The position numbers were made by a program, and so were the translations under genes. A stretch of DNA of 63,717 nt from Nitrospirota bacterium (GTDB lineage Bacteria; Nitrospirota; Thermodesulfovibrionia; Thermodesulfovibrionales; Dissulfurispiraceae): the NCBI GenBank assembly GCA_040752355.1, contig JBFMHE010000022.1, positions 1-63,717 of the forward strand, written 5' to 3'. The notes under the pieces are model-generated. The model ran no database searches. It worked only from the letters and a program-made list of their open reading frames with translations, and was not told where the DNA came from. Positions 1 to 63,717 of the stretch are shown piece by piece (within the stretch, counting starts at the first letter, position 1; each line of letters begins with the position of its first letter).

Positions 1-133
1 CGCTGTAATAGTTCAGCCACTCCAGATACTGTCTATAGTCATCGTCAGTTTCAAAGACGATCTGACGATAGTTGCCACGCTGAGTTATATGATGCGGTAT
101 CCCAACCGCCACCGCTCTCGCGATCCTTGGCAT
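1..133 (-). CDS. REP-associated tyrosine transposase, N-terminal part (runs off window)
   Basis: The first 44 codons of a leftward gene whose 3' part lies outside the window. The peptide begins MPRIARAVAVGIPHHITQRG and continues with NYRQIVF, D-rich turn and YLEWL. The HHITQRG..R motif holds the HUH histidine pair of IS200-like Y1 transposases and is typical of RAYT proteins that mobilise REP palindromes. The start ATG is at 133-131. The catalytic tyrosine lies in the missing part, so activity cannot be judged. The REP-like inverted repeat at 1732-1839 is a plausible substrate. Confidence 0.8.
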   Translation of the reverse strand, partial: MPRIARAVAVGIPHHITQRGNYRQIVFETDDDYRQYLEWLNYYS

Positions 134-207
134 CCTCCCCCCTCCGACTTGCTCTCTCTAATGCTTACCTTCCATCTTTAAATGGTCGCTGTCCCTTTTT
201 TCCCGTC

Positions 208-253
208 CATCTTTTCCTGTCTCATCGTTGCATCTTTTCCTGTCTCATCGTTG
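208..253. repeat. Perfect 23-bp tandem duplication
   Basis: Two adjacent identical 23-bp units (208-230 and 231-253), each beginning catcttttcc and ending atcgttg. They lie between the transposase start and the end of the small membrane protein gene and cover that gene's stop codon. This looks like a recent local duplication. Confidence 0.9.
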
Positions 254-613
254 TATGCTATGTTGCTTATTTCTGCGCTGCAGCGAATCGATGGCAATCC
301 CTACAAAAAATGATAGAAGGAGCCAAAACACAAGCAATGATAGAATAGTAAATAAATTAGCCTGGTAAAGAGTGGGGTCTTTAGCAAGTATATGCATAAT
401 TTTATTCCAGACATTACCGAATACCATAATTGGAAAATAATTTATTATGACGTAGATTATTGAGTAAAGATTCCCTTCGTGAGATGAGGGCGTCAGTAAG
501 CCCAATATGAATGGAAGCGACATCAGCAGGAAAAATATGCCCACTATCGACGGCAGTCTGTGCCGCCACTTCATTTCCCGCCACATCACTTGAATCGTTT
601 TCCTTATGTTCAA
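245..613 (-). CDS. Small multi-pass membrane protein, candidate immunity protein to the RHS toxin
   Basis: 122 residues, TTG start 12 nt after the RHS stop. Three hydrophobic stretches are visible: about 22-40 (IVGIFFLLMSLPFILGLL), 50-66 (IIYVIINYFPIMVFG) and 86-106 (ILSLLVFWLLLSFFVGIA). Both ends are basic. I do not recognise the family. Its place directly downstream of a C-terminal-toxin RHS gene is where the immunity gene of a polymorphic toxin normally sits, and a membrane location would fit a membrane-acting toxin. Function is inferred from context only. The tandem repeat at 208-253 overlaps its 3' end. Confidence 0.55.
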   Translation of the reverse strand: MNIRKTIQVMWREMKWRHRLPSIVGIFFLLMSLPFILGLLTPSSHEGNLYSIIYVIINYFPIMVFGNVWNKIMHILAKDPTLYQANLFTILSLLVFWLLLSFFVGIAIDSLQRRNKQHSIQR

Positions 614-624
614 CTCAAGCTCAT

Positions 625-1605
625 CTATTTGTATTCTTTAATTTTGGTTTGGATTTCACTTATTTGATCGTTACTGAGCCTTAAGTCGTTTCTCAGGACA
701 GACCAAAAGTCATTCAAATACTGCTGAGTATCGGATAATGCCCTTGCCCTTTGCTGTATAGTTGGGTTCGAATCCGTTCTGAACTCCTCTATACCGTGCT
801 CCAGCAGGGTAATCCAATTATGTTTCCTATCTTGGACTGTGTGGAGTCCTTCACCAAGCAAAAAGAGGCCACTCCTATAATCGCCCTTTGTCATCATTTT
901 ACCTGCCTCAATAAGTTGTTGCCGCGAAAATTGGTAAGATTCGTGAGTGGCATCGCTCCTGCTCTGCCTAATATTTCTCATGGAGTGTTGATAATTAGCC
1001 CCCTGGTTTGATAACCTGTCTACGTAAGCATTGCCCTCAGCAACTCTTTGAGCAGCCTTTGTGCTGAAGCCACTACCTGATAAGACATCAATTGTCATTA
1101 TTCGGTGAATTTCAACGGAAAAAGCTCCATTAGGATCAATGTATTTATATGGATTGTTCAACGAGTAAATATAAGGATTCAAGTTTTGAGGGTTTGAAAG
1201 GAGAACATGATTTATCTTACTGGACCTCGGATCAACCGGTCCCACCGGGTCAGGGGAGATAAATCGCCCGACTTCCGTTTTCACATATCGAGCGCCGAAG
1301 TAATTGAGCCCGGTCTCTTTATCCTTCTTCTTCCCTGCAAACCTCTCATCACTTTCAAGCGTGCCGGTTATCGCCTGTTCCTCTCCGAAAGGCTTGTAAT
1401 CCGCCCTCCAGACTACAGCGCCGTTTGCATCAGTCATGGCAAGCGGCGTGCCGGCAGGGTCGGTGTGGTAAAAGTAGACTTTTTCACCCCCGAACGCAAA
1501 GCCCGGGAGCAAAAAGAGCAGTACGAGCAGAAGAAGGGAACTTCCCCAAGAGAGTTTAACTAAGGCAGGGATAAGGCGGACAGGATGCGGCAACCGTATT
1601 CTCAT
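625..1605 (-). CDS. Mini-RHS protein with signal peptide and C-terminal toxin-like domain
   Basis: 326 residues from the ATG at 1605, chosen because AGGGGGG lies just upstream; an ATG at 1632 would include that ribosome site. A hydrophobic signal sequence (about 15-38) is followed by an RHS core: YHTDPAGTPLAMTD, then FAGKKKDKETGLNYFGARYV and a core end NPYKYIDPNG near residue 160. Full RHS proteins exceed 1000 residues, so the beta-cocoon is absent and only the core repeat plus tip remain. The last 160 residues carry HRIMTIDVL, THESYQFSR and LGEGLHTVQDRKHNW. The HxxxD within a helix after LGEGL resembles zinc-dependent phospholipase C / P1 nuclease folds; this assignment is inference. A candidate immunity gene follows. 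Confidence 0.75.
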   Translation of the reverse strand: MRIRLPHPVRLIPALVKLSWGSSLLLLVLLFLLPGFAFGGEKVYFYHTDPAGTPLAMTDANGAVVWRADYKPFGEEQAITGTLESDERFAGKKKDKETGLNYFGARYVKTEVGRFISPDPVGPVDPRSSKINHVLLSNPQNLNPYIYSLNNPYKYIDPNGAFSVEIHRIMTIDVLSGSGFSTKAAQRVAEGNAYVDRLSNQGANYQHSMRNIRQSRSDATHESYQFSRQQLIEAGKMMTKGDYRSGLFLLGEGLHTVQDRKHNWITLLEHGIEEFRTDSNPTIQQRARALSDTQQYLNDFWSVLRNDLRLSNDQISEIQTKIKEYK

Positions 1606-1731
1606 CAAGGCCCCCCTTTGAGTGATCGACATGTGGTGCTACGATACGGCTGGCAAAGAACAACCAGTGCTGATTTTTATACCACACCGTTGTTCCTTTT
1701 GTGAAGAGAAAAAAGCGAGCGGGGGGAAGCA

Positions 1732-1839
1732 GCGCTTATCGCGTCCGTAGCGTACAGCGTTATAGCAGTTATCGCCTCGCGGCAGAGTTGTTTTCCGCTA
1801 TAACGCTGTACGCTGTAACGCGATGGACGCGATAAACGC
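1732..1839. repeat. REP-like large inverted repeat
   Basis: The arm near 1732-1766 (gcgcttatcgcgtcc then gtacagcgttatagc) is the reverse complement of the arm at 1796-1839, apart from a short insertion. A central part around 1767-1795 forms the loop. It lies just past the livK stop codon and could end that transcript, but there is no U-tract. Its size and imperfect symmetry, and the RAYT gene 1.6 kb away, make a REP/BIME element plausible. Confidence 0.6.
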
Positions 1840-1844
1840 GTTGT

Positions 1845-2960
1845 TTACGGTTTCCAGTGCTCCTCGAACTTCCCGTTCCTCGTTATCCAGACCACGTAGG
1901 GAGACTTCGAGACGTCTCCTTTCTCGGTGAAGGTGATGGTCCCGAGCGCTCCCGAGAACTCCATGGAGTGGAGCTTGTCAATGACCGCCTTGCCGTCGGT
2001 CGTCCCCGCTACCTTTGCTGCGGTGAGGAGGATATTAACGGCATCGTAGGCATAAATGGAGTACGGGCCGAGCTCGCCGTATTTCTTTTTGTATTTCTCG
2101 ATGAAGCTCTTTGCCGAGGGGATATTCTCGGGATTGGGGCTGAAGGTCAGGAAGGTACCTTCAGCAGCTTTATCGCCGGCGATCTCGACGAATTTCGGAT
2201 CGATGCTGCCGTCGCCGCTCAGGAAAGGAACGGTCATGTTGATCTCCCTCGCCTGTTTCACCAGCAGGCCTGTCTCGGGATAGATCCCGCCGAAAAAGAC
2301 GAGCTCGGGCCGTTTCTCTCTTACCGAGGTGAGCACGGTCTTGAAGTCTTTATCGCCTTTGGCGATGCCGCCGTAGTAGACGACCTCGATCGCAGGGCCG
2401 AGATGCTTCCTGAAGAGGTCGGCGAAGCCCTGTCCATAGGTGGTCTTGTCGTGCAGGACTGCTACTTTCTTGACCTTGAGAGTATCGCGGGCGAACGTTG
2501 CGGCCACGTTCCCCTGCTGCTCGTCGGTGCCGCAGACCCTGAAGACGCCCCGGTAGCCCCGCTCGGTGAGCTGGGGATTGGTGGAGGCGGGAGTAATCAT
2601 GGGCACGCCCGCCCGGTTGTAGACATCCGAGGCAGGGATGGAGCAGCTCGAATTGAAATGGCCGATGATGCCGATGACGCCCTCGTTCACGAGCTTGTTG
2701 GCCACTGCCACCGCCTGTTTCGGGTCGGCCTGGTCGTCACCGGGCAGCATCTCGACCCTCTTCCCGAGCAGACCGCCTGCGGCATTCCACTCCTCCAGGG
2801 CGATACTGACCCCGTTTTTGAAGTCGTTCCCCATCTTCGCCTCGGCGCCGGTCATCTGCGCGGCAACGCCGACCCTGATCACGTCCTCTTGCTTGCCGCA
2901 GCCCGAAACCAGCACCGCCAGCGCGAGCACCATCACTCCGAAAAGCACTCCTCGTCTCAC
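1845..2960 (-). CDS. livK: Branched-chain amino acid ABC transporter substrate-binding lipoprotein (LivK-like)
   Basis: About 371 residues. The signal ends in a lipobox, VLVSGC, so the mature protein is a lipid-anchored periplasmic receptor. Type I periplasmic-binding hallmarks follow: IRVGVAAQMTGAEAKMGND, GIIGHFNSSCSIPASDVYN, and YGQGFADLF in the second lobe. The GTG at 2960 is preferred because AGGAGG lies 5 nt upstream; an ATG at 2975 is also in frame but would contain that ribosome site. The gene has its own promoter (3025-3053). No LivH/M/G/F permease or ATPase genes are nearby, so it is an orphan receptor. Ligand could be an amino acid, amide or urea. Confidence 0.88.
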   Translation of the reverse strand: MRRGVLFGVMVLALAVLVSGCGKQEDVIRVGVAAQMTGAEAKMGNDFKNGVSIALEEWNAAGGLLGKRVEMLPGDDQADPKQAVAVANKLVNEGVIGIIGHFNSSCSIPASDVYNRAGVPMITPASTNPQLTERGYRGVFRVCGTDEQQGNVAATFARDTLKVKKVAVLHDKTTYGQGFADLFRKHLGPAIEVVYYGGIAKGDKDFKTVLTSVREKRPELVFFGGIYPETGLLVKQAREINMTVPFLSGDGSIDPKFVEIAGDKAAEGTFLTFSPNPENIPSAKSFIEKYKKKYGELGPYSIYAYDAVNILLTAAKVAGTTDGKAVIDKLHSMEFSGALGTITFTEKGDVSKSPYVVWITRNGKFEEHWKP

Positions 2961-3024
2961 TGCTCCCTCCTCCATCAGCTAAAGATTATCGGCCAGGTCC
3001 CCCGGCCGAAAATATTCGTACTGC

Positions 3025-3053
3025 ATTATACCGTAAACACATCGTGCACACAA
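3025..3053 (-). promoter_or_regulatory. Sigma-70-type promoter of livK
   Basis: On the minus strand TTGTGT (3053-3048) and a perfect TATAAT (3030-3025) are separated by 17 nt, about 50 nt upstream of the start codon. Confidence 0.7.
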
Positions 3054-3083
3054 TTTTAATGAAGCAGTCAGCAATCAGCAAAA

Positions 3084-3254
3084 GAGGAGAGGGGGAGATA
3101 CTCCGAGCCCTTTACAAGCGACGAGATACCGTATTCTTTAGAGAATTGTATACGTTACCCTGAGGTGCTTTCCTCTTAATGATCTCGATGGGGCGGTATG
3201 AAAATCAGCTAAGGTGTCGCAGGCAAAGGGCTCGGAGTATCTCCCCCTCTCCTC
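3084..3254. repeat. 171-bp element bounded by 39-bp inverted repeats (MITE-like)
   Basis: The left arm 3084-3122 (starts gaggagaggggg) and right arm 3216-3254 match as inverted repeats at 36 of 39 positions. The 93-bp centre contains a second small palindrome, attctttagagaat. It sits between the thiE stop and the livK promoter. No clear target-site duplication is visible. It could be a non-autonomous mobile element or a large attenuator/terminator hairpin. Confidence 0.7.
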
Positions 3255-3268
3255 GGTATATCATGATC

Positions 3269-3898
3269 TCATCCGCCGGCTGCGGAGAGGAAGCGGCGTG
3301 CATTCTCTTCGATGTTCCCCCGGAGGAGCCCTGACGAGACGGCGGCGCTGTCGCAGCCGGCCTCGAAGACGGTCTGTACGGTATCGGCCTTGATGCCCCC
3401 GATCGCGATGACCGGAATATGCAGAGCATGCTTTACCTGCCTGAGCGCCTCGACTCCCTGGAGGGTCACGACCTCTTTTGTCGTCGTGGGAAAGATGGAA
3501 CCGAAGCCGACATAATCGGCGCCTCCCTGCTCGGCGCTCCGCGCTTCTTCGAGACTATGGGTCGAAATGCCGATGAGTCTGCTTCCCATGATCTTTCTCG
3601 CCTCGTGGAGAGGAAGGTCATCTTGTCCGAGGTGGACCCCGTCGGCGTCTACGGCAAGGGCGATATCGGCGTAATCGTTGATGACGAGACAGGCGTTGAA
3701 CCGCCGCGTCAGCTCCCGCAGCCGCAGCGCCTCGTAAAAAAGCTCCCGCTTCGTTCTGCTCTTTTCCCGGTACTGGACAAAGCGGATGCCGGCGACGAGG
3801 AGCTGCAGAACGATTGTTTCCAGAGGAGCACCGTCATCGGGAGTGCCGGTGATGAAGCAGATGCGGGGAGGCGCAAAGCTGCGTGCTGCTCTCGGCAT
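3269..3898 (-). CDS. thiE: Thiamine-phosphate synthase
   Basis: 209 residues, the usual ThiE length. It joins the hydroxymethylpyrimidine diphosphate and thiazole phosphate halves of thiamine in the cytosol. Family motifs are present in order: FVQYREK near residue 40 (pyrophosphate and Mg site), LVINDYADIA, GVHLGQDDLP, GISTHSLEEA, DYVGFGSIFPTTTK and VIAIGGI near the C-terminus. It follows accC by 17 nt on the same strand and so is probably the last gene of the long leftward transcript. No other thiamine gene is in the window. Confidence 0.93.
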   Translation of the reverse strand: MPRAARSFAPPRICFITGTPDDGAPLETIVLQLLVAGIRFVQYREKSRTKRELFYEALRLRELTRRFNACLVINDYADIALAVDADGVHLGQDDLPLHEARKIMGSRLIGISTHSLEEARSAEQGGADYVGFGSIFPTTTKEVVTLQGVEALRQVKHALHIPVIAIGGIKADTVQTVFEAGCDSAAVSSGLLRGNIEENARRFLSAAGG

Positions 3899-3915
3899 CA
3901 GGGCACCTCTGACCG

Positions 3916-5316
3916 CTACTCCCCGGCGCTCCCGTTCTTGCTCCCGCCCTTTCCCGTCTCGTCGCCGTTCGCCGGAGCAGACATCCGCTCGACGAAATCG
4001 GTGGCGAAGTTCCCCTTGATGAAGTCGGGATGGTTCAGCACTTTCTTATGGAACGGAATGGTGGTCTTGATCCCCTCGATAATGAACTCGTCGAGGGCGC
4101 GCTTCATCTTCGCTATCGCCTCGTCCCTGTTCTTTGCATGGACGATCAGCTTGGCGATCATCGAGTCGTACTGGGAAGGCACGGTCCAGCCCGTATACCC
4201 TGCGGTATCGACACGGACACCCGGGCCGCCCGGCGGCAGGAAAAAGGTCAGCTTGCCCGGCGAGGGGATGAAGCGCTCCGGGTCTTCGGCGTTGATCCTG
4301 CACTCGATGGAGTGGCCGGAGGCCTTGATCTGGTTCTGCTTGAAGGTCAGCGGCACGCCGGCGGCAATCTTTATCTGCTCTTTGATGATATCGATGCCCG
4401 TCAGCTCTTCCGTCACCGGGTGCTCGACCTGGACCCGGGTATTCATCTCCATGAAGTAGACGTTCTGGTCCTGGTCGACGATGAACTCGATCGTCCCGGC
4501 ATTCTTGTACTTGATCGCCTTGGCCGCTTTGATCGCGAATTCGCCGATCTTCTTCCGGAACTTCTCGGTCGCGATGGGCGACGGCGCCTCCTCGATCAGC
4601 TTCTGGTGCCGCCGCTGTACCGAGCAGTCGCGCTCGCCGAGGTGGATCACATTGCCCTTGCCGTCGGACAGTATCTGGACCTCCACATGCCGTATCGAGG
4701 GGAGGTATTTTTCGACATAGACTTCGCTGTTGCCGAAGGCGGTCAGGGACTCCCGCTGCGCCATATGGAACGCATGGGTAAGCTCTTCCTCCTCCCGCAC
4801 GATGCGCATGCCGCGGCCCCCGCCGCCGGCAGACGCTTTAATGATGACCGGGAACCCTATCTTCTTCGCGATCTTCAGCGCCGCCTCTTCCGACTCGACC
4901 GGCCCGTCGCTGCCCGGCACCACCGGCACGCCGCGCCGTTTCATGATCTGCCGCGCCTTCGCCTTGTCTCCTCCCATACGCATATTTTCGGGCGACGGTC
5001 CGATGAAGGTGATGCCCGACGTTGCGCAGGCCTCGGCAAAGTGCGGGTTCTCGGAAAGAAACCCGTAGCCGGGATGGATCGCCTCCGAATCGGTGAGCTC
5101 CGCTGCGCTCAGGATGGCCGGTATGTTCAGATAGCTGTGCGTGGGGCTGGCAGGGCCGATGCAGACCGACTCGTCGGCGAGGCGGACATGGAGCGCCTCC
5201 CGCTCGATGTCGGAGAAGATGGTGACGGTCCGGATATCGAGCTCGCGGCAGGCGCGGATGATGCGCACGGCGATTTCGCCGCGGTTGGCAATGAGTATCT
5301 TCTTGAAGAGCTTCAT
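3916..5316 (-). CDS. accC: Biotin carboxylase subunit of acetyl-CoA carboxylase
   Basis: 466 residues. It carboxylates the biotin of AccB using ATP and bicarbonate, the first step of fatty acid synthesis. The order is N-terminal biotin carboxylase domain ([20 protein letters not shown]), ATP-grasp with the glycine loop [12 protein letters not shown] near 160-172, the catalytic [15 protein letters not shown] near 286-300, and a C-terminal domain beginning around 335. The tail of about 15 charged/polar residues past FVERM is longer than in E. coli. GGAGAG sits 6 nt before the ATG. It is adjacent to accB (15 nt gap), the standard pair. The carboxyltransferase genes accA/accD are elsewhere. Confidence 0.96.
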
Positions 5317-5331
5317 CGTCTCTCCTGCGGC

Positions 5332-5769
<438 letters not shown>

Positions 5770-5845
5770 CTCGCTCCTCCGCTTCAGAAGTAGGGCCGCG
5801 CTCAGGTGGCGACCCCGTGCTGCTCAGGAAACCGCGCCGCCTCGG

Positions 5846-6412
5846 TTACTTGCCGGACACCTTCTCCATATATTCCGACGTTCTCGTATCGATCCTGAGG
5901 ACGTCGCCGACGGCGATATGGAACGGCACCTTGACGACCAGCCCTGTCTCGAGCTTTGCAGGCTTGCTGCTGCCCGACGCCGTATCGCCCCTGAAGGCGG
6001 GCTCGGTCTCGGCAACCGCGAGCTCGACGAACATCGGCGGCTCTACGGAGATCGGCGCCTCCTTATAGTACAGCATTTTGATGACCATATTCTCTTTGAT
6101 GAATTTCTTCGTCTCGCCGAGCTGCGCCTCGGTGAGCGGTATCTGCTCGTAGCTCTCCATATCCATGAAGTAGTACAGATCGTCCTGCGCGTAAAGGTAC
6201 TGCATCTCCCTTTCCTCGAGCTGGGGAGTGTCGAACTTATCGCCCGACCGGAAGGTGTCCTCGAGCACATTGCCGGTCCTGAGGCTCTTGAGCTTCGTCC
6301 TGACCACCGCACCGCCCCTCCCCATCTTGACATGCTGGAAATCGACGATCTCGCAGGGCTCGCCCTTGTATTCTATTTTTGCACCTTTCCTGAAGTCGCT
6401 CGTTGCGATCAA
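5846..6412 (-). CDS. efp: Elongation factor P, with arginine at the modified loop tip
   Basis: 188 residues, normal for EF-P. It binds stalled ribosomes and promotes polyproline synthesis. The three beta-barrel domains are recognisable: KIEYKGEPCEIVDFQHVK, then VLEDTFRSGDKF, and the C-terminal TGLVVKVPFHIAVGD and RIDTRTSEYM. The start is TTG with AGGAGG 6 nt upstream. The loop reads VKMGRGGAVVRTK, placing Arg at residue 32, where most bacteria have a lysine modified by EpmA or other enzymes. Arg32 is the hallmark of EF-P rhamnosylated by EarP in Pseudomonas and Neisseria. No earP neighbour is in this window. Confidence 0.95.
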   Translation of the reverse strand: MIATSDFRKGAKIEYKGEPCEIVDFQHVKMGRGGAVVRTKLKSLRTGNVLEDTFRSGDKFDTPQLEEREMQYLYAQDDLYYFMDMESYEQIPLTEAQLGETKKFIKENMVIKMLYYKEAPISVEPPMFVELAVAETEPAFRGDTASGSSKPAKLETGLVVKVPFHIAVGDVLRIDTRTSEYMEKVSGK

Positions 6413-6476
6413 TGGACACCTCCTGTAGTGCTCATCGGCAGCGGTTTGGCAAAAAACCGAACCTATACGCTACCAG

Positions 6477-7553
6477 CTATGAACCGATTATTTCAAGCCC
6501 TCTGCCGAGGCTCGTCAGCACCCTGCCCTTCCCCTGCTCCACCGCCACCATATCTTCGATGCGCACGCCGCCCAGCTCGGGTATATAAATGCCGGGCTCG
6601 ACGGTGAAGACCATCCCCTCCATCACCGGCTCGCTCCTGAGCCAGGATATGCGGGGCGCCTCATGGACATCCAGCCCGACCCCGTGCCCTGTCCCGTGGC
6701 CGAAGTACGCTCCATACCCCGCCTTCGCTATGGTGTCCCGCGCAGCAGCATCGATCGCGCGGGTGCGCACCCCTTTCCTCACCGAGCCTATTGCCTTTTC
6801 CCGGGCATCGTTAACGAGGTCATAGATTTTTTTCTTTTCCGGCAGCGACGGCCCTGCCATCAGGAGGGTCCTGGTCATATCGGAATAATACCCGTCCGCC
6901 TCTCCGCCCCAGTCAATTATAACAAAATCACCTTTTTGTATTTTCTTTTCAGTCGGTTGTGCATGCGGCAGGGCGGCATTTCTGCCTGCGGCGACTATTA
7001 TGGCAAAAGGGATGCTCCGGCATCCCTCTCGCTTCAGCTGCTCTTCGAGCCGCAGGGCGATCTCCCGCTCCTTCACCCCTGCCTTTATCCGCGGCTTGAT
7101 CGCCAGGAACGCCCGCTCGGCCCTCCGCACCGCCTCGTGAATCGTGGCGATCTCCTCGGCGGACTTGATGAGGCGCATGCGCTCCACGAGCCCCTTCTGC
7201 GGAAGCAGCTGCACGGGCAGCGCTTCGAGCGCTTCGTAAAGCTCGTACGATATCGAAGTCTCGAAGCCGAGCTTCCTGATGCCCAGCCTTTTCAGGAGGC
7301 TTTTGACCGCCTTGATCCTCGGCCCCCTCTCGGACTCGAGCTCGTATCCGCGCACCTCTGCGGCGGCCTGTTCGGTATAGCGGAAGTCGGTAGCGAAGAT
7401 GCCCCTGTCCCTTGTCACCAGGGCGAAGCCCGATGACCCGGTGAACCCGGTCAGGTAGCGGACATTTTTCATCGAGCCCACATAGAGGGCATCGATGCCT
7501 TTTGTCCTGATATCCTTCTGCAGCCGCCTCAATCTCGCTTCACTCGTGGTCAT
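6477..7553 (-). CDS. pepP: M24 family aminopeptidase (Xaa-Pro type)
   Basis: 358 residues. An N-terminal creatinase-like domain (YVGSMKNVRYLTGFTGSSG) precedes the pita-bread metallopeptidase domain from about residue 130. Metal ligands are visible in order: VIIDWGGEADGYYSDMTRT (two Asp), GTGHGVGLDVHE (His), VFTVEPGIY (Glu) and VRIEDM (Glu). It removes N-terminal residues preceding proline in the cytosol. It lies 64 nt upstream of efp, a frequent pairing, since EF-P also deals with proline. The gene name is by family likeness; substrate preference is not proven by sequence. Confidence 0.9.
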   Translation of the reverse strand: MTTSEARLRRLQKDIRTKGIDALYVGSMKNVRYLTGFTGSSGFALVTRDRGIFATDFRYTEQAAAEVRGYELESERGPRIKAVKSLLKRLGIRKLGFETSISYELYEALEALPVQLLPQKGLVERMRLIKSAEEIATIHEAVRRAERAFLAIKPRIKAGVKEREIALRLEEQLKREGCRSIPFAIIVAAGRNAALPHAQPTEKKIQKGDFVIIDWGGEADGYYSDMTRTLLMAGPSLPEKKKIYDLVNDAREKAIGSVRKGVRTRAIDAAARDTIAKAGYGAYFGHGTGHGVGLDVHEAPRISWLRSEPVMEGMVFTVEPGIYIPELGGVRIEDMVAVEQGKGRVLTSLGRGLEIIGS

Positions 7554-7573
7554 AGCCGTATCCCGCGATGCCT

Positions 7574-8467
7574 TCAGGGAGTGCGGGCGAACCTGCTGTT
7601 GATCGCCCCCAGAAAATCGTTCAGGTGGCCCAGCGTCGCAGCCCGCTCCCGGTCCCGCTGCTCCGCGAAATGCTGCCTGGTGAGGACGAGAAGCTTCTCG
7701 AGCCGGGCGACGACGGGTGCGCTGTCGATCCCCGCAAGCTTCATGAACGCTTTCAGCTCCTCTTTCCTCTGGCGCACCGGTGAATGGTGAGGCTCGGACT
7801 TCAGAAGGGCATTGTAAATCTCGATCGCCCGCCCATACTCTCCTGCGGCGATCAGCTCTTCGGCCTGCTGCAGCAGCGCGGAAGACCGCCCTTCGGAGGG
7901 ACGGACGGCTGTCAGGACCTCTGCGAGCGAGGGAGGGACTGCTGCGCGGTGCTGCTCACTGTTGCCGGTCTCTTCAGGGACTTCCGCGGCCTCGCTCTTC
8001 AGCGCCGGTTGCGCCTCTGGCTCCACGGTGCTTTTGTTCGGTTCCGTGCTCACCGCCAAGGCCCCAAGGCCGTCGAGAAAAGCGGACGCCTCGGCATCGA
8101 AAGAATCGAGGGAGAGCACCTTCCGGTATGCTTCTGCGGCCTGCCCGGTATCGCCGAGCTGCCGGCAGGTCTCTGCGAGCTCTTTATGGACGAAAATATT
8201 GTCAGGGGCCTTCTCTGCCGCAGCCGAAAGCTCCCTGCGCGCTTCGGCAGGCATGTTGTTCAGCCGGTACCACCGTCCGAGCGTGAGCTGGGCAGCGACA
8301 AAACAGGGGTTCTTCTTGACGCCCTCGACCAGGAGGGTTATCGCCTCGTCGATACGGTCCCGTTTCCTCAGCTCCTCCGCAAGGGAGAGGAAGAGCGCCG
8401 AGTCCGGTTTCTGCCGCAACCGCTCCTTGAGCCGCCTGATATAGGTGCTGTTATCGATGCCCGTCAT
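7574..8467 (-). CDS. Tetratricopeptide repeat protein
   Basis: 297 residues without signal peptide. TPR-like helices are seen in the first 140 residues (LFLSLAEELRKRDRIDEAIT, FVAAQLTLGRWYRLNNM, IFVHKELAETCRQLGDTGQA) and one more near 210 (LLQQAEELIAAGEYGRAIEI). A low-complexity linker rich in Glu, Ala and Ser separates them (about 145-195). A likely protein-interaction scaffold; partner unknown. It sits between coaBC and the M24 peptidase with gaps of 14 and 20 nt, so it is co-transcribed. Confidence 0.8.
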   Translation of the reverse strand: MTGIDNSTYIRRLKERLRQKPDSALFLSLAEELRKRDRIDEAITLLVEGVKKNPCFVAAQLTLGRWYRLNNMPAEARRELSAAAEKAPDNIFVHKELAETCRQLGDTGQAAEAYRKVLSLDSFDAEASAFLDGLGALAVSTEPNKSTVEPEAQPALKSEAAEVPEETGNSEQHRAAVPPSLAEVLTAVRPSEGRSSALLQQAEELIAAGEYGRAIEIYNALLKSEPHHSPVRQRKEELKAFMKLAGIDSAPVVARLEKLLVLTRQHFAEQRDRERAATLGHLNDFLGAINSRFARTP

Positions 8468-8481
8468 ACGCTCTTTTCCCG

Positions 8482-9660
8482 TCAGCCGGCGCTCTTCAGC
8501 TCCACGACCCTGTCGAGGACCGCCTTGGCGACCTCGGCCTTGGACATGAGAGGGACCTTTTTCTCGCGCTCGCGGTCGATGATGACGACCTCGTTGGTAT
8601 CGACATCGAATCCCGCGTCCTTCTTCGAGACATCGTTGAAGACGATCATGTCGACATTCTTGGCGATGAGCTTTTTCCGCGCCCGATCGACCCGGTTCCC
8701 GGTCTCAGCGGCAAAGCCGACGGTGAAGGGTTTATTCTTGAGTTTCCCTACTTCTTCGAGGATATCGGGCGTCTTGAGCATCGTGAGCGCGACCTTCTCC
8801 TTCTTCTCCATCTTGCTGCTCTTCTGCTCTGCGGGCATATAGTCGGCGACCGCCGCTGCCGCGATGAAAAGAGACGACAGGGAGACGCTGTCCATAACCG
8901 CTGCATGCATGTCCGCAGCCGTTTCGACCCGTACGACCTCGATATCGTCGGGCTGCGGCAGGGAGACCGGCCCGCTGATGAGGGTGACTTCGGCGCCGCG
9001 CCGCTTCGCCATCAGCGCCAGGGCATAGCCCATTTTGCCCGACGAGCGGTTCGAGAGGAACCGCACCGGGTCGAGGTATTCCCTCGTCGGTCCTGCGGTG
9101 ATCAGGACCTGCTCGCCCGCCATATCCTGCTCCGTAAGGGACGCTATGACCGCCTCCATGATCTTCTCGGTATCGGCCAGCCTGCCCATCCCTTCCTCGC
9201 CGCAGGCGAGGCTCCCCTTCTCCGGACCGACGGCCCGGACGCCGAGCGACTCGAGATAGTGGAGGTTCTTTTGGAGTATCGGGTTGGCGTACATGCGCCA
9301 GTTCATCGCAGGGGCGAGGATGACCTTGCCGGTGAAGGCGAGGAGGGTGGCGCTCAGCATATCGTCGGCGATGCCGCCTGCGTATTTATTTATGCAATTC
9401 GCCGTTGCCGGGGCGACAATAAAGAGGTCGGCGCCGGCGGGGAGCGTCACATGGGAAAGGGGCGTCGCGAACATGTCGGTGTAGACCATATCGCCTGCAG
9501 CCAGTTCTATGGAGAGAGAGGTGATAAAACGCTTCGAGGCCTCTGTCATGATAACCCTGACAGAGGCCCCTTCCTGTCGCAACCGTTTAATCAGATCGAT
9601 CGACTTGTACGCCGCAACACTGCCGGTGATGCCGAACAGTATACGCTTATCGGTAAGCAC
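8482..9660 (-). CDS. coaBC: Bifunctional phosphopantothenoylcysteine decarboxylase / phosphopantothenate-cysteine ligase
   Basis: 392 residues, a full-length fusion. The N-terminal flavoprotein CoaC half has ILFGITGSVAAYKSIDLIK, FIVAPATANCINKYAGGIAD and the active-site PAMNWRMYANP. The CoaB half begins with VLITAGPTREYLDPVR and RSSGKMGYALA, with NDVSKKDAGF near the end. It catalyses two consecutive steps of coenzyme A synthesis. It lies just downstream of rpoZ and gmk, a widely conserved order. Confidence 0.95.
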   Translation of the reverse strand: MLTDKRILFGITGSVAAYKSIDLIKRLRQEGASVRVIMTEASKRFITSLSIELAAGDMVYTDMFATPLSHVTLPAGADLFIVAPATANCINKYAGGIADDMLSATLLAFTGKVILAPAMNWRMYANPILQKNLHYLESLGVRAVGPEKGSLACGEEGMGRLADTEKIMEAVIASLTEQDMAGEQVLITAGPTREYLDPVRFLSNRSSGKMGYALALMAKRRGAEVTLISGPVSLPQPDDIEVVRVETAADMHAAVMDSVSLSSLFIAAAAVADYMPAEQKSSKMEKKEKVALTMLKTPDILEEVGKLKNKPFTVGFAAETGNRVDRARKKLIAKNVDMIVFNDVSKKDAGFDVDTNEVVIIDREREKKVPLMSKAEVAKAVLDRVVELKSAG

Positions 9661-9703
9661 GCCCGCGTCCCCCCCTCTCAGATAAGGATAGAGACCATGG
9701 CGA

Positions 9704-10102
9704 CTATTCTTCGCCGGTGTCGGTGTCCGCTTCCTCGCTCTCGCTGAAGAGGTCTTCGAGTGCCCTCTCCGGCGTGCCTTTCTCGTGCAGATAGACCTTG
9801 AGGTCCTTCTCGAGCTCGGAGAGGTCTTCGATCGGCCTCCGCCGCTCCTCGATGAGCTTCTTGTAATCGATCCGTTCTGCTTTTTCCCGCTCGGCTACGG
9901 CATCGGCGCCGGTCAGGAAGTCGATCTTGCCGGAAATGGTCTCGACAATCGCCGTGGTGGTCACCTTTTTCGCCTTTGTCTGGATCTTCGAGGTCGCCCC
10001 CAGGGAGAGCTCCCTCGCCCGCTGTGCAGCGATCGAGACGAGCCTGAACCTGCTGTCTATGGCGTCTTTATTATGTTCGACAGGCAGCGCGATGATATCC
10101 AT
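9704..10102 (-). CDS. rpoZ: RNA polymerase omega subunit with long acidic tail
   Basis: 132 residues from the ATG at 10102. The frame is open further upstream, but AAAGGAGG lies about 10 nt before this ATG and would be inside a longer product, so the internal start is preferred. The conserved part DAIDSRFRLVSIAAQRARELS is the omega fold that assists beta-prime assembly. Typical omega is 70-90 residues; here a charged extension follows, ending in a run of Asp/Glu/Thr (SESEEADTDTGEE). Position next to gmk is classic. Confidence 0.9.
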   Translation of the reverse strand: MDIIALPVEHNKDAIDSRFRLVSIAAQRARELSLGATSKIQTKAKKVTTTAIVETISGKIDFLTGADAVAEREKAERIDYKKLIEERRRPIEDLSELEKDLKVYLHEKGTPERALEDLFSESEEADTDTGEE

Positions 10103-10107
10103 ACTGA

Positions 10108-10728
10108 TCATGCCTCCTTTGGAAAAGTGCGTTCTATCCACTCCTGATCGATCTTCGTCACCCTCACCCTCTCGGCGAGGACAATCGACGACAGATCCCT
10201 AAGTGCTTCATCGAACAGGTCATTTATAATAACATAATCGTAATTTTTATATTCTGCAATCTCGGCGAGGGCGTTCCTGAGCCGCCGTTCGATGACCGCC
10301 GCAGTGTCGCTCATCCTGCCGGTAAGCCTCTGCTTCAGCACCTCCATCGACGGCGGGAGGATGAAGAGGAGCAGGCAGCCCGGGAGGGACCGCCGGATCT
10401 GGCGGGCGCCCTGGACATCGATGTCGAGGATGACATCGGTGCCGGCCTGCAGCAGCTCCTCTATCCGCCTCCGCGAGGTCCCGTAAAAATTGCCGTGCAC
10501 CTCGGCCCACTCGACGAACTCCCCGGCAGCCGCCATGGCGCGAAAGGCAGCCGCGTCCACAAAGGTATAATGGACATCGTCGATCTCCCCGGGCCTCGGC
10601 GCCCGCGTGGTATACGATACGGAGTACCGGATCCCCGGAAGGATCTCGCAGAGCTTCTGGCACAAGGAGGTCTTCCCTGCGCCCGAGGGCGCGGAGACGA
10701 CGAAGAGGCTACCCTTCCTCGGGCTCAT
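10108..10728 (-). CDS. gmk: Guanylate kinase
   Basis: 206 residues. It phosphorylates GMP to GDP. P-loop [11 protein letters not shown] near residue 12, GMP-binding [14 protein letters not shown] and [15 protein letters not shown], then [14 protein letters not shown] and the lid RLTGRMSD are all in place. Its first 20 nt overlap the end of remA, indicating coupled translation. Confidence 0.96.
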
Positions 10729-11005
10729 ACACGATTCCCCCGCTCCCGTCCTTCATCCCGGACACGCGCTGTACGATAGTCTCGACCTGAATGGCGGAGA
10801 GGACGATATGGTCGCTGTCCGTGACGATTATCGAACGGGTCTTCCTCCCCTCCGTGGCATCGACGAGTTTGCCCCGCTCCCGCGCCTCTTCCCGCAGCTT
10901 CTTGATGGGAGAGGATCCGGGGTTGACGATGGCGACCACCCTCGATGCATGGATGACATTGCCGAACCCTATGTTGACGAGCGGACCCTTTACGGCTCCT
11001 TCCAT
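10709..11005 (-). CDS. remA: RemA-like DUF370 regulator
   Basis: 98 residues from the ATG at 11005 (GAGGTG upstream). [20 protein letters not shown], followed by [20 protein letters not shown], is the DUF370 core. In Bacillus the homologue is a ring-forming DNA-binding activator of biofilm matrix genes; in other bacteria, where it sits between yicC and gmk as here, the role is less known. An upstream extension of 20 residues is open but has no ribosome site. Confidence 0.9.
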
Positions 11006-11068
11006 CGCGCCTTCACCTCTTCTCTCTTTTTTCCAGCAGGGCATGCGCGTGCAGCGGCCCTGCATTCG

Positions 11069-11917
11069 CTACTGTATATTCTGGACCTGCTCCCTGAGCT
11101 TTTCGAGGGCTGTCTTCATCTCGATAGCCAGGTTGGTAATGGTAACGTCGTCGACCTTCGAGGCGATCGTATTCGTCTCCCGGTTCATCTCCTGAATGAG
11201 AAAGTCGATCTTCCTGCCCACCGCATCCCCGGCTGAGAGGATCGCGCCGAACTGCTCGAAGTGGCTCTTCAGGCGGGCTATCTCTTCGGTGATGTCGCTC
11301 CGCTGCGCGAGGAACGCCACTTCCTGGGCGAGGCGGGTCTCGTCGAGAGGAACATTCGCGGCGAGCTCCGCGACCTTCCGCGCGAGCGACTCCCGGTAGC
11401 GGCCCGCGCCCTCTCTTGCCTGGGCCTCCGCCTTGAGCCGCAGCTCTTTCATATGCTCTATGTGATGATGCAGCTCCTTGACGAGGGCCGCGCCCTCCTT
11501 GAGCCGCATCTCCTCGATACGGTCGAGGGCGGCATCGAGGGCGGCATAGAGCGCGTCCGCCTCGTAGTCCGGCTCTTCGGCGACGAGCAGCTCCCGGTAT
11601 CCCGAGAAAAAGTCGATGGTCAGGGCGCCGGGGATCGAGAGCTCCCGCTTGATCTCGAGGAACGAGCGGTGGATCTCCTTCGCGAGTTCCTTGTTGAGGC
11701 TGACCTTCAGCTGCCGCTGCGCCGTGAGCGATACGATGATATCGAACTTGCCGCGGGCAAAGCGCTCCTTCACCTTGTTCCGGAGGGGTATGTCGTGCTC
11801 GATGAGCGCCTGGGGGATCTTTACCGATACGTCGATATGGCGGTGGTTCAGGGAGCGGACCTCGACCTTGAACCCTTCCCGCTCGGCAGCGCCGTACCCC
11901 GTCATGCTCTGTATCAC
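11069..11917 (-). CDS. yicC: YicC family endoribonuclease-like protein
   Basis: 282 residues. The N-terminal signature MTGYG near residue 5, then VEVRSLNHRHIDVSVKIP, and the C-terminal DUF1732 segment AGDAVGRKIDFLIQEMNRE with N-T-I-A-S-K are diagnostic. YicC proteins have been described as RNA-degrading enzymes affecting small RNAs. The GTG start overlaps the DUF167 stop by 4 nt (GTGA), so the two are translationally coupled. Confidence 0.92.
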   Translation of the reverse strand: MIQSMTGYGAAEREGFKVEVRSLNHRHIDVSVKIPQALIEHDIPLRNKVKERFARGKFDIIVSLTAQRQLKVSLNKELAKEIHRSFLEIKRELSIPGALTIDFFSGYRELLVAEEPDYEADALYAALDAALDRIEEMRLKEGAALVKELHHHIEHMKELRLKAEAQAREGAGRYRESLARKVAELAANVPLDETRLAQEVAFLAQRSDITEEIARLKSHFEQFGAILSAGDAVGRKIDFLIQEMNRETNTIASKVDDVTITNLAIEMKTALEKLREQVQNIQ

Positions 11918-12159
11918 CGTGACACCCCCGTGATCTTTACCGTCTTGCGTGTCGCCGCCGCGCCCTTCACTATCATTATATCCCCCTTTTTCACCTTGTA
12001 GGTTTCGGCCAGCAGCTCGACGAGCTGCTCGTTCGCCGCGCCGCCTACGGGGGGGGCGGTGAGCTTCACCTTGAGCACCCCGTCTACCGTCCCGACGACC
12101 TCTCTTCTCGAGGACCGGGGAACGACTTTGACCTCTATGAATATACCGTCGTCAGCCAT
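11914..12159 (-). CDS. DUF167 / YggU family protein
   Basis: About 81 residues from the ATG at 12159, which overlaps the last 8 nt of the PAP2 gene. The compact alpha/beta fold is recognised from VKVVPRSSRRE, LKVKLTAPPVGGAANEQLVE and KKGDIMIVKGA. The molecular role is unknown; the family often sits near yggT or yicC. An in-frame ATG further upstream would overlap the PAP2 gene by 70 nt and has no ribosome site. Confidence 0.85.
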   Translation of the reverse strand: MADDGIFIEVKVVPRSSRREVVGTVDGVLKVKLTAPPVGGAANEQLVELLAETYKVKKGDIMIVKGAAATRKTVKITGVSR

Positions 12160-13045
12160 CGCGCCGGGCGTGCCGGGGATATGCATGCCGCCCGGCCAGC
12201 CAGAACCTATAATATACCTCACCGATCAGGAACGTTACAACCGTGAGGCCGACCCCGCCGATCACGTCGATCACATAATGGTACCGGCAGTATACCGTGG
12301 CGGCGATCAGGAGGAGCACCGGCACGAGGAGGAACCAAAAGAGGCGGCGGGAATACCGGAAGGCGAGGAGCAGCACGGTGAGCGCGACCCCCGTATGGCC
12401 GCTCGGGAAAGCGTCGCGCTTGACGCCCTCGAGCAGGTTCAGGATATCCTGAATCGGCTTCGAGAACAGAAACCCGTCGAGCGCCTTCTCGTGGAGGTGG
12501 TCCATCGCATACCGGGGCCCGACAGCGGGAAAGAGGAGATAGCCGACATACGAGAGATAGAAGCAGAGCAGTATCAGGAAGAGCGACCTCTCGAAGGCCT
12601 CGTGCCGGCCCTGCTTCTTGAGGACAACCGCCAGTGCGATGGGCATGAAATAGTAGGTGGCATAGGCTATCTGGAGCACATCGGTAAGCAGGGGGGAAAC
12701 GAACCGCTCGAGGAACACGGTGGGATGGCCGCCGAAGAGGCGGTAGTCGATCCGTGCGAGGAGGTGGTCGATATCCTGGGGGTTCACCGCATGCACCACC
12801 AGCCCGAGGCTGTCGAAGATGACGAGGACAGCGACAACGGGAAAGATGATATCACGCGTCAGGCCGAGAAAGGAATTGATCCTGCTCAAAGGAACGAGCA
12901 TAAGCTGAAAAAGGACCACCGACGCATAGATAAGCAGAAGCATGCTCGCATGCGGGATCTTCCCGAAAAAGAGCAGGGTGAGGATGAAAAGAAACAGGCT
13001 GAAAGCGATGGTAAGGGAATCGGCGGGCCTAAGAGGTAGCTTCAC
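12152..13045 (-). CDS. PAP2-superfamily membrane phosphatase / phosphotransferase
   Basis: 297 residues with about six membrane segments. The catalytic motifs of PAP2 enzymes are visible: RDAFPSGHTGVALT (SGH, near residue 215) and RYHYVIDVIGG (second His and Asp, near 250). The long N-terminal hydrophobic part and the GPRY segment resemble the Aur1/Ipt1-like inositol-phosphotransferase branch. It may act on lipid phosphates such as undecaprenyl or phosphatidyl phosphates. It is the first gene of the long leftward block. Confidence 0.85.
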   Translation of the reverse strand: MKLPLRPADSLTIAFSLFLFILTLLFFGKIPHASMLLLIYASVVLFQLMLVPLSRINSFLGLTRDIIFPVVAVLVIFDSLGLVVHAVNPQDIDHLLARIDYRLFGGHPTVFLERFVSPLLTDVLQIAYATYYFMPIALAVVLKKQGRHEAFERSLFLILLCFYLSYVGYLLFPAVGPRYAMDHLHEKALDGFLFSKPIQDILNLLEGVKRDAFPSGHTGVALTVLLLAFRYSRRLFWFLLVPVLLLIAATVYCRYHYVIDVIGGVGLTVVTFLIGEVYYRFWLAGRHAYPRHARRDG

Positions 13046-13143
13046 TTTTCAAGAAGATGACTAGCGGCATTTCGAGACGCGACCCCATTCGCACCGTAGC
13101 CCTCGTCCTTTGCCAAAGATTGCATTTCGTATTGCCCTTATTA

Positions 13144-13503
13144 TTACCCCTTTTCAAGGGCATTACCTTTTTTCTTCCATAATGCCCCCGGCCCCCTTCC
13201 CAGGCATTCCACTTTATCCTCTTTCTGCAGTTCTCTCAGCACGCGGTGCGCCATGCCGAATACGACAGTGTGAATGCGCTGCTGATCAACAGTGACACCC
13301 TCTATGCGGTTTGAGGAGATGGCGCTCTCTATCAAGGCATGCTCGCGCAGGATTTTAAGCCTCTGAGGTGCCTGTTTGGTAAAGAGTTCCTGCTTTCCCC
13401 TCGATTCACCCAGTTCAGAGAGATACCACGAGGTGATGGCGGGCACAACATCAAGCCCGGAAGAGAAAACCAGGAGGGTCGTCATATGATCATGCTTTTT
13501 CAT
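13144..13503 (-). pseudogene. Fic/DUF4172-family relic with the catalytic domain deleted
   Basis: The 119-residue frame joins two parts of a normal Fic family protein of about 330-380 residues. The front part LREHALIESAISSNRIEGV matches the N-terminal inhibitory helix of Fic AMP-transferases ([S/T]xxxE-R-like region SSNRIEG). Right after VVFG the sequence jumps to MAHRVLRELQKEDKVECLGR, the winged-helix C-terminus. The HxFx(D/E)GNGRxxR motif and all of the Fic core are missing. The frame stays open through the junction, but the product cannot transfer AMP. The call is from family memory; an alignment to intact homologues would confirm it. Confidence 0.7.
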
Positions 13504-13649
13504 TTCGTCTTCTGTTGCTTTTCAAGACCTGGCGCCGTGTATTTTTCGTTTTGCAGGAGTAGTGACCGAAAATGTACCCGTCCCCTTTTCCGTTCTTTTC
13601 CGTTCCATTTTCTACCCGGCCGAGTGCGATCTGAACGCCGGGATTCCGT

Positions 13650-14057
13650 CTACGGGACAAGTACGAATTTCCCATATTGCTTGAAATGCTCGTCAAAGGC
13701 AAAAGCGGTATCAATAGTGAGGGACTCCATAACGATAAAACTTGTCGCGTCGGTGTACGAAAACTCCTTATCGGAAAAGTTTTTCAGTATCTCCCATGCC
13801 CGCTCCTCTTCTTCGGCGTCTACACGGTGCAGGGTGATCAGCGGGTTGCTCCTGATGAGCTCCGCCATCTCCATTGCAACTTTATGCGACCTGCAAAAGT
13901 AGGTATAAACTTCATCCAGGATAAAGTTCGTCGTATGAAGCCTGAGCCTTTGCTCCTTTATGGTCTTCAGGAAAGCGGCAGCTCTTTTATGGCAGGCGTC
14001 ATCACTGACCCTCAGCGCGATAAATGCGCTGGTATCAACAAAGATGTCCCGCTTCAC
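13650..14057 (-). CDS. vapC: PIN-domain toxin (VapC-type)
   Basis: 135 residues. PIN nuclease acidic residues are visible in FVDTSAFIALR (Asp 7), ILDEVYTYF (Glu) and FSYTDATSFIVM (Asp), with a last Asp in AFAFDEHF. The GTG start overlaps the antitoxin stop by 4 nt (GTGA), normal for vapBC. VapC toxins cleave tRNA or rRNA when freed of antitoxin. Confidence 0.88.
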   Translation of the reverse strand: MKRDIFVDTSAFIALRVSDDACHKRAAAFLKTIKEQRLRLHTTNFILDEVYTYFCRSHKVAMEMAELIRSNPLITLHRVDAEEEERAWEILKNFSDKEFSYTDATSFIVMESLTIDTAFAFDEHFKQYGKFVLVP

Positions 14058-14302
14058 TTTTTCTGCCGGTAAATATAATCGTCATGCTTCTGAGAGCCCT
14101 GCTTTCTTCCCAGGGAGAACCCGTCATTTCCAATAGAAAAGAGGGGGTTATCGTCATAATCCGCCTCTTTGGGAAGCCGCTCGTCGATGATCTCCCGTAT
14201 AACCTGGGCTATACTGGATTTTTTCTTCTCAGCCTGGCGGCGGAGATACCGGTATTGCTCATGGGTCAGGTAAATCTGTGTCCTGTGCGTTGATGTTTCC
14301 AT
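14054..14302 (-). CDS. vapB: Ribbon-helix-helix antitoxin (VapB/CopG-type)
   Basis: 82 residues. RTQIYLTHEQYRYLRRQA followed by SIAQVIREIIDERL is the CopG-type strand-helix-helix that dimerises and binds DNA. The C-terminal half, rich in Asp, Gly and Lys, is the likely toxin-wrapping part. It is first in the pair and probably represses its own promoter with VapC. Confidence 0.85.
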   Translation of the reverse strand: METSTHRTQIYLTHEQYRYLRRQAEKKKSSIAQVIREIIDERLPKEADYDDNPLFSIGNDGFSLGRKQGSQKHDDYIYRQKK

Positions 14303-14445
14303 ACTGTGCCTCCATCTGCTTCTAGCGTATCAAAATATACAGCATGGCGTCAATACAGCACTACAGCAATGACCATCTCTGACCATTCTCCTGGAAAGCT
14401 TCCCTTTTTAGGAGCATGGTCCATAGAGGTAATGATGTCAACTTA

Positions 14446-14985
14446 TTACAGCTTGCCGAGGGCTTTTCTGATTGCCCTTTCTTTCTTCGAGAGGCGGTGA
14501 GGGTTGCCGCGGCTGGATTGGACATAGTCCCCATCGTCCTTTTCACCGACATACGGGGGCACTTCCTCTTCTTCCTTGCCTATGGCCTCCTGAGCTTCCG
14601 GTGTCGCGTCATCTCCTCTCTTTCTCTCGATAATAGCAGAGAACGTATCGGAAGGCACGGGAATGGAGCTGACCGACCAGGCATGCCGGGCAATGTCTCT
14701 GTCTGAGCTCACCACGATCCATTCCCTGCGGTCCTGCGATATGATGCGCTTGATGACATCGTCAGCGCGTACCCCGAGACGGGAGTAGATGATCCTGACA
14801 CCGCCGCGGACCGCTGCGTGCTCCGTACCGGCGCCGCTCTTGTGGCCGTCAAATACCACGGTGATATCATGCTGCTTGGCCTGTTTATAGCGTATCAGAA
14901 GATCGATGAACCGCTCGCGCATCTTCTCTCTATCGCCATGATAGACGCCGATGACATTGTAGCCGTCGATGATGATGCTCGGCAA
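14446..14985 (-). CDS. NYN domain ribonuclease (YacP-like)
   Basis: 179 residues. Starts IIIDGYNVIG, the conserved Asp-Asn entry motif, followed by ITVVFDGHKSGAG, IIYSRLGVRADDVIKRI and VVSSDRDIARHA: together the acidic PIN-like active site of the DUF901/YacP family. In Bacillus the homologue (Rae1/YacP) is a ribosome-associated mRNA endonuclease. TTG start with AGGAGG 7 nt upstream. A charged C-terminal tail of about 45 residues ends in a KK-rich helix. It follows the YkgJ gene by 13 nt. Confidence 0.85.
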   Translation of the reverse strand: MPSIIIDGYNVIGVYHGDREKMRERFIDLLIRYKQAKQHDITVVFDGHKSGAGTEHAAVRGGVRIIYSRLGVRADDVIKRIISQDRREWIVVSSDRDIARHAWSVSSIPVPSDTFSAIIERKRGDDATPEAQEAIGKEEEEVPPYVGEKDDGDYVQSSRGNPHRLSKKERAIRKALGKL

Positions 14986-14998
14986 GGGCGGGCCTCCT

Positions 14999-15586
14999 TC
15001 AGGGCGCGAGGAGAATGCTCAGGACCATCTCTGCCGTAGTTTTGCGATAATCGCCGGTGTAGCCGAGGAGCGCCCGCGCTTCCTTTTCCACTTTTGCGAT
15101 CTCGACGTAGAACATGGTGCGGTTGAGCGGAAAATACTTGAGCCCCTCCTCCACCTTTTCCGCCATGAAGCGGTGGCAGCCGATGCCGTAGTCGATCGAC
15201 ATGTTCTGCTTGTGCATCTCGTAGGGCACCCCGTGGATCCGGCATATCAGGGGGCGATGCTCGTACACGATGCAGAGCCCGCCGTCGTTCAGGGGGCACA
15301 TGACCCGGACATCCTCGGGCGAGGCCCGGTGTATCTTCGTCACGTCTCCGGCACGGCTGAGGAGCTCCTGCCGCTTCTGCTCATCGAGCAGCGCGAGGCC
15401 CTCGGCGAGGTAGAGCTCCTCGATGAGGGTGTGATGGTGGAACTTCGTGACGCAGCAGTTGTCGTCGCACCCTTCGCAGCTGAACCGGTAGTGGCGCATC
15501 GCCGCACCGTATATGGCATCGATAGCCCGGAAGATCTCGCCGAGCCGCTGCAGCTGCTGCTCCCTATCCATCCTTCCCGCTTCCAT
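14999..15586 (-). CDS. YkgJ-type cysteine-cluster protein
   Basis: 195 residues. Cysteines appear as CEGCDDNCC near 35, then MCPLNDGGLCIVYEHRPLIC with RIHG, and GIGCHRF. This is the zinc- or iron-chelating cluster of the UPF0153/YkgJ family. Exact function is unknown. GAGGAG precedes the ATG at 15586. Probably forms a transcription unit with the downstream NYN gene and the small zinc ribbon upstream. Confidence 0.85.
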   Translation of the reverse strand: MEAGRMDREQQLQRLGEIFRAIDAIYGAAMRHYRFSCEGCDDNCCVTKFHHHTLIEELYLAEGLALLDEQKRQELLSRAGDVTKIHRASPEDVRVMCPLNDGGLCIVYEHRPLICRIHGVPYEMHKQNMSIDYGIGCHRFMAEKVEEGLKYFPLNRTMFYVEIAKVEKEARALLGYTGDYRKTTAEMVLSILLAP

Positions 15587-15620
15587 GAATACTCCTCACC
15601 TCTTCCCGAATACTGCGCTG

Positions 15621-15788
15621 TCAGGCGCGGTTGCAGGGACGCTGGGCTATCCGGTCCCACGTTTCGCTATCGATCTCGTCGATATAATCCGAAAGCCTGA
15701 AGACAGCGCCGCACTCCGTGCAGCGCAGCGTTACCGACTTTCATCCCACTACGAGCTTGAGGGTACTGCTGCAATGCCTGCATTTCAT
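15621..15788 (-). CDS. Small zinc-ribbon protein interrupted by an in-frame UGA at codon 16
   Basis: ATG at 15788 has GGAG at good spacing. The frame reads MKCRHCSSTLKLVVG, then TGA, then KSVTLRCTECGAVFRLSDYI and on to QRPCNRA, stop at 15621. The two CxxC knuckles on either side of the UGA form one zinc ribbon, so this is one gene with a stop-like codon inside (15743-15741). A 9-bp hairpin with a GGA loop starts 14 nt after the UGA. Options: nonsense mutation or sequencing error (simplest), or a recoded UGA. No homologue check was possible. Confidence 0.55.
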
Positions 15789-15840
15789 TGATTTCTCCGG
15801 TTTTTGGAAAAAAGAGCTATTTTTACTATACCATACAACT

Positions 15841-16380
15841 ATGTTCCTGAGGCAGCTTTTGAACGATTCGCTCTCCTGGCACGACCGGCACAGATGGGAC
15901 GAGGCCCTCTCGCTCCTGGACCGCCTCTTCGCCGCCAACAGCAGCATGCTGCTCGGGGTGCAGGAGAAGGCGCTTCTCGTGCAGGCAGGCATCGATGCCG
16001 TCGATCCGTTCCTCCAGCTGAACACCGCCGAGGTATGTCCCGGCTGCCGCAAAATCTGCTGCGCCAACCGCCATGCCTATTACGATCACGAGGACCTTAT
16101 CTACGCCCTGGCCCTGGGCCACCGGCCGCCCCGCTACCGGGAAGGGCTCGAAGACGCTGCCCCCTGCCAGTTCATTGCAGCGGGCGGCTGCACTGTCCCG
16201 CGCTCATTGCGACCCTTCCGATGCAACTGGTATTTTTGCGACGCCCTCCTGCGCCATATGGAAGAGGGGCCTGCAAAGCCCTGCCGCTCCTTCATCAGGA
16301 GCTTCCACCATACCGTCACGCTCAGGGGCGCCATGATCGACGAATTCTTCAGCGTGCTCTCGCCTGAGCTCCCGGCTTAA
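15841..16380 (+). CDS. Cysteine-cluster protein of unknown function
   Basis: 179 residues from the ATG at 15841. Cysteines: VCPGCRKICCANRH near 65, AAPCQFIAAGGCTVPRSLRP near 110 and RCNWYFC. The pattern echoes the YkgJ-type protein encoded on the other strand 250 bp away, so a distant paralogue is possible. No ribosome site precedes the ATG; an AT-rich TATACC box lies 8 nt upstream, so the transcript may have almost no leader. Longer in-frame starts lie in the opposite gene and lack ribosome sites. Confidence 0.7.
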   Translation: MFLRQLLNDSLSWHDRHRWDEALSLLDRLFAANSSMLLGVQEKALLVQAGIDAVDPFLQLNTAEVCPGCRKICCANRHAYYDHEDLIYALALGHRPPRYREGLEDAAPCQFIAAGGCTVPRSLRPFRCNWYFCDALLRHMEEGPAKPCRSFIRSFHHTVTLRGAMIDEFFSVLSPELPA

Positions 16381-16479
16381 GGCAACCTCGCTCCCCCTCC
16401 GGTGCCATGCACTTGCTCTGAGGTCCCGGTGATGTTGCATCAGCATAGATAACCTGATAATCTGGAAGAAGAGCAGCAT

Positions 16480-19176
16480 ATGTCGATCAAAAACCTCGAT
16501 GTCTTTTTCAGTCCCAAAAGGGTCGCCGTCATAGGCGCCAGCGAGGACCCCGGCTCCATCGGTCACCTCATCCTCAGGAACATGGTCGGTAAAGGGTTCA
16601 GGGGGGTCGTCTACCCGGTAACCCCCGCAGCCGAAGCGGTACAGGGAATAGAGGCCTATAGGACGGTTACCGCAATCCCCCACCGCGTCGACCTCGCCAT
16701 TATCGCCAATCCTCCTGAAGCCATGCTGAAGACCCTCGAAGAGTGCGGCCAGGGCGGCGTCAAAGGCGTCTCGATCATCTCTCCTGACTTCGAGGTGAGG
16801 GGGCAGAACCAGCAGGAGATCGAGGCGAAGATAAAGGAGCTCTCGCTGAAGTACGACTTCCGGGTCCTCGGGCCGAATACCCTCGGCTTCATCAGGCCGA
16901 GCAGCGGCCTGAATGCCAGCCTCTTCCCGAAGATGCCCCAGCGCGGCAACATCGCCCTCATCTCCCAGAGCGCCACGCTCGCGACCGCACTCATCGACCG
17001 CGGGGTCGGCAAGAACGTGGGATTCAGTTATATCGTTTCACTGGGGTCGAAGCTCGACCTCGGCTTTTCGGACCTCATCGACTTCCTCGGCGTCGATACC
17101 GAGACCAAGGCAATCATTCTCTACCTCGAGCACATCAAGCGGGGGCGCAAGTTCATGACCGCCGTAAGGAGCTTTGCCCGGAGCAAGCCGATCGTTGTCG
17201 TCAAATCAGGAAAGTTCGATATCTCGGCCCAGGTCGCCCTCACCCATTCGGGGTTCCTCGCGGGCGAGGACGCGGTCTATGATGCCGCCTTCAAACGGGC
17301 GGGCACGGTGCGGGTGGACGAGATCCTCGACCTCTTCTATATAACCGAGACCCTCTCGAAGCAGAAGCGGCCCAAGGGCAAGCGGCTCGCTGTCATCACC
17401 AATGCAGGCGCTCCGGCGGTCCTCGCGGTCGATGCCCTGGTCCGTCTCGGCGGGGAGCTGGCGCGGCTCAGCAGCGATACGCTCGAGAACCTGCAGCAGA
17501 GCCTGCCGCCGACAAAGGAGCTGCGCAACCCGATCAACCTCTTCACCAGCGCCTCGCCGTCAGACTACCGCACCGCGGTGAAGAGCTGCCTCAAGGACAA
17601 GGGGATCGACGGCATCCTGGTGCTCCATGTCCCCTACTTCGGGGCGAGGCCCGGCGAAACAGCCGAGGCGGTCGTGGCAGCGCTCCGGGAGCATCCTTTT
17701 GTTCCCGTTCCGCTGTTTACCGTCTGGATGGGGGACGAGGAGGTCTTCGCTGCCCGGGACTACCTGAACGACAAGGGCATACCCACCTTCGTCACTCCCG
17801 AACAGGCCGTACGGAGCTTCATCTACATGTACCGTTACGATTACAATCTCCAGCTCCTCCAGGAGACCCCCGAGGCCATTCTCAAGGACTTCGCGCCCGA
17901 CTCGCAGAAGGCGCTCGATATCTTCAGGCGGGCGTCGGGAGACGACCGGTCGGTGCTCACGCTCCACGAAGTCAAAGAGATCCTCCAGGCCTACGGCATC
18001 CCCGTGGTCGCTACCGAGCGGGCGCAGAGCGAGGGCGAGGCCGTACTCGTCGCCGAGAAGATCGGCTATCCGGTGGTGTTGAAGATCGACTCGGAGAAGA
18101 TCTTCCATAAGCTCGAAGTGGGAGGGGTCATCCTGAGCCTCAGGGGCGAGGAGTCGGTCAGGGCCGCCTTCAGGAGGCTCAAGGAGATCGCCGCTGCCAA
18201 CGGCGCTCCCGATGCGCATGTGCTCATTCAACCGATGGTCATCAAGCATGGCTACGAGCTCTTCATCGGCGCAAAGAAAGACCCCACTTTCGGCTCGGTG
18301 ATCGTCTTCGGCACGGGCGGCGAGCTCCTCGAAGCGGTCGAAGATTACGCGGTGGGACTGCCGCCGCTCAACCAGACGCTGGCGCGGCGCATGATGGAAG
18401 ACACCAGGATATATCGCCACCTCCAGGGCCTCGAGCCCTACCGGGAGTCGCTCCGGCTCGTGGAGGAGATGCTCGTGCGCTTCTCCCATCTCATCGTGGA
18501 TTTCCCCTGCATGAAAGAGATCGATATCAATCCCTTCATGGTCACGCCCCGCGAGGGCTTCGTGCTCGATGCGGGAATCCTGCTCGAAGACCGAGTAGTC
18601 GAGGAGTGCGCCCGTGCGCGCGGAGAAGACCTCTGCCCTCCCCACCTCTCGATCTGCCCCTACCCCTTCAAATACGTCAAAGAGATCGCGGTCGAGGACG
18701 GCAATTCGGCGATCGTGCGTCCAATCCGCTCGGAAGACGAACCGCTCATCTACGACCTTTTCAAGTCCCTCTCCGATGAGACGATCGTCTTCCGCTTCGG
18801 CCAGCACCTCACCGATATGCCGCACGAAAAGCTCGTCCGGTACTGCCAGATCGACTACGAGCGGGAACTCGCCTTTGTTGCGGTCATCAGGGGAGACCAT
18901 GGCCGCGAGCGGGTCATCGCCGATGTGCGGGTGCTCAAGATGCCGGACCTCGAGACCGCCGAACTGGCGGTGCTCGTCACGGACGAGTGGCAGGGCCACG
19001 GGCTCGGCACCACGCTGCTCGATTACTGCATCAGCGTCGCCCGGGAGGTGGGGGTGAAGACGCTCTGGATGGAGATCCTTCCGCACAACACGAGGATGCT
19101 CCACCTCGCCAAGATCTGCGGCTTCAAACGGACCTATGCCGACGAGGACATGGTGAAGGTTTCGCGCGGGATATAG
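16480..19176 (+). CDS. ADP-forming acyl-CoA synthetase fused to a GNAT acetyltransferase (Pat-like)
   Basis: 898 residues. In order: CoA-binding Rossmann domain (VAVIGASEDPGSIGHLILRN, residues 1-130), succinyl-CoA-ligase-like domains (150-470), ATP-grasp (490-710) and a C-terminal GNAT domain (740-895; ending GLGTTLLDYCISVAREVG). This is the layout of the lysine acetyltransferase Pat/YfiQ. In YfiQ the synthetase part is reported to be catalytically dead; here both expected histidines remain, in ALTHSGFLAGED and in KIFHKLEVGGV, so real ADP-forming activity is possible. It may make ATP from acyl-CoA, acetylate proteins such as Acs, or both. It stands alone. Confidence 0.88.
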   Translation: MSIKNLDVFFSPKRVAVIGASEDPGSIGHLILRNMVGKGFRGVVYPVTPAAEAVQGIEAYRTVTAIPHRVDLAIIANPPEAMLKTLEECGQGGVKGVSIISPDFEVRGQNQQEIEAKIKELSLKYDFRVLGPNTLGFIRPSSGLNASLFPKMPQRGNIALISQSATLATALIDRGVGKNVGFSYIVSLGSKLDLGFSDLIDFLGVDTETKAIILYLEHIKRGRKFMTAVRSFARSKPIVVVKSGKFDISAQVALTHSGFLAGEDAVYDAAFKRAGTVRVDEILDLFYITETLSKQKRPKGKRLAVITNAGAPAVLAVDALVRLGGELARLSSDTLENLQQSLPPTKELRNPINLFTSASPSDYRTAVKSCLKDKGIDGILVLHVPYFGARPGETAEAVVAALREHPFVPVPLFTVWMGDEEVFAARDYLNDKGIPTFVTPEQAVRSFIYMYRYDYNLQLLQETPEAILKDFAPDSQKALDIFRRASGDDRSVLTLHEVKEILQAYGIPVVATERAQSEGEAVLVAEKIGYPVVLKIDSEKIFHKLEVGGVILSLRGEESVRAAFRRLKEIAAANGAPDAHVLIQPMVIKHGYELFIGAKKDPTFGSVIVFGTGGELLEAVEDYAVGLPPLNQTLARRMMEDTRIYRHLQGLEPYRESLRLVEEMLVRFSHLIVDFPCMKEIDINPFMVTPREGFVLDAGILLEDRVVEECARARGEDLCPPHLSICPYPFKYVKEIAVEDGNSAIVRPIRSEDEPLIYDLFKSLSDETIVFRFGQHLTDMPHEKLVRYCQIDYERELAFVAVIRGDHGRERVIADVRVLKMPDLETAELAVLVTDEWQGHGLGTTLLDYCISVAREVGVKTLWMEILPHNTRMLHLAKICGFKRTYADEDMVKVSRGI

Positions 19177-19334
19177 GTCACCGAAGCCCCCCTTTCTCCC
19201 CTTCCGCTCGATAGGGCATCAGCCTGCGGAGCGAAAAGGGTGCGCCATCCACCCTGCTGAGTATTTCCCTGTTTTCTCCGATAACAAGTCATCGGGATTC
19301 GGGGGGAGGCCTATGCACAAGGGGAGGGGTATCT

Positions 19335-21017
19335 ATGGTTAGGCGGTTCTATAACATGGGGCTGAGGAGAAAGTTGACTCTCATCTTCGGGTCCCTCATC
19401 TTCACCGTCGTAGTGGGCGTAGCCGCAGGACAGTGGTCCTTTCTCACGGTTCAGGTGGGAGGCAAGGAGTATCAAGGGATCGACCTTAAACGAGAAACCA
19501 TTGACGAGATAGCAAGGATATTGATCAATATCAACCTCCTGCGCGGCACTGCCTACGCTCATCTTGAAGACTCCGACACTGGGGTGAAACACGCGATGCT
19601 GCAACGGATTGCGGCTACCGATTCCCTCTTCCAGTCGATCAGCATGAAGGTTGCCCCGCCTGCGAAAGGAGGCGAACGGTATTGCGGCTCCTGTCATTCA
19701 GCAGGAGTAGCCGTCGCCTCCGGTATCAGCGGTGCGCAAAGAGCATGGGATGCTTATAAGCCTCTTTTGAGGGAAACGATCATACCGGGGCTGGGCACGG
19801 ACAGGTCGAGGAGCATGAAGGAGGTGATGGGCACCCGTCTTGAAACGCATCACGAGGAGCTGATGACGAATCTCTCCTCCTCGCTGGATCTCATGCGGGG
19901 AGTATTCCCCCTTGCGGTGAAGAGAATGACAAAGGAGGCTGACGCTATCAGGCTCGGATTTCTCGTCGGCGGCGTGATGACCATAGGCTTTCTCGTAGCC
20001 CTGACACTCTTCCTCTCCTCCCTCATCGTCAGCCCGGTGGTGGCGATTTCGGACAGGGCGACCAAAATGGCTGAAGGCGATTTCACCGCAGGCTCGGAGA
20101 TACCGTGCAAGGGGGAGGACGAAATAGGGAGCATGGCACGTTCCTTTGTACAGATGACCGGTAAGGTAAGGGACTTTGTGGTAACGGCGAAGGAGGGCAT
20201 TCTAACCCTCTCCTCTACTTCGGAGCAGCTTTCGGTCACGACAGGTCACCTCTCTTCCAAGATGGAGGAAGAGCGCAATCAGATGAACCAGATAGCGCGC
20301 TCTATTACCGAGATGTCCCGGAGCATCGTCGAATTGGCAAACAGCTCATCGAGGGTGGCTGAGCTGTCCGACGAATCATCTACCGTGGCTGAGGGAGGAA
20401 AGGACATATCGAAATACACCCTCACCAAAGTCAGCTCCCTCGCCGATATTATCAAAGACACCGCTGCTACCATAGAGGAGCTCGGGGGCAGTTCGCAGGA
20501 AATCGGCGATATCGTATCCGTCATTACGGATATCGCCGACCAGACCAATCTCCTGGCGCTGAACGCGGCGATAGAAGCAGCGCGTGCCGGAGAACAGGGG
20601 AGAGGATTCGCGGTCGTCGCCGACGAAGTCAGGAAGCTGGCTGAAAAGACTTCGCGCGCAACAAAAGAAATAACCGGGAAAGTACAGCTTATACAAGCGG
20701 AGTCGAAAAAGTCGGTGGATACCGTCAGGAAAAGCAAGGCAGAGGTGGAAAGCAGCATAGCTCTCCTCCACGGGGTTGCGCAATCCTTTGGCTCCATATG
20801 CACTGCAGCTAAAGACGTCACCACGGTGGCGCAGCAAATGGCGGCGGCAACGGAAGAGCAATCGGCGACCTCCGAGGACATCGCTGCGCACACCGCCGGC
20901 GTATCGCAGTCAATAAATCAGACGTACGGCGGGATAGAACAGATGAGGAAGATATCGACGGAGCTTGCGCACATGACAGAAAGCCTCAGGGCCCAGACGA
21001 GCAAGTTCAGGACGTGA
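19335..21017 (+). CDS. Methyl-accepting chemotaxis protein with periplasmic haem-c site
   Basis: 560 residues. Membrane helix 1 at about 14-33, periplasmic domain to about 208, helix 2 at about 209-235 ([20 protein letters not shown]), HAMP, then the signalling hairpin with the highly conserved tip [20 protein letters not shown]. In the periplasmic domain residues 117-121 are CGSCH, a c-type haem attachment motif, in a helical rather than PAS-like context. Geobacter has haem-c chemoreceptors, so this may sense redox or a gas. AGGGGAGGGG precedes the ATG. It is far from the chemosensory operon at 27 kb. Confidence 0.9.
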
Positions 21018-21023
21018 GGTCAC

Positions 21024-21947
21024 TCAACTCTCTTCACCGAGCATCTCCTCGATAGTAATCCGCACCGACCCGGCGAGCGCCTCAAGGTTATATCCCCCTT
21101 CGAGGGCAAAGACCATCGGGCAGCCGGCGCTGGCGAGAATGCTCCGTACGATGCCGCGAATCCCTTCCCCCGTCACCCTGATGTCGGCAAAGGGGTCGTC
21201 CACATGGATATCGTACCCTGCGGAGACGAGGACGATGTCCGGGGCGAAGCGCTTTACGAGGCCGGGAAGAATATCCTGGTAAACATAGAGGTAGTCCTTG
21301 TCGCCGGAGCCGGTCAGGATCTGGATATTATAGGTGTATCCCTCCCCTTTTCCCCTGCCCCGCTCCATGTCCTTTCCGGTCGCGGGGTAGTAGGGATACT
21401 GGTGCGTACTGAAATAGTAGACCGAATCGTCCTCTTCGAAGATATGCTGCGTGCCGTTGCCGTGGTGCGCGTCGAAGTCGATGATGAATACCCGCTCATA
21501 GCCGACGGTCTGGGCATACCGGGCTGCGACGGCGATATTGTTGAACAGGCAGAAGCCCATGGCGCAATGGGCCTCGGCATGGTGGCCCGGCGGACGCACC
21601 GCGCAAAAGGCCCTTGCGATATCGCCCTTTCTGCAGCGGTCCACCGCCTCCATGAGACCGCCGGCAGCATGCAGCGCGGCATCGAGACTGTCGCGGGAGG
21701 TATAGGTATCTTCGTCGAGGCTGGCTTCGCCGCAGGCCATGATGCGCTCGATATGCTCGGCGGTGTGGACACGGGCGATATCGGCGATCTCGGCCCTCCG
21801 CGGTCTCACGTGCACGAGCCGCTCCCAGAGCGGGCTCTCTTTCAGGGTGCCGGCAATGCGGGTGATACGGTCTTTTCGTTCGGGATGCCAGGGAGGAGGC
21901 TCGTGTTTGAGGAATATCTCATCGTATATGAAGCCGACGCCTCCCAT
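21024..21947 (-). CDS. Histone deacetylase family hydrolase (AcuC/HDAC-like)
   Basis: 307 residues from the ATG at 21947. Zn-hydrolase motifs: HPERKDRI at the entry, RPPGHHAEAHCAMGFCLFNN (the paired His) near 130, FIIDFDAHHGNGTQ (Asp and His ligands), FSTHQYPYYPATG, and DPFADIRVT plus ALEGGYN. Bacterial relatives remove acetyl groups from lysines or polyamines. It may pair functionally with the acetyltransferase 2 kb away, though not co-transcribed. There is no Shine-Dalgarno site; TATAAT lies 5 nt upstream of the ATG, which points to a leaderless mRNA. Tail-to-tail with the chemoreceptor, 6 nt apart. Confidence 0.9.
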   Translation of the reverse strand: MGGVGFIYDEIFLKHEPPPWHPERKDRITRIAGTLKESPLWERLVHVRPRRAEIADIARVHTAEHIERIMACGEASLDEDTYTSRDSLDAALHAAGGLMEAVDRCRKGDIARAFCAVRPPGHHAEAHCAMGFCLFNNIAVAARYAQTVGYERVFIIDFDAHHGNGTQHIFEEDDSVYYFSTHQYPYYPATGKDMERGRGKGEGYTYNIQILTGSGDKDYLYVYQDILPGLVKRFAPDIVLVSAGYDIHVDDPFADIRVTGEGIRGIVRSILASAGCPMVFALEGGYNLEALAGSVRITIEEMLGEES

Positions 21948-21952
21948 GAGCA

Positions 21953-21982
21953 ATTATATTCCAAGCCACTGCCGTTTGTCGA
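21953..21982 (-). promoter_or_regulatory. Promoter giving a leaderless start for the deacetylase
   Basis: On the minus strand TCGACA (21982-21977), an 18-nt spacer and a perfect TATAAT (21958-21953). Only 5 nt separate the -10 from the ATG, so the predicted transcription start falls at the start codon. Confidence 0.65.
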
Positions 21983-22027
21983 ATAGGCGTACGGCTCCTT
22001 ATTCTATAGGCTATAGGCCACAGGCCG

Positions 22028-22261
22028 TCAGGCGAACTTGTCGATAGCCCTTCTCACTTCGGACTTCCCTTCCTGCTGCTGCACTTCGACGACTTTCCTC
22101 ACCTCTTTTTCATCATCGCTGCTGCGGGCGCCTGCTCTCGCTGCTTCCGCTGAAGCGGCGGCCCTCACCGCGTCGTCGCGGCTGATATCGCTCTTCGCCT
22201 TTTTGTCTGCTGCCGTTACTGTTGCGGCAGCTCCTGCGTTAGATAAGGGGTTGATCGGCAT
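22028..22261 (-). CDS. Small Ala-rich hypothetical protein
   Basis: 77 residues, a strong AAAGGAGAGG before the ATG at 22261. MPINPLSNAGAA is followed by an Ala/Glu/Arg helix (about 30-45) and an acidic-basic stretch ending in RRAIDKFA. No signal peptide, no membrane segment, no cysteine. I do not recognise a family. Confidence 0.6.
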   Translation of the reverse strand: MPINPLSNAGAAATVTAADKKAKSDISRDDAVRAAASAEAARAGARSSDDEKEVRKVVEVQQQEGKSEVRRAIDKFA

Positions 22262-22423
22262 CGCCCTCTCCTTTCATGCTGCCCATGGTTGTTTCATCGT
22301 GCTTCATCGATCCCTCACTTCCCCTATCGGGAGCGTGCGTGCGGTCTTAACGCCTTTTTGCGTCCTTTCCGGGTTAAATGCACCATCGGTGATGCAGGTC
22401 ACACCGCACGGCCTGCCGGAAGG

Positions 22424-23680
22424 TCACGCTCCATTCTTTTGCATCTCTTCGAGATACCGTATCCGCTCCAGCACCGGGGGATGCGAATAGTAGATCGCGG
22501 CATACAGGGGATGGGGGTAGAGATTGGAAAGATTTTCCTTCGAGAGGTTCACGAGCACATCGATCATGCTGCGGGCGTCCCCGGTGAGCTCATAGGAGGC
22601 GCGGTCCGCCTCACGTTCGTGCTTCCTGCTGACAAAGGCAGCGGCGGGTTTCAAGGGCAGCAGGACGATACCCGCGAGAAAGGCGAGGAGGAGGAGCTTT
22701 ACCGGCAGCGTCTCATGGCTGATGGAGAAGAGCCCGGTGAGCAGGTCCCCCTGCACCAGCCTGCAGGCGAGATAAAGGCCGAGAAATGAAAAAAATTCGA
22801 GGGCGACGATCATCTTCAGCAGATGCCTTCTCTTCCAGTGACCGATCTCGTGGGCGAGCACCGAGAGGACCTCGTCGTGGCTCATGCCGGAGAGGAGCGT
22901 ATCGTAGAGGACGATCCGCTTGGTCCTGCCGATGCCGGTAAAGTAGGCGTTGGTGTGCCTGCTCCGCTTCGATGCGTCGATCTTCAGTATCCTGCTCGCA
23001 TGGATGCCGGCCTTTCCGGCGAGCTGCCTGATCTGCTCCCTGAGGGATTCGTCCTCGACCGGGGTGAATTTGTTGAAAAGCGGTTCGATGATATACGGCG
23101 ACAGATACATGATGAAGATGCTGAAGAAGAACAGAAACGCCCAGACCCAGAACCACCAGAACTGCGGGCTCCATTGAATAAGCCAGAACCCCGCGAAGAG
23201 CACCAGGGAGAGCATGATCGTCGAGAGCAGCAGCGACTTCACGAAGTCGGAGAGCCAGAGCCGCGGCGTCGTGGTGTTGAAGCCGTATTTATTCTCGATC
23301 CTGAAGGTGCTGTAAAGGCTGAAGGGTATGGACAGCAGCTCCCCGGCATACGAGAGGAGCAGGAAGAAGAGCCATCCCGAGGCGATGAACGAGAGGTCGA
23401 GGGAGACGATCCACGAGTTGTACCGGTCCAGCAGCCCCCCGAAGACGAGCGCGATCGTGACGATCATCCCGAAGAGCGACGAGACGAACCCGAAGCGTGT
23501 TTTATCCGCAGTGTAGTCCTGTGTCCTTCGCAGAAGATCGGCATCGAGAGCTCCGGCGAATTCCGGCGGCACGACAGCCCCCTTCTGCTGCACATGCCTT
23601 AGATTGAGATACTGAAGAGCGTACTCGAAGGCCTCTTTGAGGAGGTAGAGGCAAAGAATGATGAGTAACGAAGTGCTCAG
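22424..23680 (-). CDS. Ste24/HtpX-type M48 membrane metalloprotease
   Basis: About 418 residues if begun at the CTG at 23680. Zinc motif LAHEIGHWKRRH near residue 290, then SRKHEREADRAS carrying the third ligand Glu. Several membrane segments, including a pair around 80-130 and a pair near 330-360. This is the CAAX-protease-1/Ste24 layout: N-terminal helix, HExxH, EADxxA. The first canonical start (GTG 23593) would cut off a conserved-looking N-terminal helix (LIILCLYLLKEAFEYAL and LNLRH). Upstream of that helix there is no ATG, GTG or TTG; AGGAGG lies 7 nt before CTG. Likely role: membrane protein quality control. Confidence 0.87.
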   Translation of the reverse strand: MSTSLLIILCLYLLKEAFEYALQYLNLRHVQQKGAVVPPEFAGALDADLLRRTQDYTADKTRFGFVSSLFGMIVTIALVFGGLLDRYNSWIVSLDLSFIASGWLFFLLLSYAGELLSIPFSLYSTFRIENKYGFNTTTPRLWLSDFVKSLLLSTIMLSLVLFAGFWLIQWSPQFWWFWVWAFLFFFSIFIMYLSPYIIEPLFNKFTPVEDESLREQIRQLAGKAGIHASRILKIDASKRSRHTNAYFTGIGRTKRIVLYDTLLSGMSHDEVLSVLAHEIGHWKRRHLLKMIVALEFFSFLGLYLACRLVQGDLLTGLFSISHETLPVKLLLLAFLAGIVLLPLKPAAAFVSRKHEREADRASYELTGDARSMIDVLVNLSKENLSNLYPHPLYAAIYYSHPPVLERIRYLEEMQKNGA

Positions 23681-23807
23681 CGTCGCTCCTCCTGAAGTGC
23701 CGGCAGGCTGCTGCGCTTCCCGCAGGTTAGATAAAGCCTAGCAGGTGTGCCGTTTTTTGGCAAGCACGCACCCGGGTATTCCGCATAGGGATACACTGCC
23801 GCTCGAG

Positions 23808-23840
23808 CGAAAAAGACCCGCCCCCTTTCGGAGGCGGGTC
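23808..23840 (-). terminator. Rho-independent terminator after the multihaem cytochrome
   Basis: Read leftward: GACCCGCC, an 10-nt loop region with tccgaaaggg, GGCGGGTC, then a run TCTTTTT. It lies 25 nt past the cytochrome stop. Confidence 0.85.
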
Positions 23841-23865
23841 TGGAGGAACTGCGGTGAAGGGGCTG

Positions 23866-26235
23866 TTACCGCGAGGTCACGCCCTCTCCACGAACGGCGA
23901 TCGTAAGCGCCGGCGTATCGGGGTCATTGGAATAAACGGTGACCGTGGCCGTCTTCCTGCCCGTCGTGGCAGGTTTGAACCTCACCTTGAGGTCGTAATC
24001 GGAACCCGGCTGCACCGTAAAGGTGGAGCTGCTCCCCAGGCTGAAAAGGGAGGCGTTCGTGCCGGAGATCGCGACCCTGGTCACTGTAAGCGGGGCGGTC
24101 CCGGTGTTCTTCACCTCTATCTTCTTCTCTTTCGTGGTGTTCAGCGCCACCGTGCCGTAATCAACCGCAGTCGACTTGACCGCAATGTTCTGGCCGCTCT
24201 GCGTGCTCGCCGTATCGAACGAAGCGGTCACGGTCGCGTTGGCGCTCACGGTAAAGATGCAGTCGCCCGTTCCCGAGCACCCTCCGCCGCTCCAGCCTTT
24301 GAAGGTCGAGCCCGCCGCAGCAGCAGCCTTGAGGGTAACGATGGTCCCCTGGGCATACGCCTGTCCGCAGTCCGTGCCGCAGGAGATGCCGGAGGGACTG
24401 CTCGTCACCGTACCGCTTCCCGTCCCGTTCTTCGAGACGGAGACGGTGTAATTGGTTGTGGTCGGCGGAGGCGTGGTCGTGCTGCCGCTTCTGGTGAAGC
24501 TATGGCACTTCGAGCAGTCATACTTCTTGTCGGTAACATGCTTCTTGTGCAGCGAGGTGAAGCTCGTCCTCGCAGGGTCCTTGTACGAGTGGCACTGCGA
24601 GCAGACCGATGAAGCAGCGCCCTTCAGCACATACCCCATCTGCTTCAGGTTCATCTGGGTAGCAGTAGAGCCGTGGCAGTTGCTGCAGGTCAGGGCCTGC
24701 TCCTTGGGCATCACCTCATGGGTAATAAGCTGGAAGGTGTCATCCTCTACCCATGTGTAGGGCTCGGCACTGCTGTGTCCCATATTCACCAGTCCCTGCT
24801 TCACTGCTGCGTCCGCATTGCCGGTCGAGAAGTACACTTTTGTATCCAGCGCGATCAGCTTTGCGATGCCCGGTGCATAGGGCCTGATGGAATATTTGTA
24901 TTTAAACGGGTAGAGCTTGCTGGCGGCGTCATTGATGCCGCCCATGGGCCTCGCGGTCGGGTACCTTCCCGTAGCAGGGTCGATCGAGGCGACTTCGTTG
25001 AGGCTGTAGCCCCAGCTCGTCCCGTTCCAGAACCGATACTCGGGTTTGATAGTGTTGGCGCGGTGGATCGTAGGCTCCCACCGATTGAGCGCAGTGCTCC
25101 ACTCGGGCGTCTTCCAGTCCCTGACCGTCTCTGTCGACTCATTCGTCGCTGTATCGGCCGCATCCCGCGCATACGTCCTGATATGGCAGGTCTGGCAGGC
25201 CACCTTTTTCACATGCTTGTTCACGTCAGCCGTCACATGCCCCGTCGAAGAGAGCTTCGTCGGATGGCAGGTCGCGGTGGAGCAGCTCATCTTCACATCG
25301 AGGTCGGTCTCCCTGAGATCGGCGCCCCTGCCCGCTATCTTGTGCTGCTGGGTAGTGTGGCAGGCCTGGCAGGTAAGATTCGCCCCGGTCGTCGCCATAT
25401 GGACATCGAAGTTCCTGTCAGTGGTATTCGTGTGAGCCAGCGCGATATCGCCGCGCTTGTTGTTGTCCCCGCCGCCCGCCCTCGCATGGCACTGCAGACA
25501 GGTACCGCGGTTGGGCTTGTGCACGGTCTGGACCGCCTGGTCCATGGTAATGGTCATTTTGGCGGTATCCGGGACATATTTGCCGCTCGCCGCATCCTTG
25601 ATTCTCTTGTACTCCTTCTGGTGGCAGATGAGACAATCGATATTCTCGAGCTGCGCCTGGGAAACCGTGGCCGAGGGCAATGCGCCGAGGCCGACATGGC
25701 AGCTGCCGCAGCCGCCGAAATTGCCCAGGATGTTCACACAGTAGCTGTTCAGCGCCGTGTGGAGCTTTCCCTGGATCGGTGCGCCGTTGACCATATACGG
25801 CGCGGCCCCCTGCCACTGGTAGTGGGCGGACGCATGCACCTCGTTCGCCTCTGCCTGGTGGCAGGCCAGGCACATGGCAGATCCCGTATAAGACAGCGAG
25901 GAGTGCGGTGCCGCCCCGCCGCCACCCGTCGAGGCAGGCTTGCTTGCCGGATCGCCCGGGAAGGTCCGGGCATTGATCTCGACGATGGTGGTGAAGCCGT
26001 CGCCGTCGGAGTCGAGCGGCTCGATGGTGCTGTAGACATGGCCGCTGTTTTTGAACGCCGTGCCATACGGGTTGAGCGCCGGCGCTGCCGTGTGGCAGAC
26101 CGAACAGGTGTTCAAAACCGTATTCGATATTCCATAGGTGGTGTTAAAGGTCGTCATATACGACGACTTGGCATGCGCGATGCCGGCCCCTGCAATAACG
26201 AACATGAAAATCAAAAGCCACGTAAGTCTTTTCAT
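23866..26235 (-). CDS. Secreted multihaem c-type cytochrome with C-terminal adhesin-like domains
   Basis: 789 residues from the ATG at 26235 (GGAGG upstream), with a clean signal peptide MKRLTWLLIFMFVIAGAG. I count eleven haem sites: ten CxxCH (for example CSVCH, CLACH, CGSCH, CLICH, CLQCH, CQACH, CQTCH, CSNCH, CSQCH, CSKCH) and one CSTATCH of the CX4CH type. After the last haem come TTPPPTTT linker, an InlB-like repeat (GTVTSSPSGISCGTDCG, FKGWSGGGCSGTGDC) and an ASH/choice-of-anchor-like beta domain (VDYGTVALNTTKEKKIEVKN). Suggests a periplasmic or surface electron carrier. It stands alone, with its own terminator and an untypically long leader. Confidence 0.9.
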   Translation of the reverse strand: MKRLTWLLIFMFVIAGAGIAHAKSSYMTTFNTTYGISNTVLNTCSVCHTAAPALNPYGTAFKNSGHVYSTIEPLDSDGDGFTTIVEINARTFPGDPASKPASTGGGGAAPHSSLSYTGSAMCLACHQAEANEVHASAHYQWQGAAPYMVNGAPIQGKLHTALNSYCVNILGNFGGCGSCHVGLGALPSATVSQAQLENIDCLICHQKEYKRIKDAASGKYVPDTAKMTITMDQAVQTVHKPNRGTCLQCHARAGGGDNNKRGDIALAHTNTTDRNFDVHMATTGANLTCQACHTTQQHKIAGRGADLRETDLDVKMSCSTATCHPTKLSSTGHVTADVNKHVKKVACQTCHIRTYARDAADTATNESTETVRDWKTPEWSTALNRWEPTIHRANTIKPEYRFWNGTSWGYSLNEVASIDPATGRYPTARPMGGINDAASKLYPFKYKYSIRPYAPGIAKLIALDTKVYFSTGNADAAVKQGLVNMGHSSAEPYTWVEDDTFQLITHEVMPKEQALTCSNCHGSTATQMNLKQMGYVLKGAASSVCSQCHSYKDPARTSFTSLHKKHVTDKKYDCSKCHSFTRSGSTTTPPPTTTNYTVSVSKNGTGSGTVTSSPSGISCGTDCGQAYAQGTIVTLKAAAAAGSTFKGWSGGGCSGTGDCIFTVSANATVTASFDTASTQSGQNIAVKSTAVDYGTVALNTTKEKKIEVKNTGTAPLTVTRVAISGTNASLFSLGSSSTFTVQPGSDYDLKVRFKPATTGRKTATVTVYSNDPDTPALTIAVRGEGVTSR

Positions 26236-26597
26236 ACGTTCCTCCGCAATAAGAATTCTGTGTGCTCCCTGTTGAGCAGTCGTTCGATACGAAGCACCTG
26301 CTTCCTCCCGGCCATGCCGGAACAGCCTGCCCGGCACAGCGCTCGTTACCCTTTTCTCCCCCCTTTTTCAGATAGTCGTTCCCGACATGATATCCAGGAG
26401 CTCATGCCCCCTCTGCGATGCACTGAATTTCAGGTCGTGTTTGCAAAGTGGTTCTACTGCGATGGGCTGCAGGCTTCCCGAGCTGCGTTGTCGTGGTAAA
26501 AGAGTCCTCACCGCAGCTCTGCTACGCCTCCCCATCCCGGAAGTCCGGGACTTCCGGGGAGCCCGTATTCCGGGTGATCGGAATCACCAAAAGCGCT
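26236..26597 (-). promoter_or_regulatory. Long structured leader of the cytochrome gene
   Basis: If transcription starts from the sigma-54-like site, the leader is about 360 nt. It holds a perfect 23-nt palindrome (26536-26558, cccggaagtcc around a central g), a ggtgat/atcacc hairpin (26574-26589) and an arm pair GAGCTGCG/CGCAGCTC on the leftward strand around 26480-26520. No known riboswitch core was recognised. No other gene is visible here. Confidence 0.35.
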
Positions 26598-26608
26598 CCT
26601 TCAAAAAG

Positions 26609-26623
26609 GCAAGTACGATGCCA
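26609..26623 (-). promoter_or_regulatory. Sigma-54-like -24/-12 element upstream of the cytochrome
   Basis: The minus strand reads TGGCATCGTACTTGC: GG and GC are separated by exactly 10 nt, with TTGC at -12. Mismatches are in the C-G after TGGCA. It is about 375 nt from the start codon. Confidence 0.4.
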
Positions 26624-26789
26624 GAAATCAAAGTTTATAAAATCAGCAACTTATAAACTATCGTGCAGGAGAATCCGGCAATTCGTTCATTTTCCCCTGT
26701 ATGAGAAACCATACAAAAAGAACTTGCTAACAGGAAAAACGGGGAGCAGGGCCTCTTTCCCCTCCTCGGGAAGATACTATTAAGAGAAT

Positions 26790-26957
26790 TTAATCCGGAA
26801 GCGGCTCTTGCACACCTGCCACGCAGGGGCTGGCGACCACCCCCATTGGCAAGCATGTCCGATGCGGGGGCTCGGCCCCCGATGCTGCATAACCGAAGAG
26901 CATCGCGGTTAATAAAAAGAGCGCGAGCGTCCCTGCAATGATCCCTAACTTTTTCAT
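26790..26957 (-). CDS. Small secreted or membrane peptide
   Basis: 55 residues: MKKLGIIAGTLALFLLTAML then FGYAASGAEPPHRTC and a short tail with two cysteines (RTCLPMGVVASPC). It has a classic signal sequence with an AAS-G-like cleavage region. GGAGG lies about 11 nt before the ATG. The mature part would be only about 28 residues. Function unknown. Confidence 0.55.
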   Translation of the reverse strand: MKKLGIIAGTLALFLLTAMLFGYAASGAEPPHRTCLPMGVVASPCVAGVQEPLPD

Positions 26958-26960
26958 GGC

Positions 26961-27068
26961 TTACCATTCCTCCCTATTATCGCCCCCCCGCCGAAGCAAA
27001 GTTGATGCCACCATAAGCCCCTCAGAAAACAATGGAATAGTATCGACAGTGCCTGCCGCGACATACAT
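26961..27068 (-). CDS. Possible 35-residue peptide upstream of the small secreted protein
   Basis: Starts MYVAAGTVDT and ends GGDNREEW, stop 3 nt before the next ATG. AAGGAGGAG directly precedes the ATG (spacing is short), and the next gene's ribosome site lies within its last codons, as in a coupled pair. A 36-residue frame shifted by one also begins after the same ribosome site. Low confidence. The rest of 27069-27344 holds no gene I can support. Confidence 0.3.
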   Translation of the reverse strand: MYVAAGTVDTIPLFSEGLMVASTLLRRGGDNREEW

Positions 27069-27344
27069 TCTCCTCCTTGCGCCTGGAGGGAAATGCCTAC
27101 AGCTTCGGCTTGTCAACGGGCGCGGGATGACCGTCCTCGGTTGACATCGACCGTTCTTGCAGGCCGCCTGTCCCTGGAGGAGTTGCCGTAACCGGCTAAA
27201 CTTTCCTGGAAATCTTCCGAAAAGAGATAAACCGGGTCATATTATTTCCTGATGCGCGGGGACGGTAGTGTCTGCACCGTTCTGTTCCTGGGCTGGCCTT
27301 TTGACGCACCATGAGGTGAAAGACGGCCGCAGGACGCATCATTA

Positions 27345-27902
27345 GTGAGGATGGAAATCCGCATGGAGCTGCAGAAAAGCAAGAGTGAGCTTATCCTCGA
27401 TGAGCTGAAACGGCGCAAGACAAGAGAAAAGGTCATCGAGGTAGAAGAGGAAACCCTCAAGGCGGTGATTTTCTCTCTCCTGAGCGAGTTATACGCCTTC
27501 AAGGGCCCCGAAGTAAAAGAGATACTGCCGCTCGTGCCGGTATATTATGTCCCCGGCTCGCCCGACTTCATCCCCGGCGTGATCAATGTCAGGGGAGACA
27601 TCGAATCGGTGATCAACATGAACAGGCTCCTCGGGCTCCCGGACTCGGATCCCTCGGTGAGCAACCGCATCGTGATCGCCGACAGCGGCGCCGTACGATC
27701 CGGCATCATCGTGGACTCTGTCGAGGACGTGATCGACATTCCCGCGAGCTCCATCAAGCCTCCGATAGCGACATTACCTGCGGCGATCAAGGACTATATC
27801 GTCGGAGAGCTGATGTACCGGGGAAGAAACGTGACGGTCCTCGATGTCGGAAGACTGTTCGGCAGGCTCGGCTCCCCCGCTCCCGCGGGGAGAGGCGCAT
27901 GA
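27345..27902 (+). CDS. cheW: CheW-like chemosensory coupling protein
   Basis: 185 residues from GTG 27345; ATGs at 27351 and 27363 are alternatives, the last with AGGA upstream. A charged helix of about 45 residues precedes the CheW SH3-like domain: LLSELYAFKGPEVKEILPL, PDFIPGVINVRGDIESVINM and GIIVDSVEDVIDIPASSI. It links the receptor to CheA. It is the first gene of a rightward operon that ends with a diguanylate cyclase. Confidence 0.9.
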   Translation: MRMEIRMELQKSKSELILDELKRRKTREKVIEVEEETLKAVIFSLLSELYAFKGPEVKEILPLVPVYYVPGSPDFIPGVINVRGDIESVINMNRLLGLPDSDPSVSNRIVIADSGAVRSGIIVDSVEDVIDIPASSIKPPIATLPAAIKDYIVGELMYRGRNVTVLDVGRLFGRLGSPAPAGRGA

Positions 27903-27950
27903 GCCGTCCGAACCGGGGGACGCGCGCGGCAAGGAGCGCACGAGGCACAG

Positions 27951-28388
27951 ATGGATAAATTGGAGCTGTTGCTCTTTACGCTGGGCGGGGTCGCCATCGG
28001 AGTGGATACCGAGCAGGTCGCCGGAATCATTACCCTCGAGCAGGCTGAAGAGAGGGGTATGGAGCCGGCGCCGCTCCATCGGATGATGCCGTTCGGCGGA
28101 AGGCCTGTTACCTACCGCGAGCCGAGAGCGCTCCTGACCAAGGGCGACCCGCCGCGCGCCGTAGTGATCGAGGCGCCCGAGGACATCCTCGCGACAGGAA
28201 TCGACGCCGTCCATCCCCTCCCGGAGACGCTCGCGGCGTGCAGCGCCGCCACGGGGATTTGGGGAGCTACCGTGAGAAAGGACGGGATCGTGCTTCTCGT
28301 GGATCTCGACAAGCTGGATAAAGCCCTTACGCGCCGTGGAGGGTCCGGGCAGAACATTCCCACCATACGTCAGGAGGCGGTACTATGA
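27951..28388 (+). CDS. Second CheW-like protein, divergent
   Basis: 145 residues. The CheW fold is suggested by LLLFTLGGVAIGVDTEQVAG at the start and by IDAVHPLPETLAACSAATGIWGA then VLLVDLDKL at the end, but the middle is diverged. It matches the position of WspD/WspB in Wsp-type operons, which also carry two CheW proteins. Its stop overlaps the receptor start by 4 nt (ATGA). Confidence 0.8.
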   Translation: MDKLELLLFTLGGVAIGVDTEQVAGIITLEQAEERGMEPAPLHRMMPFGGRPVTYREPRALLTKGDPPRAVVIEAPEDILATGIDAVHPLPETLAACSAATGIWGATVRKDGIVLLVDLDKLDKALTRRGGSGQNIPTIRQEAVL

Positions 28389-30091
28389 AGGCACCTTTAA
28401 GGAATTGGTTGAAACTCGACACATCGCTGAGGCGGTTATGGCTGTTCTTCATGATCCTGCCGCTGTCCATCGTATACCTCCTTCTGGGAGCGCTCTCCAT
28501 CTCGGGAATCTACCTCGATAGCGAAAAGCGCGTGCAGAATTACCGCCACATGCTCCTCGCCGAGCGGAAAGAGCGGGTCAGGAGCATCACCACTCTCGTC
28601 GCGCGGTCTATAGAGCGCCTGCCGCACCAGCAGGCCATCGAGACCGTGAGCAAGCTGAAGCAGGGCGCAAACGACTCGTTCTGGATATACGACGGCGCCA
28701 ACACCATCGTGTATCACACGGATCACCGCCTGATGCGAATGAATATCAGAGACCTGAGCGATGCCGCCGGCATCGATTACCTCCGGGAGATCCCGAAGAT
28801 CACCGGAAGCAACGGTGAAGGATTTCTCGTCTCCGCCGCCAGAGAGGCGGACGGCAGCACGCACCCCAAAGTCGTCTATGCGAAGGCACTCGGGAAGTGG
28901 AAGTGGGTGGCGGTCGCCGATGCGGGGGTAGGCGATATTGAACAGGCAGTCGCCAAAGAACGCGCACAGATATATAAGGACATAGCATCCCTCATCGCCA
29001 GAACCGTTGTCATCTCCTTGATAGCCGTCGCGATCATCTTCCGGGTCATGAGGCGTTATGCGGACCGCTTCCTGACCGAGCCGGTGAACACCTTCGTCAC
29101 GACGCTCAGAAGCGCGCAGAACGACCTTACGGTCAGGATCCCGGTAAAAGAGAAGAACGAGTTCGGCGAGATCGCCAACCTGTTCAACTCGTATATGGAG
29201 AACCTGCTCTCCGCCATGAAAAAGGTCTCGAACTCCGCCCTCGACATCAATTCACACGCAAACGAGATCTCCGGGGCGGTGCAGCAGCAGGCCGCCGTAC
29301 TGACCCAGCAGTCCGCCGCGGTAACCGAGATCACCTCCACGATGGAAGAGCTCTCGGCCTCCTCGTCGCAGATCGCCGAGCACTCGAAGTCCGTGGTCGA
29401 GATTGCCAACAAGACCTGCGACGATCTCAAGACCGGCGCAAAGTCCGTTGAAGCGGTCATCACGAAGATGACCGAAATCAGCGACGATAATGAAAAGAGC
29501 ATCCAGGAGATCCACGATCTCGGAAAGAAGTCGAAGGAAATCACCAAGATCATGGAGATCATCAATACCATTGCGGACCAGACAAAGCTCATCGCCTTCA
29601 ATGCCGCGCTGGAGGCCTCCAGCGCAGGAGAGGCAGGCAAACGGTTCGCCGTCGTCGCCGTGGAGATACGGAGGCTCGCCGACAGCGTTATGGAGTCCAC
29701 AGGGGAGATCGAGTCCAAGATCAGCGAGATACAGGAGGCGATCAACCGGCTCATCATCACTTCGGAAAAAGGCACCAAGGGGATCAGGGGCGGCATCGAG
29801 TATTCAAGCCACACGACGGAGCTCCTTTTAGAAATTGTCGAGGCCGCCAACCAGACGACCGATGCAGCGAAACAGATATCCCTCTCGACCCAGCAGCAGA
29901 AGACCGCCAGCAGCCAGGTCCTCGGCGCCCTCCGGGAAATCGTGACAGGGTCAAACCAGAGTACCGACTCCGTCAACCAGATCAGCTTCATTACAAAAGA
30001 GATGGCGGTCCTGTCCAATAACCTGAAGGAAGCGGTCGAGAAGTTCAAGCTTCAGCAACACCGGGAACCCGGTAATCACGGAAGGGAGTGA
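28385..30091 (+). CDS. Methyl-accepting chemotaxis protein (single-Cache receptor)
   Basis: 568 residues. Membrane helix 1 at about 20-42, a Cache-type sensor (DSFWIYDGANTIVYHTDHRL, then GKWKWVAVADAGVGDIEQAV), helix 2 at about 200-218, HAMP, and the signalling tip DQTKLIAFNAALEASSAGEAG near 410. The tip differs from the consensus (KLIAFN for NLLALN), which is typical of receptors in alternative-function systems. It is embedded in the chemosensory operon and is probably its dedicated input. Confidence 0.92.
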   Translation: MKAPLRNWLKLDTSLRRLWLFFMILPLSIVYLLLGALSISGIYLDSEKRVQNYRHMLLAERKERVRSITTLVARSIERLPHQQAIETVSKLKQGANDSFWIYDGANTIVYHTDHRLMRMNIRDLSDAAGIDYLREIPKITGSNGEGFLVSAAREADGSTHPKVVYAKALGKWKWVAVADAGVGDIEQAVAKERAQIYKDIASLIARTVVISLIAVAIIFRVMRRYADRFLTEPVNTFVTTLRSAQNDLTVRIPVKEKNEFGEIANLFNSYMENLLSAMKKVSNSALDINSHANEISGAVQQQAAVLTQQSAAVTEITSTMEELSASSSQIAEHSKSVVEIANKTCDDLKTGAKSVEAVITKMTEISDDNEKSIQEIHDLGKKSKEITKIMEIINTIADQTKLIAFNAALEASSAGEAGKRFAVVAVEIRRLADSVMESTGEIESKISEIQEAINRLIITSEKGTKGIRGGIEYSSHTTELLLEIVEAANQTTDAAKQISLSTQQQKTASSQVLGALREIVTGSNQSTDSVNQISFITKEMAVLSNNLKEAVEKFKLQQHREPGNHGRE

Positions 30092-30102
30092 AAGAAATTC
30101 GC

Positions 30103-31122
30103 ATGGAACCTATTCGGGTACTCATAGCCGACGACAGCGCCCTTGCCAGAGAGCTGATCATCTCGATCCTCTCCATGGATAAGCAGCTCCGGGTCGTCGG
30201 AGAGGCGCGGGACGGCAAGGAGGCTGTCGAGAAGACGCGCGACCTGAAGCCTGATATCATAACCATGGACATCGAGATGCCGGTCATGACCGGGATCGAG
30301 GCCATCGAGCATATCATGGCGGAGAACGCAGTCCCCATCCTCGTCGTAACGTCCCGCAGCGACGCCCATACGGCGTACACCGCGGTCTCGAAAGGAGCGC
30401 TGGACCTCGTCCCCAAGCCTGAGGTAAGCCTCGATTGCGCCCACGAGTTCACCCGCAAGGTGAAGCTCGTCTCACAGATCAAGGTGATCACCCATATGAG
30501 GAGGCATATCCTCCGGGAGCATGCCGTCGCGCCGGTCAGTCCGCAGGCGGTGCCTGCGCACTCCAACAAGATTATCGCCATCGCGTCCTCGACAGGAGGC
30601 CCGCACGCGCTTTCGGGCATCCTGTCCCGTCTTCCGGAGACGTTTCCCTGTCCCGTCGTCATAGCACAGCATATCCCCGACGGGTTCGTCAAAGGCCTTG
30701 CAGACTGGCTCGGCAAGAGCCTGAAGCTGCGCCTGAAGGTGGCGGAGCAGGGGGAGCCGCTGTCCCCCGGGCGCATCTATCTCGCTCCTTCGGAGAGCCA
30801 CATGGAGGTTGCCGGCGGCAGGATATCCTTTGTCGAGCGCCGTCCGGACGACATCTACCATCCTTCATGTGACATTCTTCTGTCCTCCGTGGCGCGTGAG
30901 TACGGCGGCAGAGGCATCGGCATCATATTGACCGGCATGGGAAGCGACGGGGCGATGGGGATGAAGAAGATAAAAGAGGCCGGGGGAGTAACCATCGCCC
31001 AGGATGAAGAGACCTCGGTGGTGTTCGGCATGAACAAGGTCGCTATCGACAGCGGCGGCGCCGACAGGGTGCTCGCCCTCGAGCGCATAGGGCCCGAGCT
31101 GATCAGGCTCGCCAGCGCCTGA
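30103..31122 (+). CDS. cheB: Chemotaxis response regulator protein-glutamate methylesterase
   Basis: 339 residues from ATG 30103; a GTG at 30088 overlapping the receptor stop is also open. Receiver domain: VLIADDSALAR and phospho-Asp in TMDIEMPVMTG. Methylesterase domain: catalytic Ser in IASSTGGP, His in AQHIPDGF and Asp in TGMGSDGAMG. It removes methyl groups from the receptor to reset signalling. Confidence 0.95.
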   Translation: MEPIRVLIADDSALARELIISILSMDKQLRVVGEARDGKEAVEKTRDLKPDIITMDIEMPVMTGIEAIEHIMAENAVPILVVTSRSDAHTAYTAVSKGALDLVPKPEVSLDCAHEFTRKVKLVSQIKVITHMRRHILREHAVAPVSPQAVPAHSNKIIAIASSTGGPHALSGILSRLPETFPCPVVIAQHIPDGFVKGLADWLGKSLKLRLKVAEQGEPLSPGRIYLAPSESHMEVAGGRISFVERRPDDIYHPSCDILLSSVAREYGGRGIGIILTGMGSDGAMGMKKIKEAGGVTIAQDEETSVVFGMNKVAIDSGGADRVLALERIGPELIRLASA

Positions 31123-31191
31123 GGCGATGCCGGGGATCATCGCCGGGCAGGAGCCCCGGCTGTATAACGGAGAGCGAGGGACTGGCTGCAC

Positions 31192-32682
31192 ATGGATTTT
31201 TCGGACTTTAAAAGCGTCATAAAGAACCGCTGCGGGCTCACGTTTGACGGCGCGAGGGCGGCTACGCTGGAGAGCGCGGTCCTGGCGAGGATGTCGGCAC
31301 GGGGCTTGACCTCTCCCGCGGACTATCTCGATTGCCTCTCGTTCGACGAGGACGAGTTCAGCAGTCTCGTCGAGCGGGTCACCGTAAACGAGACCTATTT
31401 CTACAGGGAGCCGGAACATCTCCGGCTGCTCACCACGCGGCTTGTCCCCGGCCTGCTCGCATCAAGGACGCCGGGGGAGAGGATCAGGATACTGAGCGCC
31501 GGATGCTCAACCGGTGAGGAGCCGTACTCGATCGTTATAGAGCTCATGGAAGCATACGGCGGAAGCACGAAAAAGCTCTTCTCCGTGACCGGGGCCGATA
31601 TCGACAGCGGCACCATAAGAACGGCGAAGCTCGCGTGCTACAACAGCCACTCGTTCAGGCAGTTTCCCGAGGGCCTCAAACGCAAATATTTCGACCCGGC
31701 GGGTCCGGGCCTCTTCAGACTGAAGAGCGCGGTGTGCGGTCAGGTCGAGTTCCTGCTGCTGAACCTCCTGAGCCCGGCATATCCGGATTCGCTGAAAAAT
31801 CTCGATGTGATCTTCTACCGCAACGTCTCCATATACTTCGAACCGAAGGTCCAGAAGGAGATCTTTTCGAAGCTGGCTGATCTGCTGAATGACAACGGGT
31901 ACCTCATCGTCAGCTCGACAGAGACCTTGTCCCACAATATAGGGGTCATGTCCCTGATCGAGATTGACAGCCTCTTTCTCTACCAGAAGCGGGTTTATGT
32001 GGATATCGGCGATCGGCGGAAGGGACCGGACCGCAGGCCGGGATCAGGCGCCGAAGCGACCGCGAGCCTCTCCGCCGCGCCGGCGATGCGCTCTCAAACG
32101 GGATACCGGCCCGGACCGCCTGCCGCAAGACCTTCTGAAGCAGCGCTGGCTCCCGAGAGGAGGGACCCCCGGCTCCTCTTTGATGAGGCCCTGGCGCTCG
32201 CCAGGGCGAAAAGCTACCGCGACGCCGTGAACTGCATCGATACCCTCATTGCGCAGGAGCCGTCGTTCATCAAGGCGTACGCGTTGAAGGCGAGCGTGCT
32301 GATCAACCTCAAAGAGCTCGACACGGCCGAGGAGATATGCCTGACCTGCATCGCGCTGGACCAGTGGTGCCTCGAAGCATTCCTCCTCCTGGGAATGATC
32401 GCCAAGATTCGCGGCAGCGAGGAAGAGGCCCTGAAACGGTTCAAAGAGGCACTGTACATCCAGTCCTCGTGCTGGCTCGCCCATTTTTATATCGCCGACA
32501 TCTATCGCCAGCAGGGGGAAACAGAGCGGGCATATCGCGAATACGAGATCGTTGTCAGGCTGCTGGGCAAGGGCGCTATCGAAGACCACGGCCTCACGTT
32601 CTTTCCACTCTCGTTTCCGGTAGGGCAGATTATGCACTCCTGCAAACACAACCTTGCGGAACTGCGGAAAAGGCTGAGATGA
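31192..32682 (+). CDS. cheR: CheR methyltransferase with TPR tail (WspC-like)
   Basis: 496 residues. The CheR domain (1-270) has NETYFYREPEHL, the SAM-binding ILSAGCSTGEEPYSI and DVIFYRNVSIYF. A Pro/Ala/Arg-rich linker (about 275-325) leads to TPR repeats (DEALALARAKSYRDAVNCID, then CLEAFLLLGMIAKIRGSEEE). The CheR-TPR fusion is the WspC architecture. It methylates receptor glutamates. Confidence 0.93.
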   Translation: MDFSDFKSVIKNRCGLTFDGARAATLESAVLARMSARGLTSPADYLDCLSFDEDEFSSLVERVTVNETYFYREPEHLRLLTTRLVPGLLASRTPGERIRILSAGCSTGEEPYSIVIELMEAYGGSTKKLFSVTGADIDSGTIRTAKLACYNSHSFRQFPEGLKRKYFDPAGPGLFRLKSAVCGQVEFLLLNLLSPAYPDSLKNLDVIFYRNVSIYFEPKVQKEIFSKLADLLNDNGYLIVSSTETLSHNIGVMSLIEIDSLFLYQKRVYVDIGDRRKGPDRRPGSGAEATASLSAAPAMRSQTGYRPGPPAARPSEAALAPERRDPRLLFDEALALARAKSYRDAVNCIDTLIAQEPSFIKAYALKASVLINLKELDTAEEICLTCIALDQWCLEAFLLLGMIAKIRGSEEEALKRFKEALYIQSSCWLAHFYIADIYRQQGETERAYREYEIVVRLLGKGAIEDHGLTFFPLSFPVGQIMHSCKHNLAELRKRLR

Positions 32683-32694
32683 GGGGGCGCGTCC

Positions 32695-34941
32695 ATGGCA
32701 TTTGACATGAAGAGGTTCATCGCCCGCTTCGTCGATGAGGCCCGCGAGCATATCGGCAGGCTTAACGACGGGCTGATAGCGCTCGAAAGGAGCCCGGACG
32801 ATGCGGAGGTGCTCAACGCGATATTCCGTTCCGCGCACACGATAAAGGGCTCATCCAGGATGCTGAAGCTTGCAGCCATTACCGACACGGCCCACAAGCT
32901 CGAGGATGCGCTCGGCGCGCTGAGGGACAAGAGGATCGCCCACTCCAGAGAGCTCGCCGACCTGCTCTTCATGGGAGTAGACGCCATTGCGGACATGGTG
33001 GAAAAGATATCCGCCGGACAGGAGATCGCTGCCGAGAGCAGCGGCCTCTGCGAGGCGCTCGCAAGGGTGGCCGAGGGCGGCAGCGCAGCAGCCGGAGAAG
33101 GGCAGCCATCCCCTCCCGCTCCCGGAGCAGCGCCGGGAGCCGAGGCAGAGGAGACCCGTGGCGCGGCCGCCGTCATGCCGGGCAGTGCCGGGCAACCGCC
33201 TGCTCCGGGAGAAGCGCGCGCCAGGACCTCCGAAACGGTCCGCATCAACGCCGAAAAGCTGGACGACCTCATAAAGCTCATGGGCGAGATGGTCTCGAAC
33301 CAGAACAGGCTGAAGCAGCGCATGCAGGACATCAGGGAGGCCGAGCGGAGCGCCAAGTCGCACCTGGAGCTCATCAGGAAGCTGAGATACCTGGACAGCA
33401 GTGCCGTCCCCGATACGGTCGCGGATTCAGCGCAGGCCCTCCACATGCAGATACGGCAGCTCGCCGTCACGATGAGGGACGACAACAACGTCCAGAATCT
33501 CCTTATCGGAGAGCTCCAGGAAAGAGCACTGATCATGCGCATGGTCCCCCTTTCGATGGTGTTCGACTCGTTCCAGCGCATGGTCCGCGATATCGCGCGC
33601 TCGCTGGCAAAGGAAGCGGACCTGGTGATAGAGGGGGGAGACATCGAGCTCGACAAGAAGATGATGGAGAAGATCGGGGACCCTCTCGTGCATATGCTCC
33701 GCAATGCCGTTGACCACGGGATAGAGAGGCCGGAGGACCGGGTCAGGACGGGAAAGCCGGCGCGTGGTGTTGTAAAGGTCTCGGCCTGCTACGATGCAGG
33801 CAGCGTGATCATCGAGATCGGCGACGACGGAAGCGGCATTCCCCTCGACAAGATAAAGGAAAAAGCGCTCAAGAAGAAGCTGTTCACCGATGAGGAGCTG
33901 AACGCCATGGATGAGGCGTCGCTTATAGACCTGGTTTTTCAGCCGGGGTTCAGCACGAGCTCGATCGTCACCGATGTCTCGGGTCGCGGGGTCGGCATGG
34001 ATGTGGTCAAGAGGAATATCGTCGAGGACCTCAAGGGCTCCATAGCCGTCAGGACATCGGCCGGCGCCGGTACGACCTTCTCGATCAGGCTCCCGCTCAG
34101 TCTTGCGATCATGCCCATACTCCTGGTGACGGCAGCGGGAACGACCGTCGCCGTGGCGACCCACTATGTCAGGGAAATCATCCGCATCCCGCGGGAGGAG
34201 TTCATGAGCATAGTGGACAGGACCGCCGTCAGACTTCGCAACGAGTTCATCCCCGTAGCAGACCTGGCCTCGCTGCTCAGGCTTCCAACGCAGGCAGACG
34301 CCCCGCCTCCTGCTGCGGGAAAGGAGCCGCTCATTATCGTCATCCAGGCCGGCTCCGAGCACCTGGGGCTCCTCGTCGACGCGCTCATCGACGAGGAGGA
34401 CATGGTGATCAAATCGCTGCCCTCCCACATGAGAACCACCAAGCTGGTCTCCGGCGTCACCATCTCGGGAAGGAACGACATCATCAATATCCTGCATATA
34501 CCCGCGATCTTCGCCGCCGCAAAAGAGGCGCGGGGGCCGAAGAGCGGCGCGGTGCAGGACAGCGCCGGGCAGCGCGAGGTTACCATCCTGGTGGTCGACG
34601 ACTCGGTCAATACGCGCGAGATCGAACGGAGCATCCTCGAGTCTTACGGGTACCGGGTCACCCTGGCCGAGGACGGGCTGGACGCCCTCGAGAAGGCAAA
34701 GGGACACCCCTTCGATGCGGTCATCACCGATGTCGAGATGCCGCGGCTCGACGGTTTTTCGCTGACGGAGCTCCTGAGAAAGGAAGAGGCGTACCGGCAC
34801 ACCCCTATTGTCATCGTTACGTCGCTGGAAAAGGAGGAGGACAAGAAGAGAGGGGTGCGGGTGGGGGCTGATGCCTACATCGTCAAGGGCTCTTTCGACC
34901 AGACGAACCTGCTCGAAACCGTTCAAAATCTGCTCGGATAA
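32695..34941 (+). CDS. cheA: Hybrid CheA histidine kinase with C-terminal receiver (WspE-like)
   Basis: 748 residues. Hpt domain with phospho-His 48 in SAHTIKGSSRML; a Pro/Ala/Gly-rich linker (about 120-180) where a P2 domain would sit; dimerisation; ATPase with MLRNAVDHGIERPEDR, GDDGSGIPLDKI and VSGRGVGMDVVKRN; CheW-like domain (about 465-600); then a receiver (VVDDSVNTRE, phospho-Asp in ITDVEMPRLDG) near 630-748. The hybrid layout is that of WspE and FrzE. Confidence 0.94.
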   Translation: MAFDMKRFIARFVDEAREHIGRLNDGLIALERSPDDAEVLNAIFRSAHTIKGSSRMLKLAAITDTAHKLEDALGALRDKRIAHSRELADLLFMGVDAIADMVEKISAGQEIAAESSGLCEALARVAEGGSAAAGEGQPSPPAPGAAPGAEAEETRGAAAVMPGSAGQPPAPGEARARTSETVRINAEKLDDLIKLMGEMVSNQNRLKQRMQDIREAERSAKSHLELIRKLRYLDSSAVPDTVADSAQALHMQIRQLAVTMRDDNNVQNLLIGELQERALIMRMVPLSMVFDSFQRMVRDIARSLAKEADLVIEGGDIELDKKMMEKIGDPLVHMLRNAVDHGIERPEDRVRTGKPARGVVKVSACYDAGSVIIEIGDDGSGIPLDKIKEKALKKKLFTDEELNAMDEASLIDLVFQPGFSTSSIVTDVSGRGVGMDVVKRNIVEDLKGSIAVRTSAGAGTTFSIRLPLSLAIMPILLVTAAGTTVAVATHYVREIIRIPREEFMSIVDRTAVRLRNEFIPVADLASLLRLPTQADAPPPAAGKEPLIIVIQAGSEHLGLLVDALIDEEDMVIKSLPSHMRTTKLVSGVTISGRNDIINILHIPAIFAAAKEARGPKSGAVQDSAGQREVTILVVDDSVNTREIERSILESYGYRVTLAEDGLDALEKAKGHPFDAVITDVEMPRLDGFSLTELLRKEEAYRHTPIVIVTSLEKEEDKKRGVRVGADAYIVKGSFDQTNLLETVQNLLG

Positions 34942-34953
34942 AGGAGGAATGAG

Positions 34954-35334
34954 ATGCGGCCCGATGCAATAAGAATTCTTATGGCGGATGACGATCCCTT
35001 CGTAAGGGATATGGTAGGGTTTATTCTCGAGTCGAGCGACTACACGGTCGAGACGGCGGAGAACGGCCGTGAGGCGCTGGAAAAGTACAAGGCAGGGTCC
35101 GGCTTCCATGTCATCATATCGGACATGAACATGCCGGAGATGGACGGTCGTGCGCTGATACGGGAGGTCAGGAGTATCGATCCGGACATCCCTATTATCC
35201 TCCTGACCGGCACCGATGATGCCGCCTCTGCAAAGAGCGGCGCGGATGAGTGCATCGTCAAGGATGAAAACATCCAGGATGCCATCACCGCTTCGGTCGA
35301 TGCGGTCCTCAGGAGAAAGGGGCTGGTGAGCTGA
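34954..35334 (+). CDS. Single-domain response regulator
   Basis: 126 residues, AGGAGG 7 nt before the ATG. REC only: MADDDPFVRD acidic pair, phospho-Asp in ISDMNMPEMDG, Thr in LLTGTDD and Lys in IVKDEN. Unlike CheY in flagellar systems there are no flagellar genes nearby, so it may act as a phosphate sink or intermediate in the relay from CheA. Confidence 0.9.
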   Translation: MRPDAIRILMADDDPFVRDMVGFILESSDYTVETAENGREALEKYKAGSGFHVIISDMNMPEMDGRALIREVRSIDPDIPIILLTGTDDAASAKSGADECIVKDENIQDAITASVDAVLRRKGLVS

Positions 35335-35337
35335 CCC

Positions 35338-37002
35338 ATGGCGGAGCCGAGGCGCGACATAAAAGAAAAAATGAAGCTCCTCCGGGAAAGCTACCTCAGG
35401 CAGCTGCCCGAGAGAATCGAAGAGATGGACGCCTGCTGCGGGGGACTGAAGAAAGACCCCGGAGACAGGGAAATAGCGAAAAACCTGCACCGCCTGGCGC
35501 ATAGTATCAAAGGGTCGAGCGCCTCGTTCGGCTTCGGGGAAGTAAGCGCCGCAGCCCTGTCCCTGGACAAGCTCCTGAAGCCGTTTGTCGAGACCGGGAC
35601 ACAGCTTGCCGAGGGGCTCCTCCCCGACATCCTCGGCATCATTGATCGGCTGAAGAGCGCAGTCGAGCTCATGAACCAGAGACATCTGGAAGAGGCCGCT
35701 GCCATCGTCTCGGACCAGATACGCCAGGAGATCGCCGAGCGGGCGGAGAGGCGACTGGTATTCATAGCAGAGGGCGACCCCTCGCTGCTCAAAGAGCTCT
35801 CGGAGCAGATACACCAGTTCGGCTACGATGTCGCGGTGTTCAGCCGGTTCGACGAGCTCAGCGATGCGATAGGGGAAAAGAGCCCTTCCGCCGTGGTGCT
35901 CGACTTCGAGCTGCCCGAGGGGGTCCGGTCGGAGCCTGCAACGGTCATCACTATACGGAACAGGCTGGGCAACGGGATTCCCGCCATATTCATTTCGGAA
36001 CGAGACGACATTACTGCCAGGCTTCAGGCCGTAAAAGCGGGCTCCGACGCCTATTTCGTAAAACCGGTGAATATCACCGACCTGATGGACAAACTCGATT
36101 CGCTCACCACGAGCAGGGTGTCCGAGCCGTATAAAATCCTGATCGTCGATGACGAGCCTGAGCTCGCCGCCTATCACGCGCTTATCCTCCAGGAAGCGGG
36201 CATGGCCACCGAAATCGTCAACGAGCCCCTGCAGGTGTTCGAACGGCTCTTCGAGTTCGGGCCGGATCTGATCCTTATGGATATGTATATGCCTGAATGC
36301 GACGGGATGGAGCTCGCCAAGACCATCCGGCAGATGGGGGCGTACTTCAGTATCCCCATTGTATTCCTTTCGGGTGAAACCAATATCGATAAGCAGCTGT
36401 CAGCCATGCGGATGGGGGGAGACGAGTTCCTGACAAAACCGATAAAGCCGGACCATCTCATCTCCTCCGTTGCCATAAGGGCCGAGCGTATGAGGACCAT
36501 ACGATCATTCATGGAGAGGGACAGCCTGACCGGGCTGCTGAACCACACGAGGACAAAGCTCCAGCTCGATATCGCCGTAACCCGTGCGCGGAGGCTGGGC
36601 GCGCACATGGCGTTCGCCATGATCGACATAGACCGGTTCAAGACGGTCAACGATACGTACGGCCACCCGACGGGCGACAGGGTCATCACCGGTCTGTCGC
36701 GGCTCTTGCAGCAGCGGCTCCGGAAGACCGACATCATCGGACGGTACGGGGGCGAGGAGTTCGCCGTCGTGCTCAACGAGACCAACGCCCATTACGCAAA
36801 GAAGATGCTCGACGAGCTTCGCACCATCTTCTCACAGATCAAGTTCAGGCACCAGGACAAGGAGTTTTCCGTAACCTTCAGCGCCGGTGTGGCGGTCTAC
36901 CCGGAATTCGAAGACGCCGAAACCATCGGCGACGCTGCCGACAAAGCGCTGTATGAAGCCAAGCGCAGCGGGAGGAACAGGGTTATCATAGCACCGGGGT
37001 GA
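35338..37002 (+). CDS. Diguanylate cyclase with Hpt and two receiver domains
   Basis: 554 residues: Hpt (His 55 in LAHSIKGSSASF), REC1 (about 138-255; phospho-Asp region VVLDFELPEG), REC2 (about 262-380; VDDEPEL, LILMDMYMPECDG) and GGDEF (about 395-554) with DSLTGLLN, DIDRFKTVNDTYGH and the intact active site RYGGEEF. RKTD five residues before it is the inhibitory c-di-GMP site. It makes c-di-GMP from GTP. WspR has only one REC; an N-terminal Hpt is unusual and could receive phosphate from the CheA receiver. Starts 3 nt after the previous gene. Confidence 0.93.
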   Translation: MAEPRRDIKEKMKLLRESYLRQLPERIEEMDACCGGLKKDPGDREIAKNLHRLAHSIKGSSASFGFGEVSAAALSLDKLLKPFVETGTQLAEGLLPDILGIIDRLKSAVELMNQRHLEEAAAIVSDQIRQEIAERAERRLVFIAEGDPSLLKELSEQIHQFGYDVAVFSRFDELSDAIGEKSPSAVVLDFELPEGVRSEPATVITIRNRLGNGIPAIFISERDDITARLQAVKAGSDAYFVKPVNITDLMDKLDSLTTSRVSEPYKILIVDDEPELAAYHALILQEAGMATEIVNEPLQVFERLFEFGPDLILMDMYMPECDGMELAKTIRQMGAYFSIPIVFLSGETNIDKQLSAMRMGGDEFLTKPIKPDHLISSVAIRAERMRTIRSFMERDSLTGLLNHTRTKLQLDIAVTRARRLGAHMAFAMIDIDRFKTVNDTYGHPTGDRVITGLSRLLQQRLRKTDIIGRYGGEEFAVVLNETNAHYAKKMLDELRTIFSQIKFRHQDKEFSVTFSAGVAVYPEFEDAETIGDAADKALYEAKRSGRNRVIIAPG

Positions 37003-37054
37003 TCATCGCGGTTCCCCGTGCCGCCAGCCCTGCTCCGCACAAGGCAGCGGGACC

Positions 37055-37675
37055 TCACCCGGGAAACTGATTGCGCTCCCTGTACGCGAAGAGCGTGAAA
37101 TCATAGGCCATCCTGTCGTGCCTCAGGGAAACATGGGGAGAGAGATTGCTAAGTGCAAAGGAGAGCATCTCTCCCGGCGAGGTGTAGTGCAGCTCGAAAT
37201 CCCGGTGCGGGTTGTGCGAGGAGAGTGCATTGAAGGCGAGGCCGGTCCGGCAGTGCGGAAAGAGCTTCAGCAGCGTATTCCTGATCGTCTCGTCGAGCCC
37301 CTGGACCTCCAGGTTGAAAACGCCGCAGAGAATGATGTAGTCGAACTCCTCGGCGAGCTCCTCCTTCTCGATATCGAAGACCCTGAAATCCGCGTCCGGA
37401 TACTTCTCCTCGGCGAGGGCGATCAGCTTCTCGTTGATATCGAAGCCCGCGTACTCCACCTGGAGCCCCTGCTCTTTGAGGAACTGATAGAAATCGCCCT
37501 TGCCGCAGCCGTAGTCGAGGACCCGCTTGCCGTTGATATCGCCGATATCGAGCATCGCCCGGTAGTGCATGACCTGTCCTGCGGACGACCACCGCACCGC
37601 CTCGGGCCGGTCGCCATGAAGCATGAGGTTTTTATCGAAAAATGATATGACGTACTCTTTCGAAAGCTCGTCCAT
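37055..37675 (-). CDS. Class I SAM-dependent methyltransferase
   Basis: 206 residues. The SAM motif is VLDYGCGKGDFYQFLKEQG, with FDINEKLIALAEEKYP as motif II and DYIILCGVFNLEV as motif post-I. Substrate unknown. Convergent with the diguanylate cyclase. Confidence 0.85.
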   Translation of the reverse strand: MDELSKEYVISFFDKNLMLHGDRPEAVRWSSAGQVMHYRAMLDIGDINGKRVLDYGCGKGDFYQFLKEQGLQVEYAGFDINEKLIALAEEKYPDADFRVFDIEKEELAEEFDYIILCGVFNLEVQGLDETIRNTLLKLFPHCRTGLAFNALSSHNPHRDFELHYTSPGEMLSFALSNLSPHVSLRHDRMAYDFTLFAYRERNQFPG

Positions 37676-37800
37676 GCCCGCACCGCCCTCCCTTCCGTAA
37701 TTGCACGTGCCGCCCCGAGAGAGCGCCGTTCTGCAGCGGCGCTGCTACCCGGGCGCTGCCGGCTGCCCCTCTTCGCATTATAGTCCCTTCGGTGCGGCGA

Positions 37801-37849
37801 GATAAAGTCTCTCTGCCATGCTCCTCCCGGAGGAGGAGAAAACTTTATC
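37801..37849. repeat. Nested inverted repeat upstream of the Cys-rich gene
   Basis: gataaagt at 37801 pairs with actttatc at 37842; inside, ctcctcc pairs with ggaggag. It lies in the divergent interval between the methyltransferase and the Cys-rich gene, just before a TATACT box (about 37863). Could be an operator or cruciform. The rest of 37676-37960 shows no gene. Confidence 0.5.
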
Positions 37850-37960
37850 GCTTTCGTATATACTATACCTGCTGCGCAAGCAGAGCAGTTGGTTGTAAGC
37901 CGTATCAATCCTCAACCGCAAGCCTGCCGGAGGTTTTGCTTCACAACAGGATGTTCAATC

Positions 37961-38365
37961 ATGAGGAACAAAAAAGCAGTCGATAAGGCCACCATTGCCT
38001 GGTGGGCGGAGCTCAAGAACTACAAAAAAGACAACTGGTGCTGCACGCTCCTCAAGGAGAGCGCGATGGAGGAGCATTTCAAATTCGAGTTTGAGGACGT
38101 GGTGCGTATCAAATTCGATATCAACTTCTGCTGCCATTGCGGCTCCCCGGTGCGGGAGGGAGTCACCCGGGAAAAAGACGGAAAAGAGGACTGGTGCTGC
38201 AGGCTCCTGAGAAACATCAACCTGGAACGTATCGAATTCAGGAGAGCCGGGGCCGCACTCTCACCGGTGCAGTTCAACCATTGCTTCTACTGCGGCAAGG
38301 AGTTGAAAAAGCAGAACGACGAGGGTAAGGCGGAGAGGAAGGAAAAGGACGACAAGCGCGGCTGA
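37961..38365 (+). CDS. Cysteine-rich protein with duplicated WCCxLL...CxxCG module
   Basis: 134 residues from ATG 37961 (MRNKKAVDKATI). Two similar units are seen: NWCCTLLKES ... FNFCCHCGSP-like, and DWCCRLLRNI ... FNHCFYCGKE. The C-terminal 20 residues are almost all charged. Each unit could bind one zinc. I do not recognise the family. An in-frame ATG at 37889 would add 24 residues without a better ribosome site. Confidence 0.65.
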   Translation: MRNKKAVDKATIAWWAELKNYKKDNWCCTLLKESAMEEHFKFEFEDVVRIKFDINFCCHCGSPVREGVTREKDGKEDWCCRLLRNINLERIEFRRAGAALSPVQFNHCFYCGKELKKQNDEGKAERKEKDDKRG

Positions 38366-38384
38366 ACAAGACATGCGACGATGC

Positions 38385-39308
38385 CTATGCCCGCTGCTGT
38401 CCGAGCTGAAGAAGAACGATCGAGGCTATGACGATAAGGGCGCCCGCCGCCTGCACCCCCTCCATGAGCTCGCCGAGGAGGAAGTAAGCGATAATCCCGG
38501 CCATCACCGGCTCGAGTGTCGCGGTGATGCTCGCGTGCGTGGCGTGTATCCGCTTGATCCCCTCGTTATACAGCCCGAAGGGAAGGACCGTGCCGAAGAT
38601 GCCGACAAACCCAACGGCTATCCATACCATGCCGTCGTGCCGGTGGATACCCGCAGCGATGGCCGAGAAGGCCGAGAAGGGCGGATAGGCGATGTTCCAG
38701 ATGACGGCTGCGACGAGCAGCGCAGAGGTAACGACCGGCCAGGGCGCATAGGTACGCATACCGTACTCGCTCCTGAGAGAGTAAAGAGCGAAGGCGGCAG
38801 CCGAAGCCAGTCCTGACATGATCCCCGCCCTGTTCATGCCCACCAGATCGAAATTCCAGACCCCCGCCATGAGCGCGCAGCCCAGCACCGCACCGATGAG
38901 CGCACCGGCGGTGATCACGGTGATCTTCGCGCGCGTAAAAAGCACGGAGTACAAGGCGATCAGCACCGGCGCCTGATACTGCAGAAGAATCGCCGCTGCC
39001 ACCTGTATCCTGCTGATCGCAAAAAGATAGGTGAACTGCGCTACGGCAAGGGCCGCGCCGAGGGCGAGAAAATAGATGCGGTCATGGCCTCCGCTGCCGA
39101 GCAGGGGCCGGAGGAGCGGACGTCTTCCGAGCAGCCCCCAGGCGACCAAGACGGAGGCGGCAATCGTGGTCCTGAGCTGTACGAGCTCAAAAGGGGATAT
39201 CCCGTTCTGAAAGAGGAATTTCGCTGCCGAGCCCGATGCCGCCCAGAGCATCGCGGCGAGGACGACAGAGAGATACCCGAGCCGGGAGGAAAGAGGAGCG
39301 TGTTTCAT
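38385..39308 (-). CDS. EamA/DMT family transporter
   Basis: 307 residues with about ten membrane helices in two EamA halves: start LGYLSVVLAAMLWAASGSAA, and second half near AGLASA/ALYSLRSEYG. It exports metabolites, as in the RhaT/YdcZ group; substrate unknown. Start at ATG 39308 with GAGG upstream; the frame is open well upstream but covers the histidine-kinase relic on the other strand. Confidence 0.87.
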   Translation of the reverse strand: MKHAPLSSRLGYLSVVLAAMLWAASGSAAKFLFQNGISPFELVQLRTTIAASVLVAWGLLGRRPLLRPLLGSGGHDRIYFLALGAALAVAQFTYLFAISRIQVAAAILLQYQAPVLIALYSVLFTRAKITVITAGALIGAVLGCALMAGVWNFDLVGMNRAGIMSGLASAAAFALYSLRSEYGMRTYAPWPVVTSALLVAAVIWNIAYPPFSAFSAIAAGIHRHDGMVWIAVGFVGIFGTVLPFGLYNEGIKRIHATHASITATLEPVMAGIIAYFLLGELMEGVQAAGALIVIASIVLLQLGQQRA

Positions 39309-39380
39309 AGGTTCAGTATCCTCTACTATACTCACCGGCGCCGGTGTTGTAAACCGATCGACCCGCCCCTCTCTTATGCC

Positions 39381-39590
39381 ATTACCGGCGCCGGCATCCC
39401 CCGGGATATCGTCGACAATATCTTCGATCCCTTCTTCACCACCAGGACCTACCGCTTCGGCATGGGCCTGCCGCTGGTAAAGCAGATCGTGGTCGAGCAC
39501 CTGGGAGAGGTGGAAGTGGAAAGCGCAGCAGGGAAAGGAACGACCTTCCGGCTCGTCTTCCCTGTACGGTGGATGGAAAAGAGCCGGTAG
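39381..39590 (+). pseudogene. C-terminal remnant of a sensor histidine kinase
   Basis: About 70 codons matching the end of a kinase ATPase domain: ITGAGIPRDIVDNIFDPFFT (G1 and F boxes), GMGLPLVKQIVVEHLGEV (G2) and GKGTTFRLVFPV. The DxGxGI aspartate is replaced (TGAG). The N, dimerisation and sensor parts are absent because the EamA gene lies immediately upstream on the other strand. Not functional. Confidence 0.75.
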
Positions 39591-39612
39591 GTCATTGCAG
39601 CTACTGAGCGGG

Positions 39613-40806
39613 TCAGCGTCCGGAAGGATACTTAATGAAGAGGCTGAGGGCAAGCCCTGCCAGGGGCAGGACCATGATCGACTTCAGGGCGAAGGGGACG
39701 CCGAAATGGTCGGCGATGATGCCGAGGATGGTCACCCCGACGCCGCCGGTGCCGATGGCGAAGCCGACCATAAGGCCCGAGGCGACGCCGAGATTGCCGG
39801 GGAGAAGCCGCTGGGCCATAACCACGGTGACCGAGAAGGTCGAGATGAGCACCATGCCGAAGAGCCCGAGCGCGAGCACCAGGAGGCTTCCCTTTACCAT
39901 GAAAATGAAGGGGAACATGAGAGTGCTCAGGATCATCGAGAGGACGAGATACCGCTTGTGGCCCCACCGGTCGGCGAGCGGAGAGCCGATGATCGTGCCG
40001 GCCACGCCGCCCAGGAGAAATACCGAGACGAGCTGTCCTGCATACAGAGGGTCGCCCTTGAGGTAATCGATGTAATAGAAAGGGATATACGTCATGATGC
40101 CGGCGTGGGCCCAGGACCGGATGATCACGGTCCCTATGAGGACCACCAACGAGACCGGGATCCTCCTGCGCGATGTCCTTACTGCCGCGGCAGCGTGCTC
40201 CCGCACCGCTTCCGGCACCGCTATGGAGCTCCGGAGCACGGCGAGGGCTGCCAGGAAGAGCAGCGAAAAGATCATCATCAGGGGCAGCCACGAAAAGCCG
40301 AGGCGGGTCACGATGGAGAGCGCGATCATCGGCGCTATGGCGAAGCCGAAATAGCCTCCCACCGAAAAAACAGCCATGCCCGTAGCAGCCCTCGTTCCGG
40401 TGAAGTAGGAGGCGGTCTTGAATCCTTCCGGATGGTAGGCGGCAACGCCGAGTCCGCTGAGGATGACGAGGAGCATGATAAGCGCCACGTTCGTCGGCAG
40501 CGCTACCAGCGAGAAGCCGCCTCCCGCAACGAGAACGCCGAGAGGGAGCAGAAAGGGTCTTCCCTTGCGGTCGGACAGGAGGCCGAAGAGGGGTTGAATG
40601 ACCGACGAGGTGACATTCGAGGCGAGCAGAAGCAGCCCTGCCGTCGAGTACGAGAGCGCGAGCCGCTCCTTCAGGAAGGGCAGGATCGCAGGGAGCGCGC
40701 CCTGGTATATATCGGTGACGAAGTGCCCCAGGGAAAGGACGAGGAGCGCTTTCAGGTTGAATTCTCTGGCCTCCGGCGTGTTCACGGTCGCGTAGCACCC
40801 TGGCAT
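39613..40806 (-). CDS. MFS transporter, fosmidomycin-resistance (Fsr) type
   Basis: 397 residues, twelve predicted membrane helices. LSLGHFVTDIYQGALPAILPF at the N-terminus, GLLSDRKGRPFLLPLGV (the MFS A-motif) and AAYHPEGFKTASYFTG are typical of the Fsr subgroup. Likely drug or metabolite efflux. The gene ends 22 nt past the kinase remnant. Confidence 0.88.
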   Translation of the reverse strand: MPGCYATVNTPEAREFNLKALLVLSLGHFVTDIYQGALPAILPFLKERLALSYSTAGLLLLASNVTSSVIQPLFGLLSDRKGRPFLLPLGVLVAGGGFSLVALPTNVALIMLLVILSGLGVAAYHPEGFKTASYFTGTRAATGMAVFSVGGYFGFAIAPMIALSIVTRLGFSWLPLMMIFSLLFLAALAVLRSSIAVPEAVREHAAAAVRTSRRRIPVSLVVLIGTVIIRSWAHAGIMTYIPFYYIDYLKGDPLYAGQLVSVFLLGGVAGTIIGSPLADRWGHKRYLVLSMILSTLMFPFIFMVKGSLLVLALGLFGMVLISTFSVTVVMAQRLLPGNLGVASGLMVGFAIGTGGVGVTILGIIADHFGVPFALKSIMVLPLAGLALSLFIKYPSGR

Positions 40807-40931
40807 TCATTCGAACGTATGCGCTGCGACTAGTCACCGCGCAATCAGATATACTACGCCCCCGGAGGCGCTTTTTGCAAAACGTTTCTCCTCATCGCCT
40901 ATTTAAGGTAATATGAAAGGCAGGAGGGACT

Positions 40932-41576
40932 ATGCTCAGGCGCCAGATCGCCGTCGGTGATATCCACGGCTGCTTCGATCTGCTCAAAGCTCTTGTCGAC
41001 CATGTCATCGCCTTCGATCCCGGCGGGGATATGCTGGTCTTTCTCGGCGATTACATCGACCGCGGCCGGATGAGCAGGGAGGTGGTCGCCTACGTATCGG
41101 CCCTGCGCGAGAACTATCCGGACCGCGTCGTCCTGCTCAAGGGCAACCACGAAGAGCTCGCCTTGCATGCGCTCGCGGAGACCGGACAGGACAGAGAGAG
41201 GGCCCTCTGGCGGCTGAATGCAGGCGACGACACGATCTCCAGCTACGGTACGATCGACGAGGCGCGGGACGTTCTCCTCCCTTTTATCGAGTCGCTGGAG
41301 CTCTCCTACGAGACCGATACGCACCTCTTCGTCCACGGCGGCATCCCCTCGGGCAAAGAGCTGCATACCGCCTCTCTCGAAGATCTCCTCTGGGACAGGA
41401 GCCTTTCGTACCAGGGTGAAAAGATACTCGTGGTGGGCCATACGCCGAAGAGCAGGGTGGCGAGATTCAATAACGGCAAGATTATCTGCATCGATACGGG
41501 CGCCTACATGACCGGCATTCTCTCTGCCTACGATGTCATAAACGATACCGTCTACACCGCGAAGAGCGGAAAATAG
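40932..41576 (+). CDS. Metallophosphatase (PrpA/ApaH-like serine/threonine phosphatase)
   Basis: 214 residues, AGGAGG before the ATG. Phosphoesterase motifs: AVGDIHGCFDLL (GDxHG), VFLGDYIDRG (GDxxDRG), LLKGNHEE (GNHE), FVHGGIPS and VVGHTPKS with the last His. It dephosphorylates proteins or dinucleoside polyphosphates. Ends one base before the convergent neighbour. Confidence 0.93.
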   Translation: MLRRQIAVGDIHGCFDLLKALVDHVIAFDPGGDMLVFLGDYIDRGRMSREVVAYVSALRENYPDRVVLLKGNHEELALHALAETGQDRERALWRLNAGDDTISSYGTIDEARDVLLPFIESLELSYETDTHLFVHGGIPSGKELHTASLEDLLWDRSLSYQGEKILVVGHTPKSRVARFNNGKIICIDTGAYMTGILSAYDVINDTVYTAKSGK

Positions 41577-42863
41577 TCAGCGGGGATGCCACCGCTCCCG
41601 GTGTGCGGCATGGGTCTTGAGGTAGGCTCCGGGCTTGAAGAAGGTGTCGTAAAACTCCAGGTCGAGATGGTGCGCCTGCAGATACGTTATGAGGAAGATC
41701 GAAGGCACCGTCCCCGGAAACTTTCCGAACGTATCGAAGATGTACCGGGCCTGGAGCGCCACGCACTCCCTGAACTCCTCGCTATGCACCGGGGCGGCGG
41801 AGCGCACCTTGCGGGAATCTTTCCAGGGACCGGGGGTCTCGGGGTGGAAGGGGCCGCCGGGACCGAACTTCCGCTCCGCCACCGCCTCGACCGCCGCGCG
41901 CATGTCCGCGTAATGGGGAGGACAGTATCCTTCCATGACGCCCTCCAGGCCCGTGGGATTCGGATAGGGCCAGCGCTCGTCCTTATCGTACCTGAAGCCG
42001 AGGCCGGGCACATCGGGATTGCCGCTGGCCCCGAGCACGCTGAAGGCGTCGACACCGTTGAACATCCACCCGCCGAGCCCCATCGCCTGCAGCATGAGCG
42101 CGCCGGCATAGCAGCTTATCGCCAGCTCCGTCGTCAGTTCTGCCATCGACCACTGTTCGACGAAGGTGAGCGGCCAGGTGTTGTTCACCTCCACGATAGT
42201 GTTGAATCGCTCGATGCCGGGGATCGGGCGCCGGTTGATATCGTCCATCACCACAAGGCCGTTCTGGAGCATGTAGCAGAGATTGAGGAGCACATGCTGC
42301 GCGAGGTCGCCGACAGGGATGACGAGGAGCGTTCCGGGCTGGTTCACTACCCAGGTGTTGTGCGGCTCGATGTACGGCACTTCAGGCGGAACTTTTAACC
42401 TGCCGTCCTGGATTTTCCTGACCCGGCTCTTGAGGGCGCCCACTGCCGCCCCGAGATCGAGAGTGCCGTCCGCCTCACGTTCGGCAAAGGCCGGGGCATC
42501 GCGGGCATCCAGAAGATACACGCCCTCGTCATCGGTGAAAAAAGTCATGCTCGTATGGAAGCCTGCTGCCGAGGGAAAGGTACGTCCGCCCGCAGCGCCG
42601 GCATAGTTGGAGAGATGCGGCGCATAGCGTGCAGCGCGGAAGATGAGGTGATGCCACGACGTATTGCAGCCGCACGCAGCTACGACGAGCAGTTTTTCGA
42701 GCTCGGAAAGGGGGAGCGGAGCATGCCCGGAGCGGTACGCAAAGACGCCGTCCGGGATCTCGGCGCCCATGAAAAACCTTCGCGAGCGGCGGCCCAGCAG
42801 GGCATCGATCAGTCCGAAAGAGAGCATATCCTGAAATCCGGGAGGCACTTCGGGGTATTCCAT
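41577..42863 (-). CDS. Nitroreductase-like protein
   Basis: 428 residues from ATG 42863 (GGGAG upstream). The start resembles flavin nitroreductases: DALLGRRSRRFFMGAEIPDG and PLPLSELEKLLVVAACGCNT. The rest is longer than classic members and has no close family I can name. FMN-binding Arg/Ser appear retained. Substrate unknown. The frame is open upstream for 40 residues, but no ribosome site is there. Confidence 0.6.
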   Translation of the reverse strand: MEYPEVPPGFQDMLSFGLIDALLGRRSRRFFMGAEIPDGVFAYRSGHAPLPLSELEKLLVVAACGCNTSWHHLIFRAARYAPHLSNYAGAAGGRTFPSAAGFHTSMTFFTDDEGVYLLDARDAPAFAEREADGTLDLGAAVGALKSRVRKIQDGRLKVPPEVPYIEPHNTWVVNQPGTLLVIPVGDLAQHVLLNLCYMLQNGLVVMDDINRRPIPGIERFNTIVEVNNTWPLTFVEQWSMAELTTELAISCYAGALMLQAMGLGGWMFNGVDAFSVLGASGNPDVPGLGFRYDKDERWPYPNPTGLEGVMEGYCPPHYADMRAAVEAVAERKFGPGGPFHPETPGPWKDSRKVRSAAPVHSEEFRECVALQARYIFDTFGKFPGTVPSIFLITYLQAHHLDLEFYDTFFKPGAYLKTHAAHRERWHPR

Positions 42864-43056
42864 GGTAGTCTCCCGACAGGCGGAATCCGTTACAGGTTTA
42901 TTACAAGAATGACCAACGCTGCTGCGCTGAACGATCTTCGAGCAGTTAGCTACATTATTCCACATATCTGCTGCCCTGTCCATCGGTGAAACCCATTGTC
43001 CGAACCTTCGGATCCCTCTTTATAGAGAAAGCTCGAATCATGTTATAGTAAAGGAT

Positions 43057-44439
43057 ATGAGATTTGATGAATTGAATATTCCAGAACCGATCCTCGAAGG
43101 GATAAGGGCCGCAGGATTTGTCGAGTGTACCCCTGTTCAGGCGCTGACCCTTCCCGAAATGTTGCGCGGCAGGGACATCGCTGCCCAGGCGCAGACCGGC
43201 ACCGGCAAGACCGCGGCGTTCCTTATCGCCATATTCTCGCGCATGCTCTCCCTGCCGTCACCCGGCACCGGGCCCTCGCCCCGGGCGCTCATCGTCGCGC
43301 CGACGCGCGAGCTCGTCGCCCAGATCGATGCAGAGGCGAAGCTCCTGGGAGGCTCGGCGGGATTCAGGATTCTCCCGGTCTTCGGCGGCATCGATTACCG
43401 TGAGCAGCGCGAACAGCTCGCCAAGGGAGTCGATGTGCTCATCGGCACGCCGGGCCGCCTCATCGATTACCTGAAGCAGAAGGTCTACAGTCTGAAGAAA
43501 ACGCAGTTCCTCGTCATCGACGAGGCCGACCGGATGTTCGACATGGGTTTCATCGCCGATCTCCGCTTTATCCTCAGGCGCATGTCTCCCTATGATCAGC
43601 GGCAATCGATGCTCTTCTCCGCCACCCTGACCACCAGGGTCATGGAGCTCTGCTACGAGCATATGAACAACCCCGAACGCTTCACGGTCACGCCGGACAA
43701 GATAACGGTGGAGCAGATCGAGCAGCAGATTTACCATGTGGGCAAGTCCGAGAAGTTCGGCCTGCTCCTCGGCCTGCTCAGGCGGGAGCCCGACGGCCGG
43801 TATATCATCTTCTGCAACATGAAGGTCACGGCAGAGAGGATAAAGGATCTCCTGAACGCCAACGGCTTCCCTGCCGCGGCCATCACGGGCGATATCGACC
43901 AGAAGAAGAGGTTCAAGGTACTCTCGCACTTCAAGGAGGGCGAGATTCCGATCCTGATCGCCACCGATGTCGCCAGCCGGGGGCTCCATGTAGAAGGGGT
44001 TACCCACGTAATCAACTACGACCTGCCGCAGGACGCGGATGATTATGTACACCGTATCGGCAGGACCGGCCGGGCCGGGGCCGAGGGCAAGGCGATCAGC
44101 CTCGCCTGCGAGGACTGCGTGCTGTCGCTTCCCGACATCGAGGACTACATCAAGCAGAAGATTCCCGTCGCTCCGTTCGATGACGAGCTCGTCATCACCG
44201 ACTACAAACGGCCCGCGCGAAAACGGGACCTGGGTTCTCCGAGGGGGACTGGAGGGCCGAAACGGAACCAGGGAAGGAGAGAGCAAAGAAAACCCGACAG
44301 AGGGCGGCCGCCTGTTACCGCAGCAGCAGAAAAGCCTGCCGGGGGCTCTTCCGAAAAGAAAAAGCGCCCGCGCCGGAGGAAAAGGAAGGGGGGCAGCCCC
44401 GAACAGGGTTCCCCTCTGACGAACACCCCCGGAGCATAA
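43057..44439 (+). CDS. rhlE: DEAD-box RNA helicase (RhlE-like)
   Basis: 460 residues. Motifs in order: Q motif with CTPVQALTLPEML, Walker A AQTGTGKTAAF, PTRELVAQ, TPGRLIDYL, VIDEADRMFDMGF, SAT, and HRIGRTGRAG. The last 75 residues are Lys/Arg/Gly/Pro-rich and probably bind RNA. It remodels RNA in ribosome assembly or decay. TATAGT lies 7 nt upstream of the ATG, preceded by an extended TG; an AAGGA overlaps the gap. Confidence 0.93.
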   Translation: MRFDELNIPEPILEGIRAAGFVECTPVQALTLPEMLRGRDIAAQAQTGTGKTAAFLIAIFSRMLSLPSPGTGPSPRALIVAPTRELVAQIDAEAKLLGGSAGFRILPVFGGIDYREQREQLAKGVDVLIGTPGRLIDYLKQKVYSLKKTQFLVIDEADRMFDMGFIADLRFILRRMSPYDQRQSMLFSATLTTRVMELCYEHMNNPERFTVTPDKITVEQIEQQIYHVGKSEKFGLLLGLLRREPDGRYIIFCNMKVTAERIKDLLNANGFPAAAITGDIDQKKRFKVLSHFKEGEIPILIATDVASRGLHVEGVTHVINYDLPQDADDYVHRIGRTGRAGAEGKAISLACEDCVLSLPDIEDYIKQKIPVAPFDDELVITDYKRPARKRDLGSPRGTGGPKRNQGRREQRKPDRGRPPVTAAAEKPAGGSSEKKKRPRRRKRKGGSPEQGSPLTNTPGA

Positions 44440-44471
44440 CTGCTCACCGGGGCCGTGGAGTGAACGGCCGT

Positions 44472-44687
44472 ATGAAGTATGCGACCATGAGCAGGGTCGA
44501 GCTCGAAGCGGCGCTGAAACGGCTGCGCCACGACCCCGAAGATCTCGAGGAGACGATCAGCTTCAATTTGATGTTCACGGCAGACCATATCGGCGGCAGC
44601 CAGGTGAGAAAGGACCAGGAGAGCCTCATGAAGCTCAAGGAAGAGATCGAGCGGATCGAAGCGCTCCTGGCGAGAGCGGAGCAGTAA
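44472..44687 (+). CDS. Small acidic-basic helical hypothetical protein
   Basis: 71 residues from ATG 44472, with GGAG about 11 nt upstream (a GTG at 44460 is also open). Two helices flank SFNLMFTADHIGG; the C-terminal half (KDQESLMKLKEEIERIEAL) is likely coiled coil. No family recognised. It follows rhlE by 32 nt and could be co-transcribed. Confidence 0.65.
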   Translation: MKYATMSRVELEAALKRLRHDPEDLEETISFNLMFTADHIGGSQVRKDQESLMKLKEEIERIEALLARAEQ

Positions 44688-44876
44688 CGCGCCATCCGGT
44701 CAGCCTCTTTTTGCGGCCCGCCACCTCTTCTTGATCGTCAGCACAATATGTGATAGTGTTATGCGAGGAGGGCAGCTCCTCCCTCCTCCTGTTGCGGAAC
44801 CAGGCGCGTATCACGGCGTTCCGGGCGCCGCACAGCATACCACAGCATACCGATGAAGAAGAAAGGGAGGTACCGT

Positions 44877-45458
44877 ATGGCACGGAATACCATCACGATT
44901 CTCGGTTTCGCGGGAAGTCTCAGGAAAGGGTCCTTCAACAAAGCGCTTCTGAGGGCGGCCGTGGAACTGGCGCCTGATGAGGCCGAGATCGAGACCTTCG
45001 ACCTCGAGGGCATTCCCGCGTACAACCAGGACCTGGAGTATGACCCGCCTGCACGGGTAAGAGAGCTCAAGGAAAAGATCAGGGCAGCGGATGCGCTGCT
45101 GATCGTCACTCCTGAATACAACTACTCGGTGCCCGGCGTGCTGAAGAACGCCATCGATTGGGCTTCCCGTCCTTACGGAGACAGCGCATTCCCCGGCAAG
45201 CCGGTCGCCGTGATGGGCGCCTCCATAGGCATGCTGGGTACTGCGCGGGCGCAGTATCATCTCAGGCAGTCCTTTGTGTTCCTCGATATGCATGCCGTAA
45301 ACCAGCCCGAGGTGATGGTACCTTTCGCGCAGGAAAAATTCGACGCAGAGGGCAGGCTTACCGACCAGACGGCAGCCGGTCTGATCCGCCAGCTGCTCCA
45401 GAACCTGGTCGCCTGGACACGGCAGCTGCAGGGAGAGGTGCTTGCGCCGCGCTCGTAG
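44877..45458 (+). CDS. NADPH-dependent FMN reductase
   Basis: 193 residues from ATG 44877 with GGGAGG 7 nt upstream. Flavodoxin-fold motifs: ILGFAGSLRKGSFNKALLRA (phosphate loop), LLIVTPEYNYSVPGVLKNA (FMN contact) and GGxG-like VMGASIGMLG. It reduces FMN, quinones or azo compounds, as in the YieF/ChrR/ArsH-type group. No regulator is attached. Confidence 0.9.
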   Translation: MARNTITILGFAGSLRKGSFNKALLRAAVELAPDEAEIETFDLEGIPAYNQDLEYDPPARVRELKEKIRAADALLIVTPEYNYSVPGVLKNAIDWASRPYGDSAFPGKPVAVMGASIGMLGTARAQYHLRQSFVFLDMHAVNQPEVMVPFAQEKFDAEGRLTDQTAAGLIRQLLQNLVAWTRQLQGEVLAPRS

Positions 45459-45574
45459 TACTGCAAAGGAAGTCCCGGCTGCGGCAATCACGCTGTTGCT
45501 GTTTGCTGCCGTTAAATTTCTTTAATGGAGGGATGCGCCGTCTTATCGTGCTTCGGGATATGGTATACTTAACC

Positions 45575-45997
45575 ATGCGGAAGGGAAAGCATAACGCGCT
45601 CATATCGATATTCATCATCTACTTCGTGCTCTATGCGGTCGCGCCTCTTTCCTATGCCTTTCCGGAAGACGAGACGTACCCTGCTGCTGCTGAACCGAGG
45701 GATGCGCAGCAGATAAGCCTCTTTCTCCATGAGCTGCTCCTTTCGAATACAGCCCCGGAGACGGACCGCCCGTCGGATGAAAGCTCCCCGGCACGCATTC
45801 TCGTCAAGAAAAAGAAGGCGCTGGTCCGGGCGAACACGATCGTCAAGCAGACAGCGACCGACTCCTGCAGCAGCGCCCTCGGCAGTACGGTTGTTCCTCC
45901 CGGGCATGCCGCCGCTGCTCTCTTCCCGGCAGAAGCCCCCGAGCCTGATAGCGGCTATCTTTCTGCAAGCTCCGGACGTTCCCCTCCCTCTCTCTAA
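45575..45997 (+). CDS. Secreted hypothetical protein
   Basis: 140 residues. N-terminal signal: KHNALISIFIIYFVLYAVAP then SYAF. The mature part is low-complexity, Ser/Pro/Ala-rich, with KKKKALVRANTIVKQ in the middle. No domain recognised. There is no ribosome site; an extended -10 (TGGTATACT, TATACT at 45564-45569) ends 5 nt before the ATG, so a leaderless transcript is likely. Confidence 0.6.
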   Translation: MRKGKHNALISIFIIYFVLYAVAPLSYAFPEDETYPAAAEPRDAQQISLFLHELLLSNTAPETDRPSDESSPARILVKKKKALVRANTIVKQTATDSCSSALGSTVVPPGHAAAALFPAEAPEPDSGYLSASSGRSPPSL

Positions 45998-46144
45998 GGT
46001 TCGTCTCACTGCATAGCTCGCCGGCCAGGCACGCTTTGCGGCATTACAGGAAGAATGCTGCGAGCAGTCCTTTATCCGGGATGCTATGCGGGTGAATCAC
46101 TGCACGACGTTCATGAGAGACGTAAATGAGAATGGAGGGACAGT

Positions 46145-46474
46145 ATGATCAATCTCAGCTTCAAACGGTCTCAGAAGACGGGCATTCTTACCCTGAGCGG
46201 CGAGCTGCTCGCCAGCTACGTCACCGATTTCAAGTCCGCGCTCATGATAGCACTGGACAACTCCGAACGGCTGATCGTCAGCTTCAAGAAAGTGACGAAG
46301 CTCGACAAAGCCTATATCCAGATGCTTTGCATTGCAATTAACATCTCGAAGTCGTTGAAGAAGCATCTCATCTTCAACAGCGACAGCCTGAAACAGAAGA
46401 TCAGGGAGCACTGCATCAACTGCTCCCCCGGGTGCAGCTTCTTCGAGAAGAGGGCCTGTCTGCTGCAGGCATAA
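46145..46474 (+). CDS. STAS-like domain protein lacking the phospho-serine
   Basis: 109 residues, GGAGGGA upstream. The anti-sigma-antagonist fold is suggested by GILTLSGELLASYVTDFKSAL, LIVSFKKVTKLDKAYIQML and LIFNSDSLKQKI. Where classic STAS proteins have D-S-S-G, here is LDKAYI, so the phosphorylatable Ser is missing. The C-terminus has CINCSPGCSFF and a further Cys. It may act as an unregulated partner or a metal-binding variant. Confidence 0.65.
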   Translation: MINLSFKRSQKTGILTLSGELLASYVTDFKSALMIALDNSERLIVSFKKVTKLDKAYIQMLCIAINISKSLKKHLIFNSDSLKQKIREHCINCSPGCSFFEKRACLLQA

Positions 46475-46566
46475 CTGAAGATGAAACGCCGGGGAGCAGG
46501 TCCTCGCCGGCATAGTCTCATTCTCTCTTGTTGCCATGCCATCTCTGCCTCCCGAGACGGCATCCT

Positions 46567-46615
46567 GGGCCGGGTCCCGTTGTGATTATACGAAAGCGGG
46601 CCCGGCCCCTTTTTT
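46567..46615 (+). terminator. Rho-independent terminator after the STAS gene
   Basis: gggccgggtcccg and cgggcccggccc form a GC-rich stem with one bulge around a 20-nt AT-rich loop, followed by tttttt. Confidence 0.75.
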
Positions 46616-46648
46616 GTCCTCCGCGTATGATACAATTGGGTTGGCCCC

Positions 46649-47270
46649 ATGCAAAAGCACGAGAACCGCGTCCTGATACTCTTCGCCCACCCGGCGCTGC
46701 AGAAGTCGCGCGTGAATAAACAGTTGCTGCGCGCTGCTCAAGGAATGGCAGGACCTCGTCCTGGCGCACCGGTGGGCTTACGGCAAAGAGGGAGTGGCCC
46801 TCAAGGGAAAAAGGCTGCTGAGCGCCGTTTCTACGGGAGGCAGGGAGTCGCTGTTCAAAAAAGAGGGCTTCAACCGCTTTACCATCAGAGAGTTCCTGGC
46901 CCCTGTCAACCAGCTCGCCCGTATCTGCGGCATGGAGTACCTGCCGCCCTTTGTCGTCCACGGGACCCATGTGCTGACCGAGCCTGAAATCGCCGCCCAT
47001 GCTGCAGAGTACCGCGCCCTGGTAACGGCCCTCCGGGATAACAGGGTCGATTTCGCCGCCGCCGTCGATCTCCTGCGCAAGCTCGGCCTCAAGGTCTTCT
47101 ACGGCGACGCCTCGCGCCATGATAAAAAAAGCTACATCTCCCAGGCCCGGCAGAGGATAGAGGACCTGGAGCAGCTGCTCCTCTCGGAGCTCGACGACAG
47201 GGGAGAACACCACGATGCGGGGTGGGACACCGAGTCGATGAGAGAGGAATTCGGCAGGAGAAAGAAGTAG
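46649..47270 (+). pseudogene. Composite relic of a KefF-type oxidoreductase and KefC-type potassium efflux protein
   Basis: The ATG at 46649 gives HENRVLILFAHPALQKSRVN, the start of a KefF-like flavodoxin-fold quinone reductase. Near 46735 the frame breaks; the next frame resumes at LLKEWQDLVLAHRWAYGKEG and runs through FNRFTIREFLAP and GMEYLPPFVVHGTH, later KefF parts. The roughly 40 residues with EAYPDF and HPFYWYS-like segments are gone. After ALRDNRVDF the frame continues as LLRKLGLKVFYGDASRHD, which looks like a KefC RCK/TrkA-N domain, then jumps to a KefC-like C-terminus (GEHHDAGWDTESMREEFG). The membrane part is missing. Nonfunctional as read. Confidence 0.7.
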
Positions 47271-47280
47271 CGGAGATTGT

Positions 47281-47691
47281 ATGATACGTCGCGCCACGAG
47301 AATCACCCTCACTATTGTCGGAAGCATCTGTGTCGTGCTGGCGGTTATCGGCATATTCCTTCCCCTGGTTCCGACGACACCCTTCCTGCTGTTGGCCTCC
47401 GCCTGCTATGTGAGGGCGTCGGAAAGGCTCCATAGCCGGCTGATGGGCAACAAGCACCTCGGTCCGTACCTGAGGAATATCCAGCAGAAGCGCGGGATCC
47501 CGCTCAGAGCCAAGGTCGTCTCCATAGCGCTCATATGGGCGTCCATTCTCTTTTCCGCCTACACCGTCGAGAGCGCCGTTGCCGAGGCGGTTCTGCTTAT
47601 CGTCGGGCTATCCTTAACAGCGCTGATGCTCGCGATGAAGACGCTCAAGAAGAGCGCTCTGCATTCTCCTTCTGCTGATAATCCTCACTAA
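47281..47691 (+). CDS. DUF454 (YbaN) family membrane protein
   Basis: 136 residues, three or four membrane helices. The diagnostic segment is IGIFLPLVPTTPFLLLASAC, followed by RASERLHSRLMGNKHLGPYL. Function unknown in the family. It begins 10 nt after the kef relic. Confidence 0.88.
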   Translation: MIRRATRITLTIVGSICVVLAVIGIFLPLVPTTPFLLLASACYVRASERLHSRLMGNKHLGPYLRNIQQKRGIPLRAKVVSIALIWASILFSAYTVESAVAEAVLLIVGLSLTALMLAMKTLKKSALHSPSADNPH

Positions 47692-47719
47692 AACCTGTGG
47701 GGTCGAGCATCTTTCCCTG

Positions 47720-47748
47720 TTGACAAGTCCGAAAATCCCCCATAAAAT
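47720..47748 (+). promoter_or_regulatory. Near-consensus sigma-70 promoter giving a leaderless start
   Basis: TTGACA at 47720-47725, a 17-nt spacer, TAAAAT at 47743-47748, and only 6 nt before the ATG at 47755. The predicted start site is the A of ATG. Confidence 0.8.
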
Positions 47749-47754
47749 CGTACT

Positions 47755-48033
47755 ATGTTCTCTACCCCTCTTACCCGGCGATTCGTCTTCGCCTGTACCC
47801 TCCTCTTGCTCTTCTGGACCATCGCTGTCTGCTTTGACAGCCATAAAGACGAAGAGCTCCGCCAAAATTGTCCTCTCTGCAAAGTATCGTCCCACCTTGC
47901 AAGCTCTATAGCGGCAGGCAGCAATGCTCTCGCCCACCGCCTTGAGGCAACGGCAGCCTTTCCTCAAGCAGCCGATGCATCCTTCCGGTCGCTTTCAGTA
48001 TCTTCCTCCAACAACAAAGCCCCTCCGGCATAG
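47755..48033 (+). CDS. Small secreted hypothetical protein
   Basis: 92 residues: signal/membrane helix RRFVFACTLLLLFWTIAVCF, then NCPLCK (CxxC), and an Ala/Ser-rich tail. No Shine-Dalgarno site; its promoter sits directly on the start. Unknown function. Confidence 0.6.
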   Translation: MFSTPLTRRFVFACTLLLLFWTIAVCFDSHKDEELRQNCPLCKVSSHLASSIAAGSNALAHRLEATAAFPQAADASFRSLSVSSSNNKAPPA

Positions 48034-48155
48034 TGTTCGCTTCATTAGTACACGGCAGGAGAGCTGCTGCCGCGGTGCCCTGCAATAGAGCGGAGCACCC
48101 TGCAGCATGAGTATCGTATCAATTGTTCGGGCCGGAAGCGGGGTACCGTCGAGCT

Positions 48156-48335
48156 ATGGATCTCAAAGAGCTGCGCCAAAAAAAGAGAGCAGAGCTGAAG
48201 TATTCAAGAATCAGGTTGCACATCGATATTCTCGAGAAGTTCAAATACCTCTCGGTCGAGCTGGCCAGGTCTTCTCATGACTTGATGACGGAAGCAGCCG
48301 AGGATTTACTTAAAAAGTACGGGAAAAAGAAGTAG
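48156..48335 (+). CDS. Small ribbon-helix-helix-like protein
   Basis: 59 residues from ATG 48156. RIRLHIDILEKFKYLSVELA followed by LMTEAAEDLLKKYGKKK resembles a CopG/RHH or plasmid-type antitoxin helix pair. No toxin gene is adjacent. The ribosome site is weak, so the start is uncertain. Confidence 0.5.
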   Translation: MDLKELRQKKRAELKYSRIRLHIDILEKFKYLSVELARSSHDLMTEAAEDLLKKYGKKK

Positions 48336-48500
48336 GGGGAGAAGAGTGCCGGGAGCTTTATACGGTTTGATACTGCGGAAGCGTTCTTCTGCCCGTTTTC
48401 TCCTTCGCGAGAGGACCTTATCATTTTTCCGTTGCCTGTTCTCCCTCAAAAATGTACTATATACCCTTCGTCATGACGCTGCTGAAGAGAGATTGCTGAC

Positions 48501-50546
<2,046 letters not shown>

Positions 50547-50613
50547 TAGTGATGGAATTCCGTTATACTATTCAGGCGTGGCCGGAAGCGCCCGGCAAGG
50601 AGGGGGAAACGCC

Positions 50614-51780
50614 ATGGTGCCTAAAAGCGAAGGTGAGCTCAGGATAGAACGCCTCAGGGCGAGGCTCAGGGACAAGGGAATCGACGGAGCCCTCATCGTC
50701 TACCCTATCGATGTCTACTACTTTTCCGGGACCCGTCAGAATGCGCTCCTCTGGATCCCCTCAGAGGGAGAGCCGGTGCTCCTGGTGCGGAAGAGCTACA
50801 CCAGGGCACGCGGCGAAAGCATCATCGCGGATGTCAGGCCGATGCCCGCGAGCAGGGAGCTCCCGGCGCTCTTCAGTAAGAATATCCGGAGGATCGGGGT
50901 CACGTTCGATGTACTGCCGGTACAGCAGTACCACTTCTATTCCGGAATCCTGGCCGGATGCGAATTCGTCGATATCTCTGCTATCAACCGCGAGTTCCGC
51001 TCGATCAAGTCGCCGTGGGAGGTCGAGCAGCTGCGGTCGAGCGGCCGCAAGCTCTCCGAAGTCTTCAGCACGATCCCCTCATTTCTTGTGGCGGGAATGA
51101 GCGAGATCGATCTGGCTGCAGAGATCGAATACCGGCTGAAGAGAGCGGGGACCGACGGTCATCTCCGTATACGGGCCTTCAACCAGGACATCGTCTACCT
51201 CGCCGTTGCAGGAGAAAATGCCGCGCTCCCCGGCTGCTTCGACGGAGCGGTTGCCGGCAAAGGGCTCTCTATCGCTGCGCCCTACGGGCCGTCCAGGGAC
51301 CCTATCAAGAAACACTCGCCGGTCATTGTCGACTACGCAGGGGTCTTCAACGGCTATATCGTCGACATGACCCGCCTCTTTGTGATCGGCAGCCTTCCGG
51401 AGGAGCTGGAGCGGGCGTTCAGGGTGAGCCTCGAGATCGAGCAGTGGCTTGTCAGGAGCCTGAGACCCGGAGCGGTCGGCGAGGAGCTCTTCGCCGGAGC
51501 TGTACGGATGGCCGAATCCGCCGGTTTGGGAGAGCGCTTTATGGGATACCCGGGGGAACAGGCGAAGTTTGTAGGCCACGGTACCGGGCTCGAGCTGGAT
51601 GAGCTCCCCCTGCTCGCTCCCCGGTTTTCATCTCCCCTCGAGGCCGGTCATGTACTCGCCATCGAGCCCAAATTCGTCTTCCCGGGCCAAGGGACCGTCG
51701 GGATAGAAAACACCTATGCCCTTACCCCGGAAGGCGTCGAACGGCTCACCGATCTTCCCGATGCTATAGTGTACCTGTAG
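50614..51780 (+). CDS. Second M24 family peptidase (Xaa-Pro type)
   Basis: 388 residues from ATG 50614, with AAGGAGG 9 nt upstream. N-terminal creatinase-like domain (YYFSGTRQNALLWIPSEG), then metal ligands in VIVDYAGVFNGYIVDMTRLF, GHGTGLELDELP, AIEPKFVF and VGIENT. The HxxH region lacks the HE after GHGTGL, as in some dipeptidase branches. Paralogue of the gene at 6477. Function: proline-containing peptide turnover. Confidence 0.88.
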   Translation: MVPKSEGELRIERLRARLRDKGIDGALIVYPIDVYYFSGTRQNALLWIPSEGEPVLLVRKSYTRARGESIIADVRPMPASRELPALFSKNIRRIGVTFDVLPVQQYHFYSGILAGCEFVDISAINREFRSIKSPWEVEQLRSSGRKLSEVFSTIPSFLVAGMSEIDLAAEIEYRLKRAGTDGHLRIRAFNQDIVYLAVAGENAALPGCFDGAVAGKGLSIAAPYGPSRDPIKKHSPVIVDYAGVFNGYIVDMTRLFVIGSLPEELERAFRVSLEIEQWLVRSLRPGAVGEELFAGAVRMAESAGLGERFMGYPGEQAKFVGHGTGLELDELPLLAPRFSSPLEAGHVLAIEPKFVFPGQGTVGIENTYALTPEGVERLTDLPDAIVYL

Positions 51781-51817
51781 ACTGAATGAGCCCTCCGGGG
51801 CCCTGCGCGATGCGCCT

Positions 51818-52321
51818 CTACATGATCGGGATCACGGCATATCCCATGCTCTGGTAACCGATGAGGGAGATAAAGGTGTTGCCGACCACCTTGATCCCGG
51901 GCAGCAGTGAACTGTTATCGACCTCGAAAAGCCGCGTCGCTATGGAGCAGGCCTCGAATTTTACCCCCATCCCTTTCAGCTCGCTCACCAGCTTCCCGAG
52001 CTTCTCGAGGGATTCCCGCTTCTGTCCTTCGATGGGTTCTGCGTCCTTCGTCACGAGCCCGACAGAGACTCCCCTGAAGGCGACGATGATATCGGGCTGT
52101 ACCTTTTGTCTCTTGAGCCCCTGGTAGGTCTCTTTGATAACACTGAGATACAGAACGAGCCTGTCGGGGTCTCCGGTGTTGATATCGAAGATCGCCTTTC
52201 CAGTCCTGAGCCCTTTAAGGGCATCCCTGTCGTCGTGCTGAGCGGCTCCGGCGCCGCCAGCAAAGCCGAGAGCGATTACTACTATTGCCGCGATGATAGC
52301 TGAAAATTCCTTTACCTTCAT
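51818..52321 (-). CDS. Secreted DsrE-family protein
   Basis: 167 residues from ATG 52321 with GGAGG 4 nt upstream. A signal peptide (FSAIIAAIVVIALGFAGGAG) precedes a DsrE/DsrF-like fold: KAIFDINTGDPDRLVLYLSV, PDIIVAFRGVSVGLVTKD, and KFEACSIATRL with a single Cys. The cytosolic relatives relay sulfur; the secreted group is uncharacterised. The promoter region carries the same operator as tetR (52344-52362). Confidence 0.85.
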   Translation of the reverse strand: MKVKEFSAIIAAIVVIALGFAGGAGAAQHDDRDALKGLRTGKAIFDINTGDPDRLVLYLSVIKETYQGLKRQKVQPDIIVAFRGVSVGLVTKDAEPIEGQKRESLEKLGKLVSELKGMGVKFEACSIATRLFEVDNSSLLPGIKVVGNTFISLIGYQSMGYAVIPIM

Positions 52322-52343
52322 ACTGCCTCCATACCGCTTTATT

Positions 52344-52362
52344 AAAACGAACGCTCGTTCGC
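52344..52362. promoter_or_regulatory. TetR-type operator upstream of the DsrE gene
   Basis: aaaacgaacgctcgttcgc holds the perfect palindrome cgaacg-ct-cgttcg. It matches the palindrome at the tetR promoter (aaaacgaacattcgttc on the leftward strand), differing only at the centre and edge. Confidence 0.8.
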
Positions 52363-52382
52363 TTCTGCGATCAATAAAATGC

Positions 52383-52973
52383 TTAGTCATGCGCAATCCC
52401 TCTCCAGCCGCAGCTCCAGACCTCCTCCAGATGCTGCTTGAGGGGCGGAGCGATAATGCCGTCCATATAGAGGTGAATCATGCGAATAGCCCCGCCGAAG
52501 AGGCCGGCAGCAGCAACCAGGGGATCCATCGGGCGTATCTCTCCCGATGCCATGCCCTCCTTCACGATATCTTTCATCAGCTCGAAAGGCCGGGAAGAGC
52601 AGATGGGCGGCTCATCCGGCATGAACTCGCGGTGCCGCGCATAGAGGATGAAGTGCATCATTTCGGGGTCGTCCTCAGCCATCTCGAAGAGGAGCTGGAT
52701 CACCGCCTGGCTCCGGTCCCGGGCGGTCGAGAGTTCTTTCATGACCACCGCCACCGCCTCGGCCATGCGCGCCACCAGGTCATCGTAGATCGCCTTGGCG
52801 ATCGCTTCCTTACCGCTGAAATAGTGGTAGATAGCGCCGATACTGATATCGGCCGCCTTCCTGATATCGTGTATGGAGGTGTTGAAATACCCTCTCTCGG
52901 CAAACAGCCTGAGGGCGGTCCTCACGATCAGTGAGCGGATATCGACGGAGCGTGCGGCTGTCCTTTCCTTCAT
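52383..52973 (-). CDS. TetR family transcriptional regulator
   Basis: 196 residues. N-terminal helix-turn-helix: TALRLFAERGYFNTSIHDIR, then ADISIGAIYHYFSGKEAIAK. The C-terminal ligand domain is of the usual length; ligand unknown. Two matching operators, at its own promoter and at the DsrE gene directly downstream, indicate autoregulation and control of that gene. Confidence 0.93.
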   Translation of the reverse strand: MKERTAARSVDIRSLIVRTALRLFAERGYFNTSIHDIRKAADISIGAIYHYFSGKEAIAKAIYDDLVARMAEAVAVVMKELSTARDRSQAVIQLLFEMAEDDPEMMHFILYARHREFMPDEPPICSSRPFELMKDIVKEGMASGEIRPMDPLVAAAGLFGGAIRMIHLYMDGIIAPPLKQHLEEVWSCGWRGIAHD

Positions 52974-52991
52974 GGTCTCGGCCTCAATTCA

Positions 52992-53037
52992 GAACGAATG
53001 TTCGTTTTATTGTAAGGAAAGTTGGGGCTCCTGTCAA
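52992..53037 (-). promoter_or_regulatory. tetR promoter with operator at the start site
   Basis: Leftward TTGACA (53037-53032), 17-nt spacer, TACAAT (53014-53009), followed at once by the operator aaaacgaacattcgttc (53008-52992), whose core aacgaa-ca-ttcgtt is a perfect palindrome. Confidence 0.8.
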
Positions 53038-53158
53038 GGAGAGAGATCGCTGCTGTCGGAAAGGGCAACACGGCAACCCGTGACATAGCGGCAATCTCAA
53101 CAAATTCAAGGTATGCATAGCGAATAAAACAACATCCCGGCCGTATGGCGTAACAGTA

Positions 53159-53175
53159 TCCGACATTTTGTCGGA
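53159..53175. promoter_or_regulatory. Palindrome, candidate enhancer site for the PEP-CTERM gene
   Basis: tccgaca-ttt-tgtcgga is a perfect 7+3+7 inverted repeat about 75-90 nt upstream of the sigma-54-like element, a normal distance for an enhancer-binding activator. The region 53040-53316 holds no gene. Confidence 0.55.
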
Positions 53176-53248
53176 AAACTTTATACTTCCAGGGCGCAGC
53201 CTTTCTGCTGAATGCTGATCTATTCATATATTCCAGATACTTATCGAG

Positions 53249-53264
53249 TGGCATGCATTGTGCA
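53249..53264 (+). promoter_or_regulatory. Sigma-54-like promoter of the PEP-CTERM gene
   Basis: TGGCATGCATTGTGCA: GG and GC separated by 10 nt, one mismatch in the -12 TTGC (GTGC). Predicted start about 53274, 43 nt before the ATG. Confidence 0.6.
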
Positions 53265-53316
53265 AACGCAAGCAAAGCGCGCTTCGAAATCCATAACTTA
53301 AGCGAAGGGAGGATGT

Positions 53317-54042
53317 ATGCGGATAGGCAAAGCAGTTCTCGTGCTCCTCGTAGTATCTCTGCTCGTTCCCGGAATGCTCCATGCAGCACGTATCGGCCTC
53401 TATGTTGACGCGGCTCCGAACATGTACGGTGCTCCCGGCTACCAATCCTGGTGGAGCAACGCGCAAAAGACGGCTGCTGCAGGGACATTCATCAACATGG
53501 CGAACAGCGCCAGCAGCAGCAATATCGGCACCACCAATTTCGATATCCGCGATGCGGTGGTCTACAACTTCGGAGACCTCGGGAAACGCCTCCACTTTAC
53601 GTATTGGATCCCGGGACAGACCGTGGCGCAGCTCCAAGGGACAGAACGGTTCAAGGTGAGCCTTTCTTATACCTGGAACGGGGCCAGCCACGACTTTTAC
53701 GATGAAGCGTTCGGATCGACATGGCTGGAGCCTGCATCATGGAAAGACCTGGATGCGGACGGTAACGGCAGCATCGATGGCGTTGTCGGCACCGCGGGGT
53801 TCGCCTGGTGGGGGGCGTACAACACGAATACACCCGAAGAGCTGGCCGAGAACCTGGATGACTGGAGCGCATACCAGGGCGATATAGCGTTCGGTGCGCT
53901 CTTTGACGGGAAAGAATATGTCCTGGCGGCCCACCACGTACTGCCGACACCCCAGGCCCCTGTCCCCGAACCCTCGACATTGGCGCTTCTGGCCGCAGGC
54001 CTGGCAGGAGTTGCAGCGTTCAGAAAAAAGCTCAGAAAGTAG
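53317..54042 (+). CDS. PEP-CTERM sorting-domain protein
   Basis: 241 residues, GGGAGG 6 nt before the ATG. Signal peptide (KAVLVLLVVSLLVPGMLHAA), a Trp/Tyr/Asn-rich beta-type body with no named domain, and a C-terminal sorting tag VPEPSTLALLAAGLAG followed by a basic end FRKKLRK. PEP-CTERM proteins are cut by an exosortase and tied to exopolysaccharide. No exosortase is in the window. Bracketed by a sigma-54-like promoter and a strong hairpin. Confidence 0.9.
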   Translation: MRIGKAVLVLLVVSLLVPGMLHAARIGLYVDAAPNMYGAPGYQSWWSNAQKTAAAGTFINMANSASSSNIGTTNFDIRDAVVYNFGDLGKRLHFTYWIPGQTVAQLQGTERFKVSLSYTWNGASHDFYDEAFGSTWLEPASWKDLDADGNGSIDGVVGTAGFAWWGAYNTNTPEELAENLDDWSAYQGDIAFGALFDGKEYVLAAHHVLPTPQAPVPEPSTLALLAAGLAGVAAFRKKLRK

Positions 54043-54066
54043 CCCGAAGCCTTTCCCTGCATGCCG

Positions 54067-54107
54067 GGAGCGGTATCCTGCCCGTACGGGCAGGATACCG
54101 CTCCTTT
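54067..54107 (+). terminator. Hairpin terminator after the PEP-CTERM gene
   Basis: A perfect 38-nt palindrome: 17-bp stem starting ggagcggtatcctgccc around gtac, then ttt. The U-run is short, but the position and stem strength support termination. Confidence 0.75.
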
Positions 54108-54245
54108 CATTGTGGCTGCCGGGTGGCTGCCGGCGCTGCCTCTATGGATTACTGGTAAAATTTAAGAAGAGGACGGGAGCGCCCGGTAAGGGTCGCATAA
54201 GGGCCACATTAATGGATAGTTCCGGGGGGATCGGGAGGAGACGGG

Positions 54246-54902
54246 ATGTTTCTTAAGGTCGGACATCGCGGAGCAAAGGCCTATGAGACCGAGAATACCC
54301 TCGCCAGCTTTCAGAGGGCGATCGAGCTGGGCGCGAATGCCGTCGAGCTCGATGTGCGGAAGACGAAGGACGGCAAGCTCGTCGTTATCCATGACGATAC
54401 CCTGAAGAGGGTCTTCGGCGAAGATATCTCTGTCAGCCAGGCGACCTTGAAGAAGCTGAAGCAGGTCACCGACGGCAGGCTCCCTGCGCTCGATGAGGCG
54501 CTGCGCTTCATCGACGGCAAGGTCGAGAAGATCCTGGTGGAGTTGAAGGAGATCGGGGACGAAAAGAAGGTCCTCGAGACCGTCACGAAAGAGGGGCTGC
54601 AGGACCGGGTGATCGTCGTCTCGTTCCACGAGGATGCGCTGTGGGAAGTAAGGGGTTTGAACAGGACGATAGAGACCGGCCTGATCTATGCAAAGCACAA
54701 GAGTCCGGTAGCCGCGGCGCTCAAGCTCGACGCCCGGTATATCGTGCCGCTCTATAGAATCGCGCACACCAGAACGATCGAGGACGCCCACAGCCATAAT
54801 CTCAAGGTAGTCGTCTGGACCATCAACACGAAGAAGGAGGTCGCAGCCTGTAAAGCCAAAGGTGTCGACGGTATCGCCAGCGACAAGCCTGACATACTCT
54901 AA
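54246..54902 (+). CDS. ugpQ: Glycerophosphodiester phosphodiesterase
   Basis: 218 residues, GGAGGAGACGGG upstream. GDPD motifs: GHRGAKAYETENTLASFQRA, NAVELDVRKTKDGKLVVIHDD, and KILVELKE. It hydrolyses glycerophosphodiesters to glycerol-3-phosphate and an alcohol. No signal peptide, so probably cytosolic. Confidence 0.94.
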   Translation: MFLKVGHRGAKAYETENTLASFQRAIELGANAVELDVRKTKDGKLVVIHDDTLKRVFGEDISVSQATLKKLKQVTDGRLPALDEALRFIDGKVEKILVELKEIGDEKKVLETVTKEGLQDRVIVVSFHEDALWEVRGLNRTIETGLIYAKHKSPVAAALKLDARYIVPLYRIAHTRTIEDAHSHNLKVVVWTINTKKEVAACKAKGVDGIASDKPDIL

Positions 54903-54968
54903 GCTCTTCGCATGCCCTCCATGTGATATCATTTCCATTATGCTGCAAGAATGAAAGGAGCGCATCAT

Positions 54969-55700
54969 ATGAGACTATGTTTAACAGTGGTAGCATTTTT
55001 TTTGTTGTTCACGTCCTATGCCGGAGCCGCCGACAAGATACCGGACGACGCTGGCCCGGGGACCATCTCGGTTACCGGGACCGCCGCCGCTTACCATGCT
55101 CCTGATACAGCGACGGTGGTGCTCGCCGTCGAGACGACCGCCTCGTCCGTGCCTGAAGGGATCAAGGCCAATGCAAAGAAAGCGGAGGCCGTGATGAACG
55201 CGCTGAAGGGCCTCGTCAGGAAGGACGCGGGCGACTCGGTGAAGACCTCTCACTATTCCCTACAGCCCCTCTATGATTACGATACCCGGCAGCGGAAGAA
55301 CGAGCTTACCGGCTATCGCATAACCAACCAGATAACCGTGAGGACCCGAGATACCGCCCTTGCGGGAGCGCTCGTCGATAGCGCGATAAAGAGCGGAGCG
55401 AATCGAGTCGACAGCGTCAGCTTTTCGCTCGAGAACGAGGAGAAGCACTGCAGGGATATCCTCGTGAGGGCCGTCGAACAGGCGCGGAAAGAGGCGGCGA
55501 TCGTGGCGGAAGCCCTGGGCGTTATCATCACCGGCGTAAAGAGCGCTGCCCCCGAATGCGGCGTGCGCGGCATCCAGCCGGTGCTCCGCCGCGAGATGGC
55601 CCTGGCGCAGAAAGCGGCGAGCGATACCGCAACGCCGGTTGAGGCAGGCGATATCGAGGTGCAGGGCATCGTGAACATAGCCTTTCTCATCGGTAAATAG
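54969..55700 (+). CDS. SIMPL (DUF541) family secreted protein
   Basis: 243 residues from ATG 54969 (AAAGGAG 8 nt upstream; an ATG at 54951 would contain it). Signal peptide, then GTISVTGTAAAYHAPDTATV, LQPLYDYDTRQRKNELTGYR and TNQITVRTRD, all DUF541 hallmarks. Relatives are periplasmic or surface proteins linked to oxidative stress or signalling; role here unknown. Confidence 0.9.
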   Translation: MRLCLTVVAFFLLFTSYAGAADKIPDDAGPGTISVTGTAAAYHAPDTATVVLAVETTASSVPEGIKANAKKAEAVMNALKGLVRKDAGDSVKTSHYSLQPLYDYDTRQRKNELTGYRITNQITVRTRDTALAGALVDSAIKSGANRVDSVSFSLENEEKHCRDILVRAVEQARKEAAIVAEALGVIITGVKSAAPECGVRGIQPVLRREMALAQKAASDTATPVEAGDIEVQGIVNIAFLIGK

Positions 55701-55749
55701 CGTGATGGGGAGCCCGACGTCCGCCGTCGTTTTAGTTCTATAATAGAGA

Positions 55750-56352
55750 GTGGCCAAGAGACAGTCGTGTCGAATTATTCTCTTTAACAAGCCCTTCCAC
55801 GTGCTCTGCCAGTTCACGGATAAGGCGGGACGCGCCACACTTAGCGACTACATCTCTTTCCCCGATGTCTATGCCGCCGGCCGCCTCGACTTCGACAGCG
55901 AGGGGTTGGTAGTCCTGACCAACGACGGCGCTCTCCAGCACCTTATCTCCGATCCCCGCCACAAACTTTCCAAAACGTACCTGGTGCAGGTGGAAGGACT
56001 GCCCGATCAGCGGTCGATCGAGCGGCTCAGGAAAGGGGTGCTCCTGAGAGACGGAATGACAAAACCTGCAGAGGTGGCGCTCATCGATGAGCCTCCCGGC
56101 CTCTGGCCCCGCATACCCCCGATCCGTTTCCGCAAGAATATCCCGACCGCATGGCTGCGCATGAGCATCACCGAAGGCAGGAATCGCCAGGTGCGCCGCA
56201 TGACCGCTGCCGCAGGATATCCCACGCTCCGCTTGATCCGCACGGCTGTCGGGCTGTGGGAGATAGGCATGCTCAGGCCGGGCGAATGGAAAGAAGTCGC
56301 CTGCCCGTCGGACGTGGAGGCGAGCGCTCGACGCAGAGCGCCGAGACCGTAG
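55750..56352 (+). CDS. rluE: 23S rRNA pseudouridine synthase (RluE-type)
   Basis: 200 residues. Catalytic Asp in AAGRLDFDSEGLVVLTNDG, then KTYLVQVEG and the TEGRNRQVRRM motif of the RsuA/RluB/E/F family. No S4 domain, as in RluE. GTG start with no ribosome site; TATAAT ends 5 nt upstream (55739-55744), so it is probably leaderless. Confidence 0.9.
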   Translation: MAKRQSCRIILFNKPFHVLCQFTDKAGRATLSDYISFPDVYAAGRLDFDSEGLVVLTNDGALQHLISDPRHKLSKTYLVQVEGLPDQRSIERLRKGVLLRDGMTKPAEVALIDEPPGLWPRIPPIRFRKNIPTAWLRMSITEGRNRQVRRMTAAAGYPTLRLIRTAVGLWEIGMLRPGEWKEVACPSDVEASARRRAPRP

Positions 56353-56411
56353 AGTGCGCCGGAATACTTCGACTCTATATACAACACCCTGAAAGCTGTT
56401 AGAATGGGTAC

Positions 56412-56792
56412 ATGTCCTTTATCGTAAGCAGAAAGCGCTTCGAAGAGCTCACCGAGGAGGCGCTCGCAGCGTTGCCCGACGAGTTCAGGCAGTATCTCAC
56501 GAATGTCACGGTCATCGTCGAGGACTATCCGGGCCGTGAGGATGCGCATCTCACCGGTGTACCCCGCGACGAGCTCCTCGGCCTCTTTCGCGGCATCGCC
56601 CATCAGGACAAGGGCGGCATGTTCGACATCCCGCCGCCCCTGCCTGACGAAGTCATTCTCTTTCAGAAGAATATACAAGAGATATGCTCGTCAGAAGAGG
56701 AGCTGATCGATGAAATCCGGATAACGCTCATTCACGAGATCGGCCACTACTTCGGATTTTCGGAAGAGGAGCTCGAGCAGTACGAGGGATAA
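56412..56792 (+). CDS. Minimal zincin-type metallopeptidase (DUF1025-like)
   Basis: 126 residues. C-terminal HEIGHYFGFSEEELE gives HExxHxxxF zinc site; the preceding VILFQKNIQEICSSEEEL is family-typical. Size matches the YjaZ-unlike small metallopeptidase family. Function unknown. Start: an extended -10-like TGTTAGAAT (56400-56405) ends 6 nt before the ATG and no Shine-Dalgarno is present. Confidence 0.88.
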   Translation: MSFIVSRKRFEELTEEALAALPDEFRQYLTNVTVIVEDYPGREDAHLTGVPRDELLGLFRGIAHQDKGGMFDIPPPLPDEVILFQKNIQEICSSEEELIDEIRITLIHEIGHYFGFSEEELEQYEG

Positions 56793-56914
56793 GGGTATGC
56801 CTTTCCGGTCTGCCTGACATTCATCCCGGTAACGGCAGATATCCCCCTTGCCGGTTAAGTACAAATAGAATGTTGTTTGTCGGGTGCGGAGTTTTCAGAG
56901 AAAGCCTGCTATCC

Positions 56915-57226
56915 CTAAGCCTTAGCCCGAAGTTTTATATGCTCCTGATCCTGTAATACTTTTAAAATACCTACAATACTATCCATGCGCGGGTTGCCCT
57001 TCGGTCCCAGCATACGATGTATACTCTTGCTGTCTTTGTTGAGCTTTTCGGCAAGTGTCGGAAAGGTGATCGTTGCATTAATATAGTCGCGAAGCATAGC
57101 CTTGCCGGCATCGAGATTGCCCTCTAGAATCTCGTTTACCGCCTCGGTGAGAAGCCCTCTGCGGAATTTCGCATCACGCGCTGCCCGTTCCATTATTGTT
57201 TCTCGAAAATCACGAGTAAGTGCCAT
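56915..57226 (-). CDS. higA: Helix-turn-helix antitoxin (HigA-type)
   Basis: 103 residues from ATG 57226 with AGGAGG upstream. ITFPTLAEKLNKDSKSIHRM is the HTH region; the first half is helical. It begins one base after the toxin stop. Toxin-first order is the higBA layout. Confidence 0.82.
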   Translation of the reverse strand: MALTRDFRETIMERAARDAKFRRGLLTEAVNEILEGNLDAGKAMLRDYINATITFPTLAEKLNKDSKSIHRMLGPKGNPRMDSIVGILKVLQDQEHIKLRAKA

Positions 57227-57227
57227 T

Positions 57228-57560
57228 TTAGCCCTCCTGCTTCTTTCTGGCCTTATAATCTTGCCAGAGCATTTTTGCTTTATCAATATCTTTCTGCTGC
57301 ATCTTCTTTGTGCCCCCACACAACAGAATGATCAGAGCATTTCCCTCCAGACCAAAATAAATGCGATAGCCCGGACCAAAATCTATCTTGCACTCAGAAA
57401 CACCGCCGCCAACTGACTTAACATTAGAGAAGTTGCCATACTGTAATCGATATAGGGCGGTCGTTACTTTGTTTGCAGCCCCCGAATCAAGCCTCTTGAA
57501 CCATTCCCGGAACGGTGAGGCCCCCGCTTGAATAAACTCTTTGACTGAGTATTCCGTCAT
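57228..57560 (-). CDS. higB: RelE/HigB-type toxin
   Basis: 110 residues. FREWFKRLDSGAANKVTTAL, then FGPGYRIYFGLEGNALIILL and a C-terminal Lys/Arg helix (DIDKAKMLWQDYKARKK). This is the phage-derived Gp49-like/HigB family of ribosome-dependent mRNA nucleases. Promoter with an internal palindrome at 57573-57601. Confidence 0.87.
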   Translation of the reverse strand: MTEYSVKEFIQAGASPFREWFKRLDSGAANKVTTALYRLQYGNFSNVKSVGGGVSECKIDFGPGYRIYFGLEGNALIILLCGGTKKMQQKDIDKAKMLWQDYKARKKQEG

Positions 57561-57572
57561 CGTATTGACTTT

Positions 57573-57601
57573 ATGGTAACATTTGAGTTACCTTATGTCA
57601 A
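57573..57601 (-). promoter_or_regulatory. higBA promoter with operator in the spacer
   Basis: Leftward TTGACA (57601-57596), 17-nt spacer, TACCAT (57578-57573). The palindrome ggtaac-N6-gttacc (57575-57592) spans the spacer and -10, as expected for autorepression. 57602-57757 shows no gene. Confidence 0.7.
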
Positions 57602-57757
57602 GGCTCCAGACCTGATGCAGTGAAATGGACAGAGGACGAATTTATGGTAGGTTTTGATGGGCTAGATTTGCGAGATGTTCTTCCCGAACTTCACGTTAGT
57701 CAGATCTTATCGACTTTCAGAAACAGGTATCCGGGCAGAAATATGCTCTCCCTCCTC

Positions 57758-60265
57758 TCAACTCCCCCGCTGCTTCGTCTTCCTCGTCGGCGCCGCATTC
57801 CACGGGTCGTCAGGCCAGGGGTGTTTGGGGTAGCGGCCCTTCATCTCTTTTTTCACCTGCTGATAGCTGCCGTTCCAGAAGCCTTTCAGGTCCTGCGTGA
57901 TCTGTAACGGCCGCCGCGCAGGAGAGAGGAGGTGGAGGAGCACCTTCACTCTTCCCTCTGCAATAACGGGAGTGTCGGCGAGGCCGAACATCTCCTGCGG
58001 CTTGACGGCGAGCACGGGAACAGCTCCCTGGGTATAATCGAGCGCGACGCGGTGGCCGCTCGGGACAGGGAGGTGCGACGGCGCGCGCTCATCGAGCAGC
58101 CGCTGCTGTTCCCATGAAAGAAGGGCTTTCAGGGCAGGAACGAGATCGAGGCGGGCAATGTCCTGAACGGTACGAACACCGCCGAGCCAGGGCAGGAGCC
58201 ATTCTTCGACCGTGGCAATGAGGCGATACTCCGACAGGTCGGGCCATGTCTCCTCCGGAAAGGTTGTGCGCAGGAGGGCAACGCGCCCCTGGAGCTGCCG
58301 GGCCTCCCTGCTGAAGGTGAGCATGCCGAGGTTCGACCGTATCGCTTCAGCTACAAGCGGGGCAGCCTCGTCATCGTCCGGAACAAAGGGCTTTGTCGAG
58401 AGGAGCACTGCGCCGAGGCGCTCTTCTACTGCCGCGCTGATCCTCCCCTCGCGCCTCTCCCACGAAATGGTCCGTTCGGTCTCGATGCGTTCCGCGCACT
58501 CCTCCCGGATGACGGCTTCGGCCACCGGCGCGGCAAGGTGCACTATCCCCTCTCCTTTTTCTCCTGCATCGACCGTAAGGGCGATGATGAACGGGCTTCT
58601 GCCCAGACTGCTCCCTGGCGAAAGGCGCACGCCCCGTCCCTGCGTAAGGACGAAGCGGCCCTCGCCCTCCTCTCTCCGCCTGCCGATCCTGTCGGGGAAG
58701 GCGCTCGTGAGCAAGCGGGAGAGGAGATCGGGGTCGACCATCCCGGCAGCTCCGTTTCCCTGCTTCCCCTTCACGAGGCGCAGGAGCTGCCGTGCTGCCC
58801 TCTCCACGGCGCGCAATGCCCAGCGGTCGGCATGAGGAACATCGTTTCCGTTACGCCACGCGCGCAGCATATCGATCCGCTCGGCGATGTCCGCCTCCCG
58901 CGCCCTGCTTCCCGGCAGGCCGCTGTGATCGAGACCGCTGCGGCGGAGCGGATCGCGCTCCGAGAGGAGCGCGGCAAGGTCGGCGCCGAGATCGGCAGCG
59001 CCGATCTCGCCTGCCCTCACCATGAGACGCGCAAGCCGGGGATGGAGAGGCAGGCGCGCCATCGCCTTGCCGGTCGCGGTCACCGCTCCGCTGGTGTCGA
59101 GCGCCCCCAGATCGGCGAGGAGACGGCAGGCCGATTCCCATGCCGCCGCAGGCGGCGCATCGAGCCAGGAGAGCGTTGAAGGGTCTCTTACGCCCCATAC
59201 CGCCAGTTCGAGCACAAGGGCGGAGAGATCGGAAACGAGCAGCTCGGGCGGGGCAAAGGGGAGCATTGCATTGAAAGTATGGCGGCTGTAGAGTCGGTAG
59301 CAGCGCCCGGGAGCAAGGCGGCCTGCCCTGCCCTTGCGCTGTTCAGCAGAGGCCTTCGACACCGAAACCGTGATCAGGCGGTTCATGCCTGTTGCCGGGT
59401 CGTACTGGAGCCTTCGGGTCAGTCCGCTGTCGATGACGACCGTAATGCCCTCGATAGTAAGGGAGGTCTCCGCAATATTCGTGGCGAGCACGATCTTGCG
59501 ATGAGCAGCAGGGAGCATGGCCCGCTCCTGCTCCTCGAAAGGCAGATCGCCGTAGAGCGGGTGAACCGTAACGCCGCTCTCCCGGCACTCTTTGAGTGAG
59601 CCGAGCACCGCTGCACAGGCGCGAATCTCACCGGCGCCGGGCAGGAAGACGAGGATATCTCCCGAGGTCTCGCTCAGTGCTGTACGGACAGCCTCAGTAA
59701 CGCGCTCGGCAAGCGAAGCCGTACGCATGGCCCTGCCGCTCTCCGGAAAGAACCGTTCTTCCACAGGAAAGGCCTTGCCGACAGAGGTGATGACCGGCGC
59801 GTTATCGAAAAGTGCGGCGATAGGTTCCACGTCCAGGGTAGCCGACATGACGAGGAGCTTCAGGTCATCCCTGAGGTTCCGGCGCACATCGAGGCAGAGG
59901 GCCAGCGCCAGGTCTGCATGCAGGCTCCGTTCGTGAAACTCATCGAAAATGACCATGGCCACACCATCAAGCCCGGGGTCTGCCTGGAGACGCCGGGTAA
60001 GTATTCCCTCGGTGACGACCTCGATGCGGGTCTTTGCCGAGACGCGGCTTTCGAAGCGTATCGAGTAGCCCACGGTCTCGCCCGCCTGCTCGCCGAGCGT
60101 CTGCGCCATCCAGCGCGCTGCCGAGACCGCGGCGATCCTACGCGGCTCAAGCATGATGATACGGCCGGCCTTGGGAGGAAAGATATCGAGCAGCGCGAGG
60201 GGCACCCGCGTCGTCTTTCCGGCGCCGGGCGGGGCATGGAGGACTACTGCGGAGTGGCGGTCCAC
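57758..60265 (-). CDS. hrpB: ATP-dependent helicase HrpB (DEAH-type)
   Basis: 835 residues from GTG 60265. P-loop HAPPGAGKTTRVPLALL, VIFDEFHERSL (motif II), SAT, LATNIAETSLTIEG and QRKGRAGRLAPGRCYRL. HrpB C-terminal domain with PWPDDPWNAAP near the end. The frame is open further upstream with a HrpB-like N-terminus (ITYPIDAILQRLKEEV), but no ATG, GTG or TTG is there; GGAG lies 7 nt before an ATC at 60316. Role: RNA/DNA helicase of unclear substrate. Confidence 0.93.
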   Translation of the reverse strand: MDRHSAVVLHAPPGAGKTTRVPLALLDIFPPKAGRIIMLEPRRIAAVSAARWMAQTLGEQAGETVGYSIRFESRVSAKTRIEVVTEGILTRRLQADPGLDGVAMVIFDEFHERSLHADLALALCLDVRRNLRDDLKLLVMSATLDVEPIAALFDNAPVITSVGKAFPVEERFFPESGRAMRTASLAERVTEAVRTALSETSGDILVFLPGAGEIRACAAVLGSLKECRESGVTVHPLYGDLPFEEQERAMLPAAHRKIVLATNIAETSLTIEGITVVIDSGLTRRLQYDPATGMNRLITVSVSKASAEQRKGRAGRLAPGRCYRLYSRHTFNAMLPFAPPELLVSDLSALVLELAVWGVRDPSTLSWLDAPPAAAWESACRLLADLGALDTSGAVTATGKAMARLPLHPRLARLMVRAGEIGAADLGADLAALLSERDPLRRSGLDHSGLPGSRAREADIAERIDMLRAWRNGNDVPHADRWALRAVERAARQLLRLVKGKQGNGAAGMVDPDLLSRLLTSAFPDRIGRRREEGEGRFVLTQGRGVRLSPGSSLGRSPFIIALTVDAGEKGEGIVHLAAPVAEAVIREECAERIETERTISWERREGRISAAVEERLGAVLLSTKPFVPDDDEAAPLVAEAIRSNLGMLTFSREARQLQGRVALLRTTFPEETWPDLSEYRLIATVEEWLLPWLGGVRTVQDIARLDLVPALKALLSWEQQRLLDERAPSHLPVPSGHRVALDYTQGAVPVLAVKPQEMFGLADTPVIAEGRVKVLLHLLSPARRPLQITQDLKGFWNGSYQQVKKEMKGRYPKHPWPDDPWNAAPTRKTKQRGS

Positions 60266-60320
60266 CTCCTCTTTCAGCCGTTGAAGTATTGCATCAATGG
60301 GATACGTGATCGAGATCGTC

Positions 60321-61619
60321 TTACTCCTCTCCGAGATAGGGATTGAAATAGCCGAATCGCAGGAAGGGGAACTCCCTCTTCAGCATTCCGAGCCACTTCA
60401 GGACGCCTCTTGCTGCTCCAGTCGGTCGGTGCTGCACAGTCTCCATATACCACTCAGGGTCCATATTGAGGTTGCGCAGTTGAATGAGATCGGGCCGGAA
60501 GGTCTCGACAAGGTCGAAAAGCGCCGACATCTCTTCAGGATCGTCAGTGAATCCCGGCAGAATAAAGTAGTTCAGCGAGACGAACTTGTTCTGCCGCTTC
60601 ATCACCCTGATCGAATCCGTCACCTCGGCGAGGGAGAAGCCGCGGGGCCGGTAATAGAGCCGGTGCTTTTCCGGCCGCGCGCTGTTCAGGCTCACGCGGA
60701 TCGAGTCGAGCCCTGCCCGGGCGAGCCGTTCGACGCGTCCAGGCATGCTCGCATTGGTGTTCAGGTTGATCGTTCCCCGGGCGGTCTGCTTCCTGATCGT
60801 TTTTATCGCTCTTTCGATGACCTTCGCTTGCATGAGCGGTTCTCCCTCGCATCCCTGGCCGAAGCTGACGATCGGCCGGGGCGCCCCGATGAGATGCGGT
60901 ACGGCCATGGCGACGATCTCATCGGGGGAGGGGACAAAGGGAATTCTCTCCTGTGATGAGGGGCAGCAGCCTGAGGTCTGGAGCGAGATGCAGCCTATGC
61001 AGCCGGCGTTGCACTGCGGAGAGGTAGGGACCGGCGCCTCCCAGCGATCGAGGAAATAGTTGCGCGCCGCAGGGCACCCGTAGGTAAGACAGCACTTCCC
61101 GAGGTGCTGGATAAGCCGGTTGTCGGGGAACTTCTTCAGGCGCTGCCGCGTCTTCGCCCGTACGGTACGCTGGCGGTACCGGTCGGCGTCCTGGCGGGGA
61201 TCGGGGTCGCTCCGGAACGCCGCCACCCAGAAACGGCCGTCGAGCCATCCTACGGCAGTGTAGGCGAACAGCGGCAGCGGCGCCACGGCTGCGGCGAGCT
61301 TTTCATAAGCGACAGTGTAAAGGGACGTATGGGCGGGAGCGACAAAGGCCGCAACCGCCCTGGCAGGAGCGCCCGGAGCAGTGGGGTCCTCCGGCACTCG
61401 GGAGGGGAGCCCGTCACAAGGGTCGATGCCCACAGGAGCGCGATCCGGCAAGACGAAGAGCTCGCTCCCTTCGGGCAGCGGTATCAATTCGGAGAGCCGC
61501 GGCCTGAGTACCGCCGCGCCGCTCCTGCCCGCCATCTCGAGGTCCGGCAGGTCCATGATCTCTCCCGAAGCAGTGGCATACACCATCCGGGGCATTGCGG
61601 GGGGATGCATCGTTCGCAT
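60321..61619 (-). CDS. Radical SAM protein
   Basis: 432 residues from ATG 61619 (AGGTG upstream). The cluster motif is CNAGCIGC near residue 190 (CxxxCxxC), with a second Cys-rich segment just before (CCLTYGCPAARNYF) and CCPSSQ after. VSFGQGCEGEPLM is the GGEP-like strand; NLNTNASMPGRVERL and RVSLNSARPEKH follow. A long N-terminal extension of about 175 residues precedes the barrel. Product unknown. Ends 5 nt before the HrpB region. Confidence 0.9.
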   Translation of the reverse strand: MRTMHPPAMPRMVYATASGEIMDLPDLEMAGRSGAAVLRPRLSELIPLPEGSELFVLPDRAPVGIDPCDGLPSRVPEDPTAPGAPARAVAAFVAPAHTSLYTVAYEKLAAAVAPLPLFAYTAVGWLDGRFWVAAFRSDPDPRQDADRYRQRTVRAKTRQRLKKFPDNRLIQHLGKCCLTYGCPAARNYFLDRWEAPVPTSPQCNAGCIGCISLQTSGCCPSSQERIPFVPSPDEIVAMAVPHLIGAPRPIVSFGQGCEGEPLMQAKVIERAIKTIRKQTARGTINLNTNASMPGRVERLARAGLDSIRVSLNSARPEKHRLYYRPRGFSLAEVTDSIRVMKRQNKFVSLNYFILPGFTDDPEEMSALFDLVETFRPDLIQLRNLNMDPEWYMETVQHRPTGAARGVLKWLGMLKREFPFLRFGYFNPYLGEE

Positions 61620-61731
61620 GATCACACCTGAAAGAAGAGCCTGTCTTTACACGTTACCACAGGCAGCCGGAAAAATACGAGGGCGTCCTCTCTCTGTATT
61701 CTTTGGATCGCTGTCGCGGTATAATCATACT

Positions 61732-62409
61732 ATGAACCTCACCCGGTTGCGCGGCAGCGTCGATTTCTGGAACCATTTCGCTCCGTGGTACGAGAAGTGG
61801 CTGAGCCGCGGGGCCTATCACATGCCCCTTACGAGGGAGCTCAGCCAGATGGTCGAGCCCGGATGGCGCATACTCGACATCGGCGCGGGCACCGGCGCGC
61901 TCTCCATACCCATGGCAGCGCTGGGGTGCAGTGTTACCGCGCTCGAGCCCTCTCCGGGGATGAGAGATTTTTTCAGCGGAAAGCTCCTCTCTTTCGGGAT
62001 CGAGAGCGTTACACTTCTTCCCCTCCGGTGGGAAGAATTCCCCATAGAGAAAGGAAAGGAATTCGATCTCGTCGTCGCCTGCAACAGCCTTCACCTCACT
62101 GCGGGAGGCATCACGGGAGGGATGGAAAAGGTCTTCGCCTCAGGGGCAGCCTATGCCTGCCTCATTACGGAGGTGAATCAGAGCATCTTCATCGACTTCA
62201 AGCATATCAGCGCGCTCCAGGATGCCTACGCCTTCCTCTCGATCAGGAGGCATGCGGTAGACAGCAGCTTCTATTTCGAGAGCATGGATGAGGTGCTCGA
62301 CTTCGAGGAGCTGCTCGGCAGAGGGATAGAGGCCGAGATGACGGACGGCAAGCCGATGCAGCGTGACAGCACCGAGGTCGCCGTGGTCTGGTGGGAGCTC
62401 AAAAAATAG
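61732..62409 (+). CDS. SAM-dependent methyltransferase
   Basis: 225 residues. SAM motif ILDIGAGTGALSIPMAALG, then VTALEPSPGM and FDLVVACNSLHL. FWNHFAPWYEKW at the start resembles ubiquinone/menaquinone-type methyltransferases, but the substrate is unknown. TATAAT (61720-61725) ends 6 nt before the ATG and no ribosome site is present, suggesting a leaderless mRNA. Confidence 0.87.
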   Translation: MNLTRLRGSVDFWNHFAPWYEKWLSRGAYHMPLTRELSQMVEPGWRILDIGAGTGALSIPMAALGCSVTALEPSPGMRDFFSGKLLSFGIESVTLLPLRWEEFPIEKGKEFDLVVACNSLHLTAGGITGGMEKVFASGAAYACLITEVNQSIFIDFKHISALQDAYAFLSIRRHAVDSSFYFESMDEVLDFEELLGRGIEAEMTDGKPMQRDSTEVAVVWWELKK

Positions 62410-62465
62410 CGGGTGCAGGATGCCCTTCCAGCGGGGTCGTATTCGCTCATCCCGGCATCCCTTCA

Positions 62466-62495
62466 TTGACACCCCCCCTCTTTTTAGATTATAGT
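62466..62495 (+). promoter_or_regulatory. Sigma-70 promoter of the small zinc-ribbon gene
   Basis: TTGACA (62466-62471), 18-nt C/T-rich spacer, TATAGT (62490-62495). The leader to the ATG at 62651 is about 150 nt and has no other gene. Confidence 0.7.
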
Positions 62496-62650
62496 TAAAA
62501 GTTTGGTGCAGTTCTCTCGTATTACCCCGACAACAGCTCATTTCCCTGAAAGAGAGACGCTGCCTGAAGGAATCGGCGCGCATGGGGGGGAAAGATAGCA
62601 TTGTTTCCCTTGAGGCCGTACGATAGTTGTGTGTGAAAGGAGGGAGTGTC

Positions 62651-62809
62651 ATGGCAGAAAAGAAGAAGTCCAAAACCGACGTTTCAGCGAGACTGGAGAG
62701 CAAGGGAAAGGCACAGCTTTGCCGCAGCTGCGGGAAAAAGGTTGATGTCGTTATGTCCGTTTCTCCGTCAGGCAAGAAGAAGATGAAGCGTTTATGCTGT
62801 GCAGCGTAA
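62651..62809 (+). CDS. Small Lys-rich zinc-ribbon-like protein
   Basis: 52 residues, strong AAAGGAGGG 6 nt before the ATG. QLCRSCGKKVDVV and the final RLCCAA give a CxxC plus CC pair that may bind one zinc. Ten of the first twenty residues are charged. Function unknown; a ribosome- or RNA-associated role is possible. Confidence 0.75.
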   Translation: MAEKKKSKTDVSARLESKGKAQLCRSCGKKVDVVMSVSPSGKKKMKRLCCAA

Positions 62810-62899
62810 TGAGCTCATTTTCGTCTCCTGCGGTGCTGCAATGCAATCGATGCACCGCAGGAGCCCTCTTGATTGCGCTCCCTGATGCGCTCCGGGGAG

Positions 62900-63301
62900 C
62901 TAGGCTTTTCCTTCCAGTATTTTTATCGCCTGGTCGATAATCGCGAGCGCTGTCGCCTTGTCCTTTAAAAGGATCTTTTTTCGCGCATCGATAGCTATCT
63001 TTGTCGTTTTCGCGGTAATCCTTTCGAGACCTATATAGACGGTCAGCTCATCGGCAACGGCTCTTATTTCCACATCACCCTCGTCTTTTTTACGCTCCAC
63101 TTCCCGAATACCCATCTTCTTCAGCGCCATGTTCATCGCCATAGCGACCCTGTCCACAGGGTAGCATACTGTTTTATAAGCAACGTTGGTGATAGTGTAA
63201 GCGACTCCGCCGCTCGCGCCGGTGATGAGAAGGCTTGCACACCCTGACGACAGGAACATCGTGCAGAGCAGCAAAAAAGAAACGATGCCTCTAGCGTTCA
63301 T
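62900..63301 (-). CDS. DUF3568 family lipoprotein
   Basis: 133 residues. Signal with lipobox MFLSSGCASL. GVAYTITNVAYKTVCYPVDR then EVERKKDEGDVEIRAVAD are typical of DUF3568. Membrane-anchored; function unknown. Confidence 0.85.
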   Translation of the reverse strand: MNARGIVSFLLLCTMFLSSGCASLLITGASGGVAYTITNVAYKTVCYPVDRVAMAMNMALKKMGIREVERKKDEGDVEIRAVADELTVYIGLERITAKTTKIAIDARKKILLKDKATALAIIDQAIKILEGKA

Positions 63302-63398
63302 GGCGCACCCCCTTCCGCTTTCTGGAGACAGTTTACTTCAGGGAAGACCGCTAAGGAGGTGCATACGTCACAAAAACAGAAGAAACCTGAAAACAAAA

Positions 63399-63421
63399 AG
63401 GCCCGGTGGTTAACCGGGCCT
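63399..63421 (-). terminator. rRNA operon terminator
   Basis: Leftward AGGCCCGGT, taacc loop, ACCGGGCCT, then TTTTGTTTT. Located 9 nt past the 5S end. Confidence 0.9.
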
Positions 63422-63429
63422 CTCGAAAA

Positions 63430-63545
<116 letters not shown>

Positions 63546-63629
63546 AACTTTAATATACTATATCGGAATTAAAAAAGCAAGAAAAAATTAATTGACAATG
63601 TGGGGGGTGGGTGAGGGGAGACAGTAGTG

Positions 63630-63717
63630 GTCAAGGCACACGGTCTATTAGTACTGGTAAGCTGAATCCGTTACCGGACTTACACCTCCAGCCTATCGAC
63701 GTGGTGGTCTACCACGG
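63630..63717 (-). rRNA. rrl: 23S ribosomal RNA, 3' end (runs off window)
   Basis: The leftward strand reads ATAGGCTGGAGGTGTAAG, then AGCTTACCAGTACTAATAGA and CGTGTGCCTTGACCAC, the conserved 3' end of 23S rRNA. The exact 3' terminus is approximate. The gap to the 5S gene holds no tRNA. Confidence 0.9.

Follow-up and report, generated by a model that had tools for sequence, protein, structure and literature searches.

Two chemosensory systems with a GGDEF protein as output are close to the operon described here. In the Wsp system of Pseudomonas (WspA-F, WspR), phosphorylation of WspR by the kinase WspE works without any Hpt domain (PMC8552884). The second system, cluster 2 of Halomonas titanicae KHS3, was described in 2018 and contains a 40H MCP, CheB2, CheR2-TPR, a CheA2-REC without P2, CheY2, a cyclase with an Hpt, two RECs and a GGDEF domain, CheW2 and an atypical CheW3 (PMC5907407). 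The authors listed 83 cyclases of exactly the Hpt-REC-REC-GGDEF architecture, and 16 of the 18 that they inspected lay in identical clusters. Circular permutations of the gene order were counted as cluster 2-like, and many variants were found in Geobacteraceae. A possible phosphorelay was proposed, and in 2018 no enzyme with this domain organisation had yet been characterised (all PMC5907407). In the literature we found no phosphotransfer results for Hpt-REC-REC-GGDEF chemosensory systems, and in a survey of Geobacter chemotaxis (PMC2577667) we found no match to the operon; GGDEF is mentioned there once, in the title of a reference on WspR. In the ACF class of chemosensory systems the output is a multidomain response regulator, usually accompanied by a CheR-TPR (PMC3447774).

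The window, i.e., the whole stretch of 63,717 nucleotides analysed here, contains eight intact ORFs at 27345-37002 according to its ORF list. They run in one direction and are closely spaced, from a 4-base overlap at the tightest to 69 bases at the widest, in the following order:

27345-27902, forward strand: CheW1 (Pfam CheW, 3.1e-27), start possibly at 27363
27951-28388, forward strand: CheW2, atypical (weak Pfam CheW match, 24.4 bits against a cut-off of 23.5, E 2e-5)
28385-30091, forward strand: MCP with sCache_2 sensor, HAMP and signalling hairpin (Pfam; MCPsignal 7e-31)
30088-31122, forward strand: CheB methylesterase, REC and CheB_methylest (Pfam 3.4e-61; residue audit)
31192-32682, forward strand: CheR methyltransferase with C-terminal TPRs (Pfam CheR 1.1e-44 and TPR families)
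32695-34941, forward strand: CheA hybrid kinase with P1, dimerisation, HATPase and CheW-like domains and a C-terminal REC (Pfam; residue audit)
34954-35334, forward strand: lone receiver protein, REC (Pfam 1.7e-23)
35338-37002, forward strand: diguanylate cyclase, Hpt-REC-REC-GGDEF (Pfam; AlphaFold2; PleD and DgcR are the best structural matches)

The Pfam matches of the operon are far beyond chance, and the signalling and catalytic core residues are all in place, except for one acid in the first receiver of the cyclase. For CheW1 the GTG at 27345 is a doubtful start, as an ATG at 27363 has a better-placed GAGG upstream. An Rfam search found no riboswitch near the operon, and promoter and terminator scans of the region gave no call above chance level. 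The operon is real and well-formed, and it is probably functional.

The operon shares with KHS3 cluster 2 a single MCP, CheB, CheR-TPR, a CheA-REC lacking P2, a CheY-like REC, the Hpt-REC-REC-GGDEF cyclase and two CheW proteins, one of them atypical. From the end of HAMP to the hairpin tip the MCP measures 141 residues, which by residue count is about the length of the 40H class. The order in KHS3 is MCP-CheB-CheR-CheA-CheY-DGC-CheW-CheW, and the window has a circular permutation of it with the CheW pair first. The sCache_2 sensor and the missing REC1 acid are features of the window, and the window copy groups with Nitrospira/Nitrospirae MAGs and not with Proteobacteria. Judged by these characters, namely the cyclase architecture inside a che operon, the adjacent CheY-like gene, CheR-TPR, the P2-less CheA-REC and the cyclic order, the operon belongs to the Halomonas titanicae cluster 2 type. 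Its domain content, a multidomain response regulator together with CheR-TPR, places it in the ACF class.

The first-pass annotation of this DNA had noted a Wsp-like gene content (two CheW, MCP, CheB, CheR-TPR and CheA-REC), an output enzyme with an Hpt and two receivers in place of the single receiver of WspR, and a separate REC protein. The ORFs and Pfam bear out the first and the Pfam match at 34954-35334 the last, while Pfam and AlphaFold2 agree on the Hpt and the two receivers. Wsp has the same two CheW, MCP, CheB, CheR-TPR, CheA with a C-terminal REC and GGDEF output, but its WspR lacks an Hpt and has one REC only, the wsp operon has no separate CheY gene and its gene order is different; the window operon, with its CheY-like gene and its two-receiver output, therefore falls outside Wsp. 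The same annotation could match the variant to no described system. This does not hold, as the same genes, domain order and extra CheY are those of KHS3 (PMC5907407). A search for the domain order elsewhere, which it had proposed, finds it in many genomes, in line with the published list of cyclases (PMC5907407). The operon is a further copy of a widespread, described arrangement and is ordinary in kind. The Flm pathway of Comamonas testosteroni, a chemosensory pathway that also affects biofilm, was considered as a characterised homologue and ruled out; it is of the type IV pilus class with lone RECs only, and it has no GGDEF protein and no CheB or CheR (PMC6391922).

The cyclase consists of four domains:

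35380-35655, forward strand: Hpt domain (Pfam Hpt, residues 15-106, 2e-10), with H55 at 35500-35502
35752-36117, forward strand: REC1 (AlphaFold2 model and residue audit), acid pair degenerate (E145, G146)
36136-36471, forward strand: REC2 (Pfam, residues 267-378), with D271, D272, D315, S345 and K367 intact
36517-36981, forward strand: GGDEF domain (Pfam, residues 394-548, 5e-44; residue audit)

The two REC stretches match Pfam at 7e-38. In the GGDEF domain the active site reads GGEEF (471-475), the I-site is R462xxD465, and N438, D439 and D447 are present. With a GG(D/E)EF motif and the substrate residues, the protein qualifies on its residues as a diguanylate cyclase, and the output of c-di-GMP, a biofilm signal, that had been suggested for the operon agrees with this prediction. 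In the AlphaFold2 model, made from a 28-sequence alignment, a domain of four helices at the N-terminus is followed by two REC folds and a GGDEF fold (mean pLDDT 80); the pTM of 0.48 means that the placement of the domains is not reliable. Foldseek ranks PleD at the top (E 1e-27), followed by DgcR and WspR, and VIA-align agrees on the coverage of REC-GGDEF and REC-REC-GGDEF. By sequence, the PDB match to WspR (3bre) covers the GGDEF domain alone, while those to PleD and DgcR cover REC2-GGDEF. Caulobacter PleD shares the REC-REC-GGDEF part with the window cyclase, but it has no Hpt and does not lie in a che operon. Furthermore, the phosphoacceptor of PleD is the first REC, whereas in the window cyclase REC2 is the invariant receiver (see below).

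Upstream of the cyclase, CheA contains the Pfam domains Hpt, H-kinase_dim, HATPase_c and CheW, followed by the C-terminal REC (1.5e-25) with its acceptor residue D679. P1 and the dimerisation domain are joined by a linker rich in Ala, Pro and Gly, in which Pfam finds no P2. P1 carries H48, K51, H67 and E70, and these four residues are kept by every aligned CheA among the relatives whose P1 is covered. The lone REC has all five receiver residues (D12, D13, D57, T85 and K103). In the protein at this position they are kept in 19 of 19 operons, with a single change of T to S, and a REC or REC-containing protein accompanies the Hpt-cyclase in nearly all operons.

We suggest, as the explanation that is on balance best overall, a cluster 2-type array that acts through CheA on REC2 of the cyclase, preferably by a relay over the Hpt. 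The MCP with its periplasmic sCache sensor, the two CheW couplers and CheA would form a membrane array, the gain of which would be set by CheR-TPR and CheB. CheA would autophosphorylate on H48, and by the preferred route the phosphoryl group would pass to D57 of the lone REC, on to H55 of the cyclase Hpt and finally to D315 of REC2. D679 of the CheA-REC could be the carrier in place of D57; otherwise this receiver would act as a sink or brake. Once on D315 of the PleD-like cyclase, the phosphoryl group would favour dimerisation of GGDEF and thereby c-di-GMP synthesis, with feedback at the I-site limiting the enzyme. The relay residues (CheA H48, lone REC D57, cyclase H55 and D315) are all present. 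REC1 is the weakest site of the candidate relay and may be mainly structural or a weak phosphoacceptor. Control of the cyclase by CheA is very probable, and it is probable that REC2 is the activating site; whether the relay passes through the Hpt is evenly balanced. A path from CheA to the cyclase via the lone REC is favoured because a REC is constant beside the Hpt-cyclase, while wsp has neither (PMC5907407). The relay, if true, would couple a chemoreceptor array to c-di-GMP in more steps than Wsp.

The conservation of the cyclase bears on these steps. In REC2, D272, D315 and K367 do not vary in any of the 48 homologues, even in orphans whose Hpt has been lost, so REC2 is probably the core input of the enzyme. 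The GGEEF motif and the RxxD I-site are kept among the 48 homologues with two exceptions, one of which is a protein whose GGDEF domain has been replaced. An intact REC2 in every homologue, even without the Hpt, also fits a direct two-step control as in Wsp, where WspE needs no Hpt to reach WspR (PMC8552884). Here P1 of CheA would phosphorylate REC2, the Hpt and REC1 would be an internal store or sink tuning duration, and the lone REC would be a competing sink, like CheY1 in some chemotaxis systems. We regard this as possible but doubtful: direct control needs neither the full conservation of H55 in operon-linked cyclases nor a REC protein that is constantly present.

No operon-linked cyclase has lost H55, but several orphans have. 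The orphan cyclases of Aquitalea, Vogesella and Oleispira-type bacteria have lost both H55 and the signature residues of REC1, and in three spirochaete cyclases the aspartate of REC1 is gone while H55 remains. In the window, REC1 keeps D189, S220 and K242 and lacks one of its two conserved acids. The former three residues are kept in the operon-linked REC1s, the exception being one Hpt-REC protein that ends in HATPase, not GGDEF. The glycine (G146 in the window) is also present in the closest relatives, L009 and L010 (numbers of the loci), and REC1 may accept phosphate only weakly in this small clade because the glycine is common to all three. A Fisher test of che-operon residence against an intact Hpt and REC1 (21/22 versus 4/21, p 2e-7) was set aside, as its rows are related. 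On the tree the association is not significant, with only 2 supported independent contrasts, and the link between an intact Hpt and operon residence is suggestive only.

The equivalent of H67 of CheA P1 is absent from the cyclase Hpt in every sequence. Because it is never present, the cyclase Hpt would take its phosphate from a receiver and not from the kinase domain of CheA. From the known chemistry of P1, we infer that this Hpt is of the phosphorelay type, exchanging with receivers.

Such a Hpt could also be the input for another kinase, either a hybrid histidine kinase encoded elsewhere in the genome or the kinase in the REC slot of relatives, so that the cyclase would integrate two pathways. 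The content of the lone-REC slot indeed varies. L055 (scanned as L043) and L023 have a REC-HisKA-HATPase kinase there and L057 has a REC-PAS-kinase; the REC-slot proteins of L056, L059, L061 and L062 have the same length, 384-386 residues, and probably belong to this group. Cyclases with an intact H55 are also found outside che operons, which would suit this explanation as well. In the window, however, the slot is a bare REC and no kinase gene adjoins the operon, and we find a second kinase improbable. In L011 the slot is occupied by a REC-SpoIIE phosphatase, and the cyclase of L014, ahead of which the contig is cut, is followed by a REC-EAL protein as a candidate member of the operon. Because the REC slot of several relatives has an output of its own (HisKA-HATPase, SpoIIE), the lone REC may be a branch output and not a relay carrier.

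A second variable feature is an MshEN-T2SSE ATPase gene directly before the cyclase, in L056 (8471-10216), L061 (8483-10228), L062 (7960-9705) and L059 (7802-9553). L058 and L060 have an MshEN-T2SSE-REC protein in the vicinity of an orphan cyclase. The MshEN domain, found in ATPases of pili and secretion systems, is known to bind c-di-GMP. Since it binds c-di-GMP and adjoins the cyclase, a pilus output is plausible for the relatives that bear it, and these ATPases suggest a candidate output in general. The genome of the window has two MshEN domains in all, neither of them on the contig of the operon. We consider it rather likely that the output of the system is a pilus, adhesion or biofilm. 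The MshEN ATPases beside the cyclase of relatives, together with a CheY-like protein that has all five signature residues, could instead mean that motility, by flagella or pili, is what the operon controls by way of the lone REC, with the cyclase as a secondary branch. This is very improbable, as the operon, with its multidomain response regulator, its CheR-TPR and its CheA-REC, matches the ACF class (PMC3447774), and the cyclase is the only obvious catalytic output in the window.

What is new here is modest: the varied content of the REC slot, often a kinase or SpoIIE domain, and the MshEN ATPase neighbour in relatives from the phylum of the window. The preferred relay can be extended to a joint picture of a four-step His-Asp-His-Asp relay, an exchangeable REC branch point and a local MshEN target in the Nitrospirota-like relatives, which is tentative and as a whole unlikely.

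Other variants were seen among the relatives. In L056, genes with RsbW-like HATPase_c_2 and with STAS domains separate the REC-slot gene from that of the ATPase. In L009 (10756-13614) the cyclase frame runs on into PilZ and a third REC, a possible synthase-effector fusion. Two Hpt-REC-REC-GGDEF genes flank the REC gene within one operon in the Geobacter-like loci L012 (9977-13817) and L013 (10379-14384). A cyclase-related Hpt-REC protein in L065 (16819-18879) has a HATPase end replacing GGDEF, with a cyclase in the same operon. Finally, L017 (9528-9956) encodes a 142-residue Hpt-only protein, similar to CheA P1, just upstream of a Hpt-REC-REC-GGDEF gene that has no che operon.

The cyclase search over 84,980 species genomes gave 34 loci, and identical or permuted operons are spread over many phyla. 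By synteny, the Nitrospiraceae/Nitrospirae MAGs L009 and L010 have the same eight-gene order as the window; in L009 the MCP is broken into two frames, for which a sequencing error may be the cause. Synteny also places the operon in Nitrospira (L023), Deltaproteobacteria/Geobacter-like genomes (L011-L013), an Acidovorax-like genome (L015), Azonexus (L016), Solidesulfovibrio (L018), Thiocapsa (L022) and Rhodoferax (L027). Within the phylum of the window, 12 of 198 sampled genomes, its own included, have a strong cyclase match. L009 and L010 are the closest relatives, with 64-69% identity in CheA and 67-69% in the cyclase, which suggests a host within Nitrospirota. The copy in the window is compact and complete, and its lineage is close to Nitrospira/Nitrospirae MAGs. 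The distances of CheA and the cyclase correlate over 17 operons (Mantel r 0.91, p 0.0001). Judged by this correlation, to which shared species history contributes, both genes are apparently co-inherited.

The genome (3.57 Mb, 44 contigs) has only one full-length relative of the operon cyclase. MCP domains above the cut-off lie at 18 places in it, and several other loci encode CheW domains, so that it has other chemosensory systems beside this one. In the window, a second MCP gene (HAMP, MCPsignal) is located at 19335-21017, about 6.3 kb upstream of the operon, with no adjacent che genes. On the minus strand, 23866-26337 encodes a large protein whose translation has many CxxCH motifs and resembles a multihaem cytochrome. 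At the window edge (63429-63717, minus strand) lie a 5S rRNA gene and the terminal part of one for 23S rRNA.
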